Shown piece by piece: positions 1-64,000 of a stretch of 64,000 nt of DNA (the stretch's first letter is position 1; each line of letters begins with the position of its first letter). The stretch comes from Akkermansiaceae bacterium (GTDB lineage Bacteria; Verrucomicrobiota; Verrucomicrobiia; Verrucomicrobiales; Akkermansiaceae): positions 1 to 64,000 of the forward strand of contig CAIKDP010000383.1 in NCBI GenBank assembly GCA_903826205.1. Direction: 5' to 3'. The position numbers and the translations under genes are program-made. The notes beneath the pieces were generated by a model. That model had not been told where the DNA came from and did no database searches. It saw nothing but the letters and a program-made list of their open reading frames with translations.

Positions 1-1574
1 AAGTCCCTAAGTCCCTGTTTGGTGGCAGTGGAAGTGGTCTGGGGGGCACGAAATGGCAGAATTCCCTCGCCTTCGCGGAAGAACCGATAGCTCGCACAGT
101 TCTTTGATGTCTGCTTGAGGCGGAACGTGATGCCGCCGAGTTCACGCTTGTCATACTTCGCCACGAGCCTTCCGAAGCTCATCAACCCCCGCCGCGCCGC
201 GAAGTCGATCCAGTCGAACATCTCATGGACGCTCTCGTCCTGCTGGACGAATTCCTGGAATTCCTTCTTGAGCAACTCCCTGTCACCGAACCGCGTGAAG
301 GCCAGTTCGAAGAATTCCCGCATCGCTTTGGTGGCCTGGTCGCCCGACACCTGGCTGTCTTCGTGTGGGCGGCACGGGTCCGGCAAACCGGCGCAGTGGA
401 GGATGCCGCCGACCACCCGCCCCCATTCCGGGAACGAGGTGAATGGCGACGGTCCATCCGGGCAACCCTGCCGCACCCATTCGTTGACCAAAGTGGCAAC
501 GGCGGAAAGCAGTTCCGACCGGTGGCGCCGCACCCAGCCCTTGATGTCGGTGTGGCGGTAGCGGTGGCCGTTGATGTCGTCGGGCGTGAAGCGCAGGCGG
601 ATCCGGCGGCAGCGGCGCTCGATGTCCGGTTCCCAGGTGGCGTTGTTAGCCGAGAACGAATACTCGGTCTCGTTAGGCAGGGTGATGGTTTCACTGACAC
701 CGAGGCGGCGATCCTCCCACACGCCCGAGTCGTCGGTGGCGGCTTCAAGCGACGCATACCGGACGTGGCCCTTCATGTTGGCCAGATGGAAAAACCGGCT
801 GCCGGCCATGAGGGCGGAGGTGATCCGTTTGCGCATCTCGTCATCGCATTCCTTGGAAAGCGGGGCGCAGATGATCGAGCGGCCGGTGTAGGCAAGGTGG
901 GTGATGTCGGCGCAGGTGTCCTTGCCGCAACCCTCGCGGTTGCCATCGAAGATCCACAGCGGTGAGCGCCGCCAGTCCATCAGCCCCCGGCAAAACGGCG
1001 TGATGAACCGGGCCAGCGCGTGAACCCGCGCCTGTTCGTCATGCCACCAGAACCCGCCGTGCTCGGGCAGGCCGAACAAATCCTGAAGCAGCCACCGCAA
1101 CGCCTCGCTCAGCCCCATCGTTTTGAACAACGGGGCGTGCGGGTTGAGCCAAGTGCCGAAGCGGGGGTCGTATCCGGGTGTTGGATAGACGAGTTTGCCA
1201 TCGTCGGACAGATGCGGCACCGGCACATCGAGCACGCGGTTGATGCGCGGCAGGCACGAACTGAAAAAACCGTTGACCAGCGTGATGCGGGCGTCCTGTT
1301 CGCTCATGCTTTTGGGCACGAACACCTCGTCGCCAGCCTCATCCTCGCGGGTCACACCGGTTTCGACGGTGCGCTCGACGGCGGTGACCAATTCCGCGGG
1401 TTTGATGACCGACAGCATCTGGCCGGGGATCGCGCCCTTTTTGGTGGCCTGTTCGACTGTCTTGATTTCCACGACGTTGTCGGCGAAGCGGAACATGTCG
1501 AGGGTTCGTTCATCTACATGCACGGGCTCCACAACCGCTGCACGGCGTTTGCCGCCGCCCCGCCAAATAGTCAT
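1..1574 (-). CDS. Phage/plasmid-type replication ATPase (primase-helicase-like), 3' end outside window
   Basis: Reading the minus strand from an ATG at 1574 gives one uninterrupted frame of about 524 codons that is still open at position 1, so the C-terminus lies outside the window. A purine-rich GGGGGCGGGG stretch precedes the ATG. The protein has a Walker-A-like GNREGCGKD, then a segment containing RKRITSAL, FHLANMKGHV, WEDRRLG and TLPNETE, and an arginine-rich ERRCRRIRL. This order resembles the ATPase part of primase/helicase-like proteins in Verrucomicrobia and Planctomycetes prophages and plasmids; that assignment is by memory of the family, not a search. The plus-strand frames in this interval are its shadows. 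It may be part of an integrated element to the left of the window. Confidence 0.72.
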   Translation of the reverse strand, partial: MTIWRGGGKRRAAVVEPVHVDERTLDMFRFADNVVEIKTVEQATKKGAIPGQMLSVIKPAELVTAVERTVETGVTREDEAGDEVFVPKSMSEQDARITLVNGFFSSCLPRINRVLDVPVPHLSDDGKLVYPTPGYDPRFGTWLNPHAPLFKTMGLSEALRWLLQDLFGLPEHGGFWWHDEQARVHALARFITPFCRGLMDWRRSPLWIFDGNREGCGKDTCADITHLAYTGRSIICAPLSKECDDEMRKRITSALMAGSRFFHLANMKGHVRYASLEAATDDSGVWEDRRLGVSETITLPNETEYSFSANNATWEPDIERRCRRIRLRFTPDDINGHRYRHTDIKGWVRRHRSELLSAVATLVNEWVRQGCPDGPSPFTSFPEWGRVVGGILHCAGLPDPCRPHEDSQVSGDQATKAMREFFELAFTRFGDRELLKKEFQEFVQQDESVHEMFDWIDFAARRGLMSFGRLVAKYDKRELGGITFRLKQTSKNCASYRFFREGEGILPFRAPQTTSTATKQGLRD

Positions 1575-1620
1575 TGACCCCGCCCCCATGCGCTACTACA
1601 TGTTCCCACTCCCAGCCACC

Positions 1621-1638
1621 ATAGCTTAGTTTAGCTAT
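1621..1638. repeat. Small inverted repeat upstream of the SASA esterase gene
   Basis: ATAGCT at 1621-1626 is repeated inverted as AGCTAT at 1633-1638 with a 6-nt spacer. No T-run follows it. It lies between the divergent replication ATPase and esterase genes and could be an operator, but six-base arms can also occur by chance. Confidence 0.25.
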
Positions 1639-1698
1639 CCTTTGGCCGAAGGTCGGGGACCGCCTCAAAGCCAGTCATCCAATTGATTAAACCACACC

Positions 1699-2598
1699 AT
1701 GAAACACGCCCTCATTGCGCTAGCCGTCCTCTGCTTGCCGGCCTTGTCAGTCCGCGCCGAACCAGTCGATCTGATTCTGGTGTCGGGTCAATCCAATGCG
1801 GTGGGCTTTTGCGCCAACCCGTCCGAGGTGTTTCTTGAGCCCAACGACAAGAACATCCTGTTTTGGTGGCGGTGCGGCGACCCGCCGGCCGATGCCCACG
1901 ACTCCACCAGCGGCGACAAATGGACCCATCTGCAACCCCAGCCGCGCGGCAATCCGCTGCGCGGCAATAACCCGCCGCGCCAATACGGCAACTTCATGTG
2001 GCCCGATGGCGGGTTCGGCCCCGAGATTGGCTTCGCCCGCACCCTCTATGCCGCCGAAAACAAGGCCGGCCAGCCCGTCAAGCGTATCGCGGTGCTGAAG
2101 GCTGCCTTCAGCGGCACCGGCATGCGCACCGATTGGAACCCCGCCGACCCCGGCGAAGGTGGCGCCTGCTACCGCGCCTTGGTCAACGAAGCCAAAGCCG
2201 CCGCCACCGCCGCCCGCGCTCAGGGCGTCACGTTCCGGGTCCGCGCGCTGGTCTGGGTCCAAGGCGAGACAGATGCCACCGAGGCCGACGCCCCCAACTA
2301 CGAGAAGGCGCTGGCGGCGATGCTTGCCGCCTTGCGCAAGGACCTCAACTCCCCGCGCATGATCGCGCTGGTGGGCATCAACGCCCAGTTTGGCGGCGGC
2401 AAAAACGCGTTTATGCCCAAGATCATCGAGGCCCAAAAGGCCCTTGGCAAAAAGGACCCGCGCTGTGCCTATGTCGATACCGCCGGCCTGGGTATCGTCG
2501 ATGCCGCCCACTTCAACACCGCCGGCACCCTCGAAATGGGCAAACGCTTCGCCGAAACCTTGCAAAAACTCGAGGGCCAAACGGCCGTACGCAAGTGA
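1699..2598 (+). CDS. SASA-family carbohydrate esterase (sialate O-acetylesterase-like), secreted
   Basis: A 299-residue protein with an N-terminal signal peptide (hydrophobic stretch to about residue 18, then VRA-EP). It has the family's GQSN block with the likely nucleophile Ser32, a central VWVQGETD block, and a C-terminal DAAH with Asp268 and His271 that completes an SGNH-type triad. Known members of this family (DUF303/SASA) remove acetyl groups from sugars, including plant polysaccharides. It probably acts in the periplasm or outside the cell, in keeping with the GH95-like hydrolase and sugar isomerase-like genes nearby. The true substrate cannot be read from the sequence. Confidence 0.85.
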   Translation: MKHALIALAVLCLPALSVRAEPVDLILVSGQSNAVGFCANPSEVFLEPNDKNILFWWRCGDPPADAHDSTSGDKWTHLQPQPRGNPLRGNNPPRQYGNFMWPDGGFGPEIGFARTLYAAENKAGQPVKRIAVLKAAFSGTGMRTDWNPADPGEGGACYRALVNEAKAAATAARAQGVTFRVRALVWVQGETDATEADAPNYEKALAAMLAALRKDLNSPRMIALVGINAQFGGGKNAFMPKIIEAQKALGKKDPRCAYVDTAGLGIVDAAHFNTAGTLEMGKRFAETLQKLEGQTAVRK

Positions 2599-3336
2599 CC
2601 CATGCCCGCGGCAAGCAACGGGGATTTCCACATCAAGACCGGTAACAACCGCTTCACGCTGGATTGATGCCTGATGTGTTAGAGTCGGAAGTGTTCCGGC
2701 ACAAACCCCAGATCGGTGGCTTCCGCCACGGCCAGGGCGGCGCTGAGCGGGCCTGAGACGATCAGGATGGTAGCAGTCAAGCGCCCCGCTTACTGCGTCT
2801 TGGCTGCCGCCGCTTTCTCTTTTTTGACCAACTGGCGGCATTCCTTCAACAGCTCCAAATGTTCGCGGGTGAAGCGCGGGTTGAGGGGCGTTGAGGAGGC
2901 GGAGGAGCACATGCCCACTCTGGTGCCGATTATTCCAATGAAATTCCTCGACCCTGCGGGATGGATGGGTAACTCCGAGGCTCGTGGTAATTCTGGCTTC
3001 AATCGTCGCTATGGCTGGTCCGCGCTCGCAAGAGCCGACTGGCTCACTGCCTAACGAAACGGCTGGTGACAAATGAGTGACAAACTGCGCGGGAACTTCC
3101 GGCCGCCATCCCAGCAAGCGCGGAAAAGGCGGGGGCCCCATGCCACGGTGAAGCTCGGGTCGGCTTCGGTGCCACCAAGGCATTTCCGAAGACTGAAGAG
3201 TTTCACGTCCACCAAGCCGATTCCGCCCGGGTGATTCGCGTCCATGTTTCCGACGCGCGCCGCGTCGGCGATTTTATTTGCAGACTGTGCGCAATGTCTT
3301 GCCAAGCACGGGAATCCTCCGTATTTCCCTTAGACC
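2599..3336. other. 738-bp gap with probable gene remnants on the minus strand
   Basis: No convincing intact gene is seen. On the minus strand, frames ending at 2790 (lysine-rich tail KECRQLVKKEKAAAAKTQ) and just below 2690 (tail LGFVPEHFRL) both look like genuine C-termini, but neither has a credible start or body. They lie in the same frame, separated by a TAA. A plus-strand frame of 54 codons starts at 3073 (MSDKLRGNFRPPS) and resembles nothing I recognise. The interval is best read as decayed sequence. Confidence 0.4.
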
Positions 3337-4224
3337 ATGTATTGGAAATCCACCCTCTCAGCCACGCTTCTCAGCACGCTTGCCGCCTCGGCACAACTGC
3401 CGAACTTCAACATGCCCGCCATGGATGCCGCGCGTGCCACCTTCCATCAAACCAGCGATTTGGACTTGGACAACGGCGCGGGCAGCCTGGGAATCACCCA
3501 GTTCGAACTCCGCTCGGCACTGTCCCGGCCCATCACCCTGGCCAACGGCTGGCTCGTCGTGCCGCTCGCCGAATACACCCTGACCCACCTCGACTTCAGC
3601 AACCGGCCGGCAGGCTTTCCCATGCACGACGAAGACCTGCATTCGCTCGGACTGAGCGCCTTCGCCGTCTCGATGAGCGACAGCTCACCGTGGATCTACG
3701 GCGCCTGGGCCCGCGCGGAACTCGCGTCCGATTTCAAATCCATCAACGGCGACGATTTCACCTTCGACGTCGCTGCCGGCGGCGGCTACCGCTTCAACGA
3801 CCATTTCATCCTGGGGGTCGGCGCCGCGGTCTGCAACCTCAACGGCAATCTCACCTGCTACCCCGGCATCGGCTTCGATTGGATCGTCAATGACGACGTC
3901 CGCATCGGCCTCTACGGCCCGGCCTTCATCGCTTCTTATACCTATTCCCGGGATTGGTCGTTCTCCTTCCGCACCAAAGCCTGCGGCGGCATCTGGAATG
4001 TCAGCGACAACGCCGCCGGCTCGCGCTCGATCGATCTCACGTCCTATCAGTTAGGCGTGTTTGCCGACCGCCGTCTAACCGACAAACTCTGGCTCTCCTT
4101 CGGGGTCGGCATGGTGATTGCCAACAACATCAAATACACCACGCCCCACGGCGACACGCTCTTCGAGCGGGATGCCGACGCCGGCCTGTCCGGCCAGCTC
4201 GGCCTGCGGCTCAAGGCGTGGTGA
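3337..4224 (+). CDS. Putative outer-membrane beta-barrel protein (DUF6268-like)
   Basis: A 295-residue protein with a short N-terminal signal sequence ending near ASA-QL. The remainder alternates polar and hydrophobic residues in strand-length blocks, such as LANGWLVVPLAEYTL, FDVAAGGGYRF and KLWLSFGVGMVI, and ends in the aromatic GLRLKAW, as is common for Gram-negative outer-membrane barrels. It resembles the DUF6268 outer-membrane family. Its function is unknown. It is transcribed in the same direction as the following cytochrome-like gene but is separated from it by 203 bp. Confidence 0.6.
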   Translation: MYWKSTLSATLLSTLAASAQLPNFNMPAMDAARATFHQTSDLDLDNGAGSLGITQFELRSALSRPITLANGWLVVPLAEYTLTHLDFSNRPAGFPMHDEDLHSLGLSAFAVSMSDSSPWIYGAWARAELASDFKSINGDDFTFDVAAGGGYRFNDHFILGVGAAVCNLNGNLTCYPGIGFDWIVNDDVRIGLYGPAFIASYTYSRDWSFSFRTKACGGIWNVSDNAAGSRSIDLTSYQLGVFADRRLTDKLWLSFGVGMVIANNIKYTTPHGDTLFERDADAGLSGQLGLRLKAW

Positions 4225-4427
4225 TGGCGGGAGGACGGGCGCTTGACACGTCGCCGCCGGCTGTGTGACATAGCCAAAAAACCCTCCCATCCGGCTTGGA
4301 TGCCGCGATTTTACCGGCCTGGCGAAAAAAATGACTTTCCATTCTTTAATTCTTCGCAACAATTGCGTGCTATCCTCCGTTATGAGACGCCTGCCGTCGC
4401 GGCAACCGTCACAATCGCCTATCTCGC

Positions 4428-6026
4428 ATGGAATCCGCACCCGCCACATCTGCTGCCAAGCCAATCGCCCGCGTGCGCTGGCTTCTGGTGGCCTCCCTCG
4501 GTCTTGGTCTGGCCGTTGCCGCGCTTTTGATCGACAAGGTCGCCTGGGACGGGACGCCGCCGGAGGTGGCGCAGTGGATAGGTCGCTTTCACCCCTTTGT
4601 GTTGCACTTTCCGATTGTGCTGTTGCTGATGGCGCTGGCCTTTGAGGCCGCACGCCTGCCGGTCCTGCGTCGGCTTCTGCCCTGTCCCGATGCATCGACG
4701 GTCACCGTGATATTGGCGTGGGGCGCGGCGGGATGCACGCTGGGGGGCGGCTGTGGTTGGTTGCTGGCCCAGAGCGGTGGCTACGAGAAGGAATTGTTGG
4801 ACCGCCACCTGTGGGCGGGGGCGGCCACGGCTTTGGGTGCCAACCTTGCGCTCATTTTCCGGCTTTCCTCGAGTCGTATCGGGGCTGGCGTGCTCCACGG
4901 CATCTCCAATGCCATCCTGGTTCTAACATGCGGGATCATGGCGGTGGCCGGCCACTACGGCGCGAGCCTCACCCACGGCGAAACCTACCTGACGGATCAC
5001 GCGCCGGATGCGGTCCGCAAGATTGTCGGGCTCAAGCCCAAGCGCGATGCCAACGCACTGGTGATCAAGCCCACCGGGCAGCGCCTGCTGTGGGACGAGG
5101 TCGTTCAACCGATTTTGGAGGAGCGCTGCAATTCCTGCCATCACGAGGGCAAGATGAAGGGGGGGCTGCGCCTCGACAGTCTTGCCGGCGTGCTCAAGGG
5201 CGGGGCGAGTGGAGCCGCTATTACCCCCGGCAATCCCAAGGACAGCCTTGTCTTGAAACGCCTCCACCTTGACCCCGACGACGAGAAGCACATGCCGCCG
5301 CAAGGCAAACCCCAACCCACCGCGGAACAAATCACTGTGCTGAATTTCTGGATCGAAAACGGAGCCCCCGGCGACAAAACGGTCGGCGATTATGAGCTCA
5401 CCGCCGCCGTCCGTGCCGCCCTCGATTCCCTGCTCACCCCTGCCCAGCGCAAGACCTTGGAGGCCAAGATCCAAGCCGAGGCCGCAGCCCTCGAAACGGC
5501 GCTGGCCACGTTGCGCAGCCGCTTGCCGGGCCGCCTCGCGTGCGTGGTTCCCGGCCAGCCGGAACTGGAATATGCGCCCGGCATTCATGCGGCCGAAGTC
5601 GGCGACGCCCAGCTCAACGCCCTGGCCCCGGTGGCCGGCAGTGTGGTCGCCATGGAACTCCAGCAAACCCGGGTGACCGATGCCGGGCTGGCTGCGCTCG
5701 CGCCCTTTGTCAAACTGCGCAACCTTCAACTCCAGAACACCGCGCTCAGCGATGCGGGCTTGGTGCATGTGGGCAAAGTCGCCTCGTTGGAGGTCGTCAA
5801 CCTCTATGGCACGGGCGTGAGTGATGCCGGCCTGCAACACCTCGCGCCTCTGAAACATTTGAAAAAAGTTTATCTATGGCAATCGCAGGTCACCGAGGAA
5901 GGTGCCAGTCAACTCCGCGCCGCCGTACCCGGCGTTGACGTCAACCTCAGTCTGCCTACAACTTCAAAATCGGCGGCAGCGGCGGGCAAGGACGCGTCCG
6001 CCAGCCCCTCCGCCAACCCACCCTGA
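4428..6026 (+). CDS. Membrane-anchored c-type cytochrome (DUF2231-like + PSCyt1 + leucine-rich repeats)
   Basis: The 532-residue product has about five transmembrane segments in its first 185 residues, with HPFVLHFPIVLLL typical of DUF2231 proteins. A PSCyt1-type heme-binding CNSCH follows (Cys234, Cys237, His238), with the conserved LRLDSLAG and MPPQGKPQPT blocks. The C-terminal third contains leucine-rich repeats of the form VTDAGLAALAPF, and the tail is rich in alanine, serine and proline. It lies directly upstream of the PSCyt1/PSCyt2/PSD1 and DUF1501 genes and almost certainly forms an operon with them. The heme and membrane domains suggest an electron-transfer or sensing role in the periplasm, but this is inference. 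Confidence 0.8.
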   Translation: MESAPATSAAKPIARVRWLLVASLGLGLAVAALLIDKVAWDGTPPEVAQWIGRFHPFVLHFPIVLLLMALAFEAARLPVLRRLLPCPDASTVTVILAWGAAGCTLGGGCGWLLAQSGGYEKELLDRHLWAGAATALGANLALIFRLSSSRIGAGVLHGISNAILVLTCGIMAVAGHYGASLTHGETYLTDHAPDAVRKIVGLKPKRDANALVIKPTGQRLLWDEVVQPILEERCNSCHHEGKMKGGLRLDSLAGVLKGGASGAAITPGNPKDSLVLKRLHLDPDDEKHMPPQGKPQPTAEQITVLNFWIENGAPGDKTVGDYELTAAVRAALDSLLTPAQRKTLEAKIQAEAAALETALATLRSRLPGRLACVVPGQPELEYAPGIHAAEVGDAQLNALAPVAGSVVAMELQQTRVTDAGLAALAPFVKLRNLQLQNTALSDAGLVHVGKVASLEVVNLYGTGVSDAGLQHLAPLKHLKKVYLWQSQVTEEGASQLRAAVPGVDVNLSLPTTSKSAAAAGKDASASPSANPP

Positions 6027-6036
6027 CCCGCCCGCC

Positions 6037-8586
6037 ATGAAACTCCCCAGCTCGCTTGCCCTTGTCGGGTCCCTGGTTGTTGCCGGCGGCATCATCGTTG
6101 GGATTAACTACGTGCCCGGGGTAGCGTGGAAACGCTTCGCCGGCGAGGAGGAAAAAATCCAGGTGCGCGTCGATCCCGCGCCCGCCGGCCAGGCGCTGCC
6201 TGAAGTGGTGACCTTCAACACCCACATCCAGCCTCTGCTTTCCGAGAATTGTTATCTCTGCCATGGTCCCGACTCCGGCTCCCGCAAGGCGGACCTGCGT
6301 CTGGATCGCGCCGAGTTTGCCTTCAGGCCGATGAAAAGCGGGCAACCTGCGATCACCAAGGGTCAGGCTGCCAGTTCCGAGGTCATAAGGCGGATGCGGC
6401 ACAAGGACCCCAAGGAGGTTATGCCGCCGCCACAATCGCGCAAGGTCGTTTCCGAACGCGATATCGCCCTGATCGAGAAATGGATCAACCAAGGGGCCGC
6501 TTATGAGGAACATTGGTCGTTCATCCCGCCCAAACGCCCGGCTGTCCCGGATGTGTTAGATTCCGCCTGGCCAAAATCCCCCATCGACCGCTTCATCCTC
6601 GCCCGCCTCGAAAAGGACAACCTCGCTCCCGCCCCCGCAGCCGACAAGGCCGCCTTGCTGCGCCGTGTCACCCTCGATCTAACCGGCCTGCCGCCGACCC
6701 CGGAAGCGGTGGACGCCTTTGTCGCCGATACCCGCCCCGAGGCTTATGAAAAAGCCGTCGATGGTTTGCTAGCCTCGCCCGCCTACGGCGAGCATCAGGC
6801 GCGCTATTGGCTGGATGCGGCCCGTTACGCCGACACCCACGGCATTCACATCGACAACTACCGCAGCATCTGGCCCTACCGCGACTGGGTGATCAATGCG
6901 TTCAACGCCAACCAGCGTTATGACCAGTTCAGCCTTGAGCAACTTGCGGGCGACCTGTTGCCCAACCCGACCTTGGAACAACAAATTGCCACCGGCTTCC
7001 ACCGTTGCCTGGCCACCACCGGCGAAGGCGGCGCCATCGCTGAGGAATACCTCGCCACTTACGCCAAGGACCGGGTGTCCACCACCTCGACAGTTTGGCT
7101 GGGTCTAACCACCGGCTGCGCGGCCTGCCACGACCACAAGTTTGATCCGATCTCGCAGAAGGATTTCTATCAACTCAGCGCGTTTTTCCGCAACAACCCG
7201 ATGTCCGCCCTCGACGGCAACTCCGCGGATCATGCCCCTAACCTTAAAGTCCCCACGCCGCAGGACACCGCGCGCTGGCGCGAACTCAACGCATTGCTGC
7301 CGGCAAAACAACAGGCGCTTAAAGATGCCGAAAAGACCCAGGCCGAACAACCCAAGCCACCGCCACCCGCTGTGACCGATCCTTCCCCGCAGGCGGACCC
7401 CGGATCTAACATTAATAACGCCCCATCCCCGGTCGAGGTGCTCCGGCGCGAGATCGCCGCCCTGCAGGCCGAAGCCGAGGCGATCCACAAGCGCGGTGTG
7501 ACCACCCTGGTGATGAAGGAGAATCCCGAGGAGCCGTCCGCCTTCATTCTCAACCGCGGCGATTACACCCAGAAAAAGGACAAGGTGGGGGCTGATGTTC
7601 CTGCCGTCTTTGGCGTGCGCATCGCCAAGGCCGACCCCAAGAACCGCCTCGGCCTCGCCCGCTGGCTCATTCATCCCGACCACCCGCTCACCGCCCGCGT
7701 CACCGTCAACCGGTATTGGCAGCAGGTTTTCGGCACCGGTCTGGTGGCCTCGTCGGAAGACTTCGGCGTCATGGGCGAACGACCGGTCCACCCTGAATTG
7801 CTCGACTGGCTCGCCCTCGAGTTCCGCGACAGCGGCTGGGATGTGAAGAATCTCCTGAAATTGTTAGTGACCTCCGCCGCCTACCGTCAATCCGGCGTGA
7901 CCACTCCGGCCAAGCTCGAACACGACCCCACCAATCGACTCCTGTCCCGCGGACCGCGCCAACGCCTGGACGGCGAGATGATTCGCGACCAGGCGCTGTT
8001 CGTCAGTGGGCTGTTAGTCAACCGGCTCGGCGGTCCCAGCGTCAAATCCTATCAGCCCGATGGCGTGTGGGAATCGGTGGCCATGAAGGAATCCAACACC
8101 AGCAAGTACGTGCGGGACAGCGGCGACGCCCTATACCGCCGCAGCCTTTACACGTTTTGGAAACGCAGCGCGCCGCATCCCGCGCTGGATGCCTTCGGCA
8201 CCCCGTCCCGCGAAAACTGCACGGTCCGCCGCGAACGCACCAACACCCCGCTCCAAGCCCTCGTGACCCTCAACGACATCCAGTTTGTCGAGGCCGCACG
8301 CGTCCTCGCCGAGCGCGTTCTCAAACAAAAAGCCACCGATGCCGAACGCTTCGACTGGCTCTACCGTTTGGTGCTGGCACGCCCGCCCAAACCGGCCGAA
8401 CTGCCGGTCCTGACCGCGGATCTAACGGATTTTCGGACCACCTTCGGCAAATCCCAAGACGCCGCCAAGAAACTTGTAGGCTACGGCGAGCGCGCGCCGG
8501 ACGCGTCCCTCGCCGTCGCGGAACTGGCGGCATGGACGCTGGTCGCCAGCGAGACCCTCAACCTCGATGAAGCCCTCAACCGGTAA
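6037..8586 (+). CDS. PSCyt1-PSCyt2-PSD1 (DUF1549/DUF1553) planctomycete-type cytochrome protein
   Basis: The ATG at 6037 begins a lysine-containing signal/anchor segment 10 bp after the previous stop, so the longer frame upstream is not used. The 849-residue protein has a PSCyt1 domain with CYLCH (Cys72, Cys75, His76), a DUF1549 domain with [12 protein letters not shown] and [12 protein letters not shown] (Cys361 region), and a C-terminal DUF1553 domain ([43 protein letters not shown]). Two CxxCH sites imply two covalent hemes. Such proteins are expanded in Planctomycetes and Verrucomicrobia and are usually paired with DUF1501 proteins, as here. Their biochemical activity is unproven; roles in polysaccharide breakdown are often proposed from context. 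Confidence 0.92.
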
Positions 8587-8604
8587 TCCCACCCGTTCCA
8601 ACCC

Positions 8605-10062
8605 ATGGCCTGCGAATCCTACCATCGTTTCCTGACCCGCCGCGACTTCTTCGGCCAGTCCGCGCGCGGCCTCGGCGTGGCGGCCCTTGCCAGCTTGTTA
8701 GGTGAGAGCCTGCGCGGCGACACCGGCGCGGCGCTGGCCGTTGACAAGCTGCTGCCGCACTTCGCGCCCAAGGCGAAGCGCGTGATCTATCTGTTTATGT
8801 TAGGTGCGCCGTCGCAACTCGACCTGCTCGATTACAAACCCGGGCTGGACAAGCTTTTCGACGTTGATCTGCCTGATTCCATCCGCAAGGGCCAGCGGCT
8901 CACCGGCATGACTTCCGGCCAGGCGCGGTTTCCCGTGGCGCCCACCAAGTTCAAGTTTGCCCGACACGGGCAGGCCGGTACATGGTTCAGCGAGCTGTTG
9001 CCGTGGACGGCGAAGATGGCCGACGACCTGTGCGTGATCAAGACGATGCACACCGAGGCGATCAATCACGAACCCGCCAACAGCCTGATCAACACCGGCA
9101 ACATGAATGCCGGCAAGCCCTCGATCGGCTCATGGCTGTCCTACGGCCTGGGCTCGATGAACGAGAACCTGCCCGCCTTCGTCGTCCTCCACGCCCAACA
9201 TTCCAATCCCAATTCCAACGTCCAGGCCATCTCCGCCCGCCTCTGGTCGAGCGGACCACTGCCATCCCAACACAGCGGTGTGGCCATCCGTCCCACCGGT
9301 GGCGGCATCCAATACCTTGACGACCCGCCCGGCATGGACCGCGCCACCCGCCGCCGCATGCTCGACGGTCTCGCCGCCCTCAACCACCAGGAGGCGGACG
9401 CCTTTCTCGACCCGGAAACCCTCACCCGTATCGCACAGTATGAAATGGCCTTCCGCATGCAGGCGTCGGTGCCGGAGCTCACCGATCTATCAAAAGAACC
9501 CGAGCGTGTGCGCGAGCTGTACGGCCCGGATGTGAAAAAGCCCGGCAGTTTCGCCCACTGCGCGCTGCTCGCCCGCCGCATGGCCGAACGCGGCGTGCGT
9601 TTCACCCAGATCTATCACCGCGGCTGGGATCAGCACGGCACCTTGCCCGAACACCTCAGCTCGCAGTGCATGGATGTGGACCAGGCGTGTTACGCCCTCG
9701 TCCAGGATCTCAAGGCCAGAGGTATGTTAGATGATACCCTCGTCATCTGGGGCGGTGAATTCGGCCGCACTGTTTACAGTCAGGGCAAACTCACCCGTGA
9801 CGATTACGGCCGCGACCATCATCCGAAGAACTTCTGCATCTGGATGGCCGGCGGCGGCGTCAAGCGCGGCATGACTTATGGCGAAACCGACGATTTTTCC
9901 TACAACATCGTCCAAGACCCGGTCCACATCCGCGACTTCCACGCCACCCTGCTGCAGTTGCTAGGCATCGACCACTCACGCATGGGCATCCGCAGCCAGG
10001 GCCTCGACATCCGCCTCACCGGCGTGGAACCCGCCAAGGTCATCAAGGACATCCTCGCCTGA
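8605..10062 (+). CDS. DUF1501 protein (Tat-exported, sulfatase/phosphatase-fold-like)
   Basis: A 485-residue protein whose N-terminus [19 protein letters not shown] is a twin-arginine export signal. Family blocks are visible: [57 protein letters not shown] and [24 protein letters not shown]1501 proteins resemble alkaline-phosphatase-superfamily enzymes and accompany DUF1549/DUF1553 proteins, so the two products are likely to work together in the periplasm. It starts 18 bp after the upstream gene and ends 3 bp from the end of the convergent NHL-repeat gene. Confidence 0.92.
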
Positions 10063-10065
10063 GGT

Positions 10066-11118
10066 TCATTGGCCGCCCACCTCTGGCAGGCGTTTCCAGT
10101 AGCCGAGGCGACCGGGGTTCCAGGTGCAGACGACGATATCGCCGTTAGGCAGCCAGATGGCGTCATGCGGGTGTTGGAACCCCTGGCTGCCAAGCAATTT
10201 GCCGACGTCAATGACGGACACCGCCTGATTGTCCTTGTCGAGGATGACGAGCGGGCCATCGAGGTCGGGGACCAGCACATAGTCGCCCCAAACGTCGGCG
10301 TTGCAAGGCGCCTTGCTGGCCGGGGTTTCCACACTGCTTTGATAGAGCCCGTTGAGGCTGTAATATTCGAGCCGGTGGTTACCGCGATCCGCCACTAACA
10401 AGAGTTTGCGGCGCGGGTCGTAGGTGATGCCATGGGGGCAATTGAATTCGCCGTGAGCCGCGCCCAGACCGCCCCAGGATTTGCCGGCATAGACGCCATC
10501 GGCGGTGCCCAGCGCGTGGATCATGCTGCTGCCGTAGCCATCGGCCACCAGCACGCGTTGGCCGTCTGGAGTGACGAGCGCATCGGTGGGGTGGTAGTTG
10601 CCCATGGCGGGCGGCCATTTTTGGGTCCATTCGATATCGCCCTGGAGGGTGGTCTTGAACACGGTGGCCGCGTTGTTGGCATGATAGAGATGGGCCTTGC
10701 CGGCGGCGTCCACGTGGATGTTCAATCCATGCGGCGCGCCAAAGGCGAGCGTGTTGTCGCTGCCAAGCAGCTGGGCACCGTTGCCATCCGGCGCAAAGCG
10801 CACCAGGCAACGTGTGGCGGCATCCACGGTTTCCGGCTCGTAGGTGAAGTAGATGTTGCCGGCCGCATCATGGCACAAGCCGTGACCGTGGCGCATCTTC
10901 ACTGCCGCTGGCAGAACGAGCTTGTCCGGCAAATATTGATAGCGGAACGCGCCGCTGCCGCCGATCACACCGCCCGCCGCGGGTTGGCTGGCCGGCGGCT
11001 GTTTGACCGACACGTCTGGCAGCAGTGAGGGCTCCTCCCCGTCATGCGGGTGGGCGGATGCCTGCGGGCAATAGGCGCCCAGGCAAATGGCGATGGCACA
11101 GGTGAACAATGGTTTCAT
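10066..11118 (-). CDS. Secreted NHL-repeat/six-bladed beta-propeller protein
   Basis: The chosen ATG at 11118 gives a signal peptide (MKPLFTCAIAICLGAY...ASA) followed by a histidine-containing HPHDGEE region. A longer frame upstream encodes no recognisable sequence. The mature part has recurring propeller-like units such as HGLCHDAAGNIYFTY, HGLNIHVDAAGKAHLY, HPTDALVTPDGQRVLVADGYGSS and PHGITYDPRRKLLLVADRGNHR, which fit NHL repeats of the six-bladed TolB-like or PAL-like type. The product is 350 residues long and probably periplasmic or extracellular. It is convergent with the DUF1501 gene. The ligand or reaction is unknown. Confidence 0.8.
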   Translation of the reverse strand: MKPLFTCAIAICLGAYCPQASAHPHDGEEPSLLPDVSVKQPPASQPAAGGVIGGSGAFRYQYLPDKLVLPAAVKMRHGHGLCHDAAGNIYFTYEPETVDAATRCLVRFAPDGNGAQLLGSDNTLAFGAPHGLNIHVDAAGKAHLYHANNAATVFKTTLQGDIEWTQKWPPAMGNYHPTDALVTPDGQRVLVADGYGSSMIHALGTADGVYAGKSWGGLGAAHGEFNCPHGITYDPRRKLLLVADRGNHRLEYYSLNGLYQSSVETPASKAPCNADVWGDYVLVPDLDGPLVILDKDNQAVSVIDVGKLLGSQGFQHPHDAIWLPNGDIVVCTWNPGRLGYWKRLPEVGGQ

Positions 11119-11433
11119 GATTTCTAGCAGGTTGGGTAGGCAAGCGGGGTAACGGCAATAGACATTGGAGCATAACAGGCTCGCGTTTGCAACCCATGGC
11201 CGGCTGATAGAAATCCGGTGGCTTGCAAACGAAACGCGGCGGCCAAGGCCTGCCCATCTCCATACATGCCCCGGCCGGACCTTAAAAGAAAAAATTTTCA
11301 TTGTTTGCGCAAGCCATACCGCGGCTGGCCAAACCCACTCACCACCGGTGCCCGCAACGAGTCGTCCGGAGCACGGCGCAAGGATCGTCGGGCCACCCCC
11401 GTATGGATTGCCGCAATCATGCTTCAACTCCCC

Positions 11434-12279
11434 ATGACAAAAGCCGCCCGCCCCATAGCCCTCCTCGCCCTTGCGCTCGCCGCCACCCTCAATGCCGCCC
11501 CCATCCCGGAGAATCTCCGCCAGAACGGCTGGTTCATCGGCGCACAGGCGTACACGTTCAAGGAATTCAGCGCCTTCGAGGCCATCGCCAAGACCAAGCA
11601 AGCCGGCGGCAACGTGATCGAGTTCTATCCCGGCCAGGTCCTCAAACCCGGATCGGCTGACAAGGTTCACCACACCATGTCCGAAGCGGCGATGACCGAA
11701 CTCAGGGCCGAGTGCGTCCGGGTGGGCGTGCGCCCGGTCAACTACGGCGTCGTCGCGGCCAAGGACGGCGAGGAAGTCCGCGCCATCATGGGCTTCGCCA
11801 AAAAATTGGAACTGTATTCGGTCTGCACGGAGTCAACCGAACGGGTCGCAGATTGGGAAGCCGCCGCCAAGGAGTTTGACCTGCGGGTGGCCTTTCATGA
11901 GCACGGCGGATCAATGGCCGAGCCCGACTACAAGGTCTGGCATCCCCTCTACATCCTCGGTGTCGTTGAAAGTCGGGACCCCCGCATCGGCGCCTGTGCC
12001 GACCTCGGTCACTGGTGCACCTCCAACCTCAAACCCATCGACTGCCTGCGCATTCTCAGTGGCCGCATCATCAGCGTTCACCTCAAGGATAAGGCCGCAA
12101 CCGGCGAGGCCGACGTGGTGGTGGCCGGCAAAGGGGTGGTGGATGTCGCCGCTTGCCTCGAGGAGCTCAAGCGCCAGAAATTCGACGGCCACATCTCCAT
12201 CGAGCATGAGAACGACTGGATGGACAGCGTGCCGCAGGTCCGCGCCGACATTGATTTCGTCAAGGCCCATGCGCAGTAA
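11434..12279 (+). CDS. Secreted sugar phosphate isomerase/epimerase-like TIM-barrel protein
   Basis: From the ATG at 11434 the product is a signal peptide (MTKAARPIALLALALAATLNA) followed by a xylose-isomerase-like (AP_endonuc_2) TIM barrel of about 260 residues. Conserved pieces include GGNVIEFYPGQ, VAFHEHGG, IGACADLGHW, ISVHLKD and HISIEHEND, whose Glu, His and Asp residues match the metal-binding pattern of the family. An in-frame ATG at 11419 is an alternative start; the frame further upstream does not look coding. Secreted members are common in this phylum next to DUF1501-type and oxidoreductase genes and are thought to act on sugars, but the substrate is unknown. Confidence 0.83.
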   Translation: MTKAARPIALLALALAATLNAAPIPENLRQNGWFIGAQAYTFKEFSAFEAIAKTKQAGGNVIEFYPGQVLKPGSADKVHHTMSEAAMTELRAECVRVGVRPVNYGVVAAKDGEEVRAIMGFAKKLELYSVCTESTERVADWEAAAKEFDLRVAFHEHGGSMAEPDYKVWHPLYILGVVESRDPRIGACADLGHWCTSNLKPIDCLRILSGRIISVHLKDKAATGEADVVVAGKGVVDVAACLEELKRQKFDGHISIEHENDWMDSVPQVRADIDFVKAHAQ

Positions 12280-12300
12280 GGGGCTCTCATGGAGCGGGAC

Positions 12301-12522
12301 TCTGCGGCTGCTAGCCGCAGCTACGAACCGCCAAAGAATCGCCGGGTAGGGCGGAGCGGCTCGGTCCGCCGACTTATCTTTGAATGGTTATCTGCGGCTG
12401 GTAGCCGCAGCTACGAACCGCCAAAGAATCGCCGGGTAGGGCGGAGCGGCTCGGTCCGCCGACTTATCTTTGAATGGTTATCTGCGGCTGGTAGCCGCAG
12501 CTACGAACCGCCAAAGAATCGC
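12301..12522. repeat. 90-bp tandem repeat (2.5 copies) with internal palindromes
   Basis: Two complete 90-bp units (12301-12390 and 12391-12480) and a 42-bp partial third unit (12481-12522) are nearly identical; one visible difference is C versus G in the loop of the first palindrome. Each unit starts with the inverted repeat TGCGGCT-nnn-AGCCGCA and also contains GGCGGA/TCCGCC. The array fills the gap between the isomerase-like gene and the 3' end of the GH95-like gene. Because 90 is a multiple of three it stays open as a frame, but the translation is not protein-like. It resembles the extragenic palindromic repeats found in verrucomicrobial genomes. The rest of 12280-12599 holds nothing I can identify. 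Confidence 0.9.
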
Positions 12523-12599
12523 TGTTACCCATGGAACGGGTCCTGCCAGTTCCCTGCATGCGCTTGTCTAGCGCGAGGCGACTCTCCTGCCGCGGATTT

Positions 12600-14948
12600 T
12601 CATGGGTGCTCCGGGACCAGAAGCAGGTGCTCACCTGCGGCTGTGGCCAATTGCAATTGCATGCCGGTCAGGTGCTGCGCCAGCTTGCCGTTGCGGTGGA
12701 TGGCCACGGTCCTGCCGGGCCATGGATTGAGCATGACACAGGGCCGGCCCTTTTCGCTTTCGATTACCACCTGTGCTATGGCCCCGTTGTCAATCGCACT
12801 GGACACCAGGAAGGCCCCGAAGGTCCGGAGTCGATAAAAGGACGCCTTTTGCGTGGCCGGAAAAACCGGGAAAACCCGTATCACATTGTCATGGCTCTGC
12901 AGCATCATTTCATTGAGCATGCCCGGGATGCCACTGCAGGTCTCGATGCCACCGCCACCGGCATAAATCCACAGGTTGGGATAGGCATCGGCGGCAATCT
13001 TGGCACGGGCCTTGGCAAACAGGAAATCCGGATCATATCCCACTCGCGCCGCACCAATGAAGACGCTCTGAAACGCGTTGCCGTGATGCAGCCATTCCTT
13101 GTTAGTCCACCGGTCCAGATCCTTGCGGATCCTGTCTAACAAAACAGGTTCCGAGTTCAGCCCGATGTTGGTGGCCGGGAACACCAGGCCGTGCATGATG
13201 CTGTAATCCAGCCCGATGGATTTTGCGGCGGTGCTGCTGCCACCCTCGCAGGCCCGGAACCGCTTGCTGCCGTTCTCTTCGGCGACCGGCCAATCGCTCA
13301 GGCCGGCGAGGATCAGGCGCCATTGTTCGCGCTTGGGAGCGTCCTGGTTCAGATCCTCGCTGATGCCGATGATCGCCTTGAAGAACACCCGCAGAAAACC
13401 GAGGGTAGGGGAGGGGTTGAAATCGCCATAGCTCTGCTTCCAGTCCTTTCCCTGCCATGGGCCGACCTCATCGAAATTGTCGTCATGAATCACATAGCGG
13501 CCATTTTCCAGCGTGAGGTAGTCTTCCCAAAACCCGGCCACGGCCGCCAGATAGGGATAGACCTTGGCCACGTAATCCGTATCATACGTGTACTGATATC
13601 TGAGGACCATGTTCATGCTGGCAAAGACCGCGTTGCTCTTTTGGCCGAGAAACATCGGTGTCCCCGCCAGATCCTGATAGCTGGAATTTTCGCCGCATTT
13701 CTCCTGATAGGACGCATCCATTCCCGCCTTGTCCTGAAACCTGCAGGTCAGGCCCTTGGGCCCGAGCGCGACACTGGCGTACGCGCCATTTTTGTTCAGG
13801 AGTTTGCGCGCATCGGCCTGAAACTCCTCCAGATGTTCTAACAAAGGGGTGTCGTAGCAATCCGTCAGACCCACCCGGTTGGAAGAATAGAGCGCCCAGA
13901 ACGGCGCCTCATGGTTGTAGTTGAGGTGGATATCGCCGGACCATGCGGTGCGGTCGGAGGTGATCCAATTCCCATAAAGGCCGGGGGGGAACTTTCCGTT
14001 CCGGCTGCAACAGGCCATGATATAGTGCGAGCCATAGTAGTATTTCTCCAGCAGTTTGTCGTCGAGTTCGACGTAGGATGCGGCCCAGAATTCCTGCCAC
14101 CACTTTTGGTGCTCGGCTTTGAGCCGGGCGATGACGGCGGGATCCGCGCGCCTGGCCTTTTCCCGTGCCAACGCGTCGTAGTCCTTTGTGTCATGATTGG
14201 TCATCACCGCCGCGGCGATGGTCACAGGTTGGCCGGGTTGCAGGGAAAACGAGGTGCCGCGGGAGGGGGTCGTGCGGAGGGCCACCACCGCCTCCGAAGG
14301 GAACAACAGGTCGGGTGTCTTGAACTTGCGGGAGACCCACACGACATCACCGTCCTGCCCCGTTGCCGTTTCTGAGCCGAACCCGTCCTTGGCCCACAGG
14401 TTGAGTTCCACTTGCACCGCTTGCTTGTCCGTCGACAACTCCAGCAGAATCATGCCGTCGCTGGCCACCACCCGGGCCTCCAGGGTCACGGTCGTGTCCG
14501 GCGTGGCAAAGGTCGATCGGAGCACCGGTTGGTAGAGGATTTGCTCCACGTGATAGGAGGCATCCTGGAGTTGATTGATGCGGACATCGATGCCGCCGAT
14601 CAAGCTCGGCCCGCATTGTTTGTAGTCCGGCCCGGATTTCCAGAAATCATTCTTGGAGATCCAATAGCGCTGCCGGGCGGGACGACCACTGACGGTCAGG
14701 CCGATGTCGCCATTGCCGGTGATCGGACTATCAACCCCGTGAAACGATGGCACTTGCTTGGGCGGGGTGTTAAACACGGCCTTGTGGCGCGACACAATTG
14801 CCGCCGACTTGGCGAAGGGATCTTCGCCCCACGCCAGACCGATGCTGCCGATGAGGAGAGCGCCTAGCATCAACTGCGGCGTGCCGTGGAGGCATGTCCT
14901 GATGGCGCGGGGAAGACAATGGGGTGATGCAAGAAGAAAGGGAGTCAT
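12600..14948 (-). CDS. GH95-like secreted glycoside hydrolase
   Basis: A 782-residue protein. The N-terminal GNGDIGLTVSGRP and YWISKNDFW resemble the N-domain of GH95 alpha-L-fucosidases. The catalytic (alpha/alpha)6 region shows GLYGNWITSDRTAWSGDIHL followed by NYNHEAPFWALYSSN, HDDNFDEVGPW, and near the C-terminus GGGGIETCSGIPGMLNEMM with LQSHDNVIRVFPVFP. A signal peptide is present only if translation starts at, or is processed near, the internal MLGALLIGSIGLAWG-ED. The hydrolase would release fucose or galactose from glycans; the exact sugar is not determinable. It forms part of the glycan-degradation block with the SASA esterase and the isomerase-like gene. Confidence 0.82.
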   Translation of the reverse strand: MTPFLLASPHCLPRAIRTCLHGTPQLMLGALLIGSIGLAWGEDPFAKSAAIVSRHKAVFNTPPKQVPSFHGVDSPITGNGDIGLTVSGRPARQRYWISKNDFWKSGPDYKQCGPSLIGGIDVRINQLQDASYHVEQILYQPVLRSTFATPDTTVTLEARVVASDGMILLELSTDKQAVQVELNLWAKDGFGSETATGQDGDVVWVSRKFKTPDLLFPSEAVVALRTTPSRGTSFSLQPGQPVTIAAAVMTNHDTKDYDALAREKARRADPAVIARLKAEHQKWWQEFWAASYVELDDKLLEKYYYGSHYIMACCSRNGKFPPGLYGNWITSDRTAWSGDIHLNYNHEAPFWALYSSNRVGLTDCYDTPLLEHLEEFQADARKLLNKNGAYASVALGPKGLTCRFQDKAGMDASYQEKCGENSSYQDLAGTPMFLGQKSNAVFASMNMVLRYQYTYDTDYVAKVYPYLAAVAGFWEDYLTLENGRYVIHDDNFDEVGPWQGKDWKQSYGDFNPSPTLGFLRVFFKAIIGISEDLNQDAPKREQWRLILAGLSDWPVAEENGSKRFRACEGGSSTAAKSIGLDYSIMHGLVFPATNIGLNSEPVLLDRIRKDLDRWTNKEWLHHGNAFQSVFIGAARVGYDPDFLFAKARAKIAADAYPNLWIYAGGGGIETCSGIPGMLNEMMLQSHDNVIRVFPVFPATQKASFYRLRTFGAFLVSSAIDNGAIAQVVIESEKGRPCVMLNPWPGRTVAIHRNGKLAQHLTGMQLQLATAAGEHLLLVPEHP

Positions 14949-15068
14949 GCGGCGGAGGGTATTGCTGGATCGGGAATTGCACGGACCATTACGGCGTTAA
15001 TCCGGCATTCTTGCATGCCTCCTCAATGGTCCGGCGGGTTTGTTGGTCCACGGGCTCTGTCTCTTCCT

Positions 15069-15146
15069 GTAGGCGCGTTCGTTAGAACGCGGACGGGCGA
15101 CTCCGCGGTCCCGATCAATCCCCCGCGTTCTAACGAACGCGCCTAC
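15069..15146. repeat. REP-like element: 24-bp perfect inverted repeat
   Basis: Arms at 15069-15092 and 15123-15146 are perfect reverse complements (24 bp, core GCGTTCGTTAGAACGC), separated by 30 bp. The similarity continues outwards as CTCTTC / GAAGAG with a small insertion. There is no T-run, so it is not a simple terminator. A single diverged arm, matching at about 20 of 24 positions, lies at 58369-58392, so this is a dispersed element rather than a local structure. The rest of 14949-15425 holds no gene that I can see. Confidence 0.88.
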
Positions 15147-15378
15147 GAAGAGGTGCCGACTCTTGTTCTCCCCGCGGGCATGGCATGCGAACACTGCCGT
15201 TTGACACGGCGCGAATGCGGACGTATGCTCTTCACCGCTGGTAAACGACCTGATTGGAGGTGACGATGGTGACCCTCAACACACCCTGAACATGTTCCCT
15301 CCGGCAACGCGCTGCGGCAATGCACGCGTCGCCCGGCGGGAGGGATTCCGTGGCACCGCGCCACGATTGACAAACCCT

Positions 15379-15401
15379 CCGGGCACGCCCGGCGTGCCCG
15401 G
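15379..15401. repeat. GC-rich hairpin just upstream of the YbaK-like gene
   Basis: CCGGGCACGCC at 15379-15389 and GGCGTGCCCGG at 15391-15401 are perfect 11-bp arms separated by one base. In RNA this would be a very stable hairpin, about 25 nt before the start codon at 15426. It may be another extragenic palindrome or may affect expression of the gene. Confidence 0.7.
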
Positions 15402-15425
15402 CAACCGGAAAGCGAGAAAAATTCC

Positions 15426-15887
15426 ATGCTAGCGAAATCACTCAAAAACTATCTTGACGAAAGAAATGTGAGATATGTGACGATCCGGCATTCGCCGGCC
15501 TTCACCGCGCAGGAAGTGGCGCAATCGGCCCACATCCCGGGAGGTGGCCTGGCGAAAACCGTGATGGTCATTATCGACGGCGCATTGGCGATGGCCGTGC
15601 TACCGGCGAATCGACGGGTGCAGGTGCAAGAACTGCGGGGCTTGACCGGATGCGACGATGTCCGACTGGCGCATGAGGATGAATTCAAACACTGTTTCTC
15701 CGACTGCGAAGTCGGTGCCATGCCGCCCTTCGGCAATCTCTACGACATGTCCGTTTATGTCTCACCCGAACTTGCGGTGGAACCGGATATCGTCTTCAAT
15801 GCCGGTTCTCACACCGAACTCATTCGGATGACGTGGAATGACTATCAAGCCTTGGTCAAACCATACGTGGCACAATTCGCCATGTGA
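15426..15887 (+). CDS. YbaK/ProX-family aminoacyl-tRNA deacylase-like protein
   Basis: A 153-residue single-domain protein with the YbaK/prolyl-tRNA-deacylase pattern: HSPAFTAQEVAQSAHIPGGGLAKTV near the N-terminus, a central VQELRGLTG, GAMPPFGNLYDMSVYVS, and FNAGSHTELIRM towards the end. Members hydrolyse mischarged aminoacyl-tRNAs such as Cys-tRNAPro or Ala-tRNAPro. It is encoded alone between repeat-containing gaps. The specific mischarged tRNA cannot be assigned from motifs seen here. Confidence 0.85.
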   Translation: MLAKSLKNYLDERNVRYVTIRHSPAFTAQEVAQSAHIPGGGLAKTVMVIIDGALAMAVLPANRRVQVQELRGLTGCDDVRLAHEDEFKHCFSDCEVGAMPPFGNLYDMSVYVSPELAVEPDIVFNAGSHTELIRMTWNDYQALVKPYVAQFAM

Positions 15888-15956
15888 GAAGATCGGCCAC
15901 TCAGAGCAATCGCAAGCCGCCGCGGGTCGCCGTGGCGGCTTGTTGCGGGCGACACC

Positions 15957-16676
15957 TCAGTGCTTGCGCTTGGTCGATGGGATGCGCACTGGAGCCACCG
16001 TGGCCGAGCGCAGGATGGATTCGCGTGACGCCACGGGATAGAGGGTCACGCTGGAGTCCGCCCGCAGGACGGCGATCTTGTCCTTGAGGGGAGGGGAGAT
16101 CATGACCGGGGCGGCACTCGGCACGGCAGCTCCACTGATTGGGAAATACAGCCATTGTCCTTGCTGGCGGCCTGTGTAGAGCAGCACGTCGAGGTTGTTG
16201 ATGATGCCGGCCACTTCAAGCTGCTTGAGGCAGTCCGCGCCTGTGAGTTTGGCGAAGCGGGCCTCCCGAGCCGCCACCACATCGTTAGGGAAGGAACCGA
16301 AATCCATTTCAAACTCCCGCATTGCGGCGGACAAGCATTTGAGGTTGTTGAGGCACATGACTTGGTCGGCCTTGCCCTGCATACTGAAAAGCGCCGGCGT
16401 TAGCAGACTCGCGAGGATGGCCACCCCGAGAATGACCGCGGTCATGCCCCCGGTGACCAGTCCGGCAATGGCCATGCCCCGGCCTTCCAGCGCCCCGCCG
16501 GATTGCTTGATTTTTGACAGTCCCAGAAACCCGAGAATGACCGCCGCCACCCCGGTCAGGCCGAGTGTGAAAAACCCGAGAATGCCACAAACCATGCTGG
16601 CCACTGCCATGCCGCAGGTCTTCGGGGGGGCTTGATGGTTCTGCAAGTCCGGCGCGGGTGTTAGAGTGGCGTCCAT
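15957..16676 (-). CDS. DUF4190-type membrane protein with pilin-like/soluble C-terminal region
   Basis: The 239-residue product has a proline-rich N-terminus (about 20 residues), then two glycine- and valine-rich membrane segments typical of DUF4190 (MAVASMVCGILGFFTLGLTG... and GRGMAIAGLVTGGMTAVILGVAIL). After these comes a segment like type II secretion pseudopilins (ALFSMQGKADQVMCLNNLKCLSAAMREFEMDFGSFP), which is a common arrangement in Verrucomicrobia. Its function is unknown. The last residues are basic (PSTKRKH). Confidence 0.7.
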   Translation of the reverse strand: MDATLTPAPDLQNHQAPPKTCGMAVASMVCGILGFFTLGLTGVAAVILGFLGLSKIKQSGGALEGRGMAIAGLVTGGMTAVILGVAILASLLTPALFSMQGKADQVMCLNNLKCLSAAMREFEMDFGSFPNDVVAAREARFAKLTGADCLKQLEVAGIINNLDVLLYTGRQQGQWLYFPISGAAVPSAAPVMISPPLKDKIAVLRADSSVTLYPVASRESILRSATVAPVRIPSTKRKH

Positions 16677-16742
16677 GCCGTCACCTTGGTTTTCTCAGAC
16701 CGCCCCGTCAAGAATACACCGCCCATGTGGCAAGGGCATTCC

Positions 16743-16886
16743 TCAGTTGCCCTGCCCGTTATTATGCATCTGGTGAATCTTGTCGTTGGTCCAGAAAAAG
16801 CACGCCTTGCTGTCCCGCCCGAGGCCAATGAGGGTGTTGCAGCCATTGAGCGCTACCACCGCCAGAATGATCCATACGTATTTCAT
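16743..16886 (-). CDS. Small entericidin-like lipoprotein (47 aa)
   Basis: An ATG at 16886 opens a 47-residue frame with a signal peptide and lipobox (MKYVWIILAVVALNG-C) followed by NTLIGLGRDSKACFFWTNDKIHQ. The segment after the lipid-modified cysteine, CNTLIGLGRD, closely matches CNTTIGLGRD of the mini-lipoprotein at 25519, so the two are paralogues. The arrangement (lipobox Cys, Asn-Thr, GxGRD) resembles entericidin A/B-like peptides. It is small and expressed from the strand opposite the ELM1-like gene. Its role is unknown. Confidence 0.75.
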   Translation of the reverse strand: MKYVWIILAVVALNGCNTLIGLGRDSKACFFWTNDKIHQMHNNGQGN

Positions 16887-17073
16887 TGCGACCCATGGTA
16901 AACTTTGAGTCCATCTAAGAAAAGCGGAAAGTTAAGAAAAGTTGATTTATGCCGGCACGGACCCTCCCTGTGGCCGTGTGGCAATTCCTCAAGGAGCGGC
17001 GATTCGGAGATTGCCCCTTGGGTGCAAGGGGCGGCTTGCGTGCTGCGGGCAAGCATGCCATGCTGGCGCCGCT

Positions 17074-17997
17074 GTGGACCCCATTCTCACCATCTGGTGG
17101 CTCGGCGATGGCAAGCCGGGTCACGCCAACCAAGCCCTTGGCTTGGTTGAAGCCATCGCGCGCTTGCATCCATGCGCGATCCATGAGCTTTCGCTTGCGG
17201 GTAAACCCGGGCTGTTGTCGCGCTTGGGTGCGGCTTTGCGGGCGAGTGCTGGCTTGCCCAAGCCGGATTTGATCGTCGCCGCCGGTCACGCCACTCACCC
17301 GGCGTTGCTGTGGTTGGCCCGCAGGCACCGGGTGCCAAGCATTGTCCTGATGCGCCCGAGCCTGCCTCTGAGTTGGTTCGATTTGTGCCTTGCGCCCGCT
17401 CATGATTTTATCCAAGCCCCGGCCGTGGCCAATGTTCTAACCACCAATGGCGCGCTCAACCGGGTGGTTGCCAAGGCGGCCACGCCGCGCCACGGCGGAC
17501 TCCTGCTGGTGGGTGGCCCCTCCGCCACGCATGACTGGGATGCGGAACGATTGTTAGACGCGCTGGCAAGCATCAGTGGTGGTGGCGGGCCATGGCGGCT
17601 CACGGATTCCCGCCGCACCCCGCCCGGGTTTCTGGCGCAAATGCGCGAACGCCTGCCAGCGGTGACGATTTGCCCCCACGTGGAAACCCCGCGCGATTGG
17701 TTGCCGACGTGTCTGGCCGAGGCCGCGGAAGTGTGGGTGACCGAGGACTCGGTCTCAATGGTCTATGAAGCGCTTTCCTCCGGTGCACGGGTGGGTCTGC
17801 TGCCAGTTCCCCGCAGCAAGCAGGACACGCGGGTGTTGCGCGGACTGGGTCACCTGGTGGATGCCGGCTTTGTCACCCCCTATGAACGCTGGCTGCAAAC
17901 CCGCACCCTCACAGCCCCACCCGAGCCGTTGCAGGAAGCCGCTCGCTGCGCGCGCGCCGTCCTGGCCAAATTGTTTCCCGCCCTCCCGCCTTCCTAA
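17074..17997 (+). CDS. ELM1/GtrOC1-family protein (mitochondrial-fission ELM1-like)
   Basis: Family similarity begins at ILTIWWLGDGKPGHANQALGLVEAI, just after a GTG at 17074. The same frame is open upstream to an ATG at 16942, but the additional 44 residues are cysteine-rich and not protein-like, so the GTG is preferred. Other blocks are PDLIVAAGHATHPALLWLARRH, VLMRPSLPLSWFDLCLAPAHD, LLLVGGPSATHDWD, and VWVTEDSVSMVYEALSSGARVGLLPVP near the C-terminus, which resembles a glycosyltransferase-B nucleotide-binding region. In Gram-negative bacteria these proteins are often linked to lipopolysaccharide synthesis genes. The acceptor is unknown. Confidence 0.75.
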   Translation: MDPILTIWWLGDGKPGHANQALGLVEAIARLHPCAIHELSLAGKPGLLSRLGAALRASAGLPKPDLIVAAGHATHPALLWLARRHRVPSIVLMRPSLPLSWFDLCLAPAHDFIQAPAVANVLTTNGALNRVVAKAATPRHGGLLLVGGPSATHDWDAERLLDALASISGGGGPWRLTDSRRTPPGFLAQMRERLPAVTICPHVETPRDWLPTCLAEAAEVWVTEDSVSMVYEALSSGARVGLLPVPRSKQDTRVLRGLGHLVDAGFVTPYERWLQTRTLTAPPEPLQEAARCARAVLAKLFPALPPS

Positions 17998-18073
17998 CAA
18001 CTTAACCGCATCCCGCCTTCACTTGCTGACAATCCCCAAACAGATACATACAAGAGTGACACAGTGCCGGGTT

Positions 18074-18139
18074 AAGGAGGGTGGACATTTTTGTCCACCG
18101 CTTCGAGATCTGCAAGGGACAGGAATGTCCCTCCTCCTT
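18074..18139. repeat. Two hairpins enclosed by a closing stem (three-way-junction-like element)
   Basis: Outer arms AAGGAGG (18074-18080) and CCTCCTT (18133-18139) enclose two perfect hairpins: GTGGACA/TGTCCAC (18081-18098, 4-nt loop) and GGGACA/TGTCCC (18116-18131, 4-nt loop). The two hairpins contain related GGACA/TGTCC steps. The element lies between the ELM1-like gene and the aldehyde dehydrogenase gene. It may be a mobile extragenic repeat or a structured RNA leader; nothing in the sequence decides between them. Confidence 0.65.
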
Positions 18140-18196
18140 ATTCCCCAGACAAAGCTGTTAGGGAAGTGTCAGTAAGCACGTTTAATCCACCCCCTC

Positions 18197-19792
18197 ATGC
18201 CCACATTCCACGGTCATTCCCTTATCGATGGTGGTCGGAGACGCGGCAGCGCCACCCCGTTTCAGGCGCTGTCACCCATGGGTCTGCAGCCGTTGCCGGG
18301 GGATTTTTTCCTGGCAACCGATGCCGAGGTCAATGCCGCGCTGGCGGCCGCCCGGCGCGACTTCGCGGCCTGCCGCAACTGTCCCGGCTCCGCCCGCGCT
18401 GATTTGTTAGAAACAATCGCCGCCAATTTGCTCGCGCTGGGCGACGTGCTGGTGGAACGCATCCATTTGGAATGCGGCTTGAGCGAGGCGCGCATCCACA
18501 GCGAACGCGCGCGCACGGTGCACCAGTTGCGGATCTTCGCGGCCATGGCCCGCGACCACACGTGGCTCGATCCGCGGATTGAAACCGCCCTGCCTGGGCG
18601 CCAGCCGCTGCCCAAGCCCGACCTGCGGCGTTTGTTAGTTCCGATCGGGCCGGTGGTCGTGTTTGGCTCCAGCAATTTTCCGCTGGCCTATTCGGTGGTT
18701 GGGGGCGACACCGCCTCGGCGCTGGCGACGGGCAATCCGGTGATTGTCAAGGCGCACGGTGCCCATCCCGGCACCTCGGAGTTGGTGGCGGAAGCGGTGC
18801 TGGCCGCGCTGAGTTCGTTAGGGTTGCCCGCGGGCTTTTTCGCCATGCTGCATGGCCATGGTGAGACCATCGGCATCTCGTTGGTCAAACACCCGGACAC
18901 CCGTGCCGTCGGCTTCACCGGTTCGTTCAGTGGCGGGCGGGCGCTGTTTGATGCCGCCGCCAGCCGGCCCGATCCGATTCCGGTGTTTGCCGAAATGAGC
19001 GGACTCAATCCCATCGTCCTGCTGCCAGGCGCGGTGCGCGAGCGGTCCACCGAAATTGCCACGCTCATCGCCCAATCCATCACCCAAGGGGTCGGCCAGT
19101 TCTGCACCAAACCCGGCCTGATCCTGCTGAGCGAAGGCCCGGGCGCGGAGGATTTCCGCTGCGCCTTGGCCGCTGCCATCACCGAAGTGGCGCCCGCACC
19201 GATGTTGCACGCCGGCATCGCCGAATCCTATGTGGCAGGCTGCCAGCATGCCTCAGGCCATCCCGCCGTGCGCGTGCTGGCGCGGGCTGCCGCCGCGCCT
19301 GACGCGTGCGAGGGCGCGGCGTTGGCGGTGGTCACCGATGTCGCTGGCCTGCTGGCGGACGACTCGCTGCGGCATGAGGTATTCGGGCCGTTTGCCATGG
19401 TGGTATCCATCACCGCCCCGGCGCAGATTGAAACCGTGCTGCTGTCGCTGGGCGGGCAGCTCACCGCCTCGGTGTTTGCCATGCCGGGGGAACTTGCCCC
19501 TGAATTGTTAGATAGCCTCACGCAAATCGCCGGACGTGTCATCGTCAATGGCGTGCCCACCGGGGTGGAGGTGTGCAGTGCCATCAACCACGGCGGCCCG
19601 TGGCCGGCCACCACGGATTCGCGCTTCACCTCGGTCGGCCCGGCCGCCTACCTGCGCTTTGTGCGCCCCGTGACCTATCAAAACACGCCGGACGCCCTGT
19701 TGCCACCGGCCCTTCAGAATGCCAATCCGCTGGGGATTGCGCGCCTGTTGAATGGCGTCTGGAGCACGGCCGGCGTGACCACGGCCGACTAA
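18197..19792 (+). CDS. Alpha-ketoglutarate semialdehyde dehydrogenase (2,5-dioxovalerate dehydrogenase)
   Basis: A 531-residue aldehyde dehydrogenase of the KGSADH subfamily. It starts with FHGHSLIDG, has the NADP-binding region VPIGPVVVFGSSNFPLAYSV, the catalytic glutamate E266 in FAEMSGLNPIV and the catalytic cysteine C303 in GQFCTKPG, and the subfamily's late TGVEVCSAINHGGPWPATTD and AYLRFVRPVTYQN. It oxidises 2,5-dioxopentanoate to 2-oxoglutarate, the last step of several pentose, uronic-acid and hydroxyproline degradation routes. This agrees with the glycan-degradation genes to the left. No other genes of such a route are adjacent. Confidence 0.9.
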   Translation: MPTFHGHSLIDGGRRRGSATPFQALSPMGLQPLPGDFFLATDAEVNAALAAARRDFAACRNCPGSARADLLETIAANLLALGDVLVERIHLECGLSEARIHSERARTVHQLRIFAAMARDHTWLDPRIETALPGRQPLPKPDLRRLLVPIGPVVVFGSSNFPLAYSVVGGDTASALATGNPVIVKAHGAHPGTSELVAEAVLAALSSLGLPAGFFAMLHGHGETIGISLVKHPDTRAVGFTGSFSGGRALFDAAASRPDPIPVFAEMSGLNPIVLLPGAVRERSTEIATLIAQSITQGVGQFCTKPGLILLSEGPGAEDFRCALAAAITEVAPAPMLHAGIAESYVAGCQHASGHPAVRVLARAAAAPDACEGAALAVVTDVAGLLADDSLRHEVFGPFAMVVSITAPAQIETVLLSLGGQLTASVFAMPGELAPELLDSLTQIAGRVIVNGVPTGVEVCSAINHGGPWPATTDSRFTSVGPAAYLRFVRPVTYQNTPDALLPPALQNANPLGIARLLNGVWSTAGVTTAD

Positions 19793-19885
19793 AATCGCCC
19801 GAATCGGCCCCTTTGTGCGAATTTTTCAAAAAACGTCTTGCACCCGACCGCCCTTCCCGCCCATCTTCCGCGGCGAACCCCACAA

Positions 19886-19958
19886 GGGGCGTTAGCTCAG
19901 CTGGTAGAGCACTTGCATGGCATGCAAGGGGTCAGCGGTTCGAATCCGCTACGCTCCA
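19886..19958 (+). tRNA. tRNA-Ala (anticodon GGC)
   Basis: A complete cloverleaf can be drawn: acceptor GGGGCGT pairs with ACGCTCC (one G-T pair), D-stem GCTC/GAGC, anticodon stem CTTGC/GCAAG with loop ATGGCAT (anticodon GGC), T-arm AGCGG-TTCGAAT-CCGCT, and discriminator A. CCA is not encoded. Confidence 0.97.
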
Positions 19959-19964
19959 CTTTCC

Positions 19965-20678
19965 TTAAGGCAGAGTGGCGACGGGCAGTTGGCCGTCGGT
20001 GTGCCACGGGTCGCCACCGCCGTTGCGGCCTTGTACGACCTTGTGAAAGCCTTCGATCCAGCGCGTGGTGAGAAGAGGGTTGGCTTGCGATAACTCGGCA
20101 AGCAGCAGATTGCGTTCCGCGTCGACGTCGGCAGCAATGCGATGAGTGATTTGCGCGGTGGTGCGGCTGAGTTCCACGCCGATGTCGTGAGTGGCCGCGC
20201 CCATCCACAGTGGTCGGCCGTCGTCGGTTTGATCGGAGCGCCAGAACCTGACATGGTGACGTTCGCGCGGACTGTGGCCGACGGCTTTTTCAAAAGCGAG
20301 GTCTTCCTTGCGGCCATACAGATAGAGGCTGCTCACCGGGGCGTTGGGATCGGGTTTCTTGAAGACGGTATCCACAGCAATGCGCATGCAGCTTTTGAAA
20401 CTCAGCGGATTGGCCGGATTCCAACCCGCCGCATGCAGGGCGCGGACGACATCTTCCTCGCTGCCGACCACAGCGATGTTGAGCGGGTCGCCGGGAATGC
20501 CGCTGCTGGTCTGCGTGAGGTGTTCGCCAGCCGTTAGATCCGGATGCCGACGGGCGCTCCAGTGGTTGAGTTGCGGCATGACGAGATAGGCGATGAGCAG
20601 ATAGATCATGATTGCAAGCAAAACCGACCAACCCAAGCGGGGACGCCTTCGCTGCTGCTGACCCTCGGCGGCACTCAT
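19965..20678 (-). CDS. LssY C-terminal-domain membrane-anchored protein
   Basis: A 237-residue protein with a basic N-terminus (RRRPRLGW), one transmembrane helix (SVLLAIMIYLLIAYLVM) and an extracytoplasmic domain containing DPLNIAVVGSEEDVVRALHAAGW, VSSLYLYGRKEDLAFEKAVG, RHHVRFWR, RPLWMGAATHDIGVEL and THRIAADVDAERNLL. These are the LssY_C pattern found at the end of LssY/DedA-type proteins. Here the domain is free-standing. It lies tail-to-tail with tRNA-Ala, 7 bp away. Its function is unknown. Confidence 0.78.
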   Translation of the reverse strand: MSAAEGQQQRRRPRLGWSVLLAIMIYLLIAYLVMPQLNHWSARRHPDLTAGEHLTQTSSGIPGDPLNIAVVGSEEDVVRALHAAGWNPANPLSFKSCMRIAVDTVFKKPDPNAPVSSLYLYGRKEDLAFEKAVGHSPRERHHVRFWRSDQTDDGRPLWMGAATHDIGVELSRTTAQITHRIAADVDAERNLLLAELSQANPLLTTRWIEGFHKVVQGRNGGGDPWHTDGQLPVATLP

Positions 20679-20825
20679 CGTGTTGATTTGACCAAGTGAC
20701 CCCCGGCGAATTGCTCCTTGGTGCGCACATCCAGAGCCTGTGCCGCCGGTGTGGCAGCCATTTTCCCTTTACTTTTCATTATGGATGAAGGAATTGCCGC
20801 ATTTTCAACGGCTTAAAGGCAGGAG

Positions 20826-20912
20826 CGGAGAGGGTGGGATTCGAACCCACGGTGAGTTTCACCCCACGTCCGATTTCGAATCGGGTGCCATAGACCACTC
20901 GACCACCTCTCC
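20826..20912 (-). tRNA. tRNA-Ser (anticodon CGA)
   Basis: On the minus strand the acceptor GGAGAGG pairs with CCTCTCC followed by discriminator G. The anticodon loop is TTCGAAA (CGA), and there is a long type II variable arm and a T-loop TTCGAAT flanked by GTGGG/CCCAC. The length (87 nt) and long variable arm fit serine. Confidence 0.96.
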
Positions 20913-21163
20913 TGTGTTGGGGAGCAGAAAAGTAGCCGCTGGAGGGGAGTTGTAAAGCCTTCAATCGCTGCAATTTCAAAAATTTCGCCGCCCGTAAAGC
21001 CCGTCACGCGAATTGTCCCACATCCCTTGGCCGGGGCGCAGGAATGGCCGTACGGTAGTGGGCGGAAAATGGTGCGGGGTCGGAGTGGGGCGGGTGGAAG
21101 CGCCCCACTTTCGTAATGTTAGGCATTGCATTTCGGGATAAAGTTGAATAGGGTGAGCTGCGT

Positions 21164-22756
21164 ATGGCAGCAAAGAACGACGAGACTTCCCCGCTTCTCA
21201 TTCGCTGTCCGGCGTGTGGCCAGCGTTTCAAGGTGGGTGCGGACTTGCGCGATCGCACGGTGGAGTGTGGGGCTTGCGAGCGCAGGTTTCGGATCAATGA
21301 CGACGTGATCCTGAGGTCACGGAAATTCTATCCAGGGGAGCATCCCGAGTCATTGGTCAACCGCTACCAGCGGGTACCGATGGCGGCAGCCCCGCCCGAG
21401 GGCTTTCAAACGGTTAGCTATGCGGCCAATCCGGACACATCCAGTTTCGAGCCCCTCTCGCCGCAGCGGTTGGTGGCCGGGGCGTGCGGGGTGCTGGGAA
21501 TGGTGTTGATGTCGCTGTTGTTGTATTTCGGGACGACCCGCAATGGCATGTTGGACGGGGTGTCCATCGCCAGCCGGATGATGATGGCGGGCTTCAGCGC
21601 CCTTATAGCCACGGCACTTTTCCTTTATGCCAACCCCCGTGCGCGGAAAAAAACCCTGTTATTTTCGTTGTTGTGCAGCGCGGGGTTACTGGCCCTGCCG
21701 CTGGTGAACACCGAGGAGGCGTCCTCCCTCAAAACCGCCGCCGCAGACAACGCCGCGCCCAAAGTCCACCCGTCGGCGCAGGACACTGAGCACGCTGAAA
21801 TTGCCCAACTCAGGCAGTTGATTGGCACCGACCCGCTGGCCGCCGAGAGTGCCAAACTCGCGACCGAAGGCAGTGACAAGCACGCCTACGGTTTGTGGCT
21901 GCGGGGATTGAGCGAAAGCAACAAGCTGCTGGTGCGGGATTACCTGTTGCGAGTGACCAAGGCCAATTTCTCACATCCCTATCCGCGTGAGCGCAATGAC
22001 TATCTGATGGTGGTGAGCGGGGTGAACATCACCCTGGATAAACTCGCCGAACTGGCCGCGTCGCTCGGTGAGGTCAGCCGTGTCCACAGGGAGATCGAGG
22101 TCATTGAGGTGCGGGTCCACAATGGCAACTTCGTGCCGATCCCGCTGGAAAAACTCACGGACAAGGAGGATCCGGCATTTTACGAATTGAACAAGCGTGA
22201 ATTGGAGAGCATCGATTTGGAGCGTGTGCAAGGCGCGGTCAAGCGCCTTGCGGAAGTCGAGCCAAAGATTTATCGCAATGACATCACGCGCCGCTTGGTC
22301 GCGCTGCTCAGGGAAGACGGTGTGGACTTCAAGGGCGTTTTGTGCGGGGCTCTCATGCGCTGGTCCGATGAGCCGACAGAGGCCGCAGACGCCGCCGAAG
22401 CCGTGCTCAAGAAACTTTACGCGGAGAAAAAGCCGATCCCCCGTGAGTTGATCGACTTGCTGGTGAAGGCCAAGCGGGTCTCCATCATCCCTTTGTTAGA
22501 CGCACTGTGGCTTGCCGATTCCGGGACCTGGGAGCCGTATTATGTGGGTCTGGGTCCACCGATTGAAACCACGGTCATCCGTCATTTTCAAGAAGTCTCA
22601 GGCGGTACACGCCATTCCATCGTCCACATGCTCGGCAAAGTCGGCGGTCCTGATAGTTTGGCCTTGCTCAATGGCGCGCGCGCCGGAGCCGATCCGGAAC
22701 TCCTCATCCGGATCGAAGCCGCGGAAAAAGCCATTCGCCTGCGTCTTGGCGAATGA
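21164..22756 (+). CDS. Zinc-ribbon membrane protein of unknown function
   Basis: A 530-residue protein starting at an ATG preceded by GGGTGAG. The N-terminus has a treble-clef/zinc-ribbon pattern CPACG...CGACE (residues about 15-40), resembling MJ0042-type domains. Three membrane segments follow between residues about 100 and 185 (RLVAGACGVLGMVLMSLLLYF, MMMAGFSALIATALFLYA, TLLFSLLCSAGLLALPLV). The C-terminal 330 residues are soluble and mostly helical, ending in a HEAT-like stretch. I do not recognise the family beyond the zinc ribbon. Confidence 0.65.
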   Translation: MAAKNDETSPLLIRCPACGQRFKVGADLRDRTVECGACERRFRINDDVILRSRKFYPGEHPESLVNRYQRVPMAAAPPEGFQTVSYAANPDTSSFEPLSPQRLVAGACGVLGMVLMSLLLYFGTTRNGMLDGVSIASRMMMAGFSALIATALFLYANPRARKKTLLFSLLCSAGLLALPLVNTEEASSLKTAAADNAAPKVHPSAQDTEHAEIAQLRQLIGTDPLAAESAKLATEGSDKHAYGLWLRGLSESNKLLVRDYLLRVTKANFSHPYPRERNDYLMVVSGVNITLDKLAELAASLGEVSRVHREIEVIEVRVHNGNFVPIPLEKLTDKEDPAFYELNKRELESIDLERVQGAVKRLAEVEPKIYRNDITRRLVALLREDGVDFKGVLCGALMRWSDEPTEAADAAEAVLKKLYAEKKPIPRELIDLLVKAKRVSIIPLLDALWLADSGTWEPYYVGLGPPIETTVIRHFQEVSGGTRHSIVHMLGKVGGPDSLALLNGARAGADPELLIRIEAAEKAIRLRLGE

Positions 22757-22813
22757 GGCGGGCTTGCCATGCGTCGCCTGGGAGCGGTGCGTGCCGCGCG
22801 TTCGGAGGCGGCG

Positions 22814-24154
22814 CTACAACTCTTCGACGAGGTCGTCGCGCAGCTGGCGTTCCCAGATGAAGCGCCGGAACAAGACTTTGACCGCCGCAGTGAAGGGCAC
22901 CGCCAGCAGGGTGCCGACGAAGCCGCCGAGCACCAACGACCAGAACAGCATCGAAAAAATCACCGTCAAGGGGTGCAGTCCCACGGAGTCCCCCACGATT
23001 TTGGGTGCCGTCACCAGCGAGTTGATTTGTTGAACACCGACGAAAATGGCCACCACGCCGCCCGCATAAGCCCACGGGCTCAGCCCGAAAGGAGCCACGC
23101 CCTGGGCATGCAGATAGCCAATGATGCAAGCGGGGATGAGGCAAAGAATGTTGCCAATGTAGGGGATCACGCCGAGGATTGCCATGAAAATGCCTATGAG
23201 AAAGCCATACGGCAGATCGTAGATTTCCAGGGCGATGCCGACGAGCACGCCATCGATGAGGGCCACCAGCACCTGGCCGCGGAAGAACGAGATGAGGTAA
23301 CCATTGATTTCCTGCAGGGTATCCACCAGTTCTGTTTTGAAACGCGAGGCTTTCAGCGGCACATAAAGATGCCAGTGATCGCGGATGGAGGCGGAATCCT
23401 TGAGGAAAAAAAACAGATAGACCGGCACCATGATCATGCCAATGAACAACCCCAGAAACCCCAACACCTTGGAGGATCCCGCAGTGAGCCACGACCACCC
23501 GGTTTTGGTGATCACCCCTTTGTATTGATTGAGCATGCGGCCGCCATGGGTGCGCCAGAAAAACTCCAGCGAGGCCGGCTCGGGTGCGGCTCCGCCAGGG
23601 TAGGGGATCGTTTCTCCGCTGTCGGTGGTTTCTGTGAGTGCCCATCCGATCAACCCGCTCTGGTGGTTTTGGCGCAGTTCATGCAGCGAACGGGCCAGGG
23701 TGGCGGTCAAACCCTGTCTGTCGCTGGCATGGGCATCCTCCGGTGTCGCTTGGGAGCTGTCAGCGGCGGAAACAGGGGTGACCGGAGGAGGCGTGACACC
23801 GGATTTCTGCGGTGCGACGGACACGCTGTGATCCCGCAATGCCAGGCGGCTGCGTTGAATGCCCGGCAGCACCGCCATGGTTAACAACGCAATGCCGATG
23901 AGCATCACCACGAAAACCGTCACCACCGCCCACAAGCGGCTCAGGCCGCGCCTTTCCAGAAAACACACCAGCGGGTCCAACAGGTAGGCGATGATGCCCG
24001 CCACAATGAGCGGAATGAGCACCGGTTGCAGATAGCCGAAAATCGCCCCCACCAGCCAGGTCAGCCCCACCAGCAAGGCTCCGAGAATGAGGATGGCCAA
24101 CCCGGTGGCGGCATTCCACAGGGATCTTTGTTGAAAGCGGGTCGGATAGCGCAT
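22814..24154 (-). CDS. AI-2E family (PerM/YhhT-like) membrane permease
   Basis: From the ATG at 24154 the protein has 446 residues; a TTG at 24205 would add 17 unconvincing residues. Paired N-terminal membrane helices surround FGYLQPVLIPLIVAGIIAYLLDPLV, the family signature. A long periplasmic or cytoplasmic insert (about residues 105-210) follows, then FFLKDSASIRDHW, the GYLISFFRGQVLVALIDGVLVGIALEIY block, ILGVIPYIGNILCLIPA and a final helix pair with QINSLVTAPKIVGDSVGLHPL. Family members export small solutes, with sodium/proton antiport and AI-2 export reported for some. The substrate here cannot be stated. Confidence 0.88.
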   Translation of the reverse strand: MRYPTRFQQRSLWNAATGLAILILGALLVGLTWLVGAIFGYLQPVLIPLIVAGIIAYLLDPLVCFLERRGLSRLWAVVTVFVVMLIGIALLTMAVLPGIQRSRLALRDHSVSVAPQKSGVTPPPVTPVSAADSSQATPEDAHASDRQGLTATLARSLHELRQNHQSGLIGWALTETTDSGETIPYPGGAAPEPASLEFFWRTHGGRMLNQYKGVITKTGWSWLTAGSSKVLGFLGLFIGMIMVPVYLFFFLKDSASIRDHWHLYVPLKASRFKTELVDTLQEINGYLISFFRGQVLVALIDGVLVGIALEIYDLPYGFLIGIFMAILGVIPYIGNILCLIPACIIGYLHAQGVAPFGLSPWAYAGGVVAIFVGVQQINSLVTAPKIVGDSVGLHPLTVIFSMLFWSLVLGGFVGTLLAVPFTAAVKVLFRRFIWERQLRDDLVEEL

Positions 24155-24263
24155 GTGGGAAGTCAACTTGCAGCGAGGGAATATCAAAACTTCAGCGACT
24201 TCCAATCATTAAATTCTCACACACTTGCTTGACGGGCCGTCTGGCCCGTGTGGAGACTCAGGC

Positions 24264-25475
24264 ATGGCGTGGCGGATTGATCAAGCAGTCGTGCGGGGCG
24301 AAATCGACAATACCGTCGAGGGTCGCACCACGGGCCGAATCTGGCTGGCCGGCAGTGACGCCCCCTTGCAGCTCGCATTGGATGGCGATTGTTGGCGCGA
24401 TCTGGCTGGCACCCGCCTGCAATTTGAAAACCCCGCGCCCAGGCCCGGACCGGAAACCACCGGTTTGGCCATTGACCAGACTGGCGTGGTGGGCGACATG
24501 ACCGCGTCACAGAAAGCCAAGGTGCCCTTGGTCAGCGAGGAGGAATTCCATACCCTCTGCCGCGAGCACAAGGACATCCCATTTGAGTGGCGCAACACGC
24601 TCTATCTGGAATGGTTTGGTGAATTCAACGGCCGCGTGGTCATCGAGGCGTCCAACTTCACTCTCTCCATTTCGCCCCACGAATGGGAACTCGATGAAGA
24701 CGCCGAAGCCGCGCAGAAACTTGCCAATCTCAACGCCATGCGCGATTTCATGGCGCTGGTGATCCAACGCAGCGATGAGGAAGAGCCCGGCGCGGAACCC
24801 GCCGCCGAACTCGATGAATTCGCTTGGGAAGAGCGCCTCAAAGAATCCGATCGCCTGACCGACGCCTATCAGGAAGTTCTCGAAAAATACCTGAATGATG
24901 AAGACAGTGAACGCAAGGAGGCTTTCGTCATGGGGTGGGATGGCTTGCTCGACGCCTTGGCCGAGCGCGACGAGGCGGATGACGACGACGATTTTGAGGA
25001 CGACGATGAGGACGCCTTGACCGGTCATTTCCTCGACGACGACGACGAACTGGACTTCGAGGAGGAGTATGGGGAATTCGATGATGAGGGAGGGATCCCG
25101 TTTGACGAAAACGACAAACATCCCTTGCAGGTTGGGGCGCAGGCCTTGGCCGTCCAGGCCATGGACCTGTTGGAGAGCGATGACGGGCCGGGGTCCCCCT
25201 CGTATTTGCTCATCACCAACCTCCTGCAAGTAAGCGCCAAACTCGCCTGTGCCCTGAACTGCCACGGCAGCGGCTATCAACCGGAAACCGGCTTCGTTCT
25301 CGCCGTGCTCAAACGCTGCCTCAATTGGCTCAATGAAGCCTTGGGTGCCTGCCTCACCCTCCATGACACCACCCACGACCCCGCCCGTCGCGCGGATTTT
25401 GAAAAATTACAGACCGCCGCCTTCCAAATCCGCCATGGAATTGTTGAACTCCGGCGTAATCTTAAACAAACTTAA
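24264..25475 (+). CDS. Acidic protein of unknown function
   Basis: The ATG at 24264 is preceded by GGAG 9 bp upstream and gives a 403-residue product. The first 90 residues may form a small beta domain (RIWLAGSDAPLQLALDGDCW). The centre is extremely acidic (residues about 230-275 include runs such as DEADDDDDFEDDDEDA). The C-terminal 110 residues look helical (HPLQVGAQALAVQAMDLLES, LLQVSAKLACALN, LKRCLNWLNEALGACLTLHD). I do not recognise a family. It lies directly upstream of the entericidin-like gene. Confidence 0.6.
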   Translation: MAWRIDQAVVRGEIDNTVEGRTTGRIWLAGSDAPLQLALDGDCWRDLAGTRLQFENPAPRPGPETTGLAIDQTGVVGDMTASQKAKVPLVSEEEFHTLCREHKDIPFEWRNTLYLEWFGEFNGRVVIEASNFTLSISPHEWELDEDAEAAQKLANLNAMRDFMALVIQRSDEEEPGAEPAAELDEFAWEERLKESDRLTDAYQEVLEKYLNDEDSERKEAFVMGWDGLLDALAERDEADDDDDFEDDDEDALTGHFLDDDDELDFEEEYGEFDDEGGIPFDENDKHPLQVGAQALAVQAMDLLESDDGPGSPSYLLITNLLQVSAKLACALNCHGSGYQPETGFVLAVLKRCLNWLNEALGACLTLHDTTHDPARRADFEKLQTAAFQIRHGIVELRRNLKQT

Positions 25476-25518
25476 CTATTGCGTTTGGCGGAGGATGTGC
25501 TATTTCATCGGTGCGCCC

Positions 25519-25701
25519 ATGAAATCAGCTCTATTACTCGCCCTTGTTGCTGTGGCCGCTGTGCTCAGCTCTTGTAACACCACGATCGGCCTTGGCCGCG
25601 ATATGCGGATACTCGGCGATGGCATGGAAAAATCGGCCAACAAGACCCGCGGCTCCACCAGCGGAGGCAGCGGAGATACGTCCGGCGCACCGGTTTACTG
25701 A
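25519..25701 (+). CDS. Entericidin-like small lipoprotein (60 aa)
   Basis: The ATG at 25519 opens a 60-residue product with signal peptide and lipobox (MKSALLLALVAVAAVLSS-C) followed by NTTIGLGRDMRILGDGMEKSANK and a glycine/serine-rich tail. The CNT-IGLGRD motif and size match the entericidin family and the shorter paralogue at 16743-16886. Family members are small membrane lipoproteins, in E. coli made as an antidote/toxin pair under stress. A role here is not known. Confidence 0.8.
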   Translation: MKSALLLALVAVAAVLSSCNTTIGLGRDMRILGDGMEKSANKTRGSTSGGSGDTSGAPVY

Positions 25702-25713
25702 GCCGGCGCGGGT

Positions 25714-28700
25714 TCAGGACATCGCGGTTTCGTCCATAACGGCCAGCAGTTCGGCTTGTGACCAACTCGGGGCATCGTTCAGGCCGGCTTCGTCGACGGC
25801 ACCGGCGAGACTGCGTTTTTTGGCCTGCAAACGCAGCACTTTTTCTTCCACTGTGCCACGGGTGAGCAGACGGTAAACCGTCACCGGTCGGGTCTGCCCG
25901 ATCCGGTGCGCACGGTCGCTCGCCTGAGCTTCCGCTGCCGGATTCCACCACGGGTCGAAGTGAATTACGATGTCCGCCGCCGTCAGATTCAAGCCGTAGC
26001 CACCCGCCTTGAGGCTGATCAAAAAAATCGGTGGACCGCCGTCAGATTGGAAGTGATCCACCATTTCCTGGCGGTTGCGGGTCTGCCCGTCGAGGCGTAA
26101 ACTGCCCCATCCGCGCTCTATCAGGCATTTCTCTATTTCACGTAACTGGGTTTGAAATTGACTGAATATCAAAACCTTATGGTTTGCAGAAAGCGCTTCT
26201 TCCAACAACTCAAACAGGCGTTGGAGCTTGGTCGAGCGCTGCGCGACCAGCAATCGTTCAAAACGCTCGCTTCCAAGCAGGGCGAGGTCGCAGCACGTCT
26301 GGCGCAGGCGCAGCAAGGCGGTGAGCATTTGCATGCGGGCGGCCCCTGATTGAGAAGAATCCTGAAGGACCTCGACGCGTTTGCGACCTTCCACGAGGAG
26401 CTCGCGATAGACGGTTTGTTGCTCGGAACTGAGGTCGCAGAATTCGTCGATGACGAGCTTGGCTGGCAATTCTGGAGCCACTTGTTCCTTGGTCCGCCTG
26501 AGCGAAAACGGTGCAGTCTTGAGGCGAAGCCGCTCCAGCAGGGCTGGCACCGGCTCGCCCGAGATGAGGGGCAATTCATAGCGTTCGCGGAAATCCGCCC
26601 GGCTGCCGAGCCAGCCGGGGAGGATGAAGCGGAAAATCGACCACAAATCGCGGATGCCGTTTTCCACCGGTGTGCCGGTCAGGGCGATGCGCCGCTGGGC
26701 CCGCAGTTTGGAGAGGGCTTTGGCGTGATCGGTGTCGGGGTTGCGCATCAAACTCGCTTCGTCCACCACCACCAAAGCGTAATCGCGCCGCAGGTGCCAG
26801 GCCAAATCCCGCGTGAGGGTGGCGAAGCTGGTGAGAATGACCTCGCCGCCCGTCACCCGTTCGCGTTCCACATCCCGGCCCACGCCATGGAGCGTCCGCA
26901 CGCGCCGCTGTGGCGCAAAACGCAAAAACTCGGCCCGCCAATTGCCCAGCAGCGAGGTGGTGGCGACCACCAAGACTTCGCTCTCGTTCGGGCGCTGAGA
27001 TTGTTCAAACAGGCGTTCGATCAGAACGATGGCTTGAAGCGTTTTGCCTAGGCCCATGTCGTCGGCGAGCAGAGCCCCGCCGAAGCGTTCGACCCGGTCC
27101 CATAACCATGCGGCACCGACGTTTTGATAGGGGCGGAGATCGGCGCGGATGGTGAGCGGTTTTGGGAATTTTGAAAAATCATCTGGAGGCTTGTCAGAAA
27201 ACGACTTGTCCCATTTTTTACGGATTTCATGGATGGTTTCCGCGGCCCGTGACGACGCGCGGTAATGGCCCCCTTCCTGCTGCAAATCCAGCTCCGCAAA
27301 GAGCGGCTCCATAAGCTCGGAAACATCGCTTGAAACAACCAGCCGACGACCGCCTGCGGTCGCGCCTTGGCCCTTGCCGGAGCGCAGCAAATGCCTGACA
27401 TCAGCGGCTGATATCACTTCACCAACGGACGATTGAAACGAAAGATTAAAACTCAGCCAATCTTCGCCTGAGCCAAGAATTTCGATCTTGGGTTCGACGA
27501 GGACGACCTGGCGCTGGACGTTGCGGAAGCGGTCGCCTTCGGTGACTGACCAGTCACGACGGAGGGCGGGCAGGGTGTGGGTAAGGAAATGTAGGATCGC
27601 GTTTTCATCACGCAGGGTCCAGCGGTCGGCGGCGGCATCGGAGGCTTCGAAGCCAGATTGGGCGAGCCTTAATGAGGCATGGTTTTCCAAGTCGAGGTTG
27701 CGGACTTCGCAGCAGTCGTTGGCGGTGAGGCGTGGGAATTGGGGCAGTTCGGCGCGTCCGGGCGGGACAGGCGGAGCGTTAGGATAGCGGATACTCAGCC
27801 GCGCCTCGAGGTGTTGGAGCGAACCATCCAGCGCCAAGGCCACCGTGAAGGGTGCGGCGACGAAGTGGATTTTATCGAGCCAGGAATCTGGCGGGAAACT
27901 CAGCCATTCCTGCCAGATTGCGAGGCGGGCGAGGAACTTTTCGCACGACAATTCCACCGGGTGTCCGGCGCGGAGATCGCTAAGCGCGGTGGCAAGGTCG
28001 GCAGGGAGATTTTCCTGACCGAGGCGGGTGAGGGTATCTGGCCCGATTTGCCAGATCTGTCCGGCGATGGCGATCGATGGGTGGGTCTCCGGTTCCGGGA
28101 TGAGTCGCACCTTGTTATGGTCGAGGGTCAGCTCACAAAGGCGGATTTTGCCAGCAGCGCGGATTTCCACCAGCGTTCCTTGCTTGCCGATGCGGATTCG
28201 CGGGTGGCCGGTGAGGATTTCCAAAAAGGCGCTGAGCCGTGAGCGATCAAGTTGCAGCTGCAGCGGGAATTTTTCAGCGCCGCCGGCCGCGGCCAGCCAC
28301 GCGCTGAGCGCTTGATCCGCAGGCATGGGCGGCTCCGGATTGCGGCTCAGGCTCGCGGCAAGCCGCCCCCGGCTGAGGGACTCGCCCCAGTTGGGTGGGA
28401 AGCCTATGTCCCAAGCCTGGGATGGCAGGGCGGGGGGCTGATCCGGTTTTATTGTTAGAGGAAGCGTGCCGCGCAGGGCGGCCAGCCCGACCGCCACGGC
28501 ATGGGCACAAAGCGCACCACTTGATTGGTTTTCCGGGCACGCGCAACGGGTGTCGAAATCCGAGGCGGACTTGATGCGCACGCTGACGCGCAGCAGGCGC
28601 TGTCCCGCGCGCACCGAGCCCTGCCAACCGGCAGCGTCGGACTTCACGGCGGTGGCCGCGCCAGCCTCGCAAAGGGCTTTGCCTTCCTTGAAGGCTTGCC

Positions 28701-28743
28701 ACGAGGCTGCGCCCCGCAAGGTTGATTCCGTCCAGCCGCTCAT
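25714..28743 (-). CDS. SNF2-family helicase with N-terminal SWIM zinc finger
   Basis: The ATG at 28743 gives 1009 residues. A SWIM zinc finger (CxC-x9-CxH, Cys67-His81: [15 protein letters not shown]) is followed by about 450 residues of linker. The SNF2 ATPase has motif I DDMGLGKT (about residue 565), DEAS box near residue 660, [17 protein letters not shown], and in the second lobe [40 protein letters not shown] and [20 protein letters not shown]. Bacterial proteins of this type (RapA/HepA relatives) are ATP-dependent remodelers of nucleoprotein. The stop lies 12 bp from the end of the convergent lipoprotein gene. Confidence 0.93.
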   Translation of the reverse strand: [1009 protein letters not shown]

Positions 28744-28803
28744 GCGAGACCCAGTGTGAAACCCAAGGGTGCCCAAGGGCAAGAACCGACCTGCCCCCCG
28801 GTT

Positions 28804-29280
28804 CTAATAATATCGCTCAAATTTTTGGCGGCTCTTGGCATCGAGCGCGGCGAGGTCGGGGATGCGGTAGCGGGTGTTGTGTTGGTCAATCACGACGACG
28901 TTGCCCCCGCCGAGGGCCTCGACGCTTTCGTCGTTCTCGACGCAAAACCGGGTTTGGCCGCGATCGGTGGTGACGCACCATTCACAACCAAGCTCGGCGT
29001 GGCGGATGGTATGAATGACTTGGATCACCGGCACGAAATCCCGTTCCGCCAGTGTTTCCAGCAATATTTTTCTAACATCATCCGGCAAGCCGTCCACCTC
29101 CTCGATACAGGCGAGTTCCTGCCCCTGGAGGTCGGTGATGGAAATCCAGCGGTTGGGGTCGGTGAGGGGAAACAGGCGCACGGGCAGCACCTTGTCATGG
29201 CGTTTGCCGGTCACATCGGTATAAGCGAGGGCGCCAACCGATGAGCGTTGCAGGTCCGGATGGGCAGCGGGTGTTTTCAT
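28804..29280 (-). CDS. DUF1854 protein associated with cyanophycin-linked ABC transporter
   Basis: A 158-residue protein with the DUF1854 pattern: LPVRLFPLTDPNRWISITDLQGQELACIEEVDGLPDDVRKILLETLAERDFVPVIQVIHTI, then WCVTTDRGQTRFCVENDESVEALGG and VVVIDQHNTRYRIPDLAALD. Its ATG overlaps the stop of the upstream ABC transporter (ATGA), so the two are translationally coupled. Proteins of this family occur beside ABC exporters next to cyanophycin synthetase in several phyla. The biochemical role is unproven; association with the transporter is inferred from gene order. Confidence 0.88.
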   Translation of the reverse strand: MKTPAAHPDLQRSSVGALAYTDVTGKRHDKVLPVRLFPLTDPNRWISITDLQGQELACIEEVDGLPDDVRKILLETLAERDFVPVIQVIHTIRHAELGCEWCVTTDRGQTRFCVENDESVEALGGGNVVVIDQHNTRYRIPDLAALDAKSRQKFERYY

Positions 29281-31688
29281 GTGTGGGACACTTCCAACAT
29301 GGCTTGGTGAAGGCGGGCGTAGGTGCCACTTGTATTGAGGAGTTGGTCATGGCTGCCGATTTCAGTGATCAGGCCATGTTCCATGACCACCAGGCGATTG
29401 GCATTGCGCAGGGTGCCAAGCCGGTGGGCAATGGCGATGGTGGTGCGGCCGTGGACAAGGTTGTCAAGGGCACGCTGGATTTCACGCTCGGTTTCAGTAT
29501 CCACGGAGGAGGTGGCTTCATCCAGAATGAGAATGGCCGGGTCGATGAGCAGCGCACGGGCGATGCTGATGCGCTGGCGTTCGCCGCCGGAAAGTTGTTG
29601 GCCGCGCTCGCCGACCATGGAGTCATAGCCATCGGTGAGCCGCATGATGAACTCATGGGCGCAGGCAGCCTTGGCGGCGGCGATGATTTCCTCACGCGAG
29701 GCGTCCGGTTTGCCATAGGCAATGTTGTCGGAAATGGTGCCAAAAAACAAATACGGTTCCTGCAGCACCAGGCCGATGTTCTTGCGATAGTCCTCGACGT
29801 GGATGTCCCGCAAGTCCTGACCATCCACAAGAATGGCGCCGCCGCTCACATCGAAAAAGCGACAGGCGAGGTTGATCAACGTGGTTTTGCCCGCACCGCT
29901 GGCCCCCACCAGACCAATCATCTCCCCCGCGGCGATGTCCAGACTGATGCCGCGGATGATCTGGCGCGCCCCATGGCGGAACTTGACGTCGCGAAACTCA
30001 ATGCGCCCGCTCAGACGGCCAATGCGCTGCGTCCCTTCGGTCGATGGCATGTCCGGCTTGACATCCAGAACCTCAAAAATCCGGTGGGCGCTGGCCGCCG
30101 CACGTTGGGCCGAGGCAAAGAAACGGCTCATGGCTTCCACCCGACCGTAGAAGCGGCTGGTATACATGATAAAGCAGGTGAGCACACCCACCCGAATCTC
30201 GCCATGGGCCACTGTCCATGCGCCCGCGATCCAAATGAGCAGCAACCCGAGGTCGGTGAACATCTCTATCATCGGTGAAAAAAACGACCACGTCCGGTTC
30301 ACCCGGTCATTGGTGGCATACACATGGTGGTCGGTCTGGCGGAAGCGTTCTATCTCGCGTTCTTCCTGGGCGAAGGCCTTGACCACCCGCACCCCGGGAA
30401 TCGTGTCGGTTAGCACACTGAGCATGATCCCCCATGCCCGGCCGGAGGCCGCAAAACAACTGCGCAAATGCACGCGCACGCATTTGACCAACCAGGCCAC
30501 GACCGGCACCGGCCCTAACGCAACCAAGGCCAGCAACGGGTGAATCTTGAACAGGATGAGCGCCGTGAAGACAAATTGAAACACATCGCAGACAAAATCG
30601 ATGAAGCTCAACGAGATAAACATCGAAAGCCGGTCCGTATCCGAGCTGATGCGCGATATCAGGTCGCCCGTACGCTTCTTGTTGAAATAAATCAGCGACA
30701 AACGCTGCAGATGCTCAAACAAATCCCGCCGCATGCGGCTGGTCACCAGCTCAGCAATGCGCGCCACTACAAATGACCGGCCCCACTTCAGCAGCCATGC
30801 CAGCAATGCCGTGCCCAGCAGCATGATGGCATACGGCGTGATTTGTTGGACATGGAGTGCCTGCGATTGAGTCTGAATCGGAATGAGCACCGCATCCACC
30901 AACGAGCCGGTGAGCCACGGCGACAACAGGCTCGCGCTGGTGGCGGCAACCGTGAGCACCAGCCCTAACGCGATGAGGGGCAGCCACGGCCGGGAAAACA
31001 TCAGCAAGCGCAACAGCGGATTGCCGCGTTGGCTATCCCGCACCAGATCGCTAAAGTCCAACCCCTCGTCGTCGACATCCGGCTCAGCTGTCTGGGACTC
31101 GACGGGTGGGTTGCCGCTGAGCAGGGCTCCCCGGTGATCCATAACGCATGCCACGAAGGCGTCTGCTTCCCTGATGCACCCGGCGGTGAAGCGCCAGTGA
31201 CTGCCGCCTGGCTGACCTGTCGCCATGAGGTGCAGCGCACCGGTGGCTCCCATTTCTTCCAGCTCCAGAGACTCAATCTCCGCCAACGCCCAATCCCGGA
31301 TCTGTCCAGCCTCCTCTTGGCTTTCTTCCAGCGCCAACAGGCGCCGGGTGGTCAATACTAACAACCCGTTTTGAAACCGCAATTGCCGGTCCAAATCCGT
31401 TTGCAAGCGGGCGATGACCCGCTCCCCCGGCTCCAGGCGCCTTTCAATGAGCGGGAGCGTCGCGGGCTGGGCGGCAGTGGTGCTTGATAGATGAATGGCG
31501 GGGGTGGGGTGCTGCCACAAATGGTGCTGTTGGATGGCGGTTTGTAAAGCGTAACTGGCGAAATGTAAAAATTGTCGGGTAGCACAGCATTGTCTTGCCA
31601 AACCCGCAAATTCGAACCACATTGGCCCGTCCGCCCGCTGGTTCCCGTCGGGCGGCCATTGCAGTAGTTCTGACCACGGCTCCTCCAT
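29277..31688 (-). CDS. Cyanophycin-locus ABC transporter (fused permease and ATPase)
   Basis: An 803-residue half-transporter. The N-terminal 200 residues are unusual for exporters and contain ERVIARLQTDLDRQLRFQNGLLVLTTRRLLAL, a PH-like domain. A six-helix ABC_membrane domain follows (about residues 235-530), then an ATPase with Walker A GASGAGKTT (near residue 598), signature LSGGERQRISIARALL and Walker B ILILDEATSSVD. It is cotranscribed with the DUF1854 gene and divergent from cyanophycin synthetase with only one base between the two likely start codons. The substrate may be a cyanophycin-related peptide, but that is inferred from linkage only. Confidence 0.88.
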   Translation of the reverse strand: MEEPWSELLQWPPDGNQRADGPMWFEFAGLARQCCATRQFLHFASYALQTAIQQHHLWQHPTPAIHLSSTTAAQPATLPLIERRLEPGERVIARLQTDLDRQLRFQNGLLVLTTRRLLALEESQEEAGQIRDWALAEIESLELEEMGATGALHLMATGQPGGSHWRFTAGCIREADAFVACVMDHRGALLSGNPPVESQTAEPDVDDEGLDFSDLVRDSQRGNPLLRLLMFSRPWLPLIALGLVLTVAATSASLLSPWLTGSLVDAVLIPIQTQSQALHVQQITPYAIMLLGTALLAWLLKWGRSFVVARIAELVTSRMRRDLFEHLQRLSLIYFNKKRTGDLISRISSDTDRLSMFISLSFIDFVCDVFQFVFTALILFKIHPLLALVALGPVPVVAWLVKCVRVHLRSCFAASGRAWGIMLSVLTDTIPGVRVVKAFAQEEREIERFRQTDHHVYATNDRVNRTWSFFSPMIEMFTDLGLLLIWIAGAWTVAHGEIRVGVLTCFIMYTSRFYGRVEAMSRFFASAQRAAASAHRIFEVLDVKPDMPSTEGTQRIGRLSGRIEFRDVKFRHGARQIIRGISLDIAAGEMIGLVGASGAGKTTLINLACRFFDVSGGAILVDGQDLRDIHVEDYRKNIGLVLQEPYLFFGTISDNIAYGKPDASREEIIAAAKAACAHEFIMRLTDGYDSMVGERGQQLSGGERQRISIARALLIDPAILILDEATSSVDTETEREIQRALDNLVHGRTTIAIAHRLGTLRNANRLVVMEHGLITEIGSHDQLLNTSGTYARLHQAMLEVSHT

Positions 31689-31689
31689 T

Positions 31690-34302
31690 TTGAGCGCTTC
31701 CCACTCCGACAGTTGTCATTTTTCCAGCGTCCAAAAAATCCTTGCTCTGCGAGGACCCAATCGTTGGACCCGTGTCACCGCACTCGAATGCTGGGTGCGT
31801 TTCCTGCCATGCGAAAACCCGCCGCCGGATTGGCGAGCCCGGCTCAGCGAGTGGCTGCCGGCGTGCGCGCCCCAATTGCAGGCAACCTCCCAGCCGGAGC
31901 CTTCCCTGCTTGCCGCACTGTGGCATGAGCTCACGCTGCACCTTCAGACCCGCCCGGATTTGGACCTGAACTTTGCCCACGTGAGGGCCACATCGCAGCC
32001 CGACCTGCTGCGCATCATCGTCCAGTATGACGAGGAAACCGTGGGTCGCACCGCCTTTGATCTGGCCCACCGGATGCTGGATGCCGCTCTGACGGGGGCG
32101 CCAATCGATGTCGCCGCCGGCATGGCTGAACTCACGGATCTTGCCGATGACCTGTGCCTTGGCCCGAGCACCCGCTCCATGGTGGATGCCGCTCTGAGTC
32201 GCGGAATCCCCGTCCGCAGGCTCACCGAGGGCAGTCTGGTGCAGCTCGGATGGGGAAGCCAGCAACGGAAAATTCTCGCCGCCGCCACCAGCCAGACCAG
32301 CGCCATCGCGGAGGATATTGTCCAGGATAAGAATCTAACGTGCCGTTTGCTGCGCGAAGTCGGCCTGCCCGTCCCACTGGGTCGCCCGGTCGATTCCGCG
32401 GAGGAGGCCTGGACCACCGCTTTGGAGATCGGCCTGCCAGTGGTGGTCAAGCCCCTCGATGGCAACCAAGGTCGCGGGGTCGCCTTGAACCTAACATCAA
32501 AGGAACAGGTCACCGCGGCCTATCAAGCCGCCCTGGCGGAAAGTTCTTCGATCATCGTCGAGCAATTTGCCGAAGGCGAGGACTATCGCGTGCTCATTGT
32601 CGGCAGGCTGTTTGTTGCCGCCAGTCGGCGCAAGCCCGCCCACGTCATCGGTGATGGCATCCACACCGTCAACGAACTCATCGCTGAGGCCAATCTGGAT
32701 CCACGTCGCGCCTCCGGCCATGCCGCGGCCCTCAGCAAGATCCGTATCGACGCCATCGCCCTCGCGGTCCTCAGTGAGCAAGGTCTCAGCCCGGACGCCG
32801 TCCCGCAATCCGGACTCACGGTTCTGATCCGCCGCAATGCCAATCTGAGCACCGGCGGCACTGCCGTCGATTGCACCGATGAAGTCCACCCCAGCATCCG
32901 CGAGGCCGCCATTGAAGCCGCCCAAACCGTGGGTCTCGACATTTGTGGCATCGACATCGTTGCCGTTGATATCACCCAACCGCTGAGCGAGCGCAACGGC
33001 GTGATCATCGAAATCAACGCCCGTCCCGGCCTGCGCATGCACCTCTATCCATCCGAAGGCAGTTCGCGCAACGTGGGGGAAGCCGTCATCAATACGATGT
33101 TCGCCCCCGGCGAAACGGGACGCATCCCCATCGTCGCGGTTACCGGGGTCAATGGCAAAACCACCACCACCCGGTTCATCGCTCATCTGTTAGGAGAACA
33201 GGGTTGGCGGGTGGGCATGACCAGCACCGATGGCGTCACGGTGGGCGACCGGGTGTTGGACACCGGGGATTGCAGCGGACCCAAGAGTGCCCGCGCCGTA
33301 CTCGCCTATCATGGCACCGATGCCGCCGTGTTGGAGATTGCCCGTGGCGGAGTCCTGCGTGAAGGCCTGCCTTTCGATTGCTGTGATGTCGCCGTCGTCA
33401 CCAACATTGGCGAGGGGGATCACCTCGGCCTGGCGGAAATCCACACCCCTGGCGAACTCGCTGCTGTGAAACAAACCCTGGTCGCCGCCGTTTCACCCAG
33501 CGGTACCGCAGTCCTCAACGCCGCGGATCCCTTGGTGGTGAAAATGGCCGAGAACCACCCCTGCCGCGTCCTCTTTTTTGCCATCGACGGAGACCACGAG
33601 GTCATCCAACGCCATTGCGCACTCGGCGGGCGCGCCATTTTTGTCCGCGATGGCTTCATCATGCGTGCCGAGGGGGCCTACGCCGCCCCCTTTGTCGCCT
33701 TGCACGATGTGCCTCTCACCCACGGCGGACGGATCAATTTCCAAATCGAAAACACCCTCGCCGCATTGGCCGCCGCGTGGGCGCTGGGCATCGACGATGC
33801 AATCATCCTGCGCGGTGCACGCAGCTTCAGCTCCTGTCTCGATCACAGTGCCGGTCGTTTCAGCATGTTCGATTTCTCTGGCATCAGCGTCATCATCGAT
33901 TACGGCCACAACGTGGATGCCCTGCGCTCCTTGCTCGACGCCCTGAACAATTTTCCGAACAAAAGACGCATCGTGGTTTATAGCTCCGCTGGGGATCGCC
34001 GTGATGCGGATATCATCGAGCAAGGCCGCATGCTCGCCCCCCACTTCGATGAAGTCTGGCTTTACGAAGGCGACTACGTCCGGGGACGGCAACCCGGCGA
34101 GATCATGACTCTCATCACCCAGGGCTTGGATGGCGCGTCGCGGGTGCGTCGAGTCGAGTGCATCCAAGGCCACCTCAAGGCCGTGGATCTTGCCCTGGCC
34201 TCCGCCAAGGCCGGCGATCTGGTCATGATTCAGGCCGACACCGCCTACGAAACCGTGCAACATCTGCGCGGAAAACTCGCTTTCAGTGCCCCGTCGCATT
34301 GA
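31690..34302 (+). CDS. cphA: Cyanophycin synthetase (CphA)
   Basis: The frame starts at a TTG at 31690, because no ATG or GTG precedes the conserved KILALRGPNRW. An N-terminal domain (to about residue 200) is followed by an ATP-grasp domain (LPVVVKPLDGNQGRGV, EQFAEGEDYRVLIVG, GVIIEINARPGL) and a Mur-ligase-like domain with the P-loop GVNGKTTTT (Gly486 onwards), EIARGGVLREGL and TNIGEGDHLG. It polymerises arginine onto a poly-aspartate backbone, using ATP, to make cyanophycin, a nitrogen store. The 870-residue length is normal for CphA1. No cyanophycinase is seen within the window. Confidence 0.96.
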   Translation: MSASHSDSCHFSSVQKILALRGPNRWTRVTALECWVRFLPCENPPPDWRARLSEWLPACAPQLQATSQPEPSLLAALWHELTLHLQTRPDLDLNFAHVRATSQPDLLRIIVQYDEETVGRTAFDLAHRMLDAALTGAPIDVAAGMAELTDLADDLCLGPSTRSMVDAALSRGIPVRRLTEGSLVQLGWGSQQRKILAAATSQTSAIAEDIVQDKNLTCRLLREVGLPVPLGRPVDSAEEAWTTALEIGLPVVVKPLDGNQGRGVALNLTSKEQVTAAYQAALAESSSIIVEQFAEGEDYRVLIVGRLFVAASRRKPAHVIGDGIHTVNELIAEANLDPRRASGHAAALSKIRIDAIALAVLSEQGLSPDAVPQSGLTVLIRRNANLSTGGTAVDCTDEVHPSIREAAIEAAQTVGLDICGIDIVAVDITQPLSERNGVIIEINARPGLRMHLYPSEGSSRNVGEAVINTMFAPGETGRIPIVAVTGVNGKTTTTRFIAHLLGEQGWRVGMTSTDGVTVGDRVLDTGDCSGPKSARAVLAYHGTDAAVLEIARGGVLREGLPFDCCDVAVVTNIGEGDHLGLAEIHTPGELAAVKQTLVAAVSPSGTAVLNAADPLVVKMAENHPCRVLFFAIDGDHEVIQRHCALGGRAIFVRDGFIMRAEGAYAAPFVALHDVPLTHGGRINFQIENTLAALAAAWALGIDDAIILRGARSFSSCLDHSAGRFSMFDFSGISVIIDYGHNVDALRSLLDALNNFPNKRRIVVYSSAGDRRDADIIEQGRMLAPHFDEVWLYEGDYVRGRQPGEIMTLITQGLDGASRVRRVECIQGHLKAVDLALASAKAGDLVMIQADTAYETVQHLRGKLAFSAPSH

Positions 34303-34419
34303 CGGCGACCCTTGCACCTTGTCCGCAGTCCACGACCCTCTGGACCGCCGCCCAAACCCTCGATCGCTGGGCTCCGGAAGGTTTTTCTCAAAAAACACGT
34401 TTTTCCTGTCACTGTCGGA

Positions 34420-34447
34420 TTGACATCCGTGATCCAACCCCTAGAGT
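34420..34447 (+). promoter_or_regulatory. Probable sigma-70-type promoter of rpmH
   Basis: TTGACA at 34420-34425 is followed after 16 bp by TAGAGT at 34442-34447, a perfect -35 and a fair -10. The start codon of rpmH is about 57 bp downstream. Confidence 0.6.
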
Positions 34448-34504
34448 CCGCGTCCGCCCGGATGTGCCGGCGGCCATCCAAATCTTCACCCACAGGCACC
34501 AGCC

Positions 34505-34687
34505 ATGAGCAAACGCACCTATCAGCCATCCAAGCGCACCCGCAAAAAACAATTCGGTTTTCGTGCCCGCATGGCCACCCAATCCGGCCGGGACATCCTT
34601 CGCCGCCGTCGCCAAAAAGGCCGCAAACGCCTTATTCCCAAGGGCGTTGAACTGCAATTCGCGCGCCACACGCAGCAGCATTCCTGA
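34505..34687 (+). CDS. rpmH: 50S ribosomal protein L34
   Basis: A 60-residue basic protein beginning [32 protein letters not shown] and [12 protein letters not shown], unmistakably L34 of the large ribosomal subunit. The C-terminus is about 13 residues longer than the usual 44-47-residue form ([16 protein letters not shown]), as is seen in some phyla. It heads the conserved rpmH-rnpA-yidD-yidC block. Confidence 0.97.
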
Positions 34688-34731
34688 GCGTCCGCTCTCG
34701 CGCCGCCACGGATGCCTCACGCATCCCCGTC

Positions 34732-35097
34732 ATGCGCCTCCCGCGGAAATGCAGCATCACCCGACGTGCGGACTTCACTCGCGTCAAGACCACCGGCCAC
34801 GCCAAAGCGGGTCGCTTCGTCGTTTTGAGTACTCTGGCAGATCCCACTTTGGATGCCTTGAAAACCGGCTTCATCACCACCCGCCGCAGTGGCAAGGCTC
34901 ACGAGCGCGTCCTGTTGCGCCGACGTTTCCGCGCGCTGGTTCAAGCCCACGCCCCCGGGTTTTCCGATCTCCGGCGCTTTCTGATCACCATCGCCCGTCC
35001 CGCAGCCTCCCAGGCCAGCTTCGCCGAACTCAAGGCCGACTGGTTGAAACAGGCAAAACGGCTGGGACTTTTTCCCCGTCCCGAAGAAAATACGTGA
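34732..35097 (+). CDS. rnpA: Ribonuclease P protein component
   Basis: A 121-residue basic protein in the expected position between rpmH and yidD. It shows the RnpA pattern: [12 protein letters not shown] near the N-terminus, [27 protein letters not shown] (the RNR-type arginine cluster that binds the RNA subunit), and [13 protein letters not shown]. It assists RNase P in 5' maturation of tRNA precursors. Its TGA overlaps the GTG start of yidD. Confidence 0.92.
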
Positions 35098-35399
35098 TCT
35101 CTCAAGCCCTCAGCTCTGCCATCCGCCTCGGGATTCGCTTTTACCAACGGTTTCTCAATCCGATGCTCAAATTCGCCGCGGGCCCGGGCGCCGGTTGTCG
35201 CTTCTCTCCCACCTGCTCGAATTATTTCTTGCAAGCGGTCGAGGTCCACGGTCCGCTGCGCGGTTCCTGGCTTGGAATTTGTCGCATGGCGCGCTGCCAG
35301 CCATGGGGCGGCTGCGGTTATGACCCGGTCCCGCCACCCGCGGGATCCCCGGGCACCCACGCCGTCGAGCCCCTCACTTGCAAGCACCTCCACAAGTAA
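35094..35399 (+). CDS. yidD: Membrane protein insertion efficiency factor YidD
   Basis: The GTG at 35094 overlaps the rnpA stop (GTGA). The 101-residue product contains [19 protein letters not shown] and [49 protein letters not shown], the diagnostic cysteine-rich YidD (DUF37) block. It assists YidC in membrane protein insertion. The last 20 residues are not conserved. Confidence 0.95.
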
Positions 35400-35418
35400 C
35401 CCCTTTTTCTATCAGCTT

Positions 35419-37308
35419 ATGTATGACCGCACCACTTGGATTGTTCTCGCTGTTTGTGGCTCTTTGTTAGCCGTCGGTCTCCAACAATCCAACAAAAACG
35501 CCCAAGCCAAACTCCTTCAGGACAAGACCAGGCAGGAAGCTCTGCAGAAGGATCAACCCGCCCCAGTCCCTGTTCCTGAAGCACCCCCCGTGGCGCCAGC
35601 CACCGCCGGCCTCACCTTGGACCCGCCCCCGCCACCCACCGAAGAGGAATTCGTCACCCTGCAAACCGACGAGGTGTCATTCACCTTTTCCAATATCGGT
35701 GGCGGCATCAAATTCGCCGCTTTCAAATCCGAGCGCCAAGTGGGCAAGAAAGACGCTTTTGTCAGAATCAATGAGCGCGGTGGCGGCCCCATCGGCGGCT
35801 TGGCCGGAGCCGACGAGGCGCTTGTGAACCTCGGCTATACATACAGCGAGGCGGAGTCCATTCCAGGCTCCAAGGTCGTCTATGCGGCCAAGCTCGCCGA
35901 CGGCCTGATGGTTAGAAAATCTTTCAGTCTAGTGACAACCGGCGAGCCCGGCGCCCCCTACCTTCTCGATTTCGACCTGCAATTTGAGAATTCCACGGCG
36001 GCCCCGCTCAATCTGCAACAATATAGCATCTACGCCGGTGAGGCCGCGCCTCTCTATCAGTCCGAGGTCATCCAACAAACCGGTGTGTTCTGGCTCGAGA
36101 ACGACTCAATGAGCTTCACGAGTGTCACCAGCTTCAAAGGCGGCATGCTGTCTTCGGACAAGGCCACCATCAACAGTCCGGATGGCAAGAATATTCAATA
36201 TGCGGGCGTGACCAACCAGTTCTTCGCCACCGCCATCCGCCTCAAGGAACCGCTTCAAACCACGCTTTGGGCCAAGCCCTCCCAAGTCAAGCTCAAGGAT
36301 GATGCCAGCCCGCTGCCGGCGATCCGGGCGGGGCTGCGCTTGCCCGATGTCACGCTCGAGCCGAACGCAAAAAAATCCTTCTCCAGTCGCATTTTCATTG
36401 GCCCCAAGCACAACCCCATGCTGCAAAAAATGGGCAATGGCTGGGGCGAGTTGATGCAATACGGGTGGTTCTGGCCGGTCTCGGTCGGCCTCAATCGAAC
36501 GCTCAATTTCTTCCATAACTATCTCGATGACGTCGCCAAAAAATGGTCATGGGGGCTTTCCATCATTCTCCTCACCATCGTCGTCCGCATCGCCATCTGG
36601 CCGCTGCACGCCAAGTCCACCCGTACCATGAAGCGGATGAGCAAGCTGCAGCCGGAAATGGCCAAGCTGAAGGAGAAATACGCCGACGATCCCAACAAGC
36701 TCAACACCGAAACCATGGGGCTCTACCGGAAGTATGGCATCAACCCGCTCGGTGGCTGTCTCCCGATGTTCATTCAAATCCCGATCTTCTTTGGCTTCTA
36801 CCGCATGCTGCAGTATGCGGTGGAACTGCGGGGGCAGGAGTTCCTCTGGGTGCCCGATCTCTCGATGCCGGATACCATTTACACCCTGATGCTGCCATCC
36901 TCCATGCCCTTCCTGGGCACGTCTCTGGATATTAACATTCTGCCCGTAGTGATGGCGATCTCCAGCTTCCTGCAAATCAAGATGACGCCCAAGACCGGTG
37001 ATGCCATGCAGCAGCGCATCATCATGTTCATGCCCTTCATGTTCTTCTTCTTTTGTTATACCTTCGCCTCGGCCCTGGCCCTTTACTGGACCACCCAGAA
37101 TATCTTCTCCATCGGCCAAACCTGGCTCATGAACCGCATCCCCGAACCTGAACTCAAGGCGCGCAAGGATGGTGGTAAGAAAACCTGGGTCCAGCGCATG
37201 ACCGAACAACAGGCGGTCCTTCAAAAACAGCGTCAACAAAACGCTGCGGCAGGAGCCAAAACTAGCGCGGATTCCCAGAAAAAACGCCCCCCGCGCACCG
37301 GCGGATGA
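35419..37308 (+). CDS. yidC: Membrane protein insertase YidC
   Basis: The ATG at 35419 starts MYDRTTWIVLAVCGSLLAVGLQQ, the first transmembrane helix. The 629-residue product has the large periplasmic beta domain typical of Gram-negative YidC (residues about 65-355) and then the conserved insertase core: WSWGLSIILLTIVVRIAIWPLHAKSTRTMKRM, LKEKYADDPNKLNTETMGLYRKYGINPLGGCLPMFIQIPIFFGFYRM, and a final helix pair. The C-terminal tail is lysine/glutamine-rich. The product inserts proteins into the inner membrane with or without SecYEG. Confidence 0.96.
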   Translation: MYDRTTWIVLAVCGSLLAVGLQQSNKNAQAKLLQDKTRQEALQKDQPAPVPVPEAPPVAPATAGLTLDPPPPPTEEEFVTLQTDEVSFTFSNIGGGIKFAAFKSERQVGKKDAFVRINERGGGPIGGLAGADEALVNLGYTYSEAESIPGSKVVYAAKLADGLMVRKSFSLVTTGEPGAPYLLDFDLQFENSTAAPLNLQQYSIYAGEAAPLYQSEVIQQTGVFWLENDSMSFTSVTSFKGGMLSSDKATINSPDGKNIQYAGVTNQFFATAIRLKEPLQTTLWAKPSQVKLKDDASPLPAIRAGLRLPDVTLEPNAKKSFSSRIFIGPKHNPMLQKMGNGWGELMQYGWFWPVSVGLNRTLNFFHNYLDDVAKKWSWGLSIILLTIVVRIAIWPLHAKSTRTMKRMSKLQPEMAKLKEKYADDPNKLNTETMGLYRKYGINPLGGCLPMFIQIPIFFGFYRMLQYAVELRGQEFLWVPDLSMPDTIYTLMLPSSMPFLGTSLDINILPVVMAISSFLQIKMTPKTGDAMQQRIIMFMPFMFFFFCYTFASALALYWTTQNIFSIGQTWLMNRIPEPELKARKDGGKKTWVQRMTEQQAVLQKQRQQNAAAGAKTSADSQKKRPPRTGG

Positions 37309-37340
37309 TGGATCGTAGATAGTGGACGATCTCCGATCCT

Positions 37341-38429
37341 CTATCTGCTATCCAGGATCTCTTCAAACACCCCGCCGCCGAGAAGTTGTCCGCCATCATA
37401 AAACGCACAGATTTGGCCTGGCGCGATCGCCCGTTGCGGCTTGCGGAAGGTGAGTTCCAGCCTGCCATCGTCGCGGGCAACCAAATCCGCAGTTTCCGCT
37501 CTCGACCGATAGCGTGGCTGTGCTTCCACTTGTTGGGGTGGATGGAATGGATCCACCAATGACGAGACACTTCCGATGACACATCGTTGCGCGTAAAGCC
37601 CGGGTGAGTCCATGTGGTCCCAGCCAAGGATCAGTTGGTTGGTTGCGGCATTCTTGCCCACCACCACATACGCCATGCCCTCGCGCGGGGATGCCACGCC
37701 ATGCCCTTTGCGTTGGCCTATCGTATAGAGGTGCAAACCGCGGTGCTCTCCCATGCCCCGTCCCGAGGTGTCGACGATTTCCCCGGGGGTGTCCGGCAGA
37801 TAGTGGCGGAGAAAATCGCTCATTCTCACTTGTCCCAGAAAGCAAATCCCCTGACTGTCTTTCTTTTCTGACACCGGAAGCCCAAAGCGTCTTGCCGTCT
37901 CCCTGACTTGAGGCTTGAGCATTTCACCTGTCGGAAACAACGCGTGGCTTGCCTGGCCTTGGCTCAGCAGCGACAGAAAATAACTCTGATCTTTGTTGGG
38001 ATCCGCTCCCCGCAGAATAACGGCGCGGTCGTCAGCGAGCGTTCGCTTCCGGACGTAATGGCCGGTGCCCACATATTCAAATCCCTGACCAAGCGCGTAA
38101 TCCAGAAACACTCCGAACTTCATTTCCCGATTGCACCATACGTCCGGATTTGGCGTGATGCCTGTTCGGTACCCCTCGATTAGATATTCAACAATCCGGT
38201 GACGATAGGACTCGATCAAATCAATCACCCTAAACTCAATCCCCAGCGCTTTGGAGACCGCCCGGGCATCTTCAATGTCCTGTTCCCACGGACAGTCTCC
38301 AGGGACCCCCTCAGCGTTGATCCAATTCTTCATGTAGCCTGCCACCACCTCATGCCCTTGCTCCACCAGCAATGCCGCAGCCACGGCACTGTCAACCCCA
38401 CCGGATAGTCCCACCAACACTCTTGCCAT
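37341..38429 (-). CDS. mnmA: tRNA-specific 2-thiouridylase MnmA
   Basis: The ATG at 38429 gives 362 residues starting MARVLVGLSGGVDSAVAAALL, the PP-loop ATP site. The two catalytic cysteines are Cys99 in NPDVWCNREMKFG and Cys196 in DSQGICFLG. Other blocks are GTGHYVR, GADPNKDQSYFLSLL and LHLYTIGQRKG. It adds sulfur at U34 of Lys, Glu and Gln tRNAs. It is convergent with yidC. Confidence 0.96.
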   Translation of the reverse strand: MARVLVGLSGGVDSAVAAALLVEQGHEVVAGYMKNWINAEGVPGDCPWEQDIEDARAVSKALGIEFRVIDLIESYRHRIVEYLIEGYRTGITPNPDVWCNREMKFGVFLDYALGQGFEYVGTGHYVRKRTLADDRAVILRGADPNKDQSYFLSLLSQGQASHALFPTGEMLKPQVRETARRFGLPVSEKKDSQGICFLGQVRMSDFLRHYLPDTPGEIVDTSGRGMGEHRGLHLYTIGQRKGHGVASPREGMAYVVVGKNAATNQLILGWDHMDSPGLYAQRCVIGSVSSLVDPFHPPQQVEAQPRYRSRAETADLVARDDGRLELTFRKPQRAIAPGQICAFYDGGQLLGGGVFEEILDSR

Positions 38430-38510
38430 GCGCAGAGCGTGCGAGACTCGGCACAAACTTACAAGGTACAGTTGGGGTCTACTGGATAATCCAATAGAAT
38501 TTATAATGTA

Positions 38511-38529
38511 CATAATGCCAGACATTATG
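38511..38529. promoter_or_regulatory. Operator-like palindrome CATAATG-N5-CATTATG
   Basis: Perfect 7-bp arms (38511-38517 and 38523-38529) lie in the divergent gap between mnmA and the transposase remnant, 3 bp before a -35 hexamer. The position suits a repressor site. An additional ATAATGTA lies just upstream. Confidence 0.5.
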
Positions 38530-38532
38530 TTG

Positions 38533-38560
38533 TTGACACTGCGTTGTCGTTCTGTATGTT
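38533..38560 (+). promoter_or_regulatory. Probable promoter facing the transposase remnant
   Basis: TTGACA (38533-38538), 16 bp, TATGTT (38555-38560). A 20-codon frame (ATG at 38567, ending at a TAA near 38629) lies directly downstream but looks like a broken start. Confidence 0.45.
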
Positions 38561-38598
38561 TGTGACATGAAAAAGCTGCGCTTTGGTTCTGATGTGGC

Positions 38599-38895
38599 AT
38601 GGACCGCCGCCACATGGCTGGGAAGGTAAAGAAAATGGCAGGGATATCCAAGGACGGGTCGGCGGCAACCAAACAGCGAAAGGGGAAATTGAGCCGGGCA
38701 GAACTTCTGCGGTGCCGGGTGCGGTATTTTTCTGACGGGCTGGTGCTCGGGTCGAAGTTGTTTGTGGAGGGAATCTTTGCGAAGTATCGGGGTCATTTCG
38801 CCCCCGGGCGCAAGAGCGGCGCGCGGCCCCTGCGCGAAGACGCCTACAACCGGCTGTTTACAGCCAGACAATTGGCGGTGCAGGCCGTCGGGTGA
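38599..38895 (+). pseudogene. Remnant of a REP-associated tyrosine (Y1/IS200-like) transposase, C-terminal part
   Basis: A 98-residue frame contains KLSRAELLRCRVRYFSDGLVLGSKLFVEGIF and then AKYRGHFAPGRKSGARPLR, the C-terminal pattern of RAYT-type proteins in Verrucomicrobia and related phyla. The N-terminal Y1 catalytic domain (HUH motif and tyrosine) is absent. It is therefore a decayed copy, although expression as a small protein cannot be excluded. Extragenic palindromes at 15069-15146 and 58369-58392 may be related substrates. Confidence 0.6.
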
Positions 38896-39010
38896 GCTTT
38901 GAAAACAGGAAACCCTACGCGAAGAGGCGGAATCCGGCAAATATTTGGGTTTCCCACGCATTTCATCGTTTCTTCATTGGCATTTCAAATGGACCGGGTG
39001 AAATGGATTC

Positions 39011-39706
39011 ATGCCACACGTCCTGCTCGTTGAAGATGAACCGGCGATCGCCGACACCTTGATTTATGCGTTTGGCACCGAGTGCTTTGAGGTGACTCAT
39101 GTGCTTACCGGAGCGGATGCGCTTGCCGCCTTCGCCCGCGACGCGCACGATATCGTCATTCTTGATATTGGGTTGCCGGACATGACCGGGATTGATGTCT
39201 GCCGCCACTTGCGGGAGACAAGCGCGGTGCCGCTGTTGTTTCTAACTGCCCGTAATGGAGAGGTGGACCGCATACTCGGCCTCGAACTTGGGGGCGATGA
39301 CTATGTGACCAAGCCCTTCTCTCCGCGTGAAATCGTGGCCCGCGTCCGGGCCATTCTCCGTCGCAGCCGGGCACCGAAAACCGGGGAGTCAGCTGCGAGC
39401 GAAGATATGGCCACGGGTGTGTTTCATCATGACGCGGCTGCCATGAGGATTCATTGTCATGGTGTGACACTGGACCTTACGGCGCATGAGTACAAGCTCC
39501 TGCTGGTTTTGCTAGAGAAACCCGGGCGGGTCTTCACCCGCGATCAGCTGCTTGATCACGCATGGGAGGATCCGGGTGCGGTCACCGATCGCACAATAGA
39601 TGCTCATATCAAGTCGATTCGCGCCAAGATGCGCGCGGTTCGCGCCGGGGCCGAGGATCACATTCAGACCCGCCGGGGTCTTGGTTATTTGTTTTCACTC
39701 GATTGA
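39011..39706 (+). CDS. creB: OmpR/PhoB-type response regulator (CreB-like)
   Basis: A 231-residue response regulator: acidic pocket in HVLLVEDEPAIADTL, phosphoacceptor Asp52 in VILDIGLPDMTG, Lys in DDYVTKPFSPRE, and a C-terminal winged helix (LTAHEYKLLLVLLEKPGRVFTRDQLLDHAW, DRTIDAHIKSIRAKMR). It is followed by a sensor kinase with which it forms a two-component system. The resemblance to CreB is from overall pattern and pairing. Its target genes are not evident here. Confidence 0.85.
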   Translation: MPHVLLVEDEPAIADTLIYAFGTECFEVTHVLTGADALAAFARDAHDIVILDIGLPDMTGIDVCRHLRETSAVPLLFLTARNGEVDRILGLELGGDDYVTKPFSPREIVARVRAILRRSRAPKTGESAASEDMATGVFHHDAAAMRIHCHGVTLDLTAHEYKLLLVLLEKPGRVFTRDQLLDHAWEDPGAVTDRTIDAHIKSIRAKMRAVRAGAEDHIQTRRGLGYLFSLD

Positions 39707-39730
39707 CAAAACTTTTCCGTTCAGACGTCC

Positions 39731-41167
39731 GTGCGCTTCACTCGTGTCACCCTTTTCTTCATAGCGTTCATCATCACGCTCGGGTTCTATCAACTAGCAC
39801 GGCATTTTCTGGCCGAGGTGGAGCCGCAGACATTCCAGGCAACCGAGGAGGCCATGGTGGATACCGCCAATTTGCTGGCGGAGATTGTCACAATGGAAAC
39901 GCGGGATGGAAATCCCGCGACGGATGGACTTCGATCCGCATTTGTGGGGGCGCACGCCCGTCGTCTTAATGCACGGATTTTCGAGCATTTGAAGAAGGGC
40001 ATTGGCATGCACGCCTATCTAACGGATTCCAAGGGGATGGTCATATTTGATTCGGACGGTGGCAGGCGTGAAGGGGATGATTTCTCCAAGATGCGTGATG
40101 TGAAGCTGACTTTGGCTGGCAAGTACGGGGCACGCAGCAGCAGGGAAAATGAGCAGGATTCCATGTCATCCGTTCTATATGTGGCGGCCCCGGTGGGTGA
40201 CATGGAAAATCCGGACGGGGTTCTAACAGTGTATAAGGCGCAGGCTGATGTCCTGCCGCTTGTGCGCGAGCGGAGGCGTATCATTTACCTCGCCTGTGGC
40301 ATGATAGGCAGCGGGATATTGTTTCTCATAGCGGCGGTCTTTCTCTGGTTGTTCCGTCCGATCGGGAGAATCACCGCATATGCACGGGCGATCGAGCGCG
40401 GCGAGCGGCCGGACAAGCCCAAGATCGGCATTGGTCGTGAAGTCAACACGCTGGCACGGGCGCTTGACTCGATGCGAGCGGCGCTCGAAGGGAGGCGCTA
40501 TGCGGAGCGCTATATCCAAACGCTGACGCACGAGATGAAGAGCCCGTTGGCTGCCATTCGCGGCGCTGCCGAGTTGATGGATGAAGAGATGCCGTTGGAG
40601 ACCCGCAAGCGGTTTCTGGAAAACATTCGTGCCGAGACAGCCCGCAGTGAGCGGCTCATCAACCGTCTGCTCGAGCTCTCCGCTATAGAAAGTCGCACTC
40701 ATCTGGATGGGGCGGAGGAGCTTGATTTGCGTGGCATCGTTGCGCTGGCCATCGATCAGGCCCGACCGCTGGCAGAGGCGGCCGGGGTGGTGTTGGCCCA
40801 CACGGCGCCTGAAGCACCGCTCCACCTGCGTGGTGACGCGTTCATCCTGCGGGCCGCGGTCACCAATCTGTTGGAAAACGCGATTGATTTCACGCCGCGT
40901 GGCAGTGCCATCGACATCGGTCTGCGGGAGGCCGAAGGTCGCGCTGAATTGGCGATCCGAGATTACGGGGCGGGCATACCAGAGTATGCGCGGGACAAGG
41001 TGTTCGAACGCTTTTACTCGTTGCGGCATCATGCAGCGGGACGCAAGGGTACGGGGCTTGGCCTGACCCTAGTGCGCGAGGCCGCGGAGCTTCATCGCGG
41101 CAGCGTTACCTTGGAGTCTGCCGCGGGTGGGGGGTGTCTTGCCAAGCTCACCCTGCCGCTGGCGTGA
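39731..41167 (+). CDS. creC: Sensor histidine kinase (CreC-like)
   Basis: It starts at a GTG at 39731, 24 bp after creB. The 478-residue product has an N-terminal membrane helix, a periplasmic sensor of about 155 residues (EATEEAMVDTANLLAEI..., IFDSDGGRREGDDFSKMRDV), a second helix near residue 190, a HAMP-like linker, the H-box THEMKSPLAAIRGAAELM with His267, and an ATPase domain with NLLENAIDF, DYGAGIPEYARDKVFERF and GTGLGLTLVREAAELH. The order and the sensor resemble CreC. The signal sensed is unknown. Confidence 0.87.
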   Translation: MRFTRVTLFFIAFIITLGFYQLARHFLAEVEPQTFQATEEAMVDTANLLAEIVTMETRDGNPATDGLRSAFVGAHARRLNARIFEHLKKGIGMHAYLTDSKGMVIFDSDGGRREGDDFSKMRDVKLTLAGKYGARSSRENEQDSMSSVLYVAAPVGDMENPDGVLTVYKAQADVLPLVRERRRIIYLACGMIGSGILFLIAAVFLWLFRPIGRITAYARAIERGERPDKPKIGIGREVNTLARALDSMRAALEGRRYAERYIQTLTHEMKSPLAAIRGAAELMDEEMPLETRKRFLENIRAETARSERLINRLLELSAIESRTHLDGAEELDLRGIVALAIDQARPLAEAAGVVLAHTAPEAPLHLRGDAFILRAAVTNLLENAIDFTPRGSAIDIGLREAEGRAELAIRDYGAGIPEYARDKVFERFYSLRHHAAGRKGTGLGLTLVREAAELHRGSVTLESAAGGGCLAKLTLPLA

Positions 41168-41204
41168 AGGGGGGGATATTTTGCGCTGGTCAAATTCCGG
41201 ATAG

Positions 41205-41639
<435 letters not shown>

Positions 41640-41795
41640 CCGGCTGCAGGCGCCTATTGCCGCGCCCCCCCCGGGCATAGGCTGGCGGAGGCAATGGGTT
41701 TGAGATTTGGGAATGTTTGGCATTGAATCTTTGGGAGTGGCGGTCATATTGCGGCCCCGGTTTCCGGGCGTCTCAATTATTTGATTCACTCAACC

Positions 41796-43742
41796 ATGGT
41801 TCCGCCATCCATCGTCGCCGCTAAATCCGCCAAACGCAAACCCGTCAAGGCATGGACTCCCGAAAAATCCGCTGAACTCTACGGCGTCGAAAAATGGGGG
41901 CATGGCTTTTTCGGGGTGAACAAGAAGGGCTTGGTCACAGTCCGTTTGGCAGCTGATGATGAAGCGGCGGAAGTGTCGTTGTTTGATGTCATTGAAGGCT
42001 TGCATGACCGCGGCACCCACCTTCCGGTGTTGCTGCGATTCCGGGATCTGCTGCATTCCCGGATTACGGAAATCAACCTGTCATTCCGCAAGGCGATCAG
42101 AGAACACGGGTATCGTGGGGAATACCGTGGCGTTTACCCTATCAAGGTGAATCAACAGCGACAGGTCATCGAGGAAATTGCCGAGTTCGGAAAAAAATAC
42201 CACTACGGGCTGGAGGCTGGGTCCAAGCCGGAGTTGATTGCGGCATTGGCGCACATGCACGATCCGGAGGCCTATATCATTTGCAACGGCTACAAGGACG
42301 AAGAATTCATCGATCTGGCGCTGCATGCGAAAAAGATGGGCCTTAAAATCATGCTGGTGCTGGAAATGCCCTCGGAATTGGATTTGATCTTGGAGCGTTC
42401 CCGGAAAATTGGTGTGCAGCCCAACCTCGGGATTCGCGTGCGACTTTCCACCCGAGGCTCCGGCCACTGGCAGGACAGTGCCGGGGACAAATCCGTGTTT
42501 GGTCTCAACGCGTCGCAAGTGATCGATGTGGTGGATCGGCTAAAGAGTGCGGGTCATCTGGATTGTTTGAAAATGCTTCACTATCATCAGGGGTCGCAGA
42601 TTCCCAACATTGCAGCCATTCGCGAAGGGGCCACCGAGGCGGTGCGGATGTATTGCGATTTGGTCAAGGAAGGGGCGCCGATGGGTGTGCTGGATATCGG
42701 TGGCGGCATGGCGGTGGATTACGATGGCTCCCACACGAATTTTCATTCCTCTTGCAACTATTCGATTCCGGAATACTGCATGGATATCGTGGAAGTGATT
42801 TCACAAGTCTGCGATAAAGCTGGCGTGGCTCACCCGACGCTGGTTTCAGAAAGTGGCCGGGCGGTGGTGGCCTATTATTCGGTGTTGGTATTCAATATTC
42901 TGGATGTGACCAGCGCCCAAAGCAGCGACAAGGCACCCAGTGTGCCTGAGCATGCGCCACAGAGTCTGCTCAATCTTATTGAGGTGAACAAGGTGGTCAC
43001 CAAGAAAAACCTGCAGGAGTGCTTCAACGATGCCGCGTACTATCGGGATCAAATGCGTGCCCAGTTTTTCTATGGCAGTGCCACGTTGCGTGAGCGGGGG
43101 TTGGCGGAAGCATGGTTTTGGCATATCATCACCCGCATTTCAAAGTTGATTGCCGAGTTGGAGGATATTCCAGAGGATTTGCGCGAGTTGTCGTCGACGC
43201 TGGTCGATTTCTATTACGGCAATTTCAGTCTGTTTCAGTCGTTGCCGGATTCCTGGGCGATTGATCAGATATTTCCGGTCATGCCCATTCACCGGTTGGA
43301 TGAAAAGCCCGGGAACCGTGCCGTGCTGGCAGATATCACCTGTGACTGCGACGGGAAAATCGACCACTTCATCGACAAGGAGGATGTGGCCAAAGTCCTG
43401 CCCTTGCATGGGCTCAAACCTGACGAACCCTATTACGTCGCGGTTTTCCTGGTTGGAGCCTATCAGGAAACCCTGGGCGATCTGCACAACCTGCTAGGAG
43501 ATACCAACGTCGTCGGTGTCCACTTGGAAAAGGGCAAACCGGTATACACCCATGAAGTGGAGGGCGATACGGTGGCCGATGTGCTGTCCTACGTGGAATT
43601 CGATCCGAAGGAGTTGGTCACGCGCTTCCGATCCTTCGCCGAACAAGCGGTGGCAGACGGACGGATTTCACCCAAAGAGCGGCGCGAAATCCTCGACATG
43701 TACCGGGCCGGTCTCGCCGGATACACGTATTTTGAAAGTTGA
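41796..43742 (+). CDS. speA: Biosynthetic arginine decarboxylase
   Basis: A 648-residue PLP enzyme starting at the ATG at 41796. PLP lysine is in YRGVYPIKVNQ (Lys117). Characteristic SpeA blocks are YGLEAGSKPELIAAL, ICNGYKDEEFIDLAL, GIRVRLSTRGSGHWQDSAGDKSVFGL, LHYHQGSQI, LDIGGGMAVDYDGS and SESGRAVVA. It converts arginine to agmatine for polyamine synthesis. With P-II and cyanophycin synthetase nearby it gives this part of the window an arginine/nitrogen theme, though they are separate transcription units. Confidence 0.96.
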   Translation: MVPPSIVAAKSAKRKPVKAWTPEKSAELYGVEKWGHGFFGVNKKGLVTVRLAADDEAAEVSLFDVIEGLHDRGTHLPVLLRFRDLLHSRITEINLSFRKAIREHGYRGEYRGVYPIKVNQQRQVIEEIAEFGKKYHYGLEAGSKPELIAALAHMHDPEAYIICNGYKDEEFIDLALHAKKMGLKIMLVLEMPSELDLILERSRKIGVQPNLGIRVRLSTRGSGHWQDSAGDKSVFGLNASQVIDVVDRLKSAGHLDCLKMLHYHQGSQIPNIAAIREGATEAVRMYCDLVKEGAPMGVLDIGGGMAVDYDGSHTNFHSSCNYSIPEYCMDIVEVISQVCDKAGVAHPTLVSESGRAVVAYYSVLVFNILDVTSAQSSDKAPSVPEHAPQSLLNLIEVNKVVTKKNLQECFNDAAYYRDQMRAQFFYGSATLRERGLAEAWFWHIITRISKLIAELEDIPEDLRELSSTLVDFYYGNFSLFQSLPDSWAIDQIFPVMPIHRLDEKPGNRAVLADITCDCDGKIDHFIDKEDVAKVLPLHGLKPDEPYYVAVFLVGAYQETLGDLHNLLGDTNVVGVHLEKGKPVYTHEVEGDTVADVLSYVEFDPKELVTRFRSFAEQAVADGRISPKERREILDMYRAGLAGYTYFES

Positions 43743-43762
43743 TCGATGGTGCTGCGGGTCGT

Positions 43763-44695
43763 TCAAGTTAACAGAAGTTTTCGGAAGTAGCCGATGGTGG
43801 TGTCCAACCCTGTGTCCAAGGAGACGGTGGGGTTCCAGCCGAGTTCGGAGTGGGCGAGGGAGATGTCCGGACAGCGTTGCTTGGGGTCGTCAGCAGGTAA
43901 CGGCAGAAAAATGATTTTTGAGGGGCTGTGGGTTTTGGCGAGGATCCGCTGGGCGAGTTGCAGGATAGTGAATTCGGCGGGGTTGCCAAGGTTGATCGGG
44001 CCGGTTAGCCGCGGATGGTTCATCAGGCGGATGAAACCTTCGATGAGATCATCCACATAGCAAAAGGAGCGGGTCTGGGAGCCGTCGCCATAAAGCGTTA
44101 GATCCGCGCCGCGCAGGGCTTGGACAATGAAGTTGGAAACCACGCGTCCGTCATCCGGAAGCATGCGCGGGCCGTAGGTGTTGAAGATACGGCCGACGCG
44201 GATGTCGATGTGGTGTTGGCGGTGGTAATCGAAACACAAGGTTTCGGCGCAGCGTTTGCCCTCATCATAGCAGGCCCGGATGCCGATGGGGTTGACGCTG
44301 CCTTTGTACGCCTCCGTTTGCGGATGGATTTCCGGGTCGCCATAGACCTCGGAGGTGGAAGCTTGGAACACGCGGGCATTGGTGCGCTTGGCCAGTCCAA
44401 GGCAGTGGAGGGTGCCAAGCACCGAGGTTTTAATCGTTTTGATGGGATTGTGTTGGTAGTGCGTCGGCGAGGCCGGGCAGGCGAGATTGTAGATTTGATC
44501 GACCTCAAACTTGAACGGGTCAGTGACGTCGTGGCGGACCAACTCGAACTCCGGGTGGTCGAGGAGGTGGGCGATGTTGCACTTCCGGCCGGTGAAGAGG
44601 TTGTCGAGGCAGATGACCTGATTCCCCTCACGGAGCAGGCGTTCACAGAGATGGGAGCCCAGAAAGCCGGCTCCACCAGTGATGAGGATGCGCAT
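43763..44695 (-). CDS. UDP-glucuronate decarboxylase (UDP-xylose synthase)
   Basis: The ATG at 44695 gives 310 residues with NAD-binding GGAGFLGSH, the short-chain dehydrogenase [15 protein letters not shown] block, [14 protein letters not shown] with the catalytic Tyr and Lys, [10 protein letters not shown] and [18 protein letters not shown]. These identify the UXS type. It decarboxylates UDP-glucuronate to UDP-xylose. It is divergent from the regulator gene and shares its upstream region, which contains the palindromic operator. UDP-glucuronate could come from the dehydrogenase at 52486. Confidence 0.92.
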
Positions 44696-44755
44696 GATAG
44701 AATTAGTTACCACGCGTAGCGGTTGCTGGCAAGGGTAGACCCGCCACAAAGTTTC

Positions 44756-44795
44756 TGGCACGGATTGTTCAATTATGTTTGAACAATCCGTGCCA
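44756..44795. promoter_or_regulatory. 17-bp perfect palindromic operator at the regulator gene
   Basis: TGGCACGGATTGTTCAA (44756-44772) and TTGAACAATCCGTGCCA (44779-44795) are perfect reverse complements with a 6-nt centre; the core is GTTCA-N8-TGAAC. It lies between the divergent UDP-xylose synthase and GbsR-like genes, a typical autoregulatory position. Related cores occur at 45912-45929 and 56867-56884. Confidence 0.85.
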
Positions 44796-44807
44796 GTTGC
44801 TAAAGTC

Positions 44808-45326
44808 ATGGTCATGAACCGCTTGGCGGAGAACGAGCTAATGGATACGAGTGGGCTTGGCGCGCTTGAGCGGCAGGTTGTGGACTTCTTCGTGGATGGG
44901 GTGAGGGTGTTGGGCTTGCCCAGATCGATAGGCGAGATCTATGGCATGTTGTTCATTTCGCCAGACCCGCTGTCTTTGGATGATCTGGTGCTGCGGCTAG
45001 GCATCAGCAAGGGGTCTGCCAGCCAGGGATTGCGGGCATTGAAACGACTCGGGGCGGTGCGCGAGGCCTCTGTGGGCGAGGAACGTCGCACCTATTTTGA
45101 GCCGGCGGTGGAATTGAAGCGTTTGGTTGGGGGGTTCATCCGTGAGCAGATTCGTCCCCATCTGGAAAGCGGCAAAGCGAAGATCGGGCGTTTGGAGGCG
45201 GCGGTCCGGAGTGAAGCCGACCCCGAACGGAAAAAATTTTTAACGGAGCGGCTGGCGCGGATTGAACAGTGGATGCGAAGCGGCGGTCGCGTGCTTCCCG
45301 TCCTGCAAAAACTTCTAGGGGCATGA
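44808..45326 (+). CDS. GbsR/MarR-family transcriptional regulator
   Basis: The family pattern begins [42 protein letters not shown], followed by the winged helix ([31 protein letters not shown]) and a coiled C-terminal dimerisation segment. Starts at 44775, 44808 and 44814 are in frame; 44775 falls in the loop of the palindrome, so 44808 is preferred, placing the operator upstream. GbsR relatives repress choline/glycine-betaine and other genes. Here its gene overlaps the NusG-paralogue gene (ATGA) and shares an operator motif with downstream polysaccharide units, so it is likely the locus repressor. Confidence 0.85.
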
Positions 45327-45871
45327 ATGGTAGCACCGGTAATGAAGTGGCGTGGTACTGCGTGCGCACGCAGACGAAGCGGGAGCACATCGCTGCCGGG
45401 CACCTGCGCGAACTGGAAGGCATCGAAGTGTTTTGCCCGCGCTTGCGTTATCGCAAGGCCACCCGTCGGGGCACGGTGTGGTGGGTGGAACCGTTGTTTC
45501 CAGGCTATCTGCTAGCGAAGTTCGATCGGCTGGAGGCCGAGCGGGCGGTCACGTTCTGTCAGGGGGTCCGTGGGTTGGTGCGGTTTGGGCCGGAGATTCC
45601 CACCGTTCCGGATGCGTTCGTCCAGAGCTTGCGTGAGGAGATCCGCGGGCATGTCACACCGGAGAATGAAGTTCTCACCCTGACCCCGGCGATTGAATGT
45701 GGCGATGAGGTGGAGGTGGCTCATGGTCCGCTGGTGGGCATGCGTGGGGTGGTGGTGGCCATCGCGCCAGCGGTGGAGCGTGTGAAAATCCTCATGGAAT
45801 TTCTGGGCCAGCCACATGCGGTTGATATGGACTTGTTTTCCATCCTGTTGCCGCGGCGGCCAATCCCCTGA
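45323..45871 (+). CDS. NusG paralogue (RfaH/UpxY/LoaP-like transcription antiterminator)
   Basis: The ATG overlaps the regulator's stop (ATGA). The 182-residue product has a NusG N-terminal domain (WYCVRTQTKREHIAAGHLRELEGIEVFCPRLRYRKATRRGTVWWVEPLFPGYLLAKFD) and a C-terminal KOW segment (GDEVEVAHGPLVGMRGVVVAIAPAVERVKILMEFLGQPH). This is the form of specialised NusG paralogues, which ride with RNA polymerase to overcome termination and polarity in long polysaccharide operons. The neighbouring ops-like sequences at 46044 and 56996 fit such a role. Whether it resembles RfaH, UpxY or LoaP most cannot be decided by eye. Confidence 0.92.
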   Translation: MNGSTGNEVAWYCVRTQTKREHIAAGHLRELEGIEVFCPRLRYRKATRRGTVWWVEPLFPGYLLAKFDRLEAERAVTFCQGVRGLVRFGPEIPTVPDAFVQSLREEIRGHVTPENEVLTLTPAIECGDEVEVAHGPLVGMRGVVVAIAPAVERVKILMEFLGQPHAVDMDLFSILLPRRPIP

Positions 45872-45911
45872 TTTTCGTGCCCATTGGTACCCGCTGCCGA
45901 CGCGCTGAATT

Positions 45912-45929
45912 ATTTAGTTATGGTTGAAC
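45912..45929. promoter_or_regulatory. Degenerate GTTCA-N8-TGAAC site upstream of glf
   Basis: ATTTA-GTTATGGT-TGAAC: the right half is perfect, the left half has diverged, and the surrounding 28 bp match the regulator's palindrome at about 20 positions. It lies 115 bp before the ops-like sequence. Confidence 0.5.
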
Positions 45930-46043
45930 AACCGAGCTGCGTGAGCTAGTTTCGCTGGGGGGAATTCGCAATTATGGTGATTGCCCAAACATTACTGAGT
46001 CCGCGTTGCAGGTTTCCTTCAAGAACCGGGAGGATCGACCAAG

Positions 46044-46055
46044 GGCGGCAGCGTG
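46044..46055 (+). promoter_or_regulatory. ops-like element in the glf leader
   Basis: GGCGGCAGCGTG matches the enterobacterial RfaH ops element GGCGGTAGCGTG at 11 of 12 positions. It is 86 bp upstream of the glf start and immediately downstream of the NusG-paralogue gene. The flanking ACCAAGG is shared with the second site at 56996. Confidence 0.6.
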
Positions 46056-46140
46056 TTTACCCGTGAACCCGAGTTTTTCCGCCACGCATTCCGGCCTCAC
46101 CAGCCCGCTGGGCCGGGGCGAATTTCACTCTGACTCGCGC

Positions 46141-47328
46141 ATGCAACCGGACGTTTCCACGGATTTTCTGATCATCGGAGCAGGTTTTGCCGGCTGTGTT
46201 ATTGGCGAGCGGTTGGCCGCGGCGGGTTGGAAATGTGTGGTTGTGGACCGGCGGGAGCATGTGGGTGGCAATGCCTACGATGAGACCGATGCCGCGGGAG
46301 TCTTGGTTCACCGTTACGGGCCGCATTATTTCCGCACCAACTCGCCGCGGGTTGTCGATTACCTGTCGCGGTTTACCGAGTGGCATGCGGTGGATTACAC
46401 TATCAAGAGTTTTACCCGGGGACGCTATTGGAGTTTTCCGGTCAATCTCAACACGTTTGAGGAATACCTTGGCCGCTCATCCAGCCCCGAGGAATTCGCC
46501 GGGTGGTTGGGGCGGCTTCGGGTGCCGGTCAATGATCCACAAAACTCGGAGGAAATCATCCTCGCGCAGGTCGGCAGGGAGTTTTACGAACTCTTCTTTG
46601 AAAACTACACCCTCAAGCAATGGCGGCGGCATCCCCGCGATCTGGATGCCTCGGTGTGCGGACGCATCCCGCTGCGGACCAACCGGGACGATCGCTATCT
46701 GGCGGAAAACTTTCAGGCGTTGCCCAAGCACGGGTTTGCCGCCATGTTTGGGCGAATGCTTGAGGCGTCACCCGGCTTGGAGCTACATCTGGGGGTGGAT
46801 TTTCAGGAGGCACGCAAGCGCTGGCCATGCAGGCATCTGATTTATACCGGCGCGCTGGATGAATATTTCGCCTACCGGTATGGTCCCTTGCCCTATCGAT
46901 CCCTCCGGTTTGAGGCGGAATCATTTTCGGCCGAACAACTTGTTGGTCGCCGAGCCGTAGCAGGCAAGTCCGGGTATTGGCAACCCGTGATGCAGGTGAA
47001 TTTCCCTGACATGGAAGTCCCGTACACACGGATTGTGGAGATGAAGCATGCGACCGGGCAGACCGTGGATGCCACCACGATTATTCGGGAGTATCCCAAG
47101 GATTGGCAACGGGGCGGGGAACCGTACTATCCGGTTCCGGCACCTGACGCCCGCGTCGCATACCGGCGCTATGCCACACTCGCAGAGACCGAGCCCAATG
47201 TCAGCTTTGTCGGTCGCCTCGCCACCTACCGCTACTATAACATGGATCAAGTCATCGGCATGGCCCTTGCGGAAGCCGAAAAACTCATCCTCCGATACGG
47301 TTCTCAGTCATCCCGAAACATAGTCTAA
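46141..47328 (+). CDS. glf: UDP-galactopyranose mutase
   Basis: The ATG at 46141 gives 395 residues with an FAD-binding FLIIGAGFAGCVIGERLAAAGW, then HVGGNAYDETDAAGVLVHRYGPHYFRTNSPRV, NYTLKQWRRHPRDLDASVCGRIPLRTNRDDRYL and YTRIVEMKHATGQ. These are typical of Glf-type mutases. It interconverts UDP-galactopyranose and UDP-galactofuranose, so galactofuranose may be in the polymer. It heads the first polysaccharide transcription unit behind the ops-like leader. Confidence 0.93.
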   Translation: MQPDVSTDFLIIGAGFAGCVIGERLAAAGWKCVVVDRREHVGGNAYDETDAAGVLVHRYGPHYFRTNSPRVVDYLSRFTEWHAVDYTIKSFTRGRYWSFPVNLNTFEEYLGRSSSPEEFAGWLGRLRVPVNDPQNSEEIILAQVGREFYELFFENYTLKQWRRHPRDLDASVCGRIPLRTNRDDRYLAENFQALPKHGFAAMFGRMLEASPGLELHLGVDFQEARKRWPCRHLIYTGALDEYFAYRYGPLPYRSLRFEAESFSAEQLVGRRAVAGKSGYWQPVMQVNFPDMEVPYTRIVEMKHATGQTVDATTIIREYPKDWQRGGEPYYPVPAPDARVAYRRYATLAETEPNVSFVGRLATYRYYNMDQVIGMALAEAEKLILRYGSQSSRNIV

Positions 47329-47342
47329 CAAAAAGTCATCCC

Positions 47343-48503
47343 ATGCCAGTCCCACTTCTCGACGTCAATGCCCAGAACCGCCCCCTGGAACAGGAACTCA
47401 TAGAGGCTTTCACCCGCGTGCTCCGTTCGGGGCGCTTTATTCTCGGGGATGAGGTGGAAGCGTTTGAAGCGGAATGCGCGGCGTTCATCGGGGCGGGTCA
47501 TGCGGTATCGATGTCGTCGGGGACGGATGCCCTGTTGGCAGCCTTCATGGCACTCGGCATTGGACCGGGCGATGAGGTGCTATGCCCGGCATTCACGTTT
47601 TTCGCAACCGCGGGTTGCATCGCCCGGACTGGGGCGGTTCCGGTTTTTTGCGATGTCTGTCCGGTCACTTTTAATCTGGATCTCAGCTCGGCAACGGCCC
47701 GAGTCACACCGCGGACCAAGGCGATCGTGCCTGTCCACCTGTTTGGGCAGGCGGCGGAGATGGACGCCCTCCGCGATTTCGCCGCGGAATACAATCTTCA
47801 GGTCGTTGAGGACGTGGCTCAATCGATTGGCGCCACTTACCACGGTTGCGGCTGTGGCACGCTCGGAGACATCGGATGCTTCAGCTTTTTCCCGTCGAAA
47901 AACCTGGGTGGCTTCGGCGACGGCGGTCTGGTCACTACCAACGATGCGGAACTGGCAGAAAAACTCCGGCGCATCCGCAATCATGGCATGCATCCGCGCT
48001 ACTATCATTCGTCGGTGGGTGCGAATTTCCGGATGGATGCCCTCCAGTGTGCACTGCTCCGGGTGAAGCTCCGGCACCTTGGAGACTACACCACCGGTCG
48101 GGTGGTCAACGCCAATTATTATATCGATCATCTTTCGAGGATGAGCGGTGTCGTTCAGGCCGGTGTCGCGGTTGACAGCACCACTGCCCGGATCGTGCTG
48201 CCTGTGGCCAGCGCGCGCAACCGCCACGTCTGGAACCAGTTCACGCTGCGGGTGATAGGTCCAGACCAGCGCGAGGCGTTGAAAAGCCACCTAGCCATGC
48301 AGGGTATCGGTTGCGAAATCTACTACCCGGTAGCCCTCCATCATCAAGAGTGCTTCAAACACCTCCCGGCCCACGCCATTCAAACCTGTCCGGTCTCTGA
48401 AGCGCTCACCCACGAGGTGCTGAGCATCCCGGTCTATCCGGAGTTGAGTGCCTCCCAGCGTGACGAAGTCATCTCGGCAATCGGCGTCTGGTTGGGAGTT
48501 TGA
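47343..48503 (+). CDS. DegT/DnrJ/EryC1/StrS-family sugar aminotransferase
   Basis: A 386-residue PLP enzyme with SSGTDALLAAFMALGIGPGDEV, PAFTFFATAGCIARTGAVPVF, EDVAQSIGATYHG and the PLP lysine Lys186 in FFPSKNLGGFGDGG. These enzymes transaminate nucleotide-linked keto-sugars. It begins 14 bp after glf and is part of the same unit. The substrate may be a 3- or 4-keto sugar from one of the nucleotide-sugar routes in this locus, but this cannot be settled. Confidence 0.92.
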   Translation: MPVPLLDVNAQNRPLEQELIEAFTRVLRSGRFILGDEVEAFEAECAAFIGAGHAVSMSSGTDALLAAFMALGIGPGDEVLCPAFTFFATAGCIARTGAVPVFCDVCPVTFNLDLSSATARVTPRTKAIVPVHLFGQAAEMDALRDFAAEYNLQVVEDVAQSIGATYHGCGCGTLGDIGCFSFFPSKNLGGFGDGGLVTTNDAELAEKLRRIRNHGMHPRYYHSSVGANFRMDALQCALLRVKLRHLGDYTTGRVVNANYYIDHLSRMSGVVQAGVAVDSTTARIVLPVASARNRHVWNQFTLRVIGPDQREALKSHLAMQGIGCEIYYPVALHHQECFKHLPAHAIQTCPVSEALTHEVLSIPVYPELSASQRDEVISAIGVWLGV

Positions 48504-48524
48504 ATCCAAACTTCTTCGTCCGTC

Positions 48525-49463
48525 ATGAAAAAGCTTTTCGTAGCTGGTCACCGCGGAATGGTCGGCTCCGCGATTGTCAGGGAAGCTGCAAGCCGCGGTG
48601 GTTTCCATACCATTACGGCTGATCGTGGTGAATTGGATCTGTGCAATCAGGCGGCGGTTTTCACTTATCTGGCAGACGAGCTGCCGCAAATTGTGATCAT
48701 AGCTGCCGCAAAAGTGGGAGGGATTCACGCCAATTCAACCTATCCGGCGGCCTTCATTTATGAGAATCTGGCGATAGCCGCCAATCTGATCGAGGGGTGC
48801 CGCCGCGCCGGGGTGCCGCGCGTGTTGTTTCTTGGTTCGTCGTGCATCTATCCACGCCAGGCTCCTCAGCCGATGCCTGAGAGTTGTTTGTTGGGCGGTC
48901 CTCTGGAACCTTCCAACGAGGCCTATGCGATCGCCAAGATCGCCGGACTGAAGCTTTGCCAGCACTATCGGTCTCAATATGGACTTATCTATCACAGTGC
49001 CATGCCCACCAATCTCTACGGCCCTGGCGATAATTACCATCCGGAGAATTCCCATGTGATTCCAGCCTTGCTGCGGCGGTTCCATGAAGCCAAGCAACGC
49101 GGCGATACCTCCGTCACCCTCTGGGGCAGCGGCACTCCGCGCCGCGAGTTCCTTCATGTTGACGATCTCGCAGCGGCTTGTTTCCACCTGTTGTCTCTGG
49201 ATGACCCGCCGGACTGGGTCAACGTCGGGGTAGGCACGGATCTAACCATCCTTGAGCTGGCCGGCCACGTCGCCCGGATCACCGGCTTCACCGGCGCGAT
49301 TCTGACGGATCCAAGCAAGCCGGATGGTACGCCGCGCAAGCTCTTGGATATTTCCCGAATCAAAGCCAGCGGATGGGCGCCACAGGTGGGCTTGGCGACG
49401 GGATTGGCCGCGGCCTACGAGGATTTCAGGACATCCATCGCCTGTGGCCGCGGCAGGTTGTAA
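48525..49463 (+). CDS. fcl: GDP-L-fucose synthase
   Basis: A 312-residue epimerase/reductase with [67 protein letters not shown] and [19 protein letters not shown] (catalytic Tyr and Lys). These are the diagnostic Fcl/WcaG blocks. It converts GDP-4-keto-6-deoxymannose made by Gmd into GDP-L-fucose. It is followed immediately by gmd. Confidence 0.95.
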
Positions 49464-49483
49464 GCGCAGAACCCATTGCCACC

Positions 49484-50599
49484 ATGAAACGCGCGCTAAT
49501 CACCGGTGTTACCGGACAGGATGGCTCCTACCTCGCGGAATTGCTCCTCGAAAAGGGCTACGAGGTGCATGGCATCAAGCGCCGGGCCTCGCTCTTCAAC
49601 ACTCAGCGGATCGATCACATCTACGAGGATCCGCATGTTGAGGATTCGCGCTTTCGCTTGCATTACGGAGATCTCACCGACAGTTCGAATCTCACCCGGA
49701 TTATCAGCGAGGTCCGCCCGGATGAGGTGTACAATCTTGGCGCGCAGTCCCATGTAGCCGTCTCCTTCGAGGCGCCGGAATACACCGCGGACGTCGATGC
49801 CATGGGGACCTTGAGGTTGCTGGAGGCGATCCGGTTCCTGGGGCTGGAAAGCAAGACGCGTTTTTATCAGGCTTCAACCTCGGAGTTATACGGTCTGGTG
49901 CAGGAGAGTCCGCAGAATGAGGCCACCCCGTTTTACCCGCGTTCGCCATATGCCGTGGCCAAGCTTTATGCCTACTGGATCACGGTGAACTACCGTGAGG
50001 CGTACGGGATGTACGCTTGCAACGGGATCCTCTTCAACCATGAGTCGCCGCGCCGCGGTGAGACCTTTGTCACGCGCAAGATCACCCGTGGCTTTGCCAA
50101 TATCGCTCATGGCATCGAACGTTGCCTGTTTCTTGGCAACATGGCGTCACTGCGTGACTGGGGGCATGCCAGGGACTACGTCCGGATGCAATGGATGATG
50201 CTCCAACAAAATCATGCGGAGGACTATGTCATTGCCACCGGCAGACAGCTTGCGGTCCGCGAATTTGTCCGCATGGCCGCGCGCGAAGCCGGTATGGAAC
50301 TCGCCTTTTCCGGCACCGGTGCCAATGAGATTGCCACGGTCATTGCTGTGGATGCCGCCGTGGCTCCCAAGGTCAGTGTTGGCGAGGTTATTGTCAAAGT
50401 GGATCCACGCTATTACCGTCCCACCGAGGTGGATACCCTGCTAGGAGATGCCACCAAGGCGCGGCAGAAGTTAGGTTGGACCCCAGAAATCACTGTCGAA
50501 CAGATGTGTGCCGAAATGGTAGCCGCGGATCTCGAGGATGCCAAACGCCACGCCCTGCTCAAGTCCCATGGCCACCATGTCGCCGTGACCAAAGAATGA
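49484..50599 (+). CDS. gmd: GDP-mannose 4,6-dehydratase
   Basis: The ATG at 49484 gives 371 residues. Motifs are [120 protein letters not shown] and [16 protein letters not shown]. These are strongly conserved in Gmd. It produces GDP-4-keto-6-deoxymannose for Fcl. Its stop overlaps an ATG of the next frame (ATGA). Confidence 0.97.
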
Positions 50600-51708
50600 G
50601 AATGACTCACCCTGTTCCACGTTTTATGAAAAAAGTATTTGTCTCCGGTTGTTACGATATTCTTCACGCTGGCCATATTCAATTTTTTGAAGAGGCACGG
50701 GCGTTGGGTGATTATCTTATTGTGTCATTCGCTTCCGCTGAGGTGTTGTGGCATCACAAGCGCCGCAAGCCCTCGATTCCCGACGACCACAAGCGTGTCT
50801 TGCTGCAAGGACTCCGCGTCATCGATGAAGTGATCGTCACTCAAGGGCACAAGGAGGGATTGGATTTCGAGGAGGATTTCCTGCGCTTGCGTCCGGACTT
50901 TCTCATCGTCACCGACGATGACAAGTACGGTCTGCTCAAACGCGAACTCTGCGCCAAAGTCGGTGCACAGTACGTCATTCTGCCCAAGACCCCGCCGCGC
51001 TTTGAACCCGTCTCCACCAGTTCGATCGTGCGCTGGGTGCAGGCACCCACGGAGGCTCCGCTGCGTGTCGATTTCGCCGGCGGTTGGTTGGATGTTCCGC
51101 GCTTCTCGCGGCCCGGTGAGTTCATTGTCAACTGCGCGATTTCACCACTCGTGTCGCTTCGCGAGTGGCCCTATGAGAAACAGGCGGGTCTTGGCGGTAG
51201 CGGGGCATGGGCGCTCCTCAATGGACGCGATGGGGTCAATTCCGAGCTTGATATGGGAGTGGGTTGGCAGGATCCGGCCGTGATCCGCGAGACCGGACTC
51301 TGTGTCTGGCGTTCCGGCAAGTCACCGGTGCTTGATTTCAAACAGAACGGGGATTTTCTAACGGGACGCCTGGCCATTCTCTGGACGGGGAAGTCACATG
51401 ACACTCCGGGCTTTGCGGACTATGTGCGCGATTATGATCGGATTGCCGAGTCCGGACGCCTCGCCCGCGATGGCGCGCTCCATGCCAATCCGCAACGGCT
51501 GGCTGAGGGGATGTCTGTCTATTATCAAGCCCAGCTCGATGAGGGGATGGAGCCGTTATTGGCGATTCCCGGAGCCATGGCTCATAAATACTGCGGGGGA
51601 GGCTATGGAGGCTATGCGCTCTATCTGTTTGAGGATGCGGCCATGCGCACACAGGCGCTCGCCGCCTCCGAAAATCTTCGTGCCATCGAACCGTTCTGCC
51701 GGATTTGA
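50596..51708 (+). CDS. Fused cytidylyltransferase-like and GHMP-kinase protein
   Basis: The 370-residue product combines two domains. The N-terminal ~140 residues form a nucleotidyltransferase with [28 protein letters not shown] (HxGH) and the TSSIV element. The C-terminal ~215 residues form a GHMP kinase with [28 protein letters not shown] and [15 protein letters not shown]. The fusion could both phosphorylate and nucleotidylate a sugar, as in heptose or fucose salvage routes. The natural sugar is not known. The start used is the ATG overlapping the gmd stop; an ATG at 50626 just before [10 protein letters not shown] is equally possible. Confidence 0.82.
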
Positions 51709-52463
51709 AACGCATCCCCGTCATTGGTTTGCCGATTGCCGCGACCGACTACGCCGGCGCGGTGGCTTGGGTGATTGAGCGAGCCAGGGCGGGGGACCGC
51801 GCCTATGCGGTGGAAGCCGCCAATGCCCATGTGGCGGCACTGGCCCGTACGGACCCGGCCTTTGGCGAGTCCATGGGGCGCTTTGATCTCATCTGCCCCG
51901 ATGGCATGCCGTTGGTGTGGCTGGTCAACGCGCGCTTGTCCTCGGAGGAAAAACTCAGCGACCGTGTGTACGGTCCCACCTTGATGCTGGAAACACTCAA
52001 AGCCAGTGACGGGGTGGGGGAGTTGCGCCACTATTTGCTAGGCGGGCAGCAATCCACACTCACCAAACTCATCGACTCCTTCGCGGAGCGTTTCCCCGGA
52101 ACCGTAATTGCCGGCGCGTATGCCCCTCCATTTGGCACTTGGCCTGAGGACGAATTTGAGCGGATATGTCACAAAATCCGCGAGTCCGGTGCCAATCTCA
52201 TCTGGGTTGGCCTTGGCTGTCCGCGACAAGAGCATTGGATTGCCGCGCACAAAGACCGATTGCCCCCCGGAGTATATTTCGGGATTGGTGCGGCCTTTGC
52301 GTTTCACGCCGGCGAGGTCCGCCAGGCACCTCCCGCTATTCAACGCTTGGGACTTGAGTGGTTGTATCGGCTCTGCATGGAACCGCAGCGACTATTCCGG
52401 CGTTACTTGATTTATAATTCGCTGTTTCTTTTTCATGCTTTTCGTGATAGGTTGACCCGTTGA
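51705..52463 (+). CDS. WecG/TagA/CpsF-family glycosyltransferase
   Basis: It starts with a TTG that overlaps the upstream stop. The 252-residue product has the GT26 pattern: [61 protein letters not shown] and [42 protein letters not shown]. Members transfer N-acetyl-mannosamine, mannosaminuronic acid or related sugars to lipid-linked carriers. The C-terminus ([22 protein letters not shown]) fits membrane association. It is probably an early step in building the polysaccharide repeat unit. Confidence 0.92.
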
Positions 52464-52485
52464 TTTGTGGCAACCCATCACTCCA

Positions 52486-53880
52486 ATGTCAGGCCGCCAA
52501 GTCGAAACCATCTGCTGCCTTGGAGCCGGCTATGTCGGTGGGCCGACCATGGCCATGATCGCAGCCAAGTGTCCGCACCTTCAGGTGACCGTCGCGGACT
52601 TGAATATCCAGCGCATCGCGGCGTGGAACTCCGCCATCCTGCCGATTTACGAACCCGGTCTCGATCCGGTCGTAGCTGGTGTGCGCGGCAGAAACCTCCA
52701 TTTCACCACCGATATCCACGGTGCCATCGCGGCGGCTGATTTGATCTTCGTATCGGTCGGAACTCCCACCAAGTCCTACGGCATTGGCACCGGACGAGCC
52801 GCGGATCTTCGCTACATCGAGGCGGCGGCCCGTGTGATTGCGGAGGTTTCCGAGGGGCACAAAATCATTGTTGAGAAAAGCACGATACCAGTGCGCACCG
52901 CCGGTGCGGTCAGGACCATTCTCGAGGCTAACACCACTTCAAACGCCACTTTTGAAGTGCTCTCGAATCCCGAGTTTCTCGCCGAGGGCACCGCCATACA
53001 AGATCTCGAATCCCCGGATCGGATTCTTATCGGTGGTGGGAACACTGCCGCAGGCAAGGCTGCGGTTGAGGCGTTGGTTGCGGTATACGCCAACTGGGTG
53101 CCGCGTGAACGCATCCTAACAACCAACCTGTGGTCGTCCGAGTTGTCCAAGCTCGTCGCCAACGCCTTTCTTGCCCAGCGTATTTCTTCCATCAACTCCA
53201 TTTCTGCGCTGTGTGAGAAGACCGGCGCGGATGTCGACGAGGTGGCGCACGCCATCGGCATGGATTCGCGTATCGGCCCCAGATTCCTCAAATCATCCAT
53301 TGGCTTTGGCGGTTCTTGCTTTCAAAAGGACCTGCTCAACTTGGTCTATCTTTGCGAGTCCTTCGGGCTGCCGGAGGTCGCAAAATATTGGAATCAGGTG
53401 CTCCGAATCAACGATTGGCAGAAGTCGCGCTTTGTCGGGAAAATCGTCCGCGCGATGTTCAACACGATCAATGGCAAGCGCATCGGCATCTTGGGTTTCG
53501 CTTTCAAGAAGGATACCAACGATACCCGGGAGAGTCCGGCCATTCGCGTCTGCCGCGATCTTCTGCATGAACGGGCACACCTCGCCATCTATGACCCCCA
53601 AGTTGATCCTAACATCATCTACCAAGAGTTGTTGGGGGACGGCGTGGCGCCGACCATTTTGGAGTCCAATATGGAGATTTGCAGCGACCCCTATGCGGCT
53701 GCTAACAAGTCTCACGCCTTGGTCGCTCTAACTGAGTGGGACGAGTTTCAGACTTTGGACATGGGGCGCATTTATGAGCTGATGCTCAAGCCCGCCTTCG
53801 TTTTTGATGGACGGGACATTCTTCCCGCGGAGGATCTCAAAGGTCACGGCTTTGAGGTCTTCACCATAGGCAAAGGTTGA
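52486..53880 (+). CDS. ugd: UDP-glucose 6-dehydrogenase
   Basis: From the ATG at 52486 the 464-residue protein shows NAD-binding [109 protein letters not shown] (catalytic Cys) and [17 protein letters not shown]. The length and these blocks are like the animal-type UGDH. It makes UDP-glucuronate, a precursor for UDP-xylose made by the enzyme at 43763, and for uronic acids in the polymer. Confidence 0.94.
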
Positions 53881-53923
53881 CCCCCGCAGGCTGGGACTTC
53901 ATTTGCTGATATCAGGCTTTATT

Positions 53924-54523
53924 ATGAACATACATCCCGAATTCCACCGCTTCCTCAATCGCCACGACAAGGAGGTGCTGCTCCGCCAGCGGGGTCTTGT
54001 CGTTTGGCTCTACGGCCTCTCCGGGTCCGGCAAGTCCACCATCGCCAATGCCGCCGAGCGCGTGTTGCACCGTCAAGGTCGCTTCACTGTCATCCTTGAT
54101 GGCGATAATCTGCGCACCGGGCTCAATTCCAACCTCGGCTTCAGTGATGAAGACCGTCTCGAAAACATTCGGCGCATGGCTGAAATGGCCAAGGTTTTCG
54201 TCTCCCAAGGGATTATCACCTTTGTTTCTGCCATCACCCCGCGCGGCGAACTCCGCGACTTGGCTCGCGGCTTGCTCGGCGCGGACTTGTTCGAGGTGTA
54301 TGTCGAGGCCACCTACGAAACCTGTGAGAAACGCGACGTCAAAGGCCTCTACGCCAAGGCCGCTCGTGGCGAAATCGCACATTTCACCGGCAAGGACGGA
54401 TCGTTCGAACCCCCGCATCATCCAGCCCTCGTTCTAAACACCGAAACCATCTCGGTTCAAGATGCCGCCTTTGAGCTTCTCGAAGCTATCCAAGACCGGA
54501 TTTCCCTCAATCCGTCTTTGTAA
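53924..54523 (+). CDS. cysC: Adenylyl-sulfate kinase
   Basis: A 199-residue protein with the P-loop GLSGSGKS (residues 31-38), LDGDNLRTGLNSNLGFSDEDRLENIRRMAEMAKVF, the AITPRGELRDLAR region, FEVYVEATYETCEKRDVKGLYAKAARGEIAHFTG and PPHHPALVLNTE. It phosphorylates APS to PAPS, the sulfate donor for sulfotransferases. It precedes cysD and cysN and lies within polysaccharide genes, which suggests sulfation of the polymer. No sulfotransferase gene is visible in the window. Confidence 0.95.
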   Translation: MNIHPEFHRFLNRHDKEVLLRQRGLVVWLYGLSGSGKSTIANAAERVLHRQGRFTVILDGDNLRTGLNSNLGFSDEDRLENIRRMAEMAKVFVSQGIITFVSAITPRGELRDLARGLLGADLFEVYVEATYETCEKRDVKGLYAKAARGEIAHFTGKDGSFEPPHHPALVLNTETISVQDAAFELLEAIQDRISLNPSL

Positions 54524-54575
54524 CTCACTTAAAACGAGCATACGTTACAAAAACGATCTACAAACAAATTAATTC

Positions 54576-54604
54576 TTGACCACCTGGGAATTGTGGCCTA
54601 ATTT
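54576..54604 (+). promoter_or_regulatory. Probable promoter for cysD-cysN
   Basis: TTGACC (54576-54581), 17 bp, TAATTT (54599-54604), in a 140-bp AT-rich gap between cysC and cysD. The start codon is 60 bp downstream. Confidence 0.45.
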
Positions 54605-54663
54605 CCTGCCGCGCCGTGGGTGTCTAACCCCAGCGGCCGAGTTGTCCCACTGTTCCTTGTGCC

Positions 54664-55569
54664 ATGCCCAATTATCAATTCAATCACCTCGACCAACTTG
54701 AAGCCGAGGCTATTTTCGTGTTGCGGGAAACTGCGGCTCAGTTTGAAAACCCCGCGCTGCTTTTTTCGGGTGGCAAGGATTCCATTGTGATGGCGTGGCT
54801 TGCGCGCAAGGCCTTTTGGCCGGCACGCATGCCCTTTCCGCTGGTCCATGTGGATACCGGCCACAATTTCCCCGAAACGATGGCCTATCGGGACGAGTTC
54901 GTCGATCTCATGGCGGCCCGTCTCATCGTCGGATCAGTGCAGGCATCCATCGATGCCGGACGTGTGGTGGAAGAAAAGGGCGCCACGGCCTCGCGCAACA
55001 AATTGCAGACCGTCACCCTGCTCGATACCATCGAAAAACACCAATATGACGCCTGCTTGGGCGGCGGACGCCGTGACGAGGAAAAGGCCCGCGCCAAAGA
55101 GCGCTTCTTTTCCCATCGGGATGACTTCGGCCAGTGGGATCCGAAAAACCAGCGACCGGAACTCTGGAACCTCTTCAATGGCCGTAAAAACCCTGGTGAG
55201 CACTTCCGCATCTTTCCTCTCTCGAACTTCACCGAGATGGACATTTGGATGTATATCAAACGTGAGAACATCCCGCTGCCCTCCATCTATTTTGCCCACG
55301 AGCGCGAGGTCTTCGAACGCAACGGCATGTTGCTCGCCGTGACCGATTTTCTCTTCTCCCAGTCACACGAGACCGTCACCTCGCGGGTCGTTCGCTTCCG
55401 CACCATCGGCGACGCCACCTGCACCGGGGCCGTCGAATCCTCGGCCTCTACCATTGACGAAGTCATCGCCGAGGTCTCCGCCGCCCGCCAAACCGAACGC
55501 GGCACCCGCTCCGACGACAAACGCTCCGAAACCGCCATGGAGGACCGGAAGAAAGAAGGGTATTTTTAA
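54664..55569 (+). CDS. cysD: Sulfate adenylyltransferase subunit 2
   Basis: A 301-residue PAPS-reductase-like protein with the PP-loop ALLFSGGKDSIVMAWLARKAF, PFPLVHVDTGHNFPE, GGGRRDEEKARAKERFFSHRDDFGQWDPKNQRPELWNLFNGR and HFRIFPLSNFTEMDIWMYI. It is the adenylylating subunit that, with CysN, makes APS from sulfate and ATP. Its stop is separated by one base from the cysN start. Confidence 0.97.
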   Translation: MPNYQFNHLDQLEAEAIFVLRETAAQFENPALLFSGGKDSIVMAWLARKAFWPARMPFPLVHVDTGHNFPETMAYRDEFVDLMAARLIVGSVQASIDAGRVVEEKGATASRNKLQTVTLLDTIEKHQYDACLGGGRRDEEKARAKERFFSHRDDFGQWDPKNQRPELWNLFNGRKNPGEHFRIFPLSNFTEMDIWMYIKRENIPLPSIYFAHEREVFERNGMLLAVTDFLFSQSHETVTSRVVRFRTIGDATCTGAVESSASTIDEVIAEVSAARQTERGTRSDDKRSETAMEDRKKEGYF

Positions 55570-55570
55570 C

Positions 55571-56815
55571 ATGGACTTATTACGCTTTAGCACCGCCGGC
55601 TCCGTCGATGACGGCAAATCCACCCTCATCGGGCGCTTGCTCTATGATTCGAAATCGATCTTCGAGGACCAACTCTTGGCCATGGAAGAATCCTCGCGCC
55701 GGCGCGGCGACGAGAACGTGAACCTCGCGCTTCTAACCGACGGACTCAAGGCCGAGCGCGAGCAGGGGATCACCATCGATGTGGCTTATCGCTATTTTGC
55801 CACGCCGAAACGCAAGTTCATCATCGCCGACACCCCGGGTCATATCCAGTACACGCGCAACATGGTCACTGGCGCATCGACGGCCAATCTATCCATCATT
55901 CTCATCGATGCCCGCAAGGGCGTTATCGAGCAGACCAAGCGGCACAGCTTTGTGGCCAACCTCCTGCGCATCCAACATCTGGTGGTTGCCGTCAACAAGA
56001 TGGATCTCGTCGGCTTCTCTGAGGACGTTTACAACCAAATCATCGGGGATTTCCGGGAATTCGCCTCGCGTCTCGACAACATTGTTGAAATCACCTTCAT
56101 CCCGCTTTCCGCACTCAATGGTGACAATGTCGTGGATAAATCCACCAACATGCCATGGTATGAGGGCCCCACCCTGCTCTATCACCTCGAAAACGTCTAT
56201 GTCGGCAGTGAGGAAAACCATGTGGAGGCGCGCTTCCCCGTGCAGTGGGTTGTGCGCCCGATGAGTGATGAGTGGCATGACTTCCGTGGGTACGCCGGGC
56301 GCGTGGCGGGCGGGGTTTTCAAGCCCGGGGATGCCGTCACGGTGCTCCCTTCCGGGTTCTCCACCCGCATCAAGGCCATCCACAGTCCCGGCGGCGACCT
56401 CAAGGAGGCCGCGGCTCCCCAATCCGTTTGCCTCACCCTCACGGATGAGATCGATATTTCCCGTGGTGACATGCTGGTGAAGGGAAATAATCCGCCACAG
56501 GTCGGCCAGGACATCGAGGCCATGGTGTGCTGGTTTTCCCCGCGTGCCATGCCCCCGCGTGCCAAACTCGTCCTGCGCCATACCACCCAGGAAACCAAGG
56601 CCGTGGTCCAAGCAGTTAGGTACCACGTCGATATTAACACGCTGCACAAGATCGAGGGTGTCGATGGCTTTGCCATGAACGACATCGGCCGCATCAGCTT
56701 GCGCACCGCCATGCCGTTATTCTACGATTCCTACCGCCGCAACCGCCAAACCGGGTCGTTTATCCTCATCGACCCCGGCACCAACGAAACCGTCGCCGCT
56801 GGCATGATCGTTTGA
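55571..56815 (+). CDS. cysN: Sulfate adenylyltransferase subunit 1 (GTPase)
   Basis: The ATG at 55571 gives 414 residues. G1 is GSVDDGKST, with LTDGLKAEREQGITIDVAYRYF (G2), DTPGH (G3) and NKMDLV (G4), and two C-terminal beta-barrel domains. It lacks a fused kinase (CysNC), consistent with a separate cysC upstream. The GTPase activity drives APS synthesis by CysD. Confidence 0.97.
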   Translation: MDLLRFSTAGSVDDGKSTLIGRLLYDSKSIFEDQLLAMEESSRRRGDENVNLALLTDGLKAEREQGITIDVAYRYFATPKRKFIIADTPGHIQYTRNMVTGASTANLSIILIDARKGVIEQTKRHSFVANLLRIQHLVVAVNKMDLVGFSEDVYNQIIGDFREFASRLDNIVEITFIPLSALNGDNVVDKSTNMPWYEGPTLLYHLENVYVGSEENHVEARFPVQWVVRPMSDEWHDFRGYAGRVAGGVFKPGDAVTVLPSGFSTRIKAIHSPGGDLKEAAAPQSVCLTLTDEIDISRGDMLVKGNNPPQVGQDIEAMVCWFSPRAMPPRAKLVLRHTTQETKAVVQAVRYHVDINTLHKIEGVDGFAMNDIGRISLRTAMPLFYDSYRRNRQTGSFILIDPGTNETVAAGMIV

Positions 56816-56866
56816 TGCCTCGCCCGGGTGACAATAATTATGGCGCAGATCGTACCCGATAAATTC

Positions 56867-56884
56867 GTTCATTTTTTATTGAAC
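56867..56884. promoter_or_regulatory. GTTCA-N8-TGAAC site upstream of the second dehydrogenase unit
   Basis: GTTCA (56867-56871), eight bases, TGAAC (56880-56884), with the extended right flank TTGAACAAT identical to the regulator's own palindrome. It is 112 bp before the ops-like sequence. Confidence 0.6.
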
Positions 56885-56995
56885 AATACAAAATACATGG
56901 CAGACTGGGGCGGCAGCCACGTGCCATGGTCTGCGGGTTTCCATTTTCCGAATTGACTTGCAGGTTTTTTACCGGTAGCGGTGGAAGCAACCAAG

Positions 56996-57007
56996 GGCGG
57001 TAGCATA
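56996..57007 (+). promoter_or_regulatory. ops-like element in the leader of the gene at 57037
   Basis: GGCGGTAGCATA matches the RfaH ops element GGCGGTAGCGTG at 10 of 12 positions, and its flank ACCAAGG is shared with the first site. It lies 30 bp before the start codon. A hairpin with arms GCAGAC/GTCTGC lies upstream in the same leader. Confidence 0.6.
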
Positions 57008-57036
57008 ATCCATCATTTTCAACAGTGGTTGCTTCT

Positions 57037-58353
57037 ATGAAAATCTCGGAGAAATTCACCGATCAGCAGGCGGTTATCGGTGTAATTGGCCTCGGCTATG
57101 TCGGCTTGCCTCTGGTTCTTGCTTACGCCCATAAGGGTTTTGGTGTGATCGGCTTTGATATCGACATTTCGAAAATCGTCCATCTCCACGCCGGCACCAG
57201 TTACATCAAGCACATTCCAAGCGAGTTGATTGCCGCCGCCCGTGCGTCCGGTAAACTTGATGCCACCACGGATTTTTCCCGCATCAAGGATTGCGATGCC
57301 ATCATCCTTTGTGTTCCGACGCCCCTGGATGATCACCTCGAACCCGATCTGAGCTTCGTCACCGACACGCTGGATGCCGTCGTTCCCCACCTCAGGGCTG
57401 GTCAAATCCTCAGTCTGGAAAGCTCCACCTATCCCGGCACCACCGAGGAAGAGGTCGTTTCCCGCGTCGTGGCCGCCGGGTTCATTGTCGGTGAATCCGT
57501 CTTCGTTGTTTATTCCCCGGAGCGCGAAGACCCTGGCAATCCGCATTTCGCCGCCACCAACATTCCCAAAGTCGTGGGGGGACACACTCCGGCCTGTCTG
57601 CACGCAGGCACCGCGCTCTATGGCGCGGCCTTTGACAAGGTCGTCCCCGTGTCCTCCACCCAGGTCGCCGAACTCTCAAAATTGTTAGAAAACATCTATC
57701 GTGCGGTCAACATCGGACTCATCAACGAGCTGAAAATCGCGGCGGATCGCATGGGTATTGATATTTGGGAAGTCATCCGCGCGGCCGCGACCAAGCCCTT
57801 TGGTTTCACGCCTTTCTACCCCGGCCCTGGCCTTGGCGGCCATTGCATCCCGATCGACCCCTATTATCTCACTTGGAAAGCCCGCGAATTCGGCGTGCAC
57901 ACCCGCTTCATCGAGCTTGCCGGAGAGATCAACCGTGCGATGCCCGAATACGTCGTTCACCGCACGATGACGGCTCTCAACTCCCGCGGCAAGGCCGTCA
58001 TGGGCAGTCGTATCCTGCTCCTGGGCCTGGCATACAAGGCCAACGTCGATGACATGCGCGAATCTCCGACCTTTGCCTTGTTGGACCGCTTCAGCGAGCT
58101 GGGTGCCCAAGTCACATATCACGACCCGCATGTTCCGGTCATTGGTCCAACCCGTGAGCATTCGCACTGGGCCGGCACCCGCTCGGTGGAACTCTCTCCG
58201 GAAACCCTGGCTGCCAGCGATTGTGTGGTCATTGCCACCCATCACGCGGCCTTTGATCTGCTCATGCTTGCCAAACACACCGCGCTCATCATCGATACCC
58301 GCAATGCCATGGCCACCGTGGCCACCCAGCCCGGCCAAGTCGTCAAAGCCTGA
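57037..58353 (+). CDS. Nucleotide-sugar dehydrogenase (UDP-N-acetylhexosamine 6-dehydrogenase type)
   Basis: The ATG at 57037 gives 438 residues with [119 protein letters not shown] (catalytic Cys) and [16 protein letters not shown]. These resemble WbpA/TviB/WecC-type enzymes that oxidise UDP-N-acetylglucosamine or similar sugars to uronic acids. The exact sugar is not determinable. It heads the second transcription unit behind an ops-like leader. Confidence 0.9.
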
Positions 58354-58368
58354 CCGCAGCAGTCTTCC

Positions 58369-58392
58369 GTAGGTGAGTTCGTGAGAACGCGG
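58369..58392. repeat. Solo arm of the REP-like element
   Basis: This 24-bp segment matches the arm at 15069-15092 at about 20 of 24 positions, including the TTCGT-AGAACGCGG core. The opposite arm is absent here. It lies 15 bp after the dehydrogenase stop. Confidence 0.6.
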
Positions 58393-58416
58393 GAATTTCA
58401 TCTTCTCTTCGTTTCC

Positions 58417-58442
58417 AATTTAGTGCTTAGAATTTAGTGCTT
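58417..58442. repeat. Two direct 12-bp repeats (14-bp period)
   Basis: AATTTAGTGCTT occurs at 58417-58428 and 58431-58442. It lies just upstream of rfbB. A different 12-mer has the same geometry at 61758-61783. Confidence 0.75.
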
Positions 58443-58460
58443 TCCCCCATCCCCACCCCC

Positions 58461-59612
58461 ATGCGCATTCTCGTCACTGGCGGAGCCGGTTTCATCGGCT
58501 CCAATCTCGTCCGGTTGCTTGTCTCCAAGGGTCATCAGGTTCTCAACGTCGACAAGCTGACCTACGCGGGCAACCCGCGCTCGCTCGCTGATCTCGATGG
58601 TCATCCTGCCCATCGCCTGCTCCAGGCGGACATCTGTGATGCCGATGCCATGCGTGCCGCCTTTGCGGAGTTTCAACCGGACTGGGTCATGCATCTGGCC
58701 GCCGAGTCCCACGTCGACCGCTCCATCGATGGCCCCGGGGCTTTCATCCAAACCAACATCGTAGGCACCTACTCGCTTCTCCAGGCCGCCCGTGAGCATT
58801 GGGCACCCCGACTCTCTGCCTCTTCCCTGTCCTCTGACATCAGTCCTCTGACCTCTTCTTCTGCTCCCCGCTTCCTCCACGTCTCGACCGACGAGGTGTA
58901 CGGATCTCTTGGCCAGACCGGTCATTTCACCGAAACAACGGCCTACGACCCCCACTCGCCTTACTCCGCCAGCAAGGCGGCTTCCGACCACCTCGCCCGG
59001 GCATGGCGCGACACTTACGGACTTCCCGTCATTGTCACCAATTGCTCTAACAACTACGGTCCCTTCCAATTCCCGGAAAAACTCATCCCGGTGGTCATCC
59101 TCAAGGCGCTTCGCGGCCAGGCCATCCCCGTGTATGGCAAGGGTGAAAACATCCGCGACTGGCTCTACGTGGAAGATCATGCCGAGGCCCTGCTCGCCGC
59201 CATCTCCAATGGCAAGCCCGGCGAGACCTACAACATCGGCGGCAATAACGAGCTGCAAAACATCGACCTCGTCCGCCTCCTCTGCCGCATTCTGGATGAA
59301 CTTCTGTTGGAGCGTGGCATGACACTCAAGCGTGAAACACCCTCTGCCCTGACCTCTGATCTCTGTCCTCCGTCCTCCGCCCTCCGTCCTCCGTCCTCCG
59401 AATCCCTCATCACCTACGTCATCGACCGGCCCGGCCACGATCTCCGCTATGCCATCGACGCCTCCAAGATCCGCGACGAACTCGGCTGGCAACCCAAACA
59501 GGATCACCAATCCGGCTTCCGCAAGACAGTTCAATGGTATCTCGACAACCAAGCCTGGTGGCAGCAGATCTTGAGCGGCGAGTATCAGCTGGAGCGGTTA
59601 GGGCAAGGGTGA
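58461..59612 (+). CDS. rfbB: dTDP-glucose 4,6-dehydratase with two low-complexity inserts
   Basis: From the ATG at 58461 the 383-residue protein has NAD-binding [45 protein letters not shown] (catalytic Tyr and Lys), [14 protein letters not shown] and [12 protein letters not shown], diagnostic of RfbB/RmlB. Two serine/proline/leucine-rich segments not usual in the family interrupt it: about 58810-58868 just before HVSTDEVYG, and about 59334-59406 just before [11 protein letters not shown]. Both are encoded by short pyrimidine-rich repeats and stay in frame. The enzyme makes dTDP-4-keto-6-deoxyglucose. Activity with the inserts is plausible because they lie near loop regions, but this is not proven. 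Confidence 0.9.
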
Positions 59613-59673
59613 GGGATTACTTGCCGCAAAAAGGCGCAAAGGAGCGCAAAAGGGAATTGAGGAGGAGCGCTGC

Positions 59674-60126
59674 GTGACTCCTGCGCTATACGAAGCAGCT
59701 ATCACGCAGATCATTATGAAAGATCCCATCTTTGAACTTTGTGACATGGTTCGGGAAACGTCATTCGCCCTTCATCAATTCCTCCGTAATGGCCACGTGG
59801 AGAAAGTCTACGAGAATGGCTTGGCCAATCGCCTGAGAAAGGCTGGTCTCAAAGTGCTGCAACAGCATCCCATCCATGTTTATGATGAAGACGGCACCCT
59901 GCTCGGCGATTTTTATGCCGACCTCTTTATCGAAGATTGTCTAATCGTCGAACTCAAAGCCTGTAAAGCCATCGTGGACGAGCACACTGCACAATTACTG
60001 GGTTACCTCCGTGCTTCTCGTAACGAACATGGGTTGTTGATCAACTTCGGTGCGCCTTCCCTCTGGATCAAGAAATACGTCCTCTCAAGCGAATCTGGCG
60101 ATCATACTTTCAGGGTGGAAGAATAA
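59674..60126 (+). CDS. GxxExxY protein
   Basis: A GTG at 59674, preceded at 7 bp by GGAGGAG, starts a 150-residue protein. It contains GHVEKVY (the G-x-x-E-x-x-Y motif), followed by LRKAGLKVLQQHPIHVYDEDGTLLGDFYADLFIEDCLIVELKACKAI and QLLGYLRASRNEHGLLINFGA, a small PD-(D/E)XK-like nuclease pattern. Function of the family is unknown. It is surrounded by repeated sequences (59621-59653 and 60127-60620), which suggests that it moves or has moved as a cassette. Confidence 0.88.
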   Translation: MTPALYEAAITQIIMKDPIFELCDMVRETSFALHQFLRNGHVEKVYENGLANRLRKAGLKVLQQHPIHVYDEDGTLLGDFYADLFIEDCLIVELKACKAIVDEHTAQLLGYLRASRNEHGLLINFGAPSLWIKKYVLSSESGDHTFRVEE

Positions 60127-60620
60127 TTGGCCAGAAAAACGCAAAGGAGCTCAAAAGTATAGTAAGGGACGTCAGGCGCTCATCGTTCGCACTTTACGCG
60201 TCATTTATAGAGGGAAGAATAGCTGGCCACAAAAAAGCGCAAAGGAGCGCAAAAAATTCTAAAAGGGATGCCAGTCGCTTACTGCTCCCACCTTACGCGT
60301 CGTTTACAGATGGGAAAATAGCTGGGCCATAAAGAGTCGCAAGGAGCGCAAAAGTATGAAAGGGGACGTCAGGCGCATACTGCTTTCACTTTGTGCCTCA
60401 TCTTGCGCCACTTTAGGCCATCAACCGTCACTTCTTCTTTTGCGTGTTCGCGTGCCCCTTTACGGCTAACACTTCATCTTCTATTTTTGCGTTCTCTTGC
60501 GCCTCTTTGCGGCCAACAATCCTCCCTCCATATTTTTTTTGCGTATTCTTGCGCCTCTTTGCGGCTAACACTCCATATTTTTTTGCGTATTCTTGCGCCT
60601 TTTTGCGGCCAAACCTAACC
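60127..60620. repeat. Repeat array downstream of the GxxExxY gene
   Basis: Three diverged direct copies with the core GCGCAAAGGAGCGCAAAA (near 60134, 60228 and 60329; roughly 94-101 bp apart) are followed by four copies in the opposite orientation with the core TTGCGCCTCTTTGCGG (near 60448, 60497, 60549 and 60593). A further copy in the direct orientation precedes the gene at 59626. The direct copies also share a GGGACGTCAGGCGC-like piece. No gene is seen in this 500-bp stretch. Confidence 0.85.
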
Positions 60621-60627
60621 CATCATC

Positions 60628-61489
60628 ATGAAAGGCATCCTGCTTGCCGGCGGTTCTGGCACCCACCTCTACCCGGTCACCATGGCCATCAGCAAGCAAT
60701 TGCTGCCGGTCTATGACAAGCCGATGGTCTATTACCCGCTGTCGGTGCTCATGCTGGCCGGCATCCGGGACATCCTGGTCATTTCGACGCCGCTCGACCT
60801 GCCGCTTTACAAGCGCCTGCTGGGGGACGGCTCACGTTTTGGCATCCGTCTCAGATACGCAGAACAAGCGTCGCCTGACGGGTTGGCGCAGGCCTTTCTC
60901 ATTGGCGAGGAATTCATCGACGGTAGCTCTTGCGCGTTGGTTCTCGGCGACAACATCTTTTACGGCCAGGGCTTCTCGGCCAAGCTCAAACTCGCCGCGG
61001 AGCGCACCAGCGGTGCCGCCGTCTTCGGCTAAGAAGTCCACGATCCCCAGCGCTTTGGTGTCGTCGAATTCGATGCCAACGGCAAAGCCATCTCGATCGA
61101 AGAAAAAACCCGCCAATCCCAAATCCAGATATGCCGTCACCGGACTCTACTTTTACGACCGTGACGTCGTCGCCATCGCCAAGGACGTCAAGCTGTCCGC
61201 CCGCGGTGAACTCGAAATCACCAGCGTCAACCGCGCCTACCTCGAACGTGGCGACTTGAACGTCGAACTCCTCGGCCGTGGCCACACCTGGCTCGATACC
61301 GGAACCCACGAAGCGCTGTTGGAGGCATCCCAATTCGTCCGCACCATCGAACACCACCAAGGCTTCAAGGTCGCCTGCCTCGAGGAAATCGCTTGGCGCA
61401 ATGGCTGGTTGGACGCCACCCAACTCCAAGCCTCGATCAAGGCTTTGGGAAAAACGCCTTATGCCGACTACTTGCGGACGCTGGGGTGA
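60628..61489 (+). pseudogene. rfbA: Glucose-1-phosphate thymidylyltransferase, disrupted
   Basis: The reading frame starts [18 protein letters not shown], in which the Arg of the substrate-binding GGxGTRL is replaced by His13. It ends at a TAA at 61030-61032 where a tyrosine codon is expected ([16 protein letters not shown] continues after the stop). A further shift of one base occurs at the six-A run 61103-61108; the remainder ([18 protein letters not shown] to YADYLRTLG) is good RfbA sequence in another frame. Three independent lesions make a functional product unlikely unless the sequence contains errors. The product would normally make dTDP-glucose for rfbB. Confidence 0.9.
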
Positions 61490-61921
61490 GTCAGAGGACA
61501 GGGGACAGGGGACAGGGGACGCAAAAGCGCATTTCTTTGTGTTCTCTGTGTTCTTTGTGGTTCCTCTATCTTTCATTCTACGCGCATTCACCCCGCCCAT
61601 GCGGGAGGTCAAGTTGGCAGCCCGAGTTGGAGAACGCGGAGCGAGCGCTAGCGAGCATGGAAAATGCCGGCGTAGCCCTAACTGGCATGGCACCGCGAAG
61701 CGGGGCAATGTTGGATGAAATAGATCAGCCACGGACATGCGTGCAGCCCCTCTTTGCAATTCAAAATCTAAAATTCAAAATCTCTTCCCCGACCTACCGA
61801 CTTTCTTACCACCACGCCGCCCTCATTCCCTCCGATTCTGGGATGCTGCTTGCCATTTCGCACGCATCGCTTAAGCTCCTCGCATGAATGATCACCCCAA
61901 ATCACCGCCGACCCGAGAGTC
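61490..61921. other. 432-bp gap with several short repeats, no gene seen
   Basis: It contains a 7-bp-period tract (about 61490-61520) and two direct 12-bp repeats AATTCAAAATCT (61758-61769 and 61772-61783). A 14-bp piece at 61490-61503 is the reverse complement of part of the first insert in rfbB. No credible coding sequence is visible. Confidence 0.6.
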
Positions 61922-62113
61922 ATGACCGGTATGCCCTGCATTAAGGGCACTCGCGTCACGGTTGCCAATGTCGTCCGTCAGATTGCGGCGGGCCGGGCGC
62001 CGGAGGAAATTTGCCGCAACTATCCATATCTCACCTTGGAATCGATTCGGGCCGTTCTTGAATTCGCCGCTGATATCTCCGCCGCCGAAACTTACGAGCT
62101 CCTCGCATCGTGA
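61922..62113 (+). CDS. DUF433 antitoxin-like protein, N-terminus probably disrupted
   Basis: The 63-residue frame contains MTGMPCIKGTRVTVANVVRQIAAGRAPEEICRNYPYLTLESIRAVLEFAADI, the DUF433 helix-turn-helix pattern. Conserved N-terminal residues (ITADPRV) are encoded in the same frame before the ATG at 61922, but there is no start codon there and a TGA lies further upstream. An ATG at about 61884 is in another frame, suggesting a small deletion or insertion. DUF433 proteins are usually paired with DUF5615 (PIN-like) toxins. Confidence 0.6.
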   Translation: MTGMPCIKGTRVTVANVVRQIAAGRAPEEICRNYPYLTLESIRAVLEFAADISAAETYELLAS

Positions 62114-62246
62114 ACTTGATCCTCGACAAAAACTCCCACCACGCTGGTGCGATTACTTGGCTGATTTCAATCGACCACAGCCCCCATCGTATTCGCCTGC
62201 TTCCATTATGGTCATAGTCAAATCTACACTCCAGCCCGACTTATGA
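62110..62246 (+). pseudogene. Remnant of a DUF5615-like toxin gene
   Basis: Immediately after the DUF433 stop, a GTG begins VNLILDKN in one frame, and the expected continuation LPPRWCDYLADF is found in another frame. After that the sequence degenerates. This is the position where a PIN-like toxin gene would normally follow DUF433. It overlaps the start of the MBOAT gene and is probably inactive. Confidence 0.5.
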
Positions 62247-63667
62247 ATTTTGCCGAACTCCGGTTTTGGGAGTTGCTGGTAGGGGCTCTGGCGGTGATCT
62301 TCGGCTTACGGGCATTATTGCGCAACCCGCCTGTTTGGTTTGACAAAACCGCACTTCTTCTGTTAGGACTTTTCCTGCTTTGGAGCGTCAGTGGGATTAC
62401 TTTCGTCATTTTCCTGCTCGTCGCCGTGTTGAGCTACGTCGGCCTCAAATGGATTTTGATTTTTCACGGCCGGGCTCCACGCCGTTATCTTTTCGTAATG
62501 ATTCCGTTACAGCTTCTTCCGCTACTTTTCTTCAAATACGGCGATTTTTTCCTGCATACCGTTCTCCACCTTGAGTTTGCAACGGCCCGCACGTGGTTAC
62601 AAGGCGCTGCCGGGCGGGATATTCCCGCCTTGCGCGATCTGGTGATTCCCGTCGGCATCTCATTCTACACTTTCCAAAAGGTGGCTTTTGTCGTCGACAC
62701 CATCGGCTTCAAACAGCCGTTGCCGCGGTTCCTCGACTACATGAACTTCGCCGGCTTTTTCCCGCAGATCGTTGCAGGGCCCATTGAGCGGCGACGGGAT
62801 TTGCTGCCACAGATGGAGTGCTTCCGGTTTGCCTTCACCAAGGAGAATATCGACGAGGGAACGCGGTGGGTTGTGCTGGGGCTCTTTTTCAAATGTGCGT
62901 TGGCTGATAATCTTGCAGCACAACTCAACGATGCATCCGTTGCCAACGCCTACCAAATCTGGCTTGCTAACTTGCTTTTTGGGCTGCGTATTTATTACGA
63001 TTTCGCGGGTTATAGTTTCATAGCGGTGGGGTTGGCCCGCTGCCTGGGGATTCGCCTGACGCTGAACTTCGCCAGTCCCTATCTTGCCACTAGTGCCACG
63101 GAATTCTGGAGGCGCTGGCACATCACGCTTAGTCAATGGTTTCGCGACTACCTATACATCCCACTGGGCGGCGGTCGAGTGAGGTGGTGGGTTGCCAACA
63201 TCGCTTTGGTTTTCGTTATCTCCGGGCTTTGGCATGGTGCCGGGTGGGGGTTTATCCTTTGGGGTGGCATGCATGGTACGTTTTTGGTCATTAATCGACT
63301 TCTGGGCAAACGCATTCCGATCCCTCGCCTCGCAGGTTGGATTCTTACAACGACCGCTGTATTTCTAGCATGGCTTTGCTTTTACGAATCCCGTCCCAAT
63401 GTCCTATTGGCAAAACTTCATTCACTCATTACGCCTGCCGCTTACAAACTGGAGCTCGCTAGCCATACGTTTGATGGTTGTAAGAATAAGCCGTTATTCA
63501 GCCTCGTTCTCTGCGCCTTGGTTTTTCTTGCTGAATGGTCCTCACTCACTTTTAGAGGCGAAGCATATCACTACCTGAGACGTCCAGCCATGCTCTTTGT
63601 TATGGTTGTCTTGATCGTCTTTCTCTCACCTGAAAGAAATAACGGATTTATATATTTTGCGTTCTAA
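62243..63667 (+). CDS. MBOAT-family O-acyltransferase (AlgI-like)
   Basis: A 474-residue integral membrane protein with about 10 helices. MBOAT/AlgI features are VIPVGISFYTFQKVAFVVDTIGF, FAGFFPQIVAGPIERRRDLLPQ, GLRIYYDFAGYSFIAVGLAR, SPYLATSATEFWRRWHITLSQWFRDYLYIPLGG and SGLWHGAGWGFILWGGMHG with the catalytic His. Members transfer acetyl groups to polysaccharides at the membrane, often with a periplasmic SGNH-like partner, and the next frame fits this role. Codon use is visibly more AT-rich than in the genes to the left, suggesting separate acquisition. Confidence 0.9.
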   Translation: MNFAELRFWELLVGALAVIFGLRALLRNPPVWFDKTALLLLGLFLLWSVSGITFVIFLLVAVLSYVGLKWILIFHGRAPRRYLFVMIPLQLLPLLFFKYGDFFLHTVLHLEFATARTWLQGAAGRDIPALRDLVIPVGISFYTFQKVAFVVDTIGFKQPLPRFLDYMNFAGFFPQIVAGPIERRRDLLPQMECFRFAFTKENIDEGTRWVVLGLFFKCALADNLAAQLNDASVANAYQIWLANLLFGLRIYYDFAGYSFIAVGLARCLGIRLTLNFASPYLATSATEFWRRWHITLSQWFRDYLYIPLGGGRVRWWVANIALVFVISGLWHGAGWGFILWGGMHGTFLVINRLLGKRIPIPRLAGWILTTTAVFLAWLCFYESRPNVLLAKLHSLITPAAYKLELASHTFDGCKNKPLFSLVLCALVFLAEWSSLTFRGEAYHYLRRPAMLFVMVVLIVFLSPERNNGFIYFAF

Positions 63668-63692
63668 ACTTCGACTATACAGATTCCCTTTG

Positions 63693-64000
63693 ATGATCAT
63701 GGCATTTGCTGCGATCTCGTTATATGCGCGCATTCTTTTTTGCTCACATGTGGAGCCGGAAATCGTCAGCTTATCTCGAACTTGCAAAATCAAACAGGCT
63801 TGGAGCCAAAAGATGACGCAGGAATATGGCAATAAAGTCGTTTTCTGTGGTGGGTCAAGTTGTGCTCATTCGGTCATGGGAATTCGACTCCTTCAACAAC
63901 ACGGAATTCCCACGGTGAACATGGGATTGCTCGCCGGGTATGGAGCGTCACTGCTAATCCAATCTGGACTCGGGGAGATTATTCAAGGTGATACCCTCAT
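63693..64000 (+). CDS. SGNH/AlgJ-like extracytoplasmic partner of the acyltransferase, truncated by window end
   Basis: The ATG at 63693 opens a frame that is still open at 64000 (about 102 codons seen). A hydrophobic N-terminus (MIMAFAAISLYARILF) is followed by KVVFCGGSSCAHSVMGIRLLQQHGIPTVNMGLLAGYGASLL. GGSS followed by a VN-G-LAGYG segment resembles surface-polysaccharide-associated SGNH proteins that accompany MBOAT acyltransferases. Because only the 5' end is present, the catalytic residues cannot be checked. The AT-rich codon use continues here from the MBOAT gene. Confidence 0.65.
   Translation, partial: MIMAFAAISLYARILFCSHVEPEIVSLSRTCKIKQAWSQKMTQEYGNKVVFCGGSSCAHSVMGIRLLQQHGIPTVNMGLLAGYGASLLIQSGLGEIIQGDTL

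Follow-up and report, generated by a model that had tools for sequence, protein, structure and literature searches.

An Overlapping GbsR-Type Regulator Gene and RfaH-Like nusG Paralogue Suggest Two-Layer Control of Polysaccharide Operons in Verrucomicrobiota

Main Finding

Analysis of a 64,000-nucleotide stretch of an Akkermansiaceae genome (hereafter the window) reveals the gene of a GbsR-type regulator overlapping that of an RfaH-like specialised NusG paralogue. The operator found at this gene pair recurs in the polysaccharide locus behind it, followed each time by an RNA hairpin and a close match to the ops element of E. coli (Table 1). Together, these parts probably form a cassette that controls polysaccharide operons in two layers, combining a GbsR-type switch of initiation with an RfaH-like antiterminator loaded at hairpin/ops. 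The gene pair, the operator, the promoter geometry, the covariation of the hairpin, the identity of ops and the co-occurrence of these elements are read directly from the sequences. The parts are of known kinds; their combination was not found in the literature searched.

Table 1. Position of the genes and signals discussed in the text (window coordinates).
Feature	Position	Strand	Description
Perfect palindrome	44755..44796	.	18-nt arms, 6-nt spacer; O1 inside
Operator O1	44765..44786	+	TTGTTCA-N8-TGAACAA, 0 mismatches
-35 box TTGAAC	44779-44784	+	right half of O1
-10 box TAAAGT	44801..44806	+	16 nt past TTGAAC; 7 nt before ATG 44814
GbsR/Mj223-type regulator	44814..45326	+	corrected start, 170 aa
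RfaH-like specialised NusG paralogue	45323..45871	+	182 aa, ATGA overlap with regulator gene
Operator O2	45910..45931	+	2 mismatches; just behind nusG gene
First leader RNA hairpin	46011..46040	+	GGT...ACC outer pairs, covarying 7-bp stem; R2 hit 46009-46057, 52.8 bits
First ops element GGCGGCAGCGTG	46044..46055	+	11/12 identical to E. coli ops GGCGGTAGCGTG
UDP-galactopyranose mutase gene	46141..47328	+	first behind O2/ops; PF03275, 1.6e-64; polysaccharide operon start
Operator O3	56865..56886	+	1 mismatch; inside polysaccharide locus
Second leader hairpin	56963..56992	+	R2 hit 56961-57009, 28.1 bits
Second ops element GGCGGTAGCATA	56996..57007	+	131 nt past O3
UDP-glucose/GDP-mannose dehydrogenase family gene	57037..58353	+	first behind O3/ops; PF03721

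The Gene Pair and Its Promoter

The two open reading frames (44775-45326 and 45323-45871) share the ATGA at 45323-45326, in agreement with the preliminary description, and the same overlap is present in 47 of 65 distinct gbsR-nusG pairs. The first protein had been called GbsR/MarR-like. This identity is borne out by sequence comparison, in which the best solved relative is Mj223 (1KU9, E 2e-14), and by the AlphaFold model (pLDDT 88), for which 1KU9 is again the best structural match (Z 15.0 over 150 residues). Homology and fold extend over the full length, as in members of the GbsR/Mj223 family. The structure of Mj223 has also been the template for modelling GbsR (PMC6207618). The regulator stays below the cut-off of the NCBIfam CudC equivalog (36.6 of 218), as would be expected of a protein with another function.

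Upstream of the regulator gene, an alignment of the 65 distinct relatives retains the operator core TTGTTCA-N8-TGAACAA with at most two mismatches in 56 of them, and within it GTTCA and TTGAAC are near-invariant. A TAnnnT motif follows TTGAAC by 16-18 nt in 28 of the 65, whereas the remaining spacings between 5 and 39 together account for five occurrences. In 25 of the 28 loci having this motif, the start codon is located 6-8 nt past it. This geometry of -35, -10 and start codon indicates that TTGAAC doubles as the -35 box and that the palindrome is a predicted operator lying over it.

For the regulator gene, the correct start is probably 44814 and not 44775, which falls inside the palindrome: in many relatives, in-frame stops interrupt the stretch from the palindrome to codon 14, the position of the conserved start codon. 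The same stops rule out coding conservation of the first 13 codons. In the window, another in-frame ATG is present at 44808, only 1 nt past the -10 box; the conserved one is at 44814. From its sequence, the gbsR-nusG message is probably leaderless, beginning near this start codon. A role of the palindrome as an RNA terminator or as a start-codon hairpin was rejected, since transcription would begin near 44814, past the palindrome, and since relatives retain just the operator core. Rfam yields for it just a chance match to mir-219, below threshold.

A consensus promoter scan found no promoter-like site between the overlapping genes, and thus no sign of independent promoters. The idea of joint transcription behind a perfect palindrome stands as far as the palindrome and the lack of an internal promoter-like site are concerned, but the palindrome is to be placed upstream of the probable start at 44814, as an operator with -35 box.

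Recurrence of the Operator in the Window

Three operator copies with at most two mismatches are found in the 64 kb, compared to 0.18 expected, and none of 100 shuffles reaches three. The sequence ACCAAGGGCGGYAGC, which has ops as its core, stands about 132 nt past each of O2 and O3. A recognisable operator is present in 22 of 44 ops leaders behind nusG, about half being without one, and in these 22 leaders the spacing between operator and ops is 126-139 nt. At three mismatches, loose pattern matches are near background across the window's genome (125 against 120 in the control) and were not used as evidence.

In the leaders behind nusG of the 65 relatives, O2-type operators have the core GTTCATTTTNNATTGAAC, unlike the O1-type, and are mostly without TAnnnT at 16-18 nt. 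Most of them have no consensus -10 box, so repression at these second operators is putative and activation may occur instead. The GbsR-like protein could then be a dual regulator, repressing its own pair and activating the polysaccharide promoters from O2 and O3, with the paralogue acting as in our main proposal. The correctly spaced -10 box of the O1-type sites and the different core of the O2-type sites would both fit such a division. We consider it unlikely: the O2 of the window itself carries TTGAAC (45924-45929) followed at spacing 17 by TAGTTT (45947-45952), and the family members studied, GbsR, OpcR, OpuAR and CydE, are described as repressors (PMC6207618, PMC7396694).

Some further observations concern the genes of the locus. 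An adenylylsulfate-kinase-like ORF and CysD/CysN-like ORFs, named from their translations only, are located at 53903-56815 inside the polysaccharide locus, with O3 and its hairpin/ops coming after them, and suggest a sulfated polysaccharide. The ORF at 50476-51708 reads as a nucleotidyltransferase fused to a GHMP-kinase-like part. The NTP-transferase (RmlA-like) gene at 60628-61489 appears split over two frames, which may reflect a pseudogene or an assembly error; contig C215 has an intact paralogue of it, preceded by a hairpin/ops leader (L204).

The Hairpin and ops Signal

The ops consensus of these leaders, GGCGGYAGCGTG, equals the recruitment site of RfaH in E. coli with Y (C or T) at position 6. 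The E. coli ops12 is GGCGGTAGCGTG (PMC5995543). An ops element lies at most 600 nt behind nusG in 42 of the 65 relatives, with a background of the core of 0.07 per kb elsewhere. Positions C9, T11 and G12 are conserved in 93, 84 and 70 of 94 sites, though they were not used for picking the sites. In ops, pausing is induced by the dinucleotide TG at positions 11-12.

Directly 5' of ops, a hairpin is formed by an invariant GGT/ACC pairing around a stem of 5-9 bp, the sequence of which is almost freely variable. It ends 3 nt before the ops pause sequence. As a MAFFT alignment of the mixed hairpin lengths misaligns the arms, a partner-swap test and length-matched alignments were used instead. The stem score averages 13.7 over 80 unselected sites, compared to 8.0 +/- 0.4 when the arms are swapped between sites. 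In the two gap-free alignments, 94 and 98% of the cells are paired and 53 and 35 cells show compensatory double changes, against 17.7 and 9.6 after shuffling (0 of 500 shuffles), with 12 same-length sites omitted, most of which were judged by eye to be unpaired in that register (L058, L139, L141, L149; L093, L094, L102, L127, L134, L135, L136, L153). On account of this omission, the unselected partner-swap figure is the safer one.

A terminator scan found no terminator-like site in the leader, and no Rfam family reaches its gathering score on it.

A covariance model of the hairpin/ops leader (R2) was used for wider searches; its E-values are rough, and hits with E above about 1e-4 are weak and may be due to chance. 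Five strong R2 sites are found in the window's genome (G000): two in the window (contig C383) and one each on contigs C215, C307 and C38. The site on C215 precedes an NTP-transferase gene and that on C38 a sugar-transferase gene. No operator was found at the leaders on C215, C307 and C38, so the reach of the paralogue appears wider than that of the repressor: it probably acts in trans on at least five leaders of this genome, some of them beyond the repressor's reach.

The NusG Paralogue

The second protein of the pair had been taken for a NusG paralogue, and this holds: it scores 49 bits against Pfam NusG and has the NGN and KOW domains of a specialised NusG/Spt5 protein, being a second copy besides a separate housekeeping-type NusG in the genome. 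Its scores remain below the NCBIfam cut-offs for RfaH (TIGR01955; 68.5 of 144.5 bits), LoaP (NF033641; 50.1 of 125 bits) and UpxY (NF033644; 60.6 of 100 bits). For the N-terminal domain, the best structural match is RfaH on the ops-paused complex (Z 13.1).

In RfaH, ops is read by residues K10, H20, R23 and R73. Among 92 paralogues, H20 is kept in 57, and the other positions are frequently changed (K10 to Q in 67, R23 to E in 44 and R73 to Q in 47). With the contact residues mostly changed, the paralogue is, judged by its sequence, not RfaH. The changes would be in keeping with the looser base 6 of ops; no clear link was found between residue 17 of the paralogue and this base. For the KOW domain, the AlphaFold model shows a beta-barrel (pLDDT 86.8, pTM 0.69), a type of prediction which can miss a fold switch.

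Distribution in Verrucomicrobiota

Among 190 Verrucomicrobiales genomes, 150 have the NusG paralogue and 85 the GbsR-like gene, and all 85 GbsR-positive genomes also have the paralogue. The neighbourhood survey proposed in the preliminary description places the two genes side by side in 58 of these 85 genomes, and in 19 genomes of other orders as well; the pairing is therefore far from confined to the window's genome. In the remaining 27 of the 85 the genes are apart. This separation is what would be expected if two unrelated regulators had merely become fixed side by side in a polysaccharide island, with no functional coupling. Such operon drift is already disfavoured and seems very improbable to us: in most of the loci inspected that have the genes separated, an operator and a hairpin/ops leader are still found next to the GbsR-like gene, and outside the order all 41 GbsR-like genes found near a hit of the RNA model are on its strand. 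As the GbsR-like gene adjoins hairpin/ops also where the paralogue is encoded elsewhere, the tie between GbsR and ops is, at the level of gene order, broader than the gene overlap.

Outside the order, the R2 model was the sole query of a class-wide search. A GbsR-like gene is present at most 2.5 kb from 41 of the 93 R2 sites listed, and a paralogue gene at most 2.5 kb from 13 of them. Two loci from another family of the class (L214 and L215) have the complete cassette: the GbsR gene overlaps the NusG gene by ATGA, and hairpin/ops comes next, followed by an ABC-type export permease-like ORF. Other classes of the phylum have the leader as well.

Alternatively, hairpin/ops could serve for pausing or attenuation and be recognised by RNA polymerase with the housekeeping NusG or the ribosome, the paralogue not being its reader. 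The ops sequence itself is a consensus pause for diverse RNA polymerases (PMC5995543, PMC7593976), neither the GbsR-like gene nor that of the paralogue lies within some 1.5 kb of hairpin/ops at two loci from other classes (L240 and L241), and 11 genomes with listed R2 sites have neither gene at the thresholds used. Against this stand 47 genomes outside the order that have both R2 sites and the paralogue, as well as the orientation of the 13 sites close to a paralogue gene, each of which shares the strand of that gene. Moreover, genus g3 of the window's own family (f1), probably Akkermansia itself, has neither a GbsR-like gene nor the NusG paralogue, and it has no strong hairpin/ops site. We regard a signal read independently of the paralogue as improbable.

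Proposed Mechanism

In the two-layer reading that we prefer, a dimer of the GbsR-type protein would bind TTGTTCA-N8-TGAACAA at its own leaderless gbsR-nusG promoter, where this site overlaps the -35 box, and would also bind the operators that recur before polysaccharide operons. A signal or effector altering this binding would switch initiation of the antiterminator gene and of the target operons together. On the target transcripts, about 130 nt past the operator, RNA polymerase would form the hairpin and pause at ops. The RfaH-like paralogue would be recruited at this pause, displace the housekeeping NusG and carry RNA polymerase through the long operon, preventing early termination. The gene overlap would ensure co-expression of repressor and antiterminator by translational coupling. 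DNA binding, the direction of regulation, recruitment, antitermination and the effector are all deduced here from sequence. It had been suggested that control of initiation and elongation is coupled at one polysaccharide locus; this idea gains strength from the further operator copies that precede polysaccharide operons, each accompanied by an ops-like leader, with the coupling in function itself still a prediction.

A more far-reaching version is put forward tentatively, as we give it somewhat less than an even chance. The cassette might represent a third mode of recruitment, in which the paralogue reads a covarying hairpin and the ops 3 nt later, without the alpha-to-beta switch of RfaH, and, throughout the phylum, is coupled to a dedicated GbsR-type switch governing initiation at those operons.

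Comparison with Known Systems

Among the open-access papers searched, those on GbsR and NusG, on RfaH and Verrucomicrobi, and on exosortase and NusG describe no such pairing, in line with the preliminary description, which knew of no GbsR-type partner for NusG paralogues; subscription papers could hold one. The recruitment of specialised NusG paralogues encoded within their operons has been stated to be unknown (PMC7593976). With a near-identical ops in another phylum, beside a strongly covarying RNA hairpin and a conserved partner gene, it becomes possible to test how ops recruitment evolved. The operator and the hairpin/ops model also provide an annotation handle for polysaccharide regulons in Verrucomicrobiota.

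The regulator resembles the GbsR family (GbsR, OpcR, OpuAR, CydE; Mj223) in its winged helix and helical dimerisation part. Known members regulate osmolyte or respiratory genes (PMC6207618), whereas the regulator described here would act on polysaccharide operons and an antiterminator. The aromatic cage for choline or betaine belongs to the osmostress branch of the family and is reported to be absent from other branches (PMC6207618).

With the RfaH/ops system of E. coli, the paralogue shares the N-terminal fold, long polysaccharide operons and several unlinked leaders per genome, and the target leaders contain the near-identical ops element (GGCGGYAGCGTG) expected of RfaH targets. RfaH has been reported to be mostly limited to Proteobacteria and to have no common gene neighbours (PMC7593976), whereas the paralogue gene sits beside, and overlaps, that of a GbsR-type regulator. 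The leaders differ by the additional covarying hairpin directly 5' of ops and by C or T at position 6. The KOW domain of RfaH is an autoinhibited alpha-hairpin, whereas the one here is predicted to be beta.

LoaP, which has been described as unique among bacterial NusG-like proteins in being known to bind a specific RNA, acts in Bacillus velezensis with the dfn hairpin; there, too, the leader targeted by a NusG paralogue contains an RNA hairpin (PMC12691694). This hairpin is of the UNCG type, the pause lies farther away from it and an intrinsic terminator is present; in the leaders described here, a freely varying stem ends 3 nt before the ops pause. UpxY and UpxZ of the capsule loci of Bacteroides fragilis are another case in which a polysaccharide locus has a NusG paralogue linked with a further regulator gene. 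The role of UpxZ is to interfere with other upx operons (PMC7593976), whereas the partner here is a GbsR-type predicted DNA-binding protein encoded before the paralogue, of which there is usually one per genome and not, as with UpxY, many.
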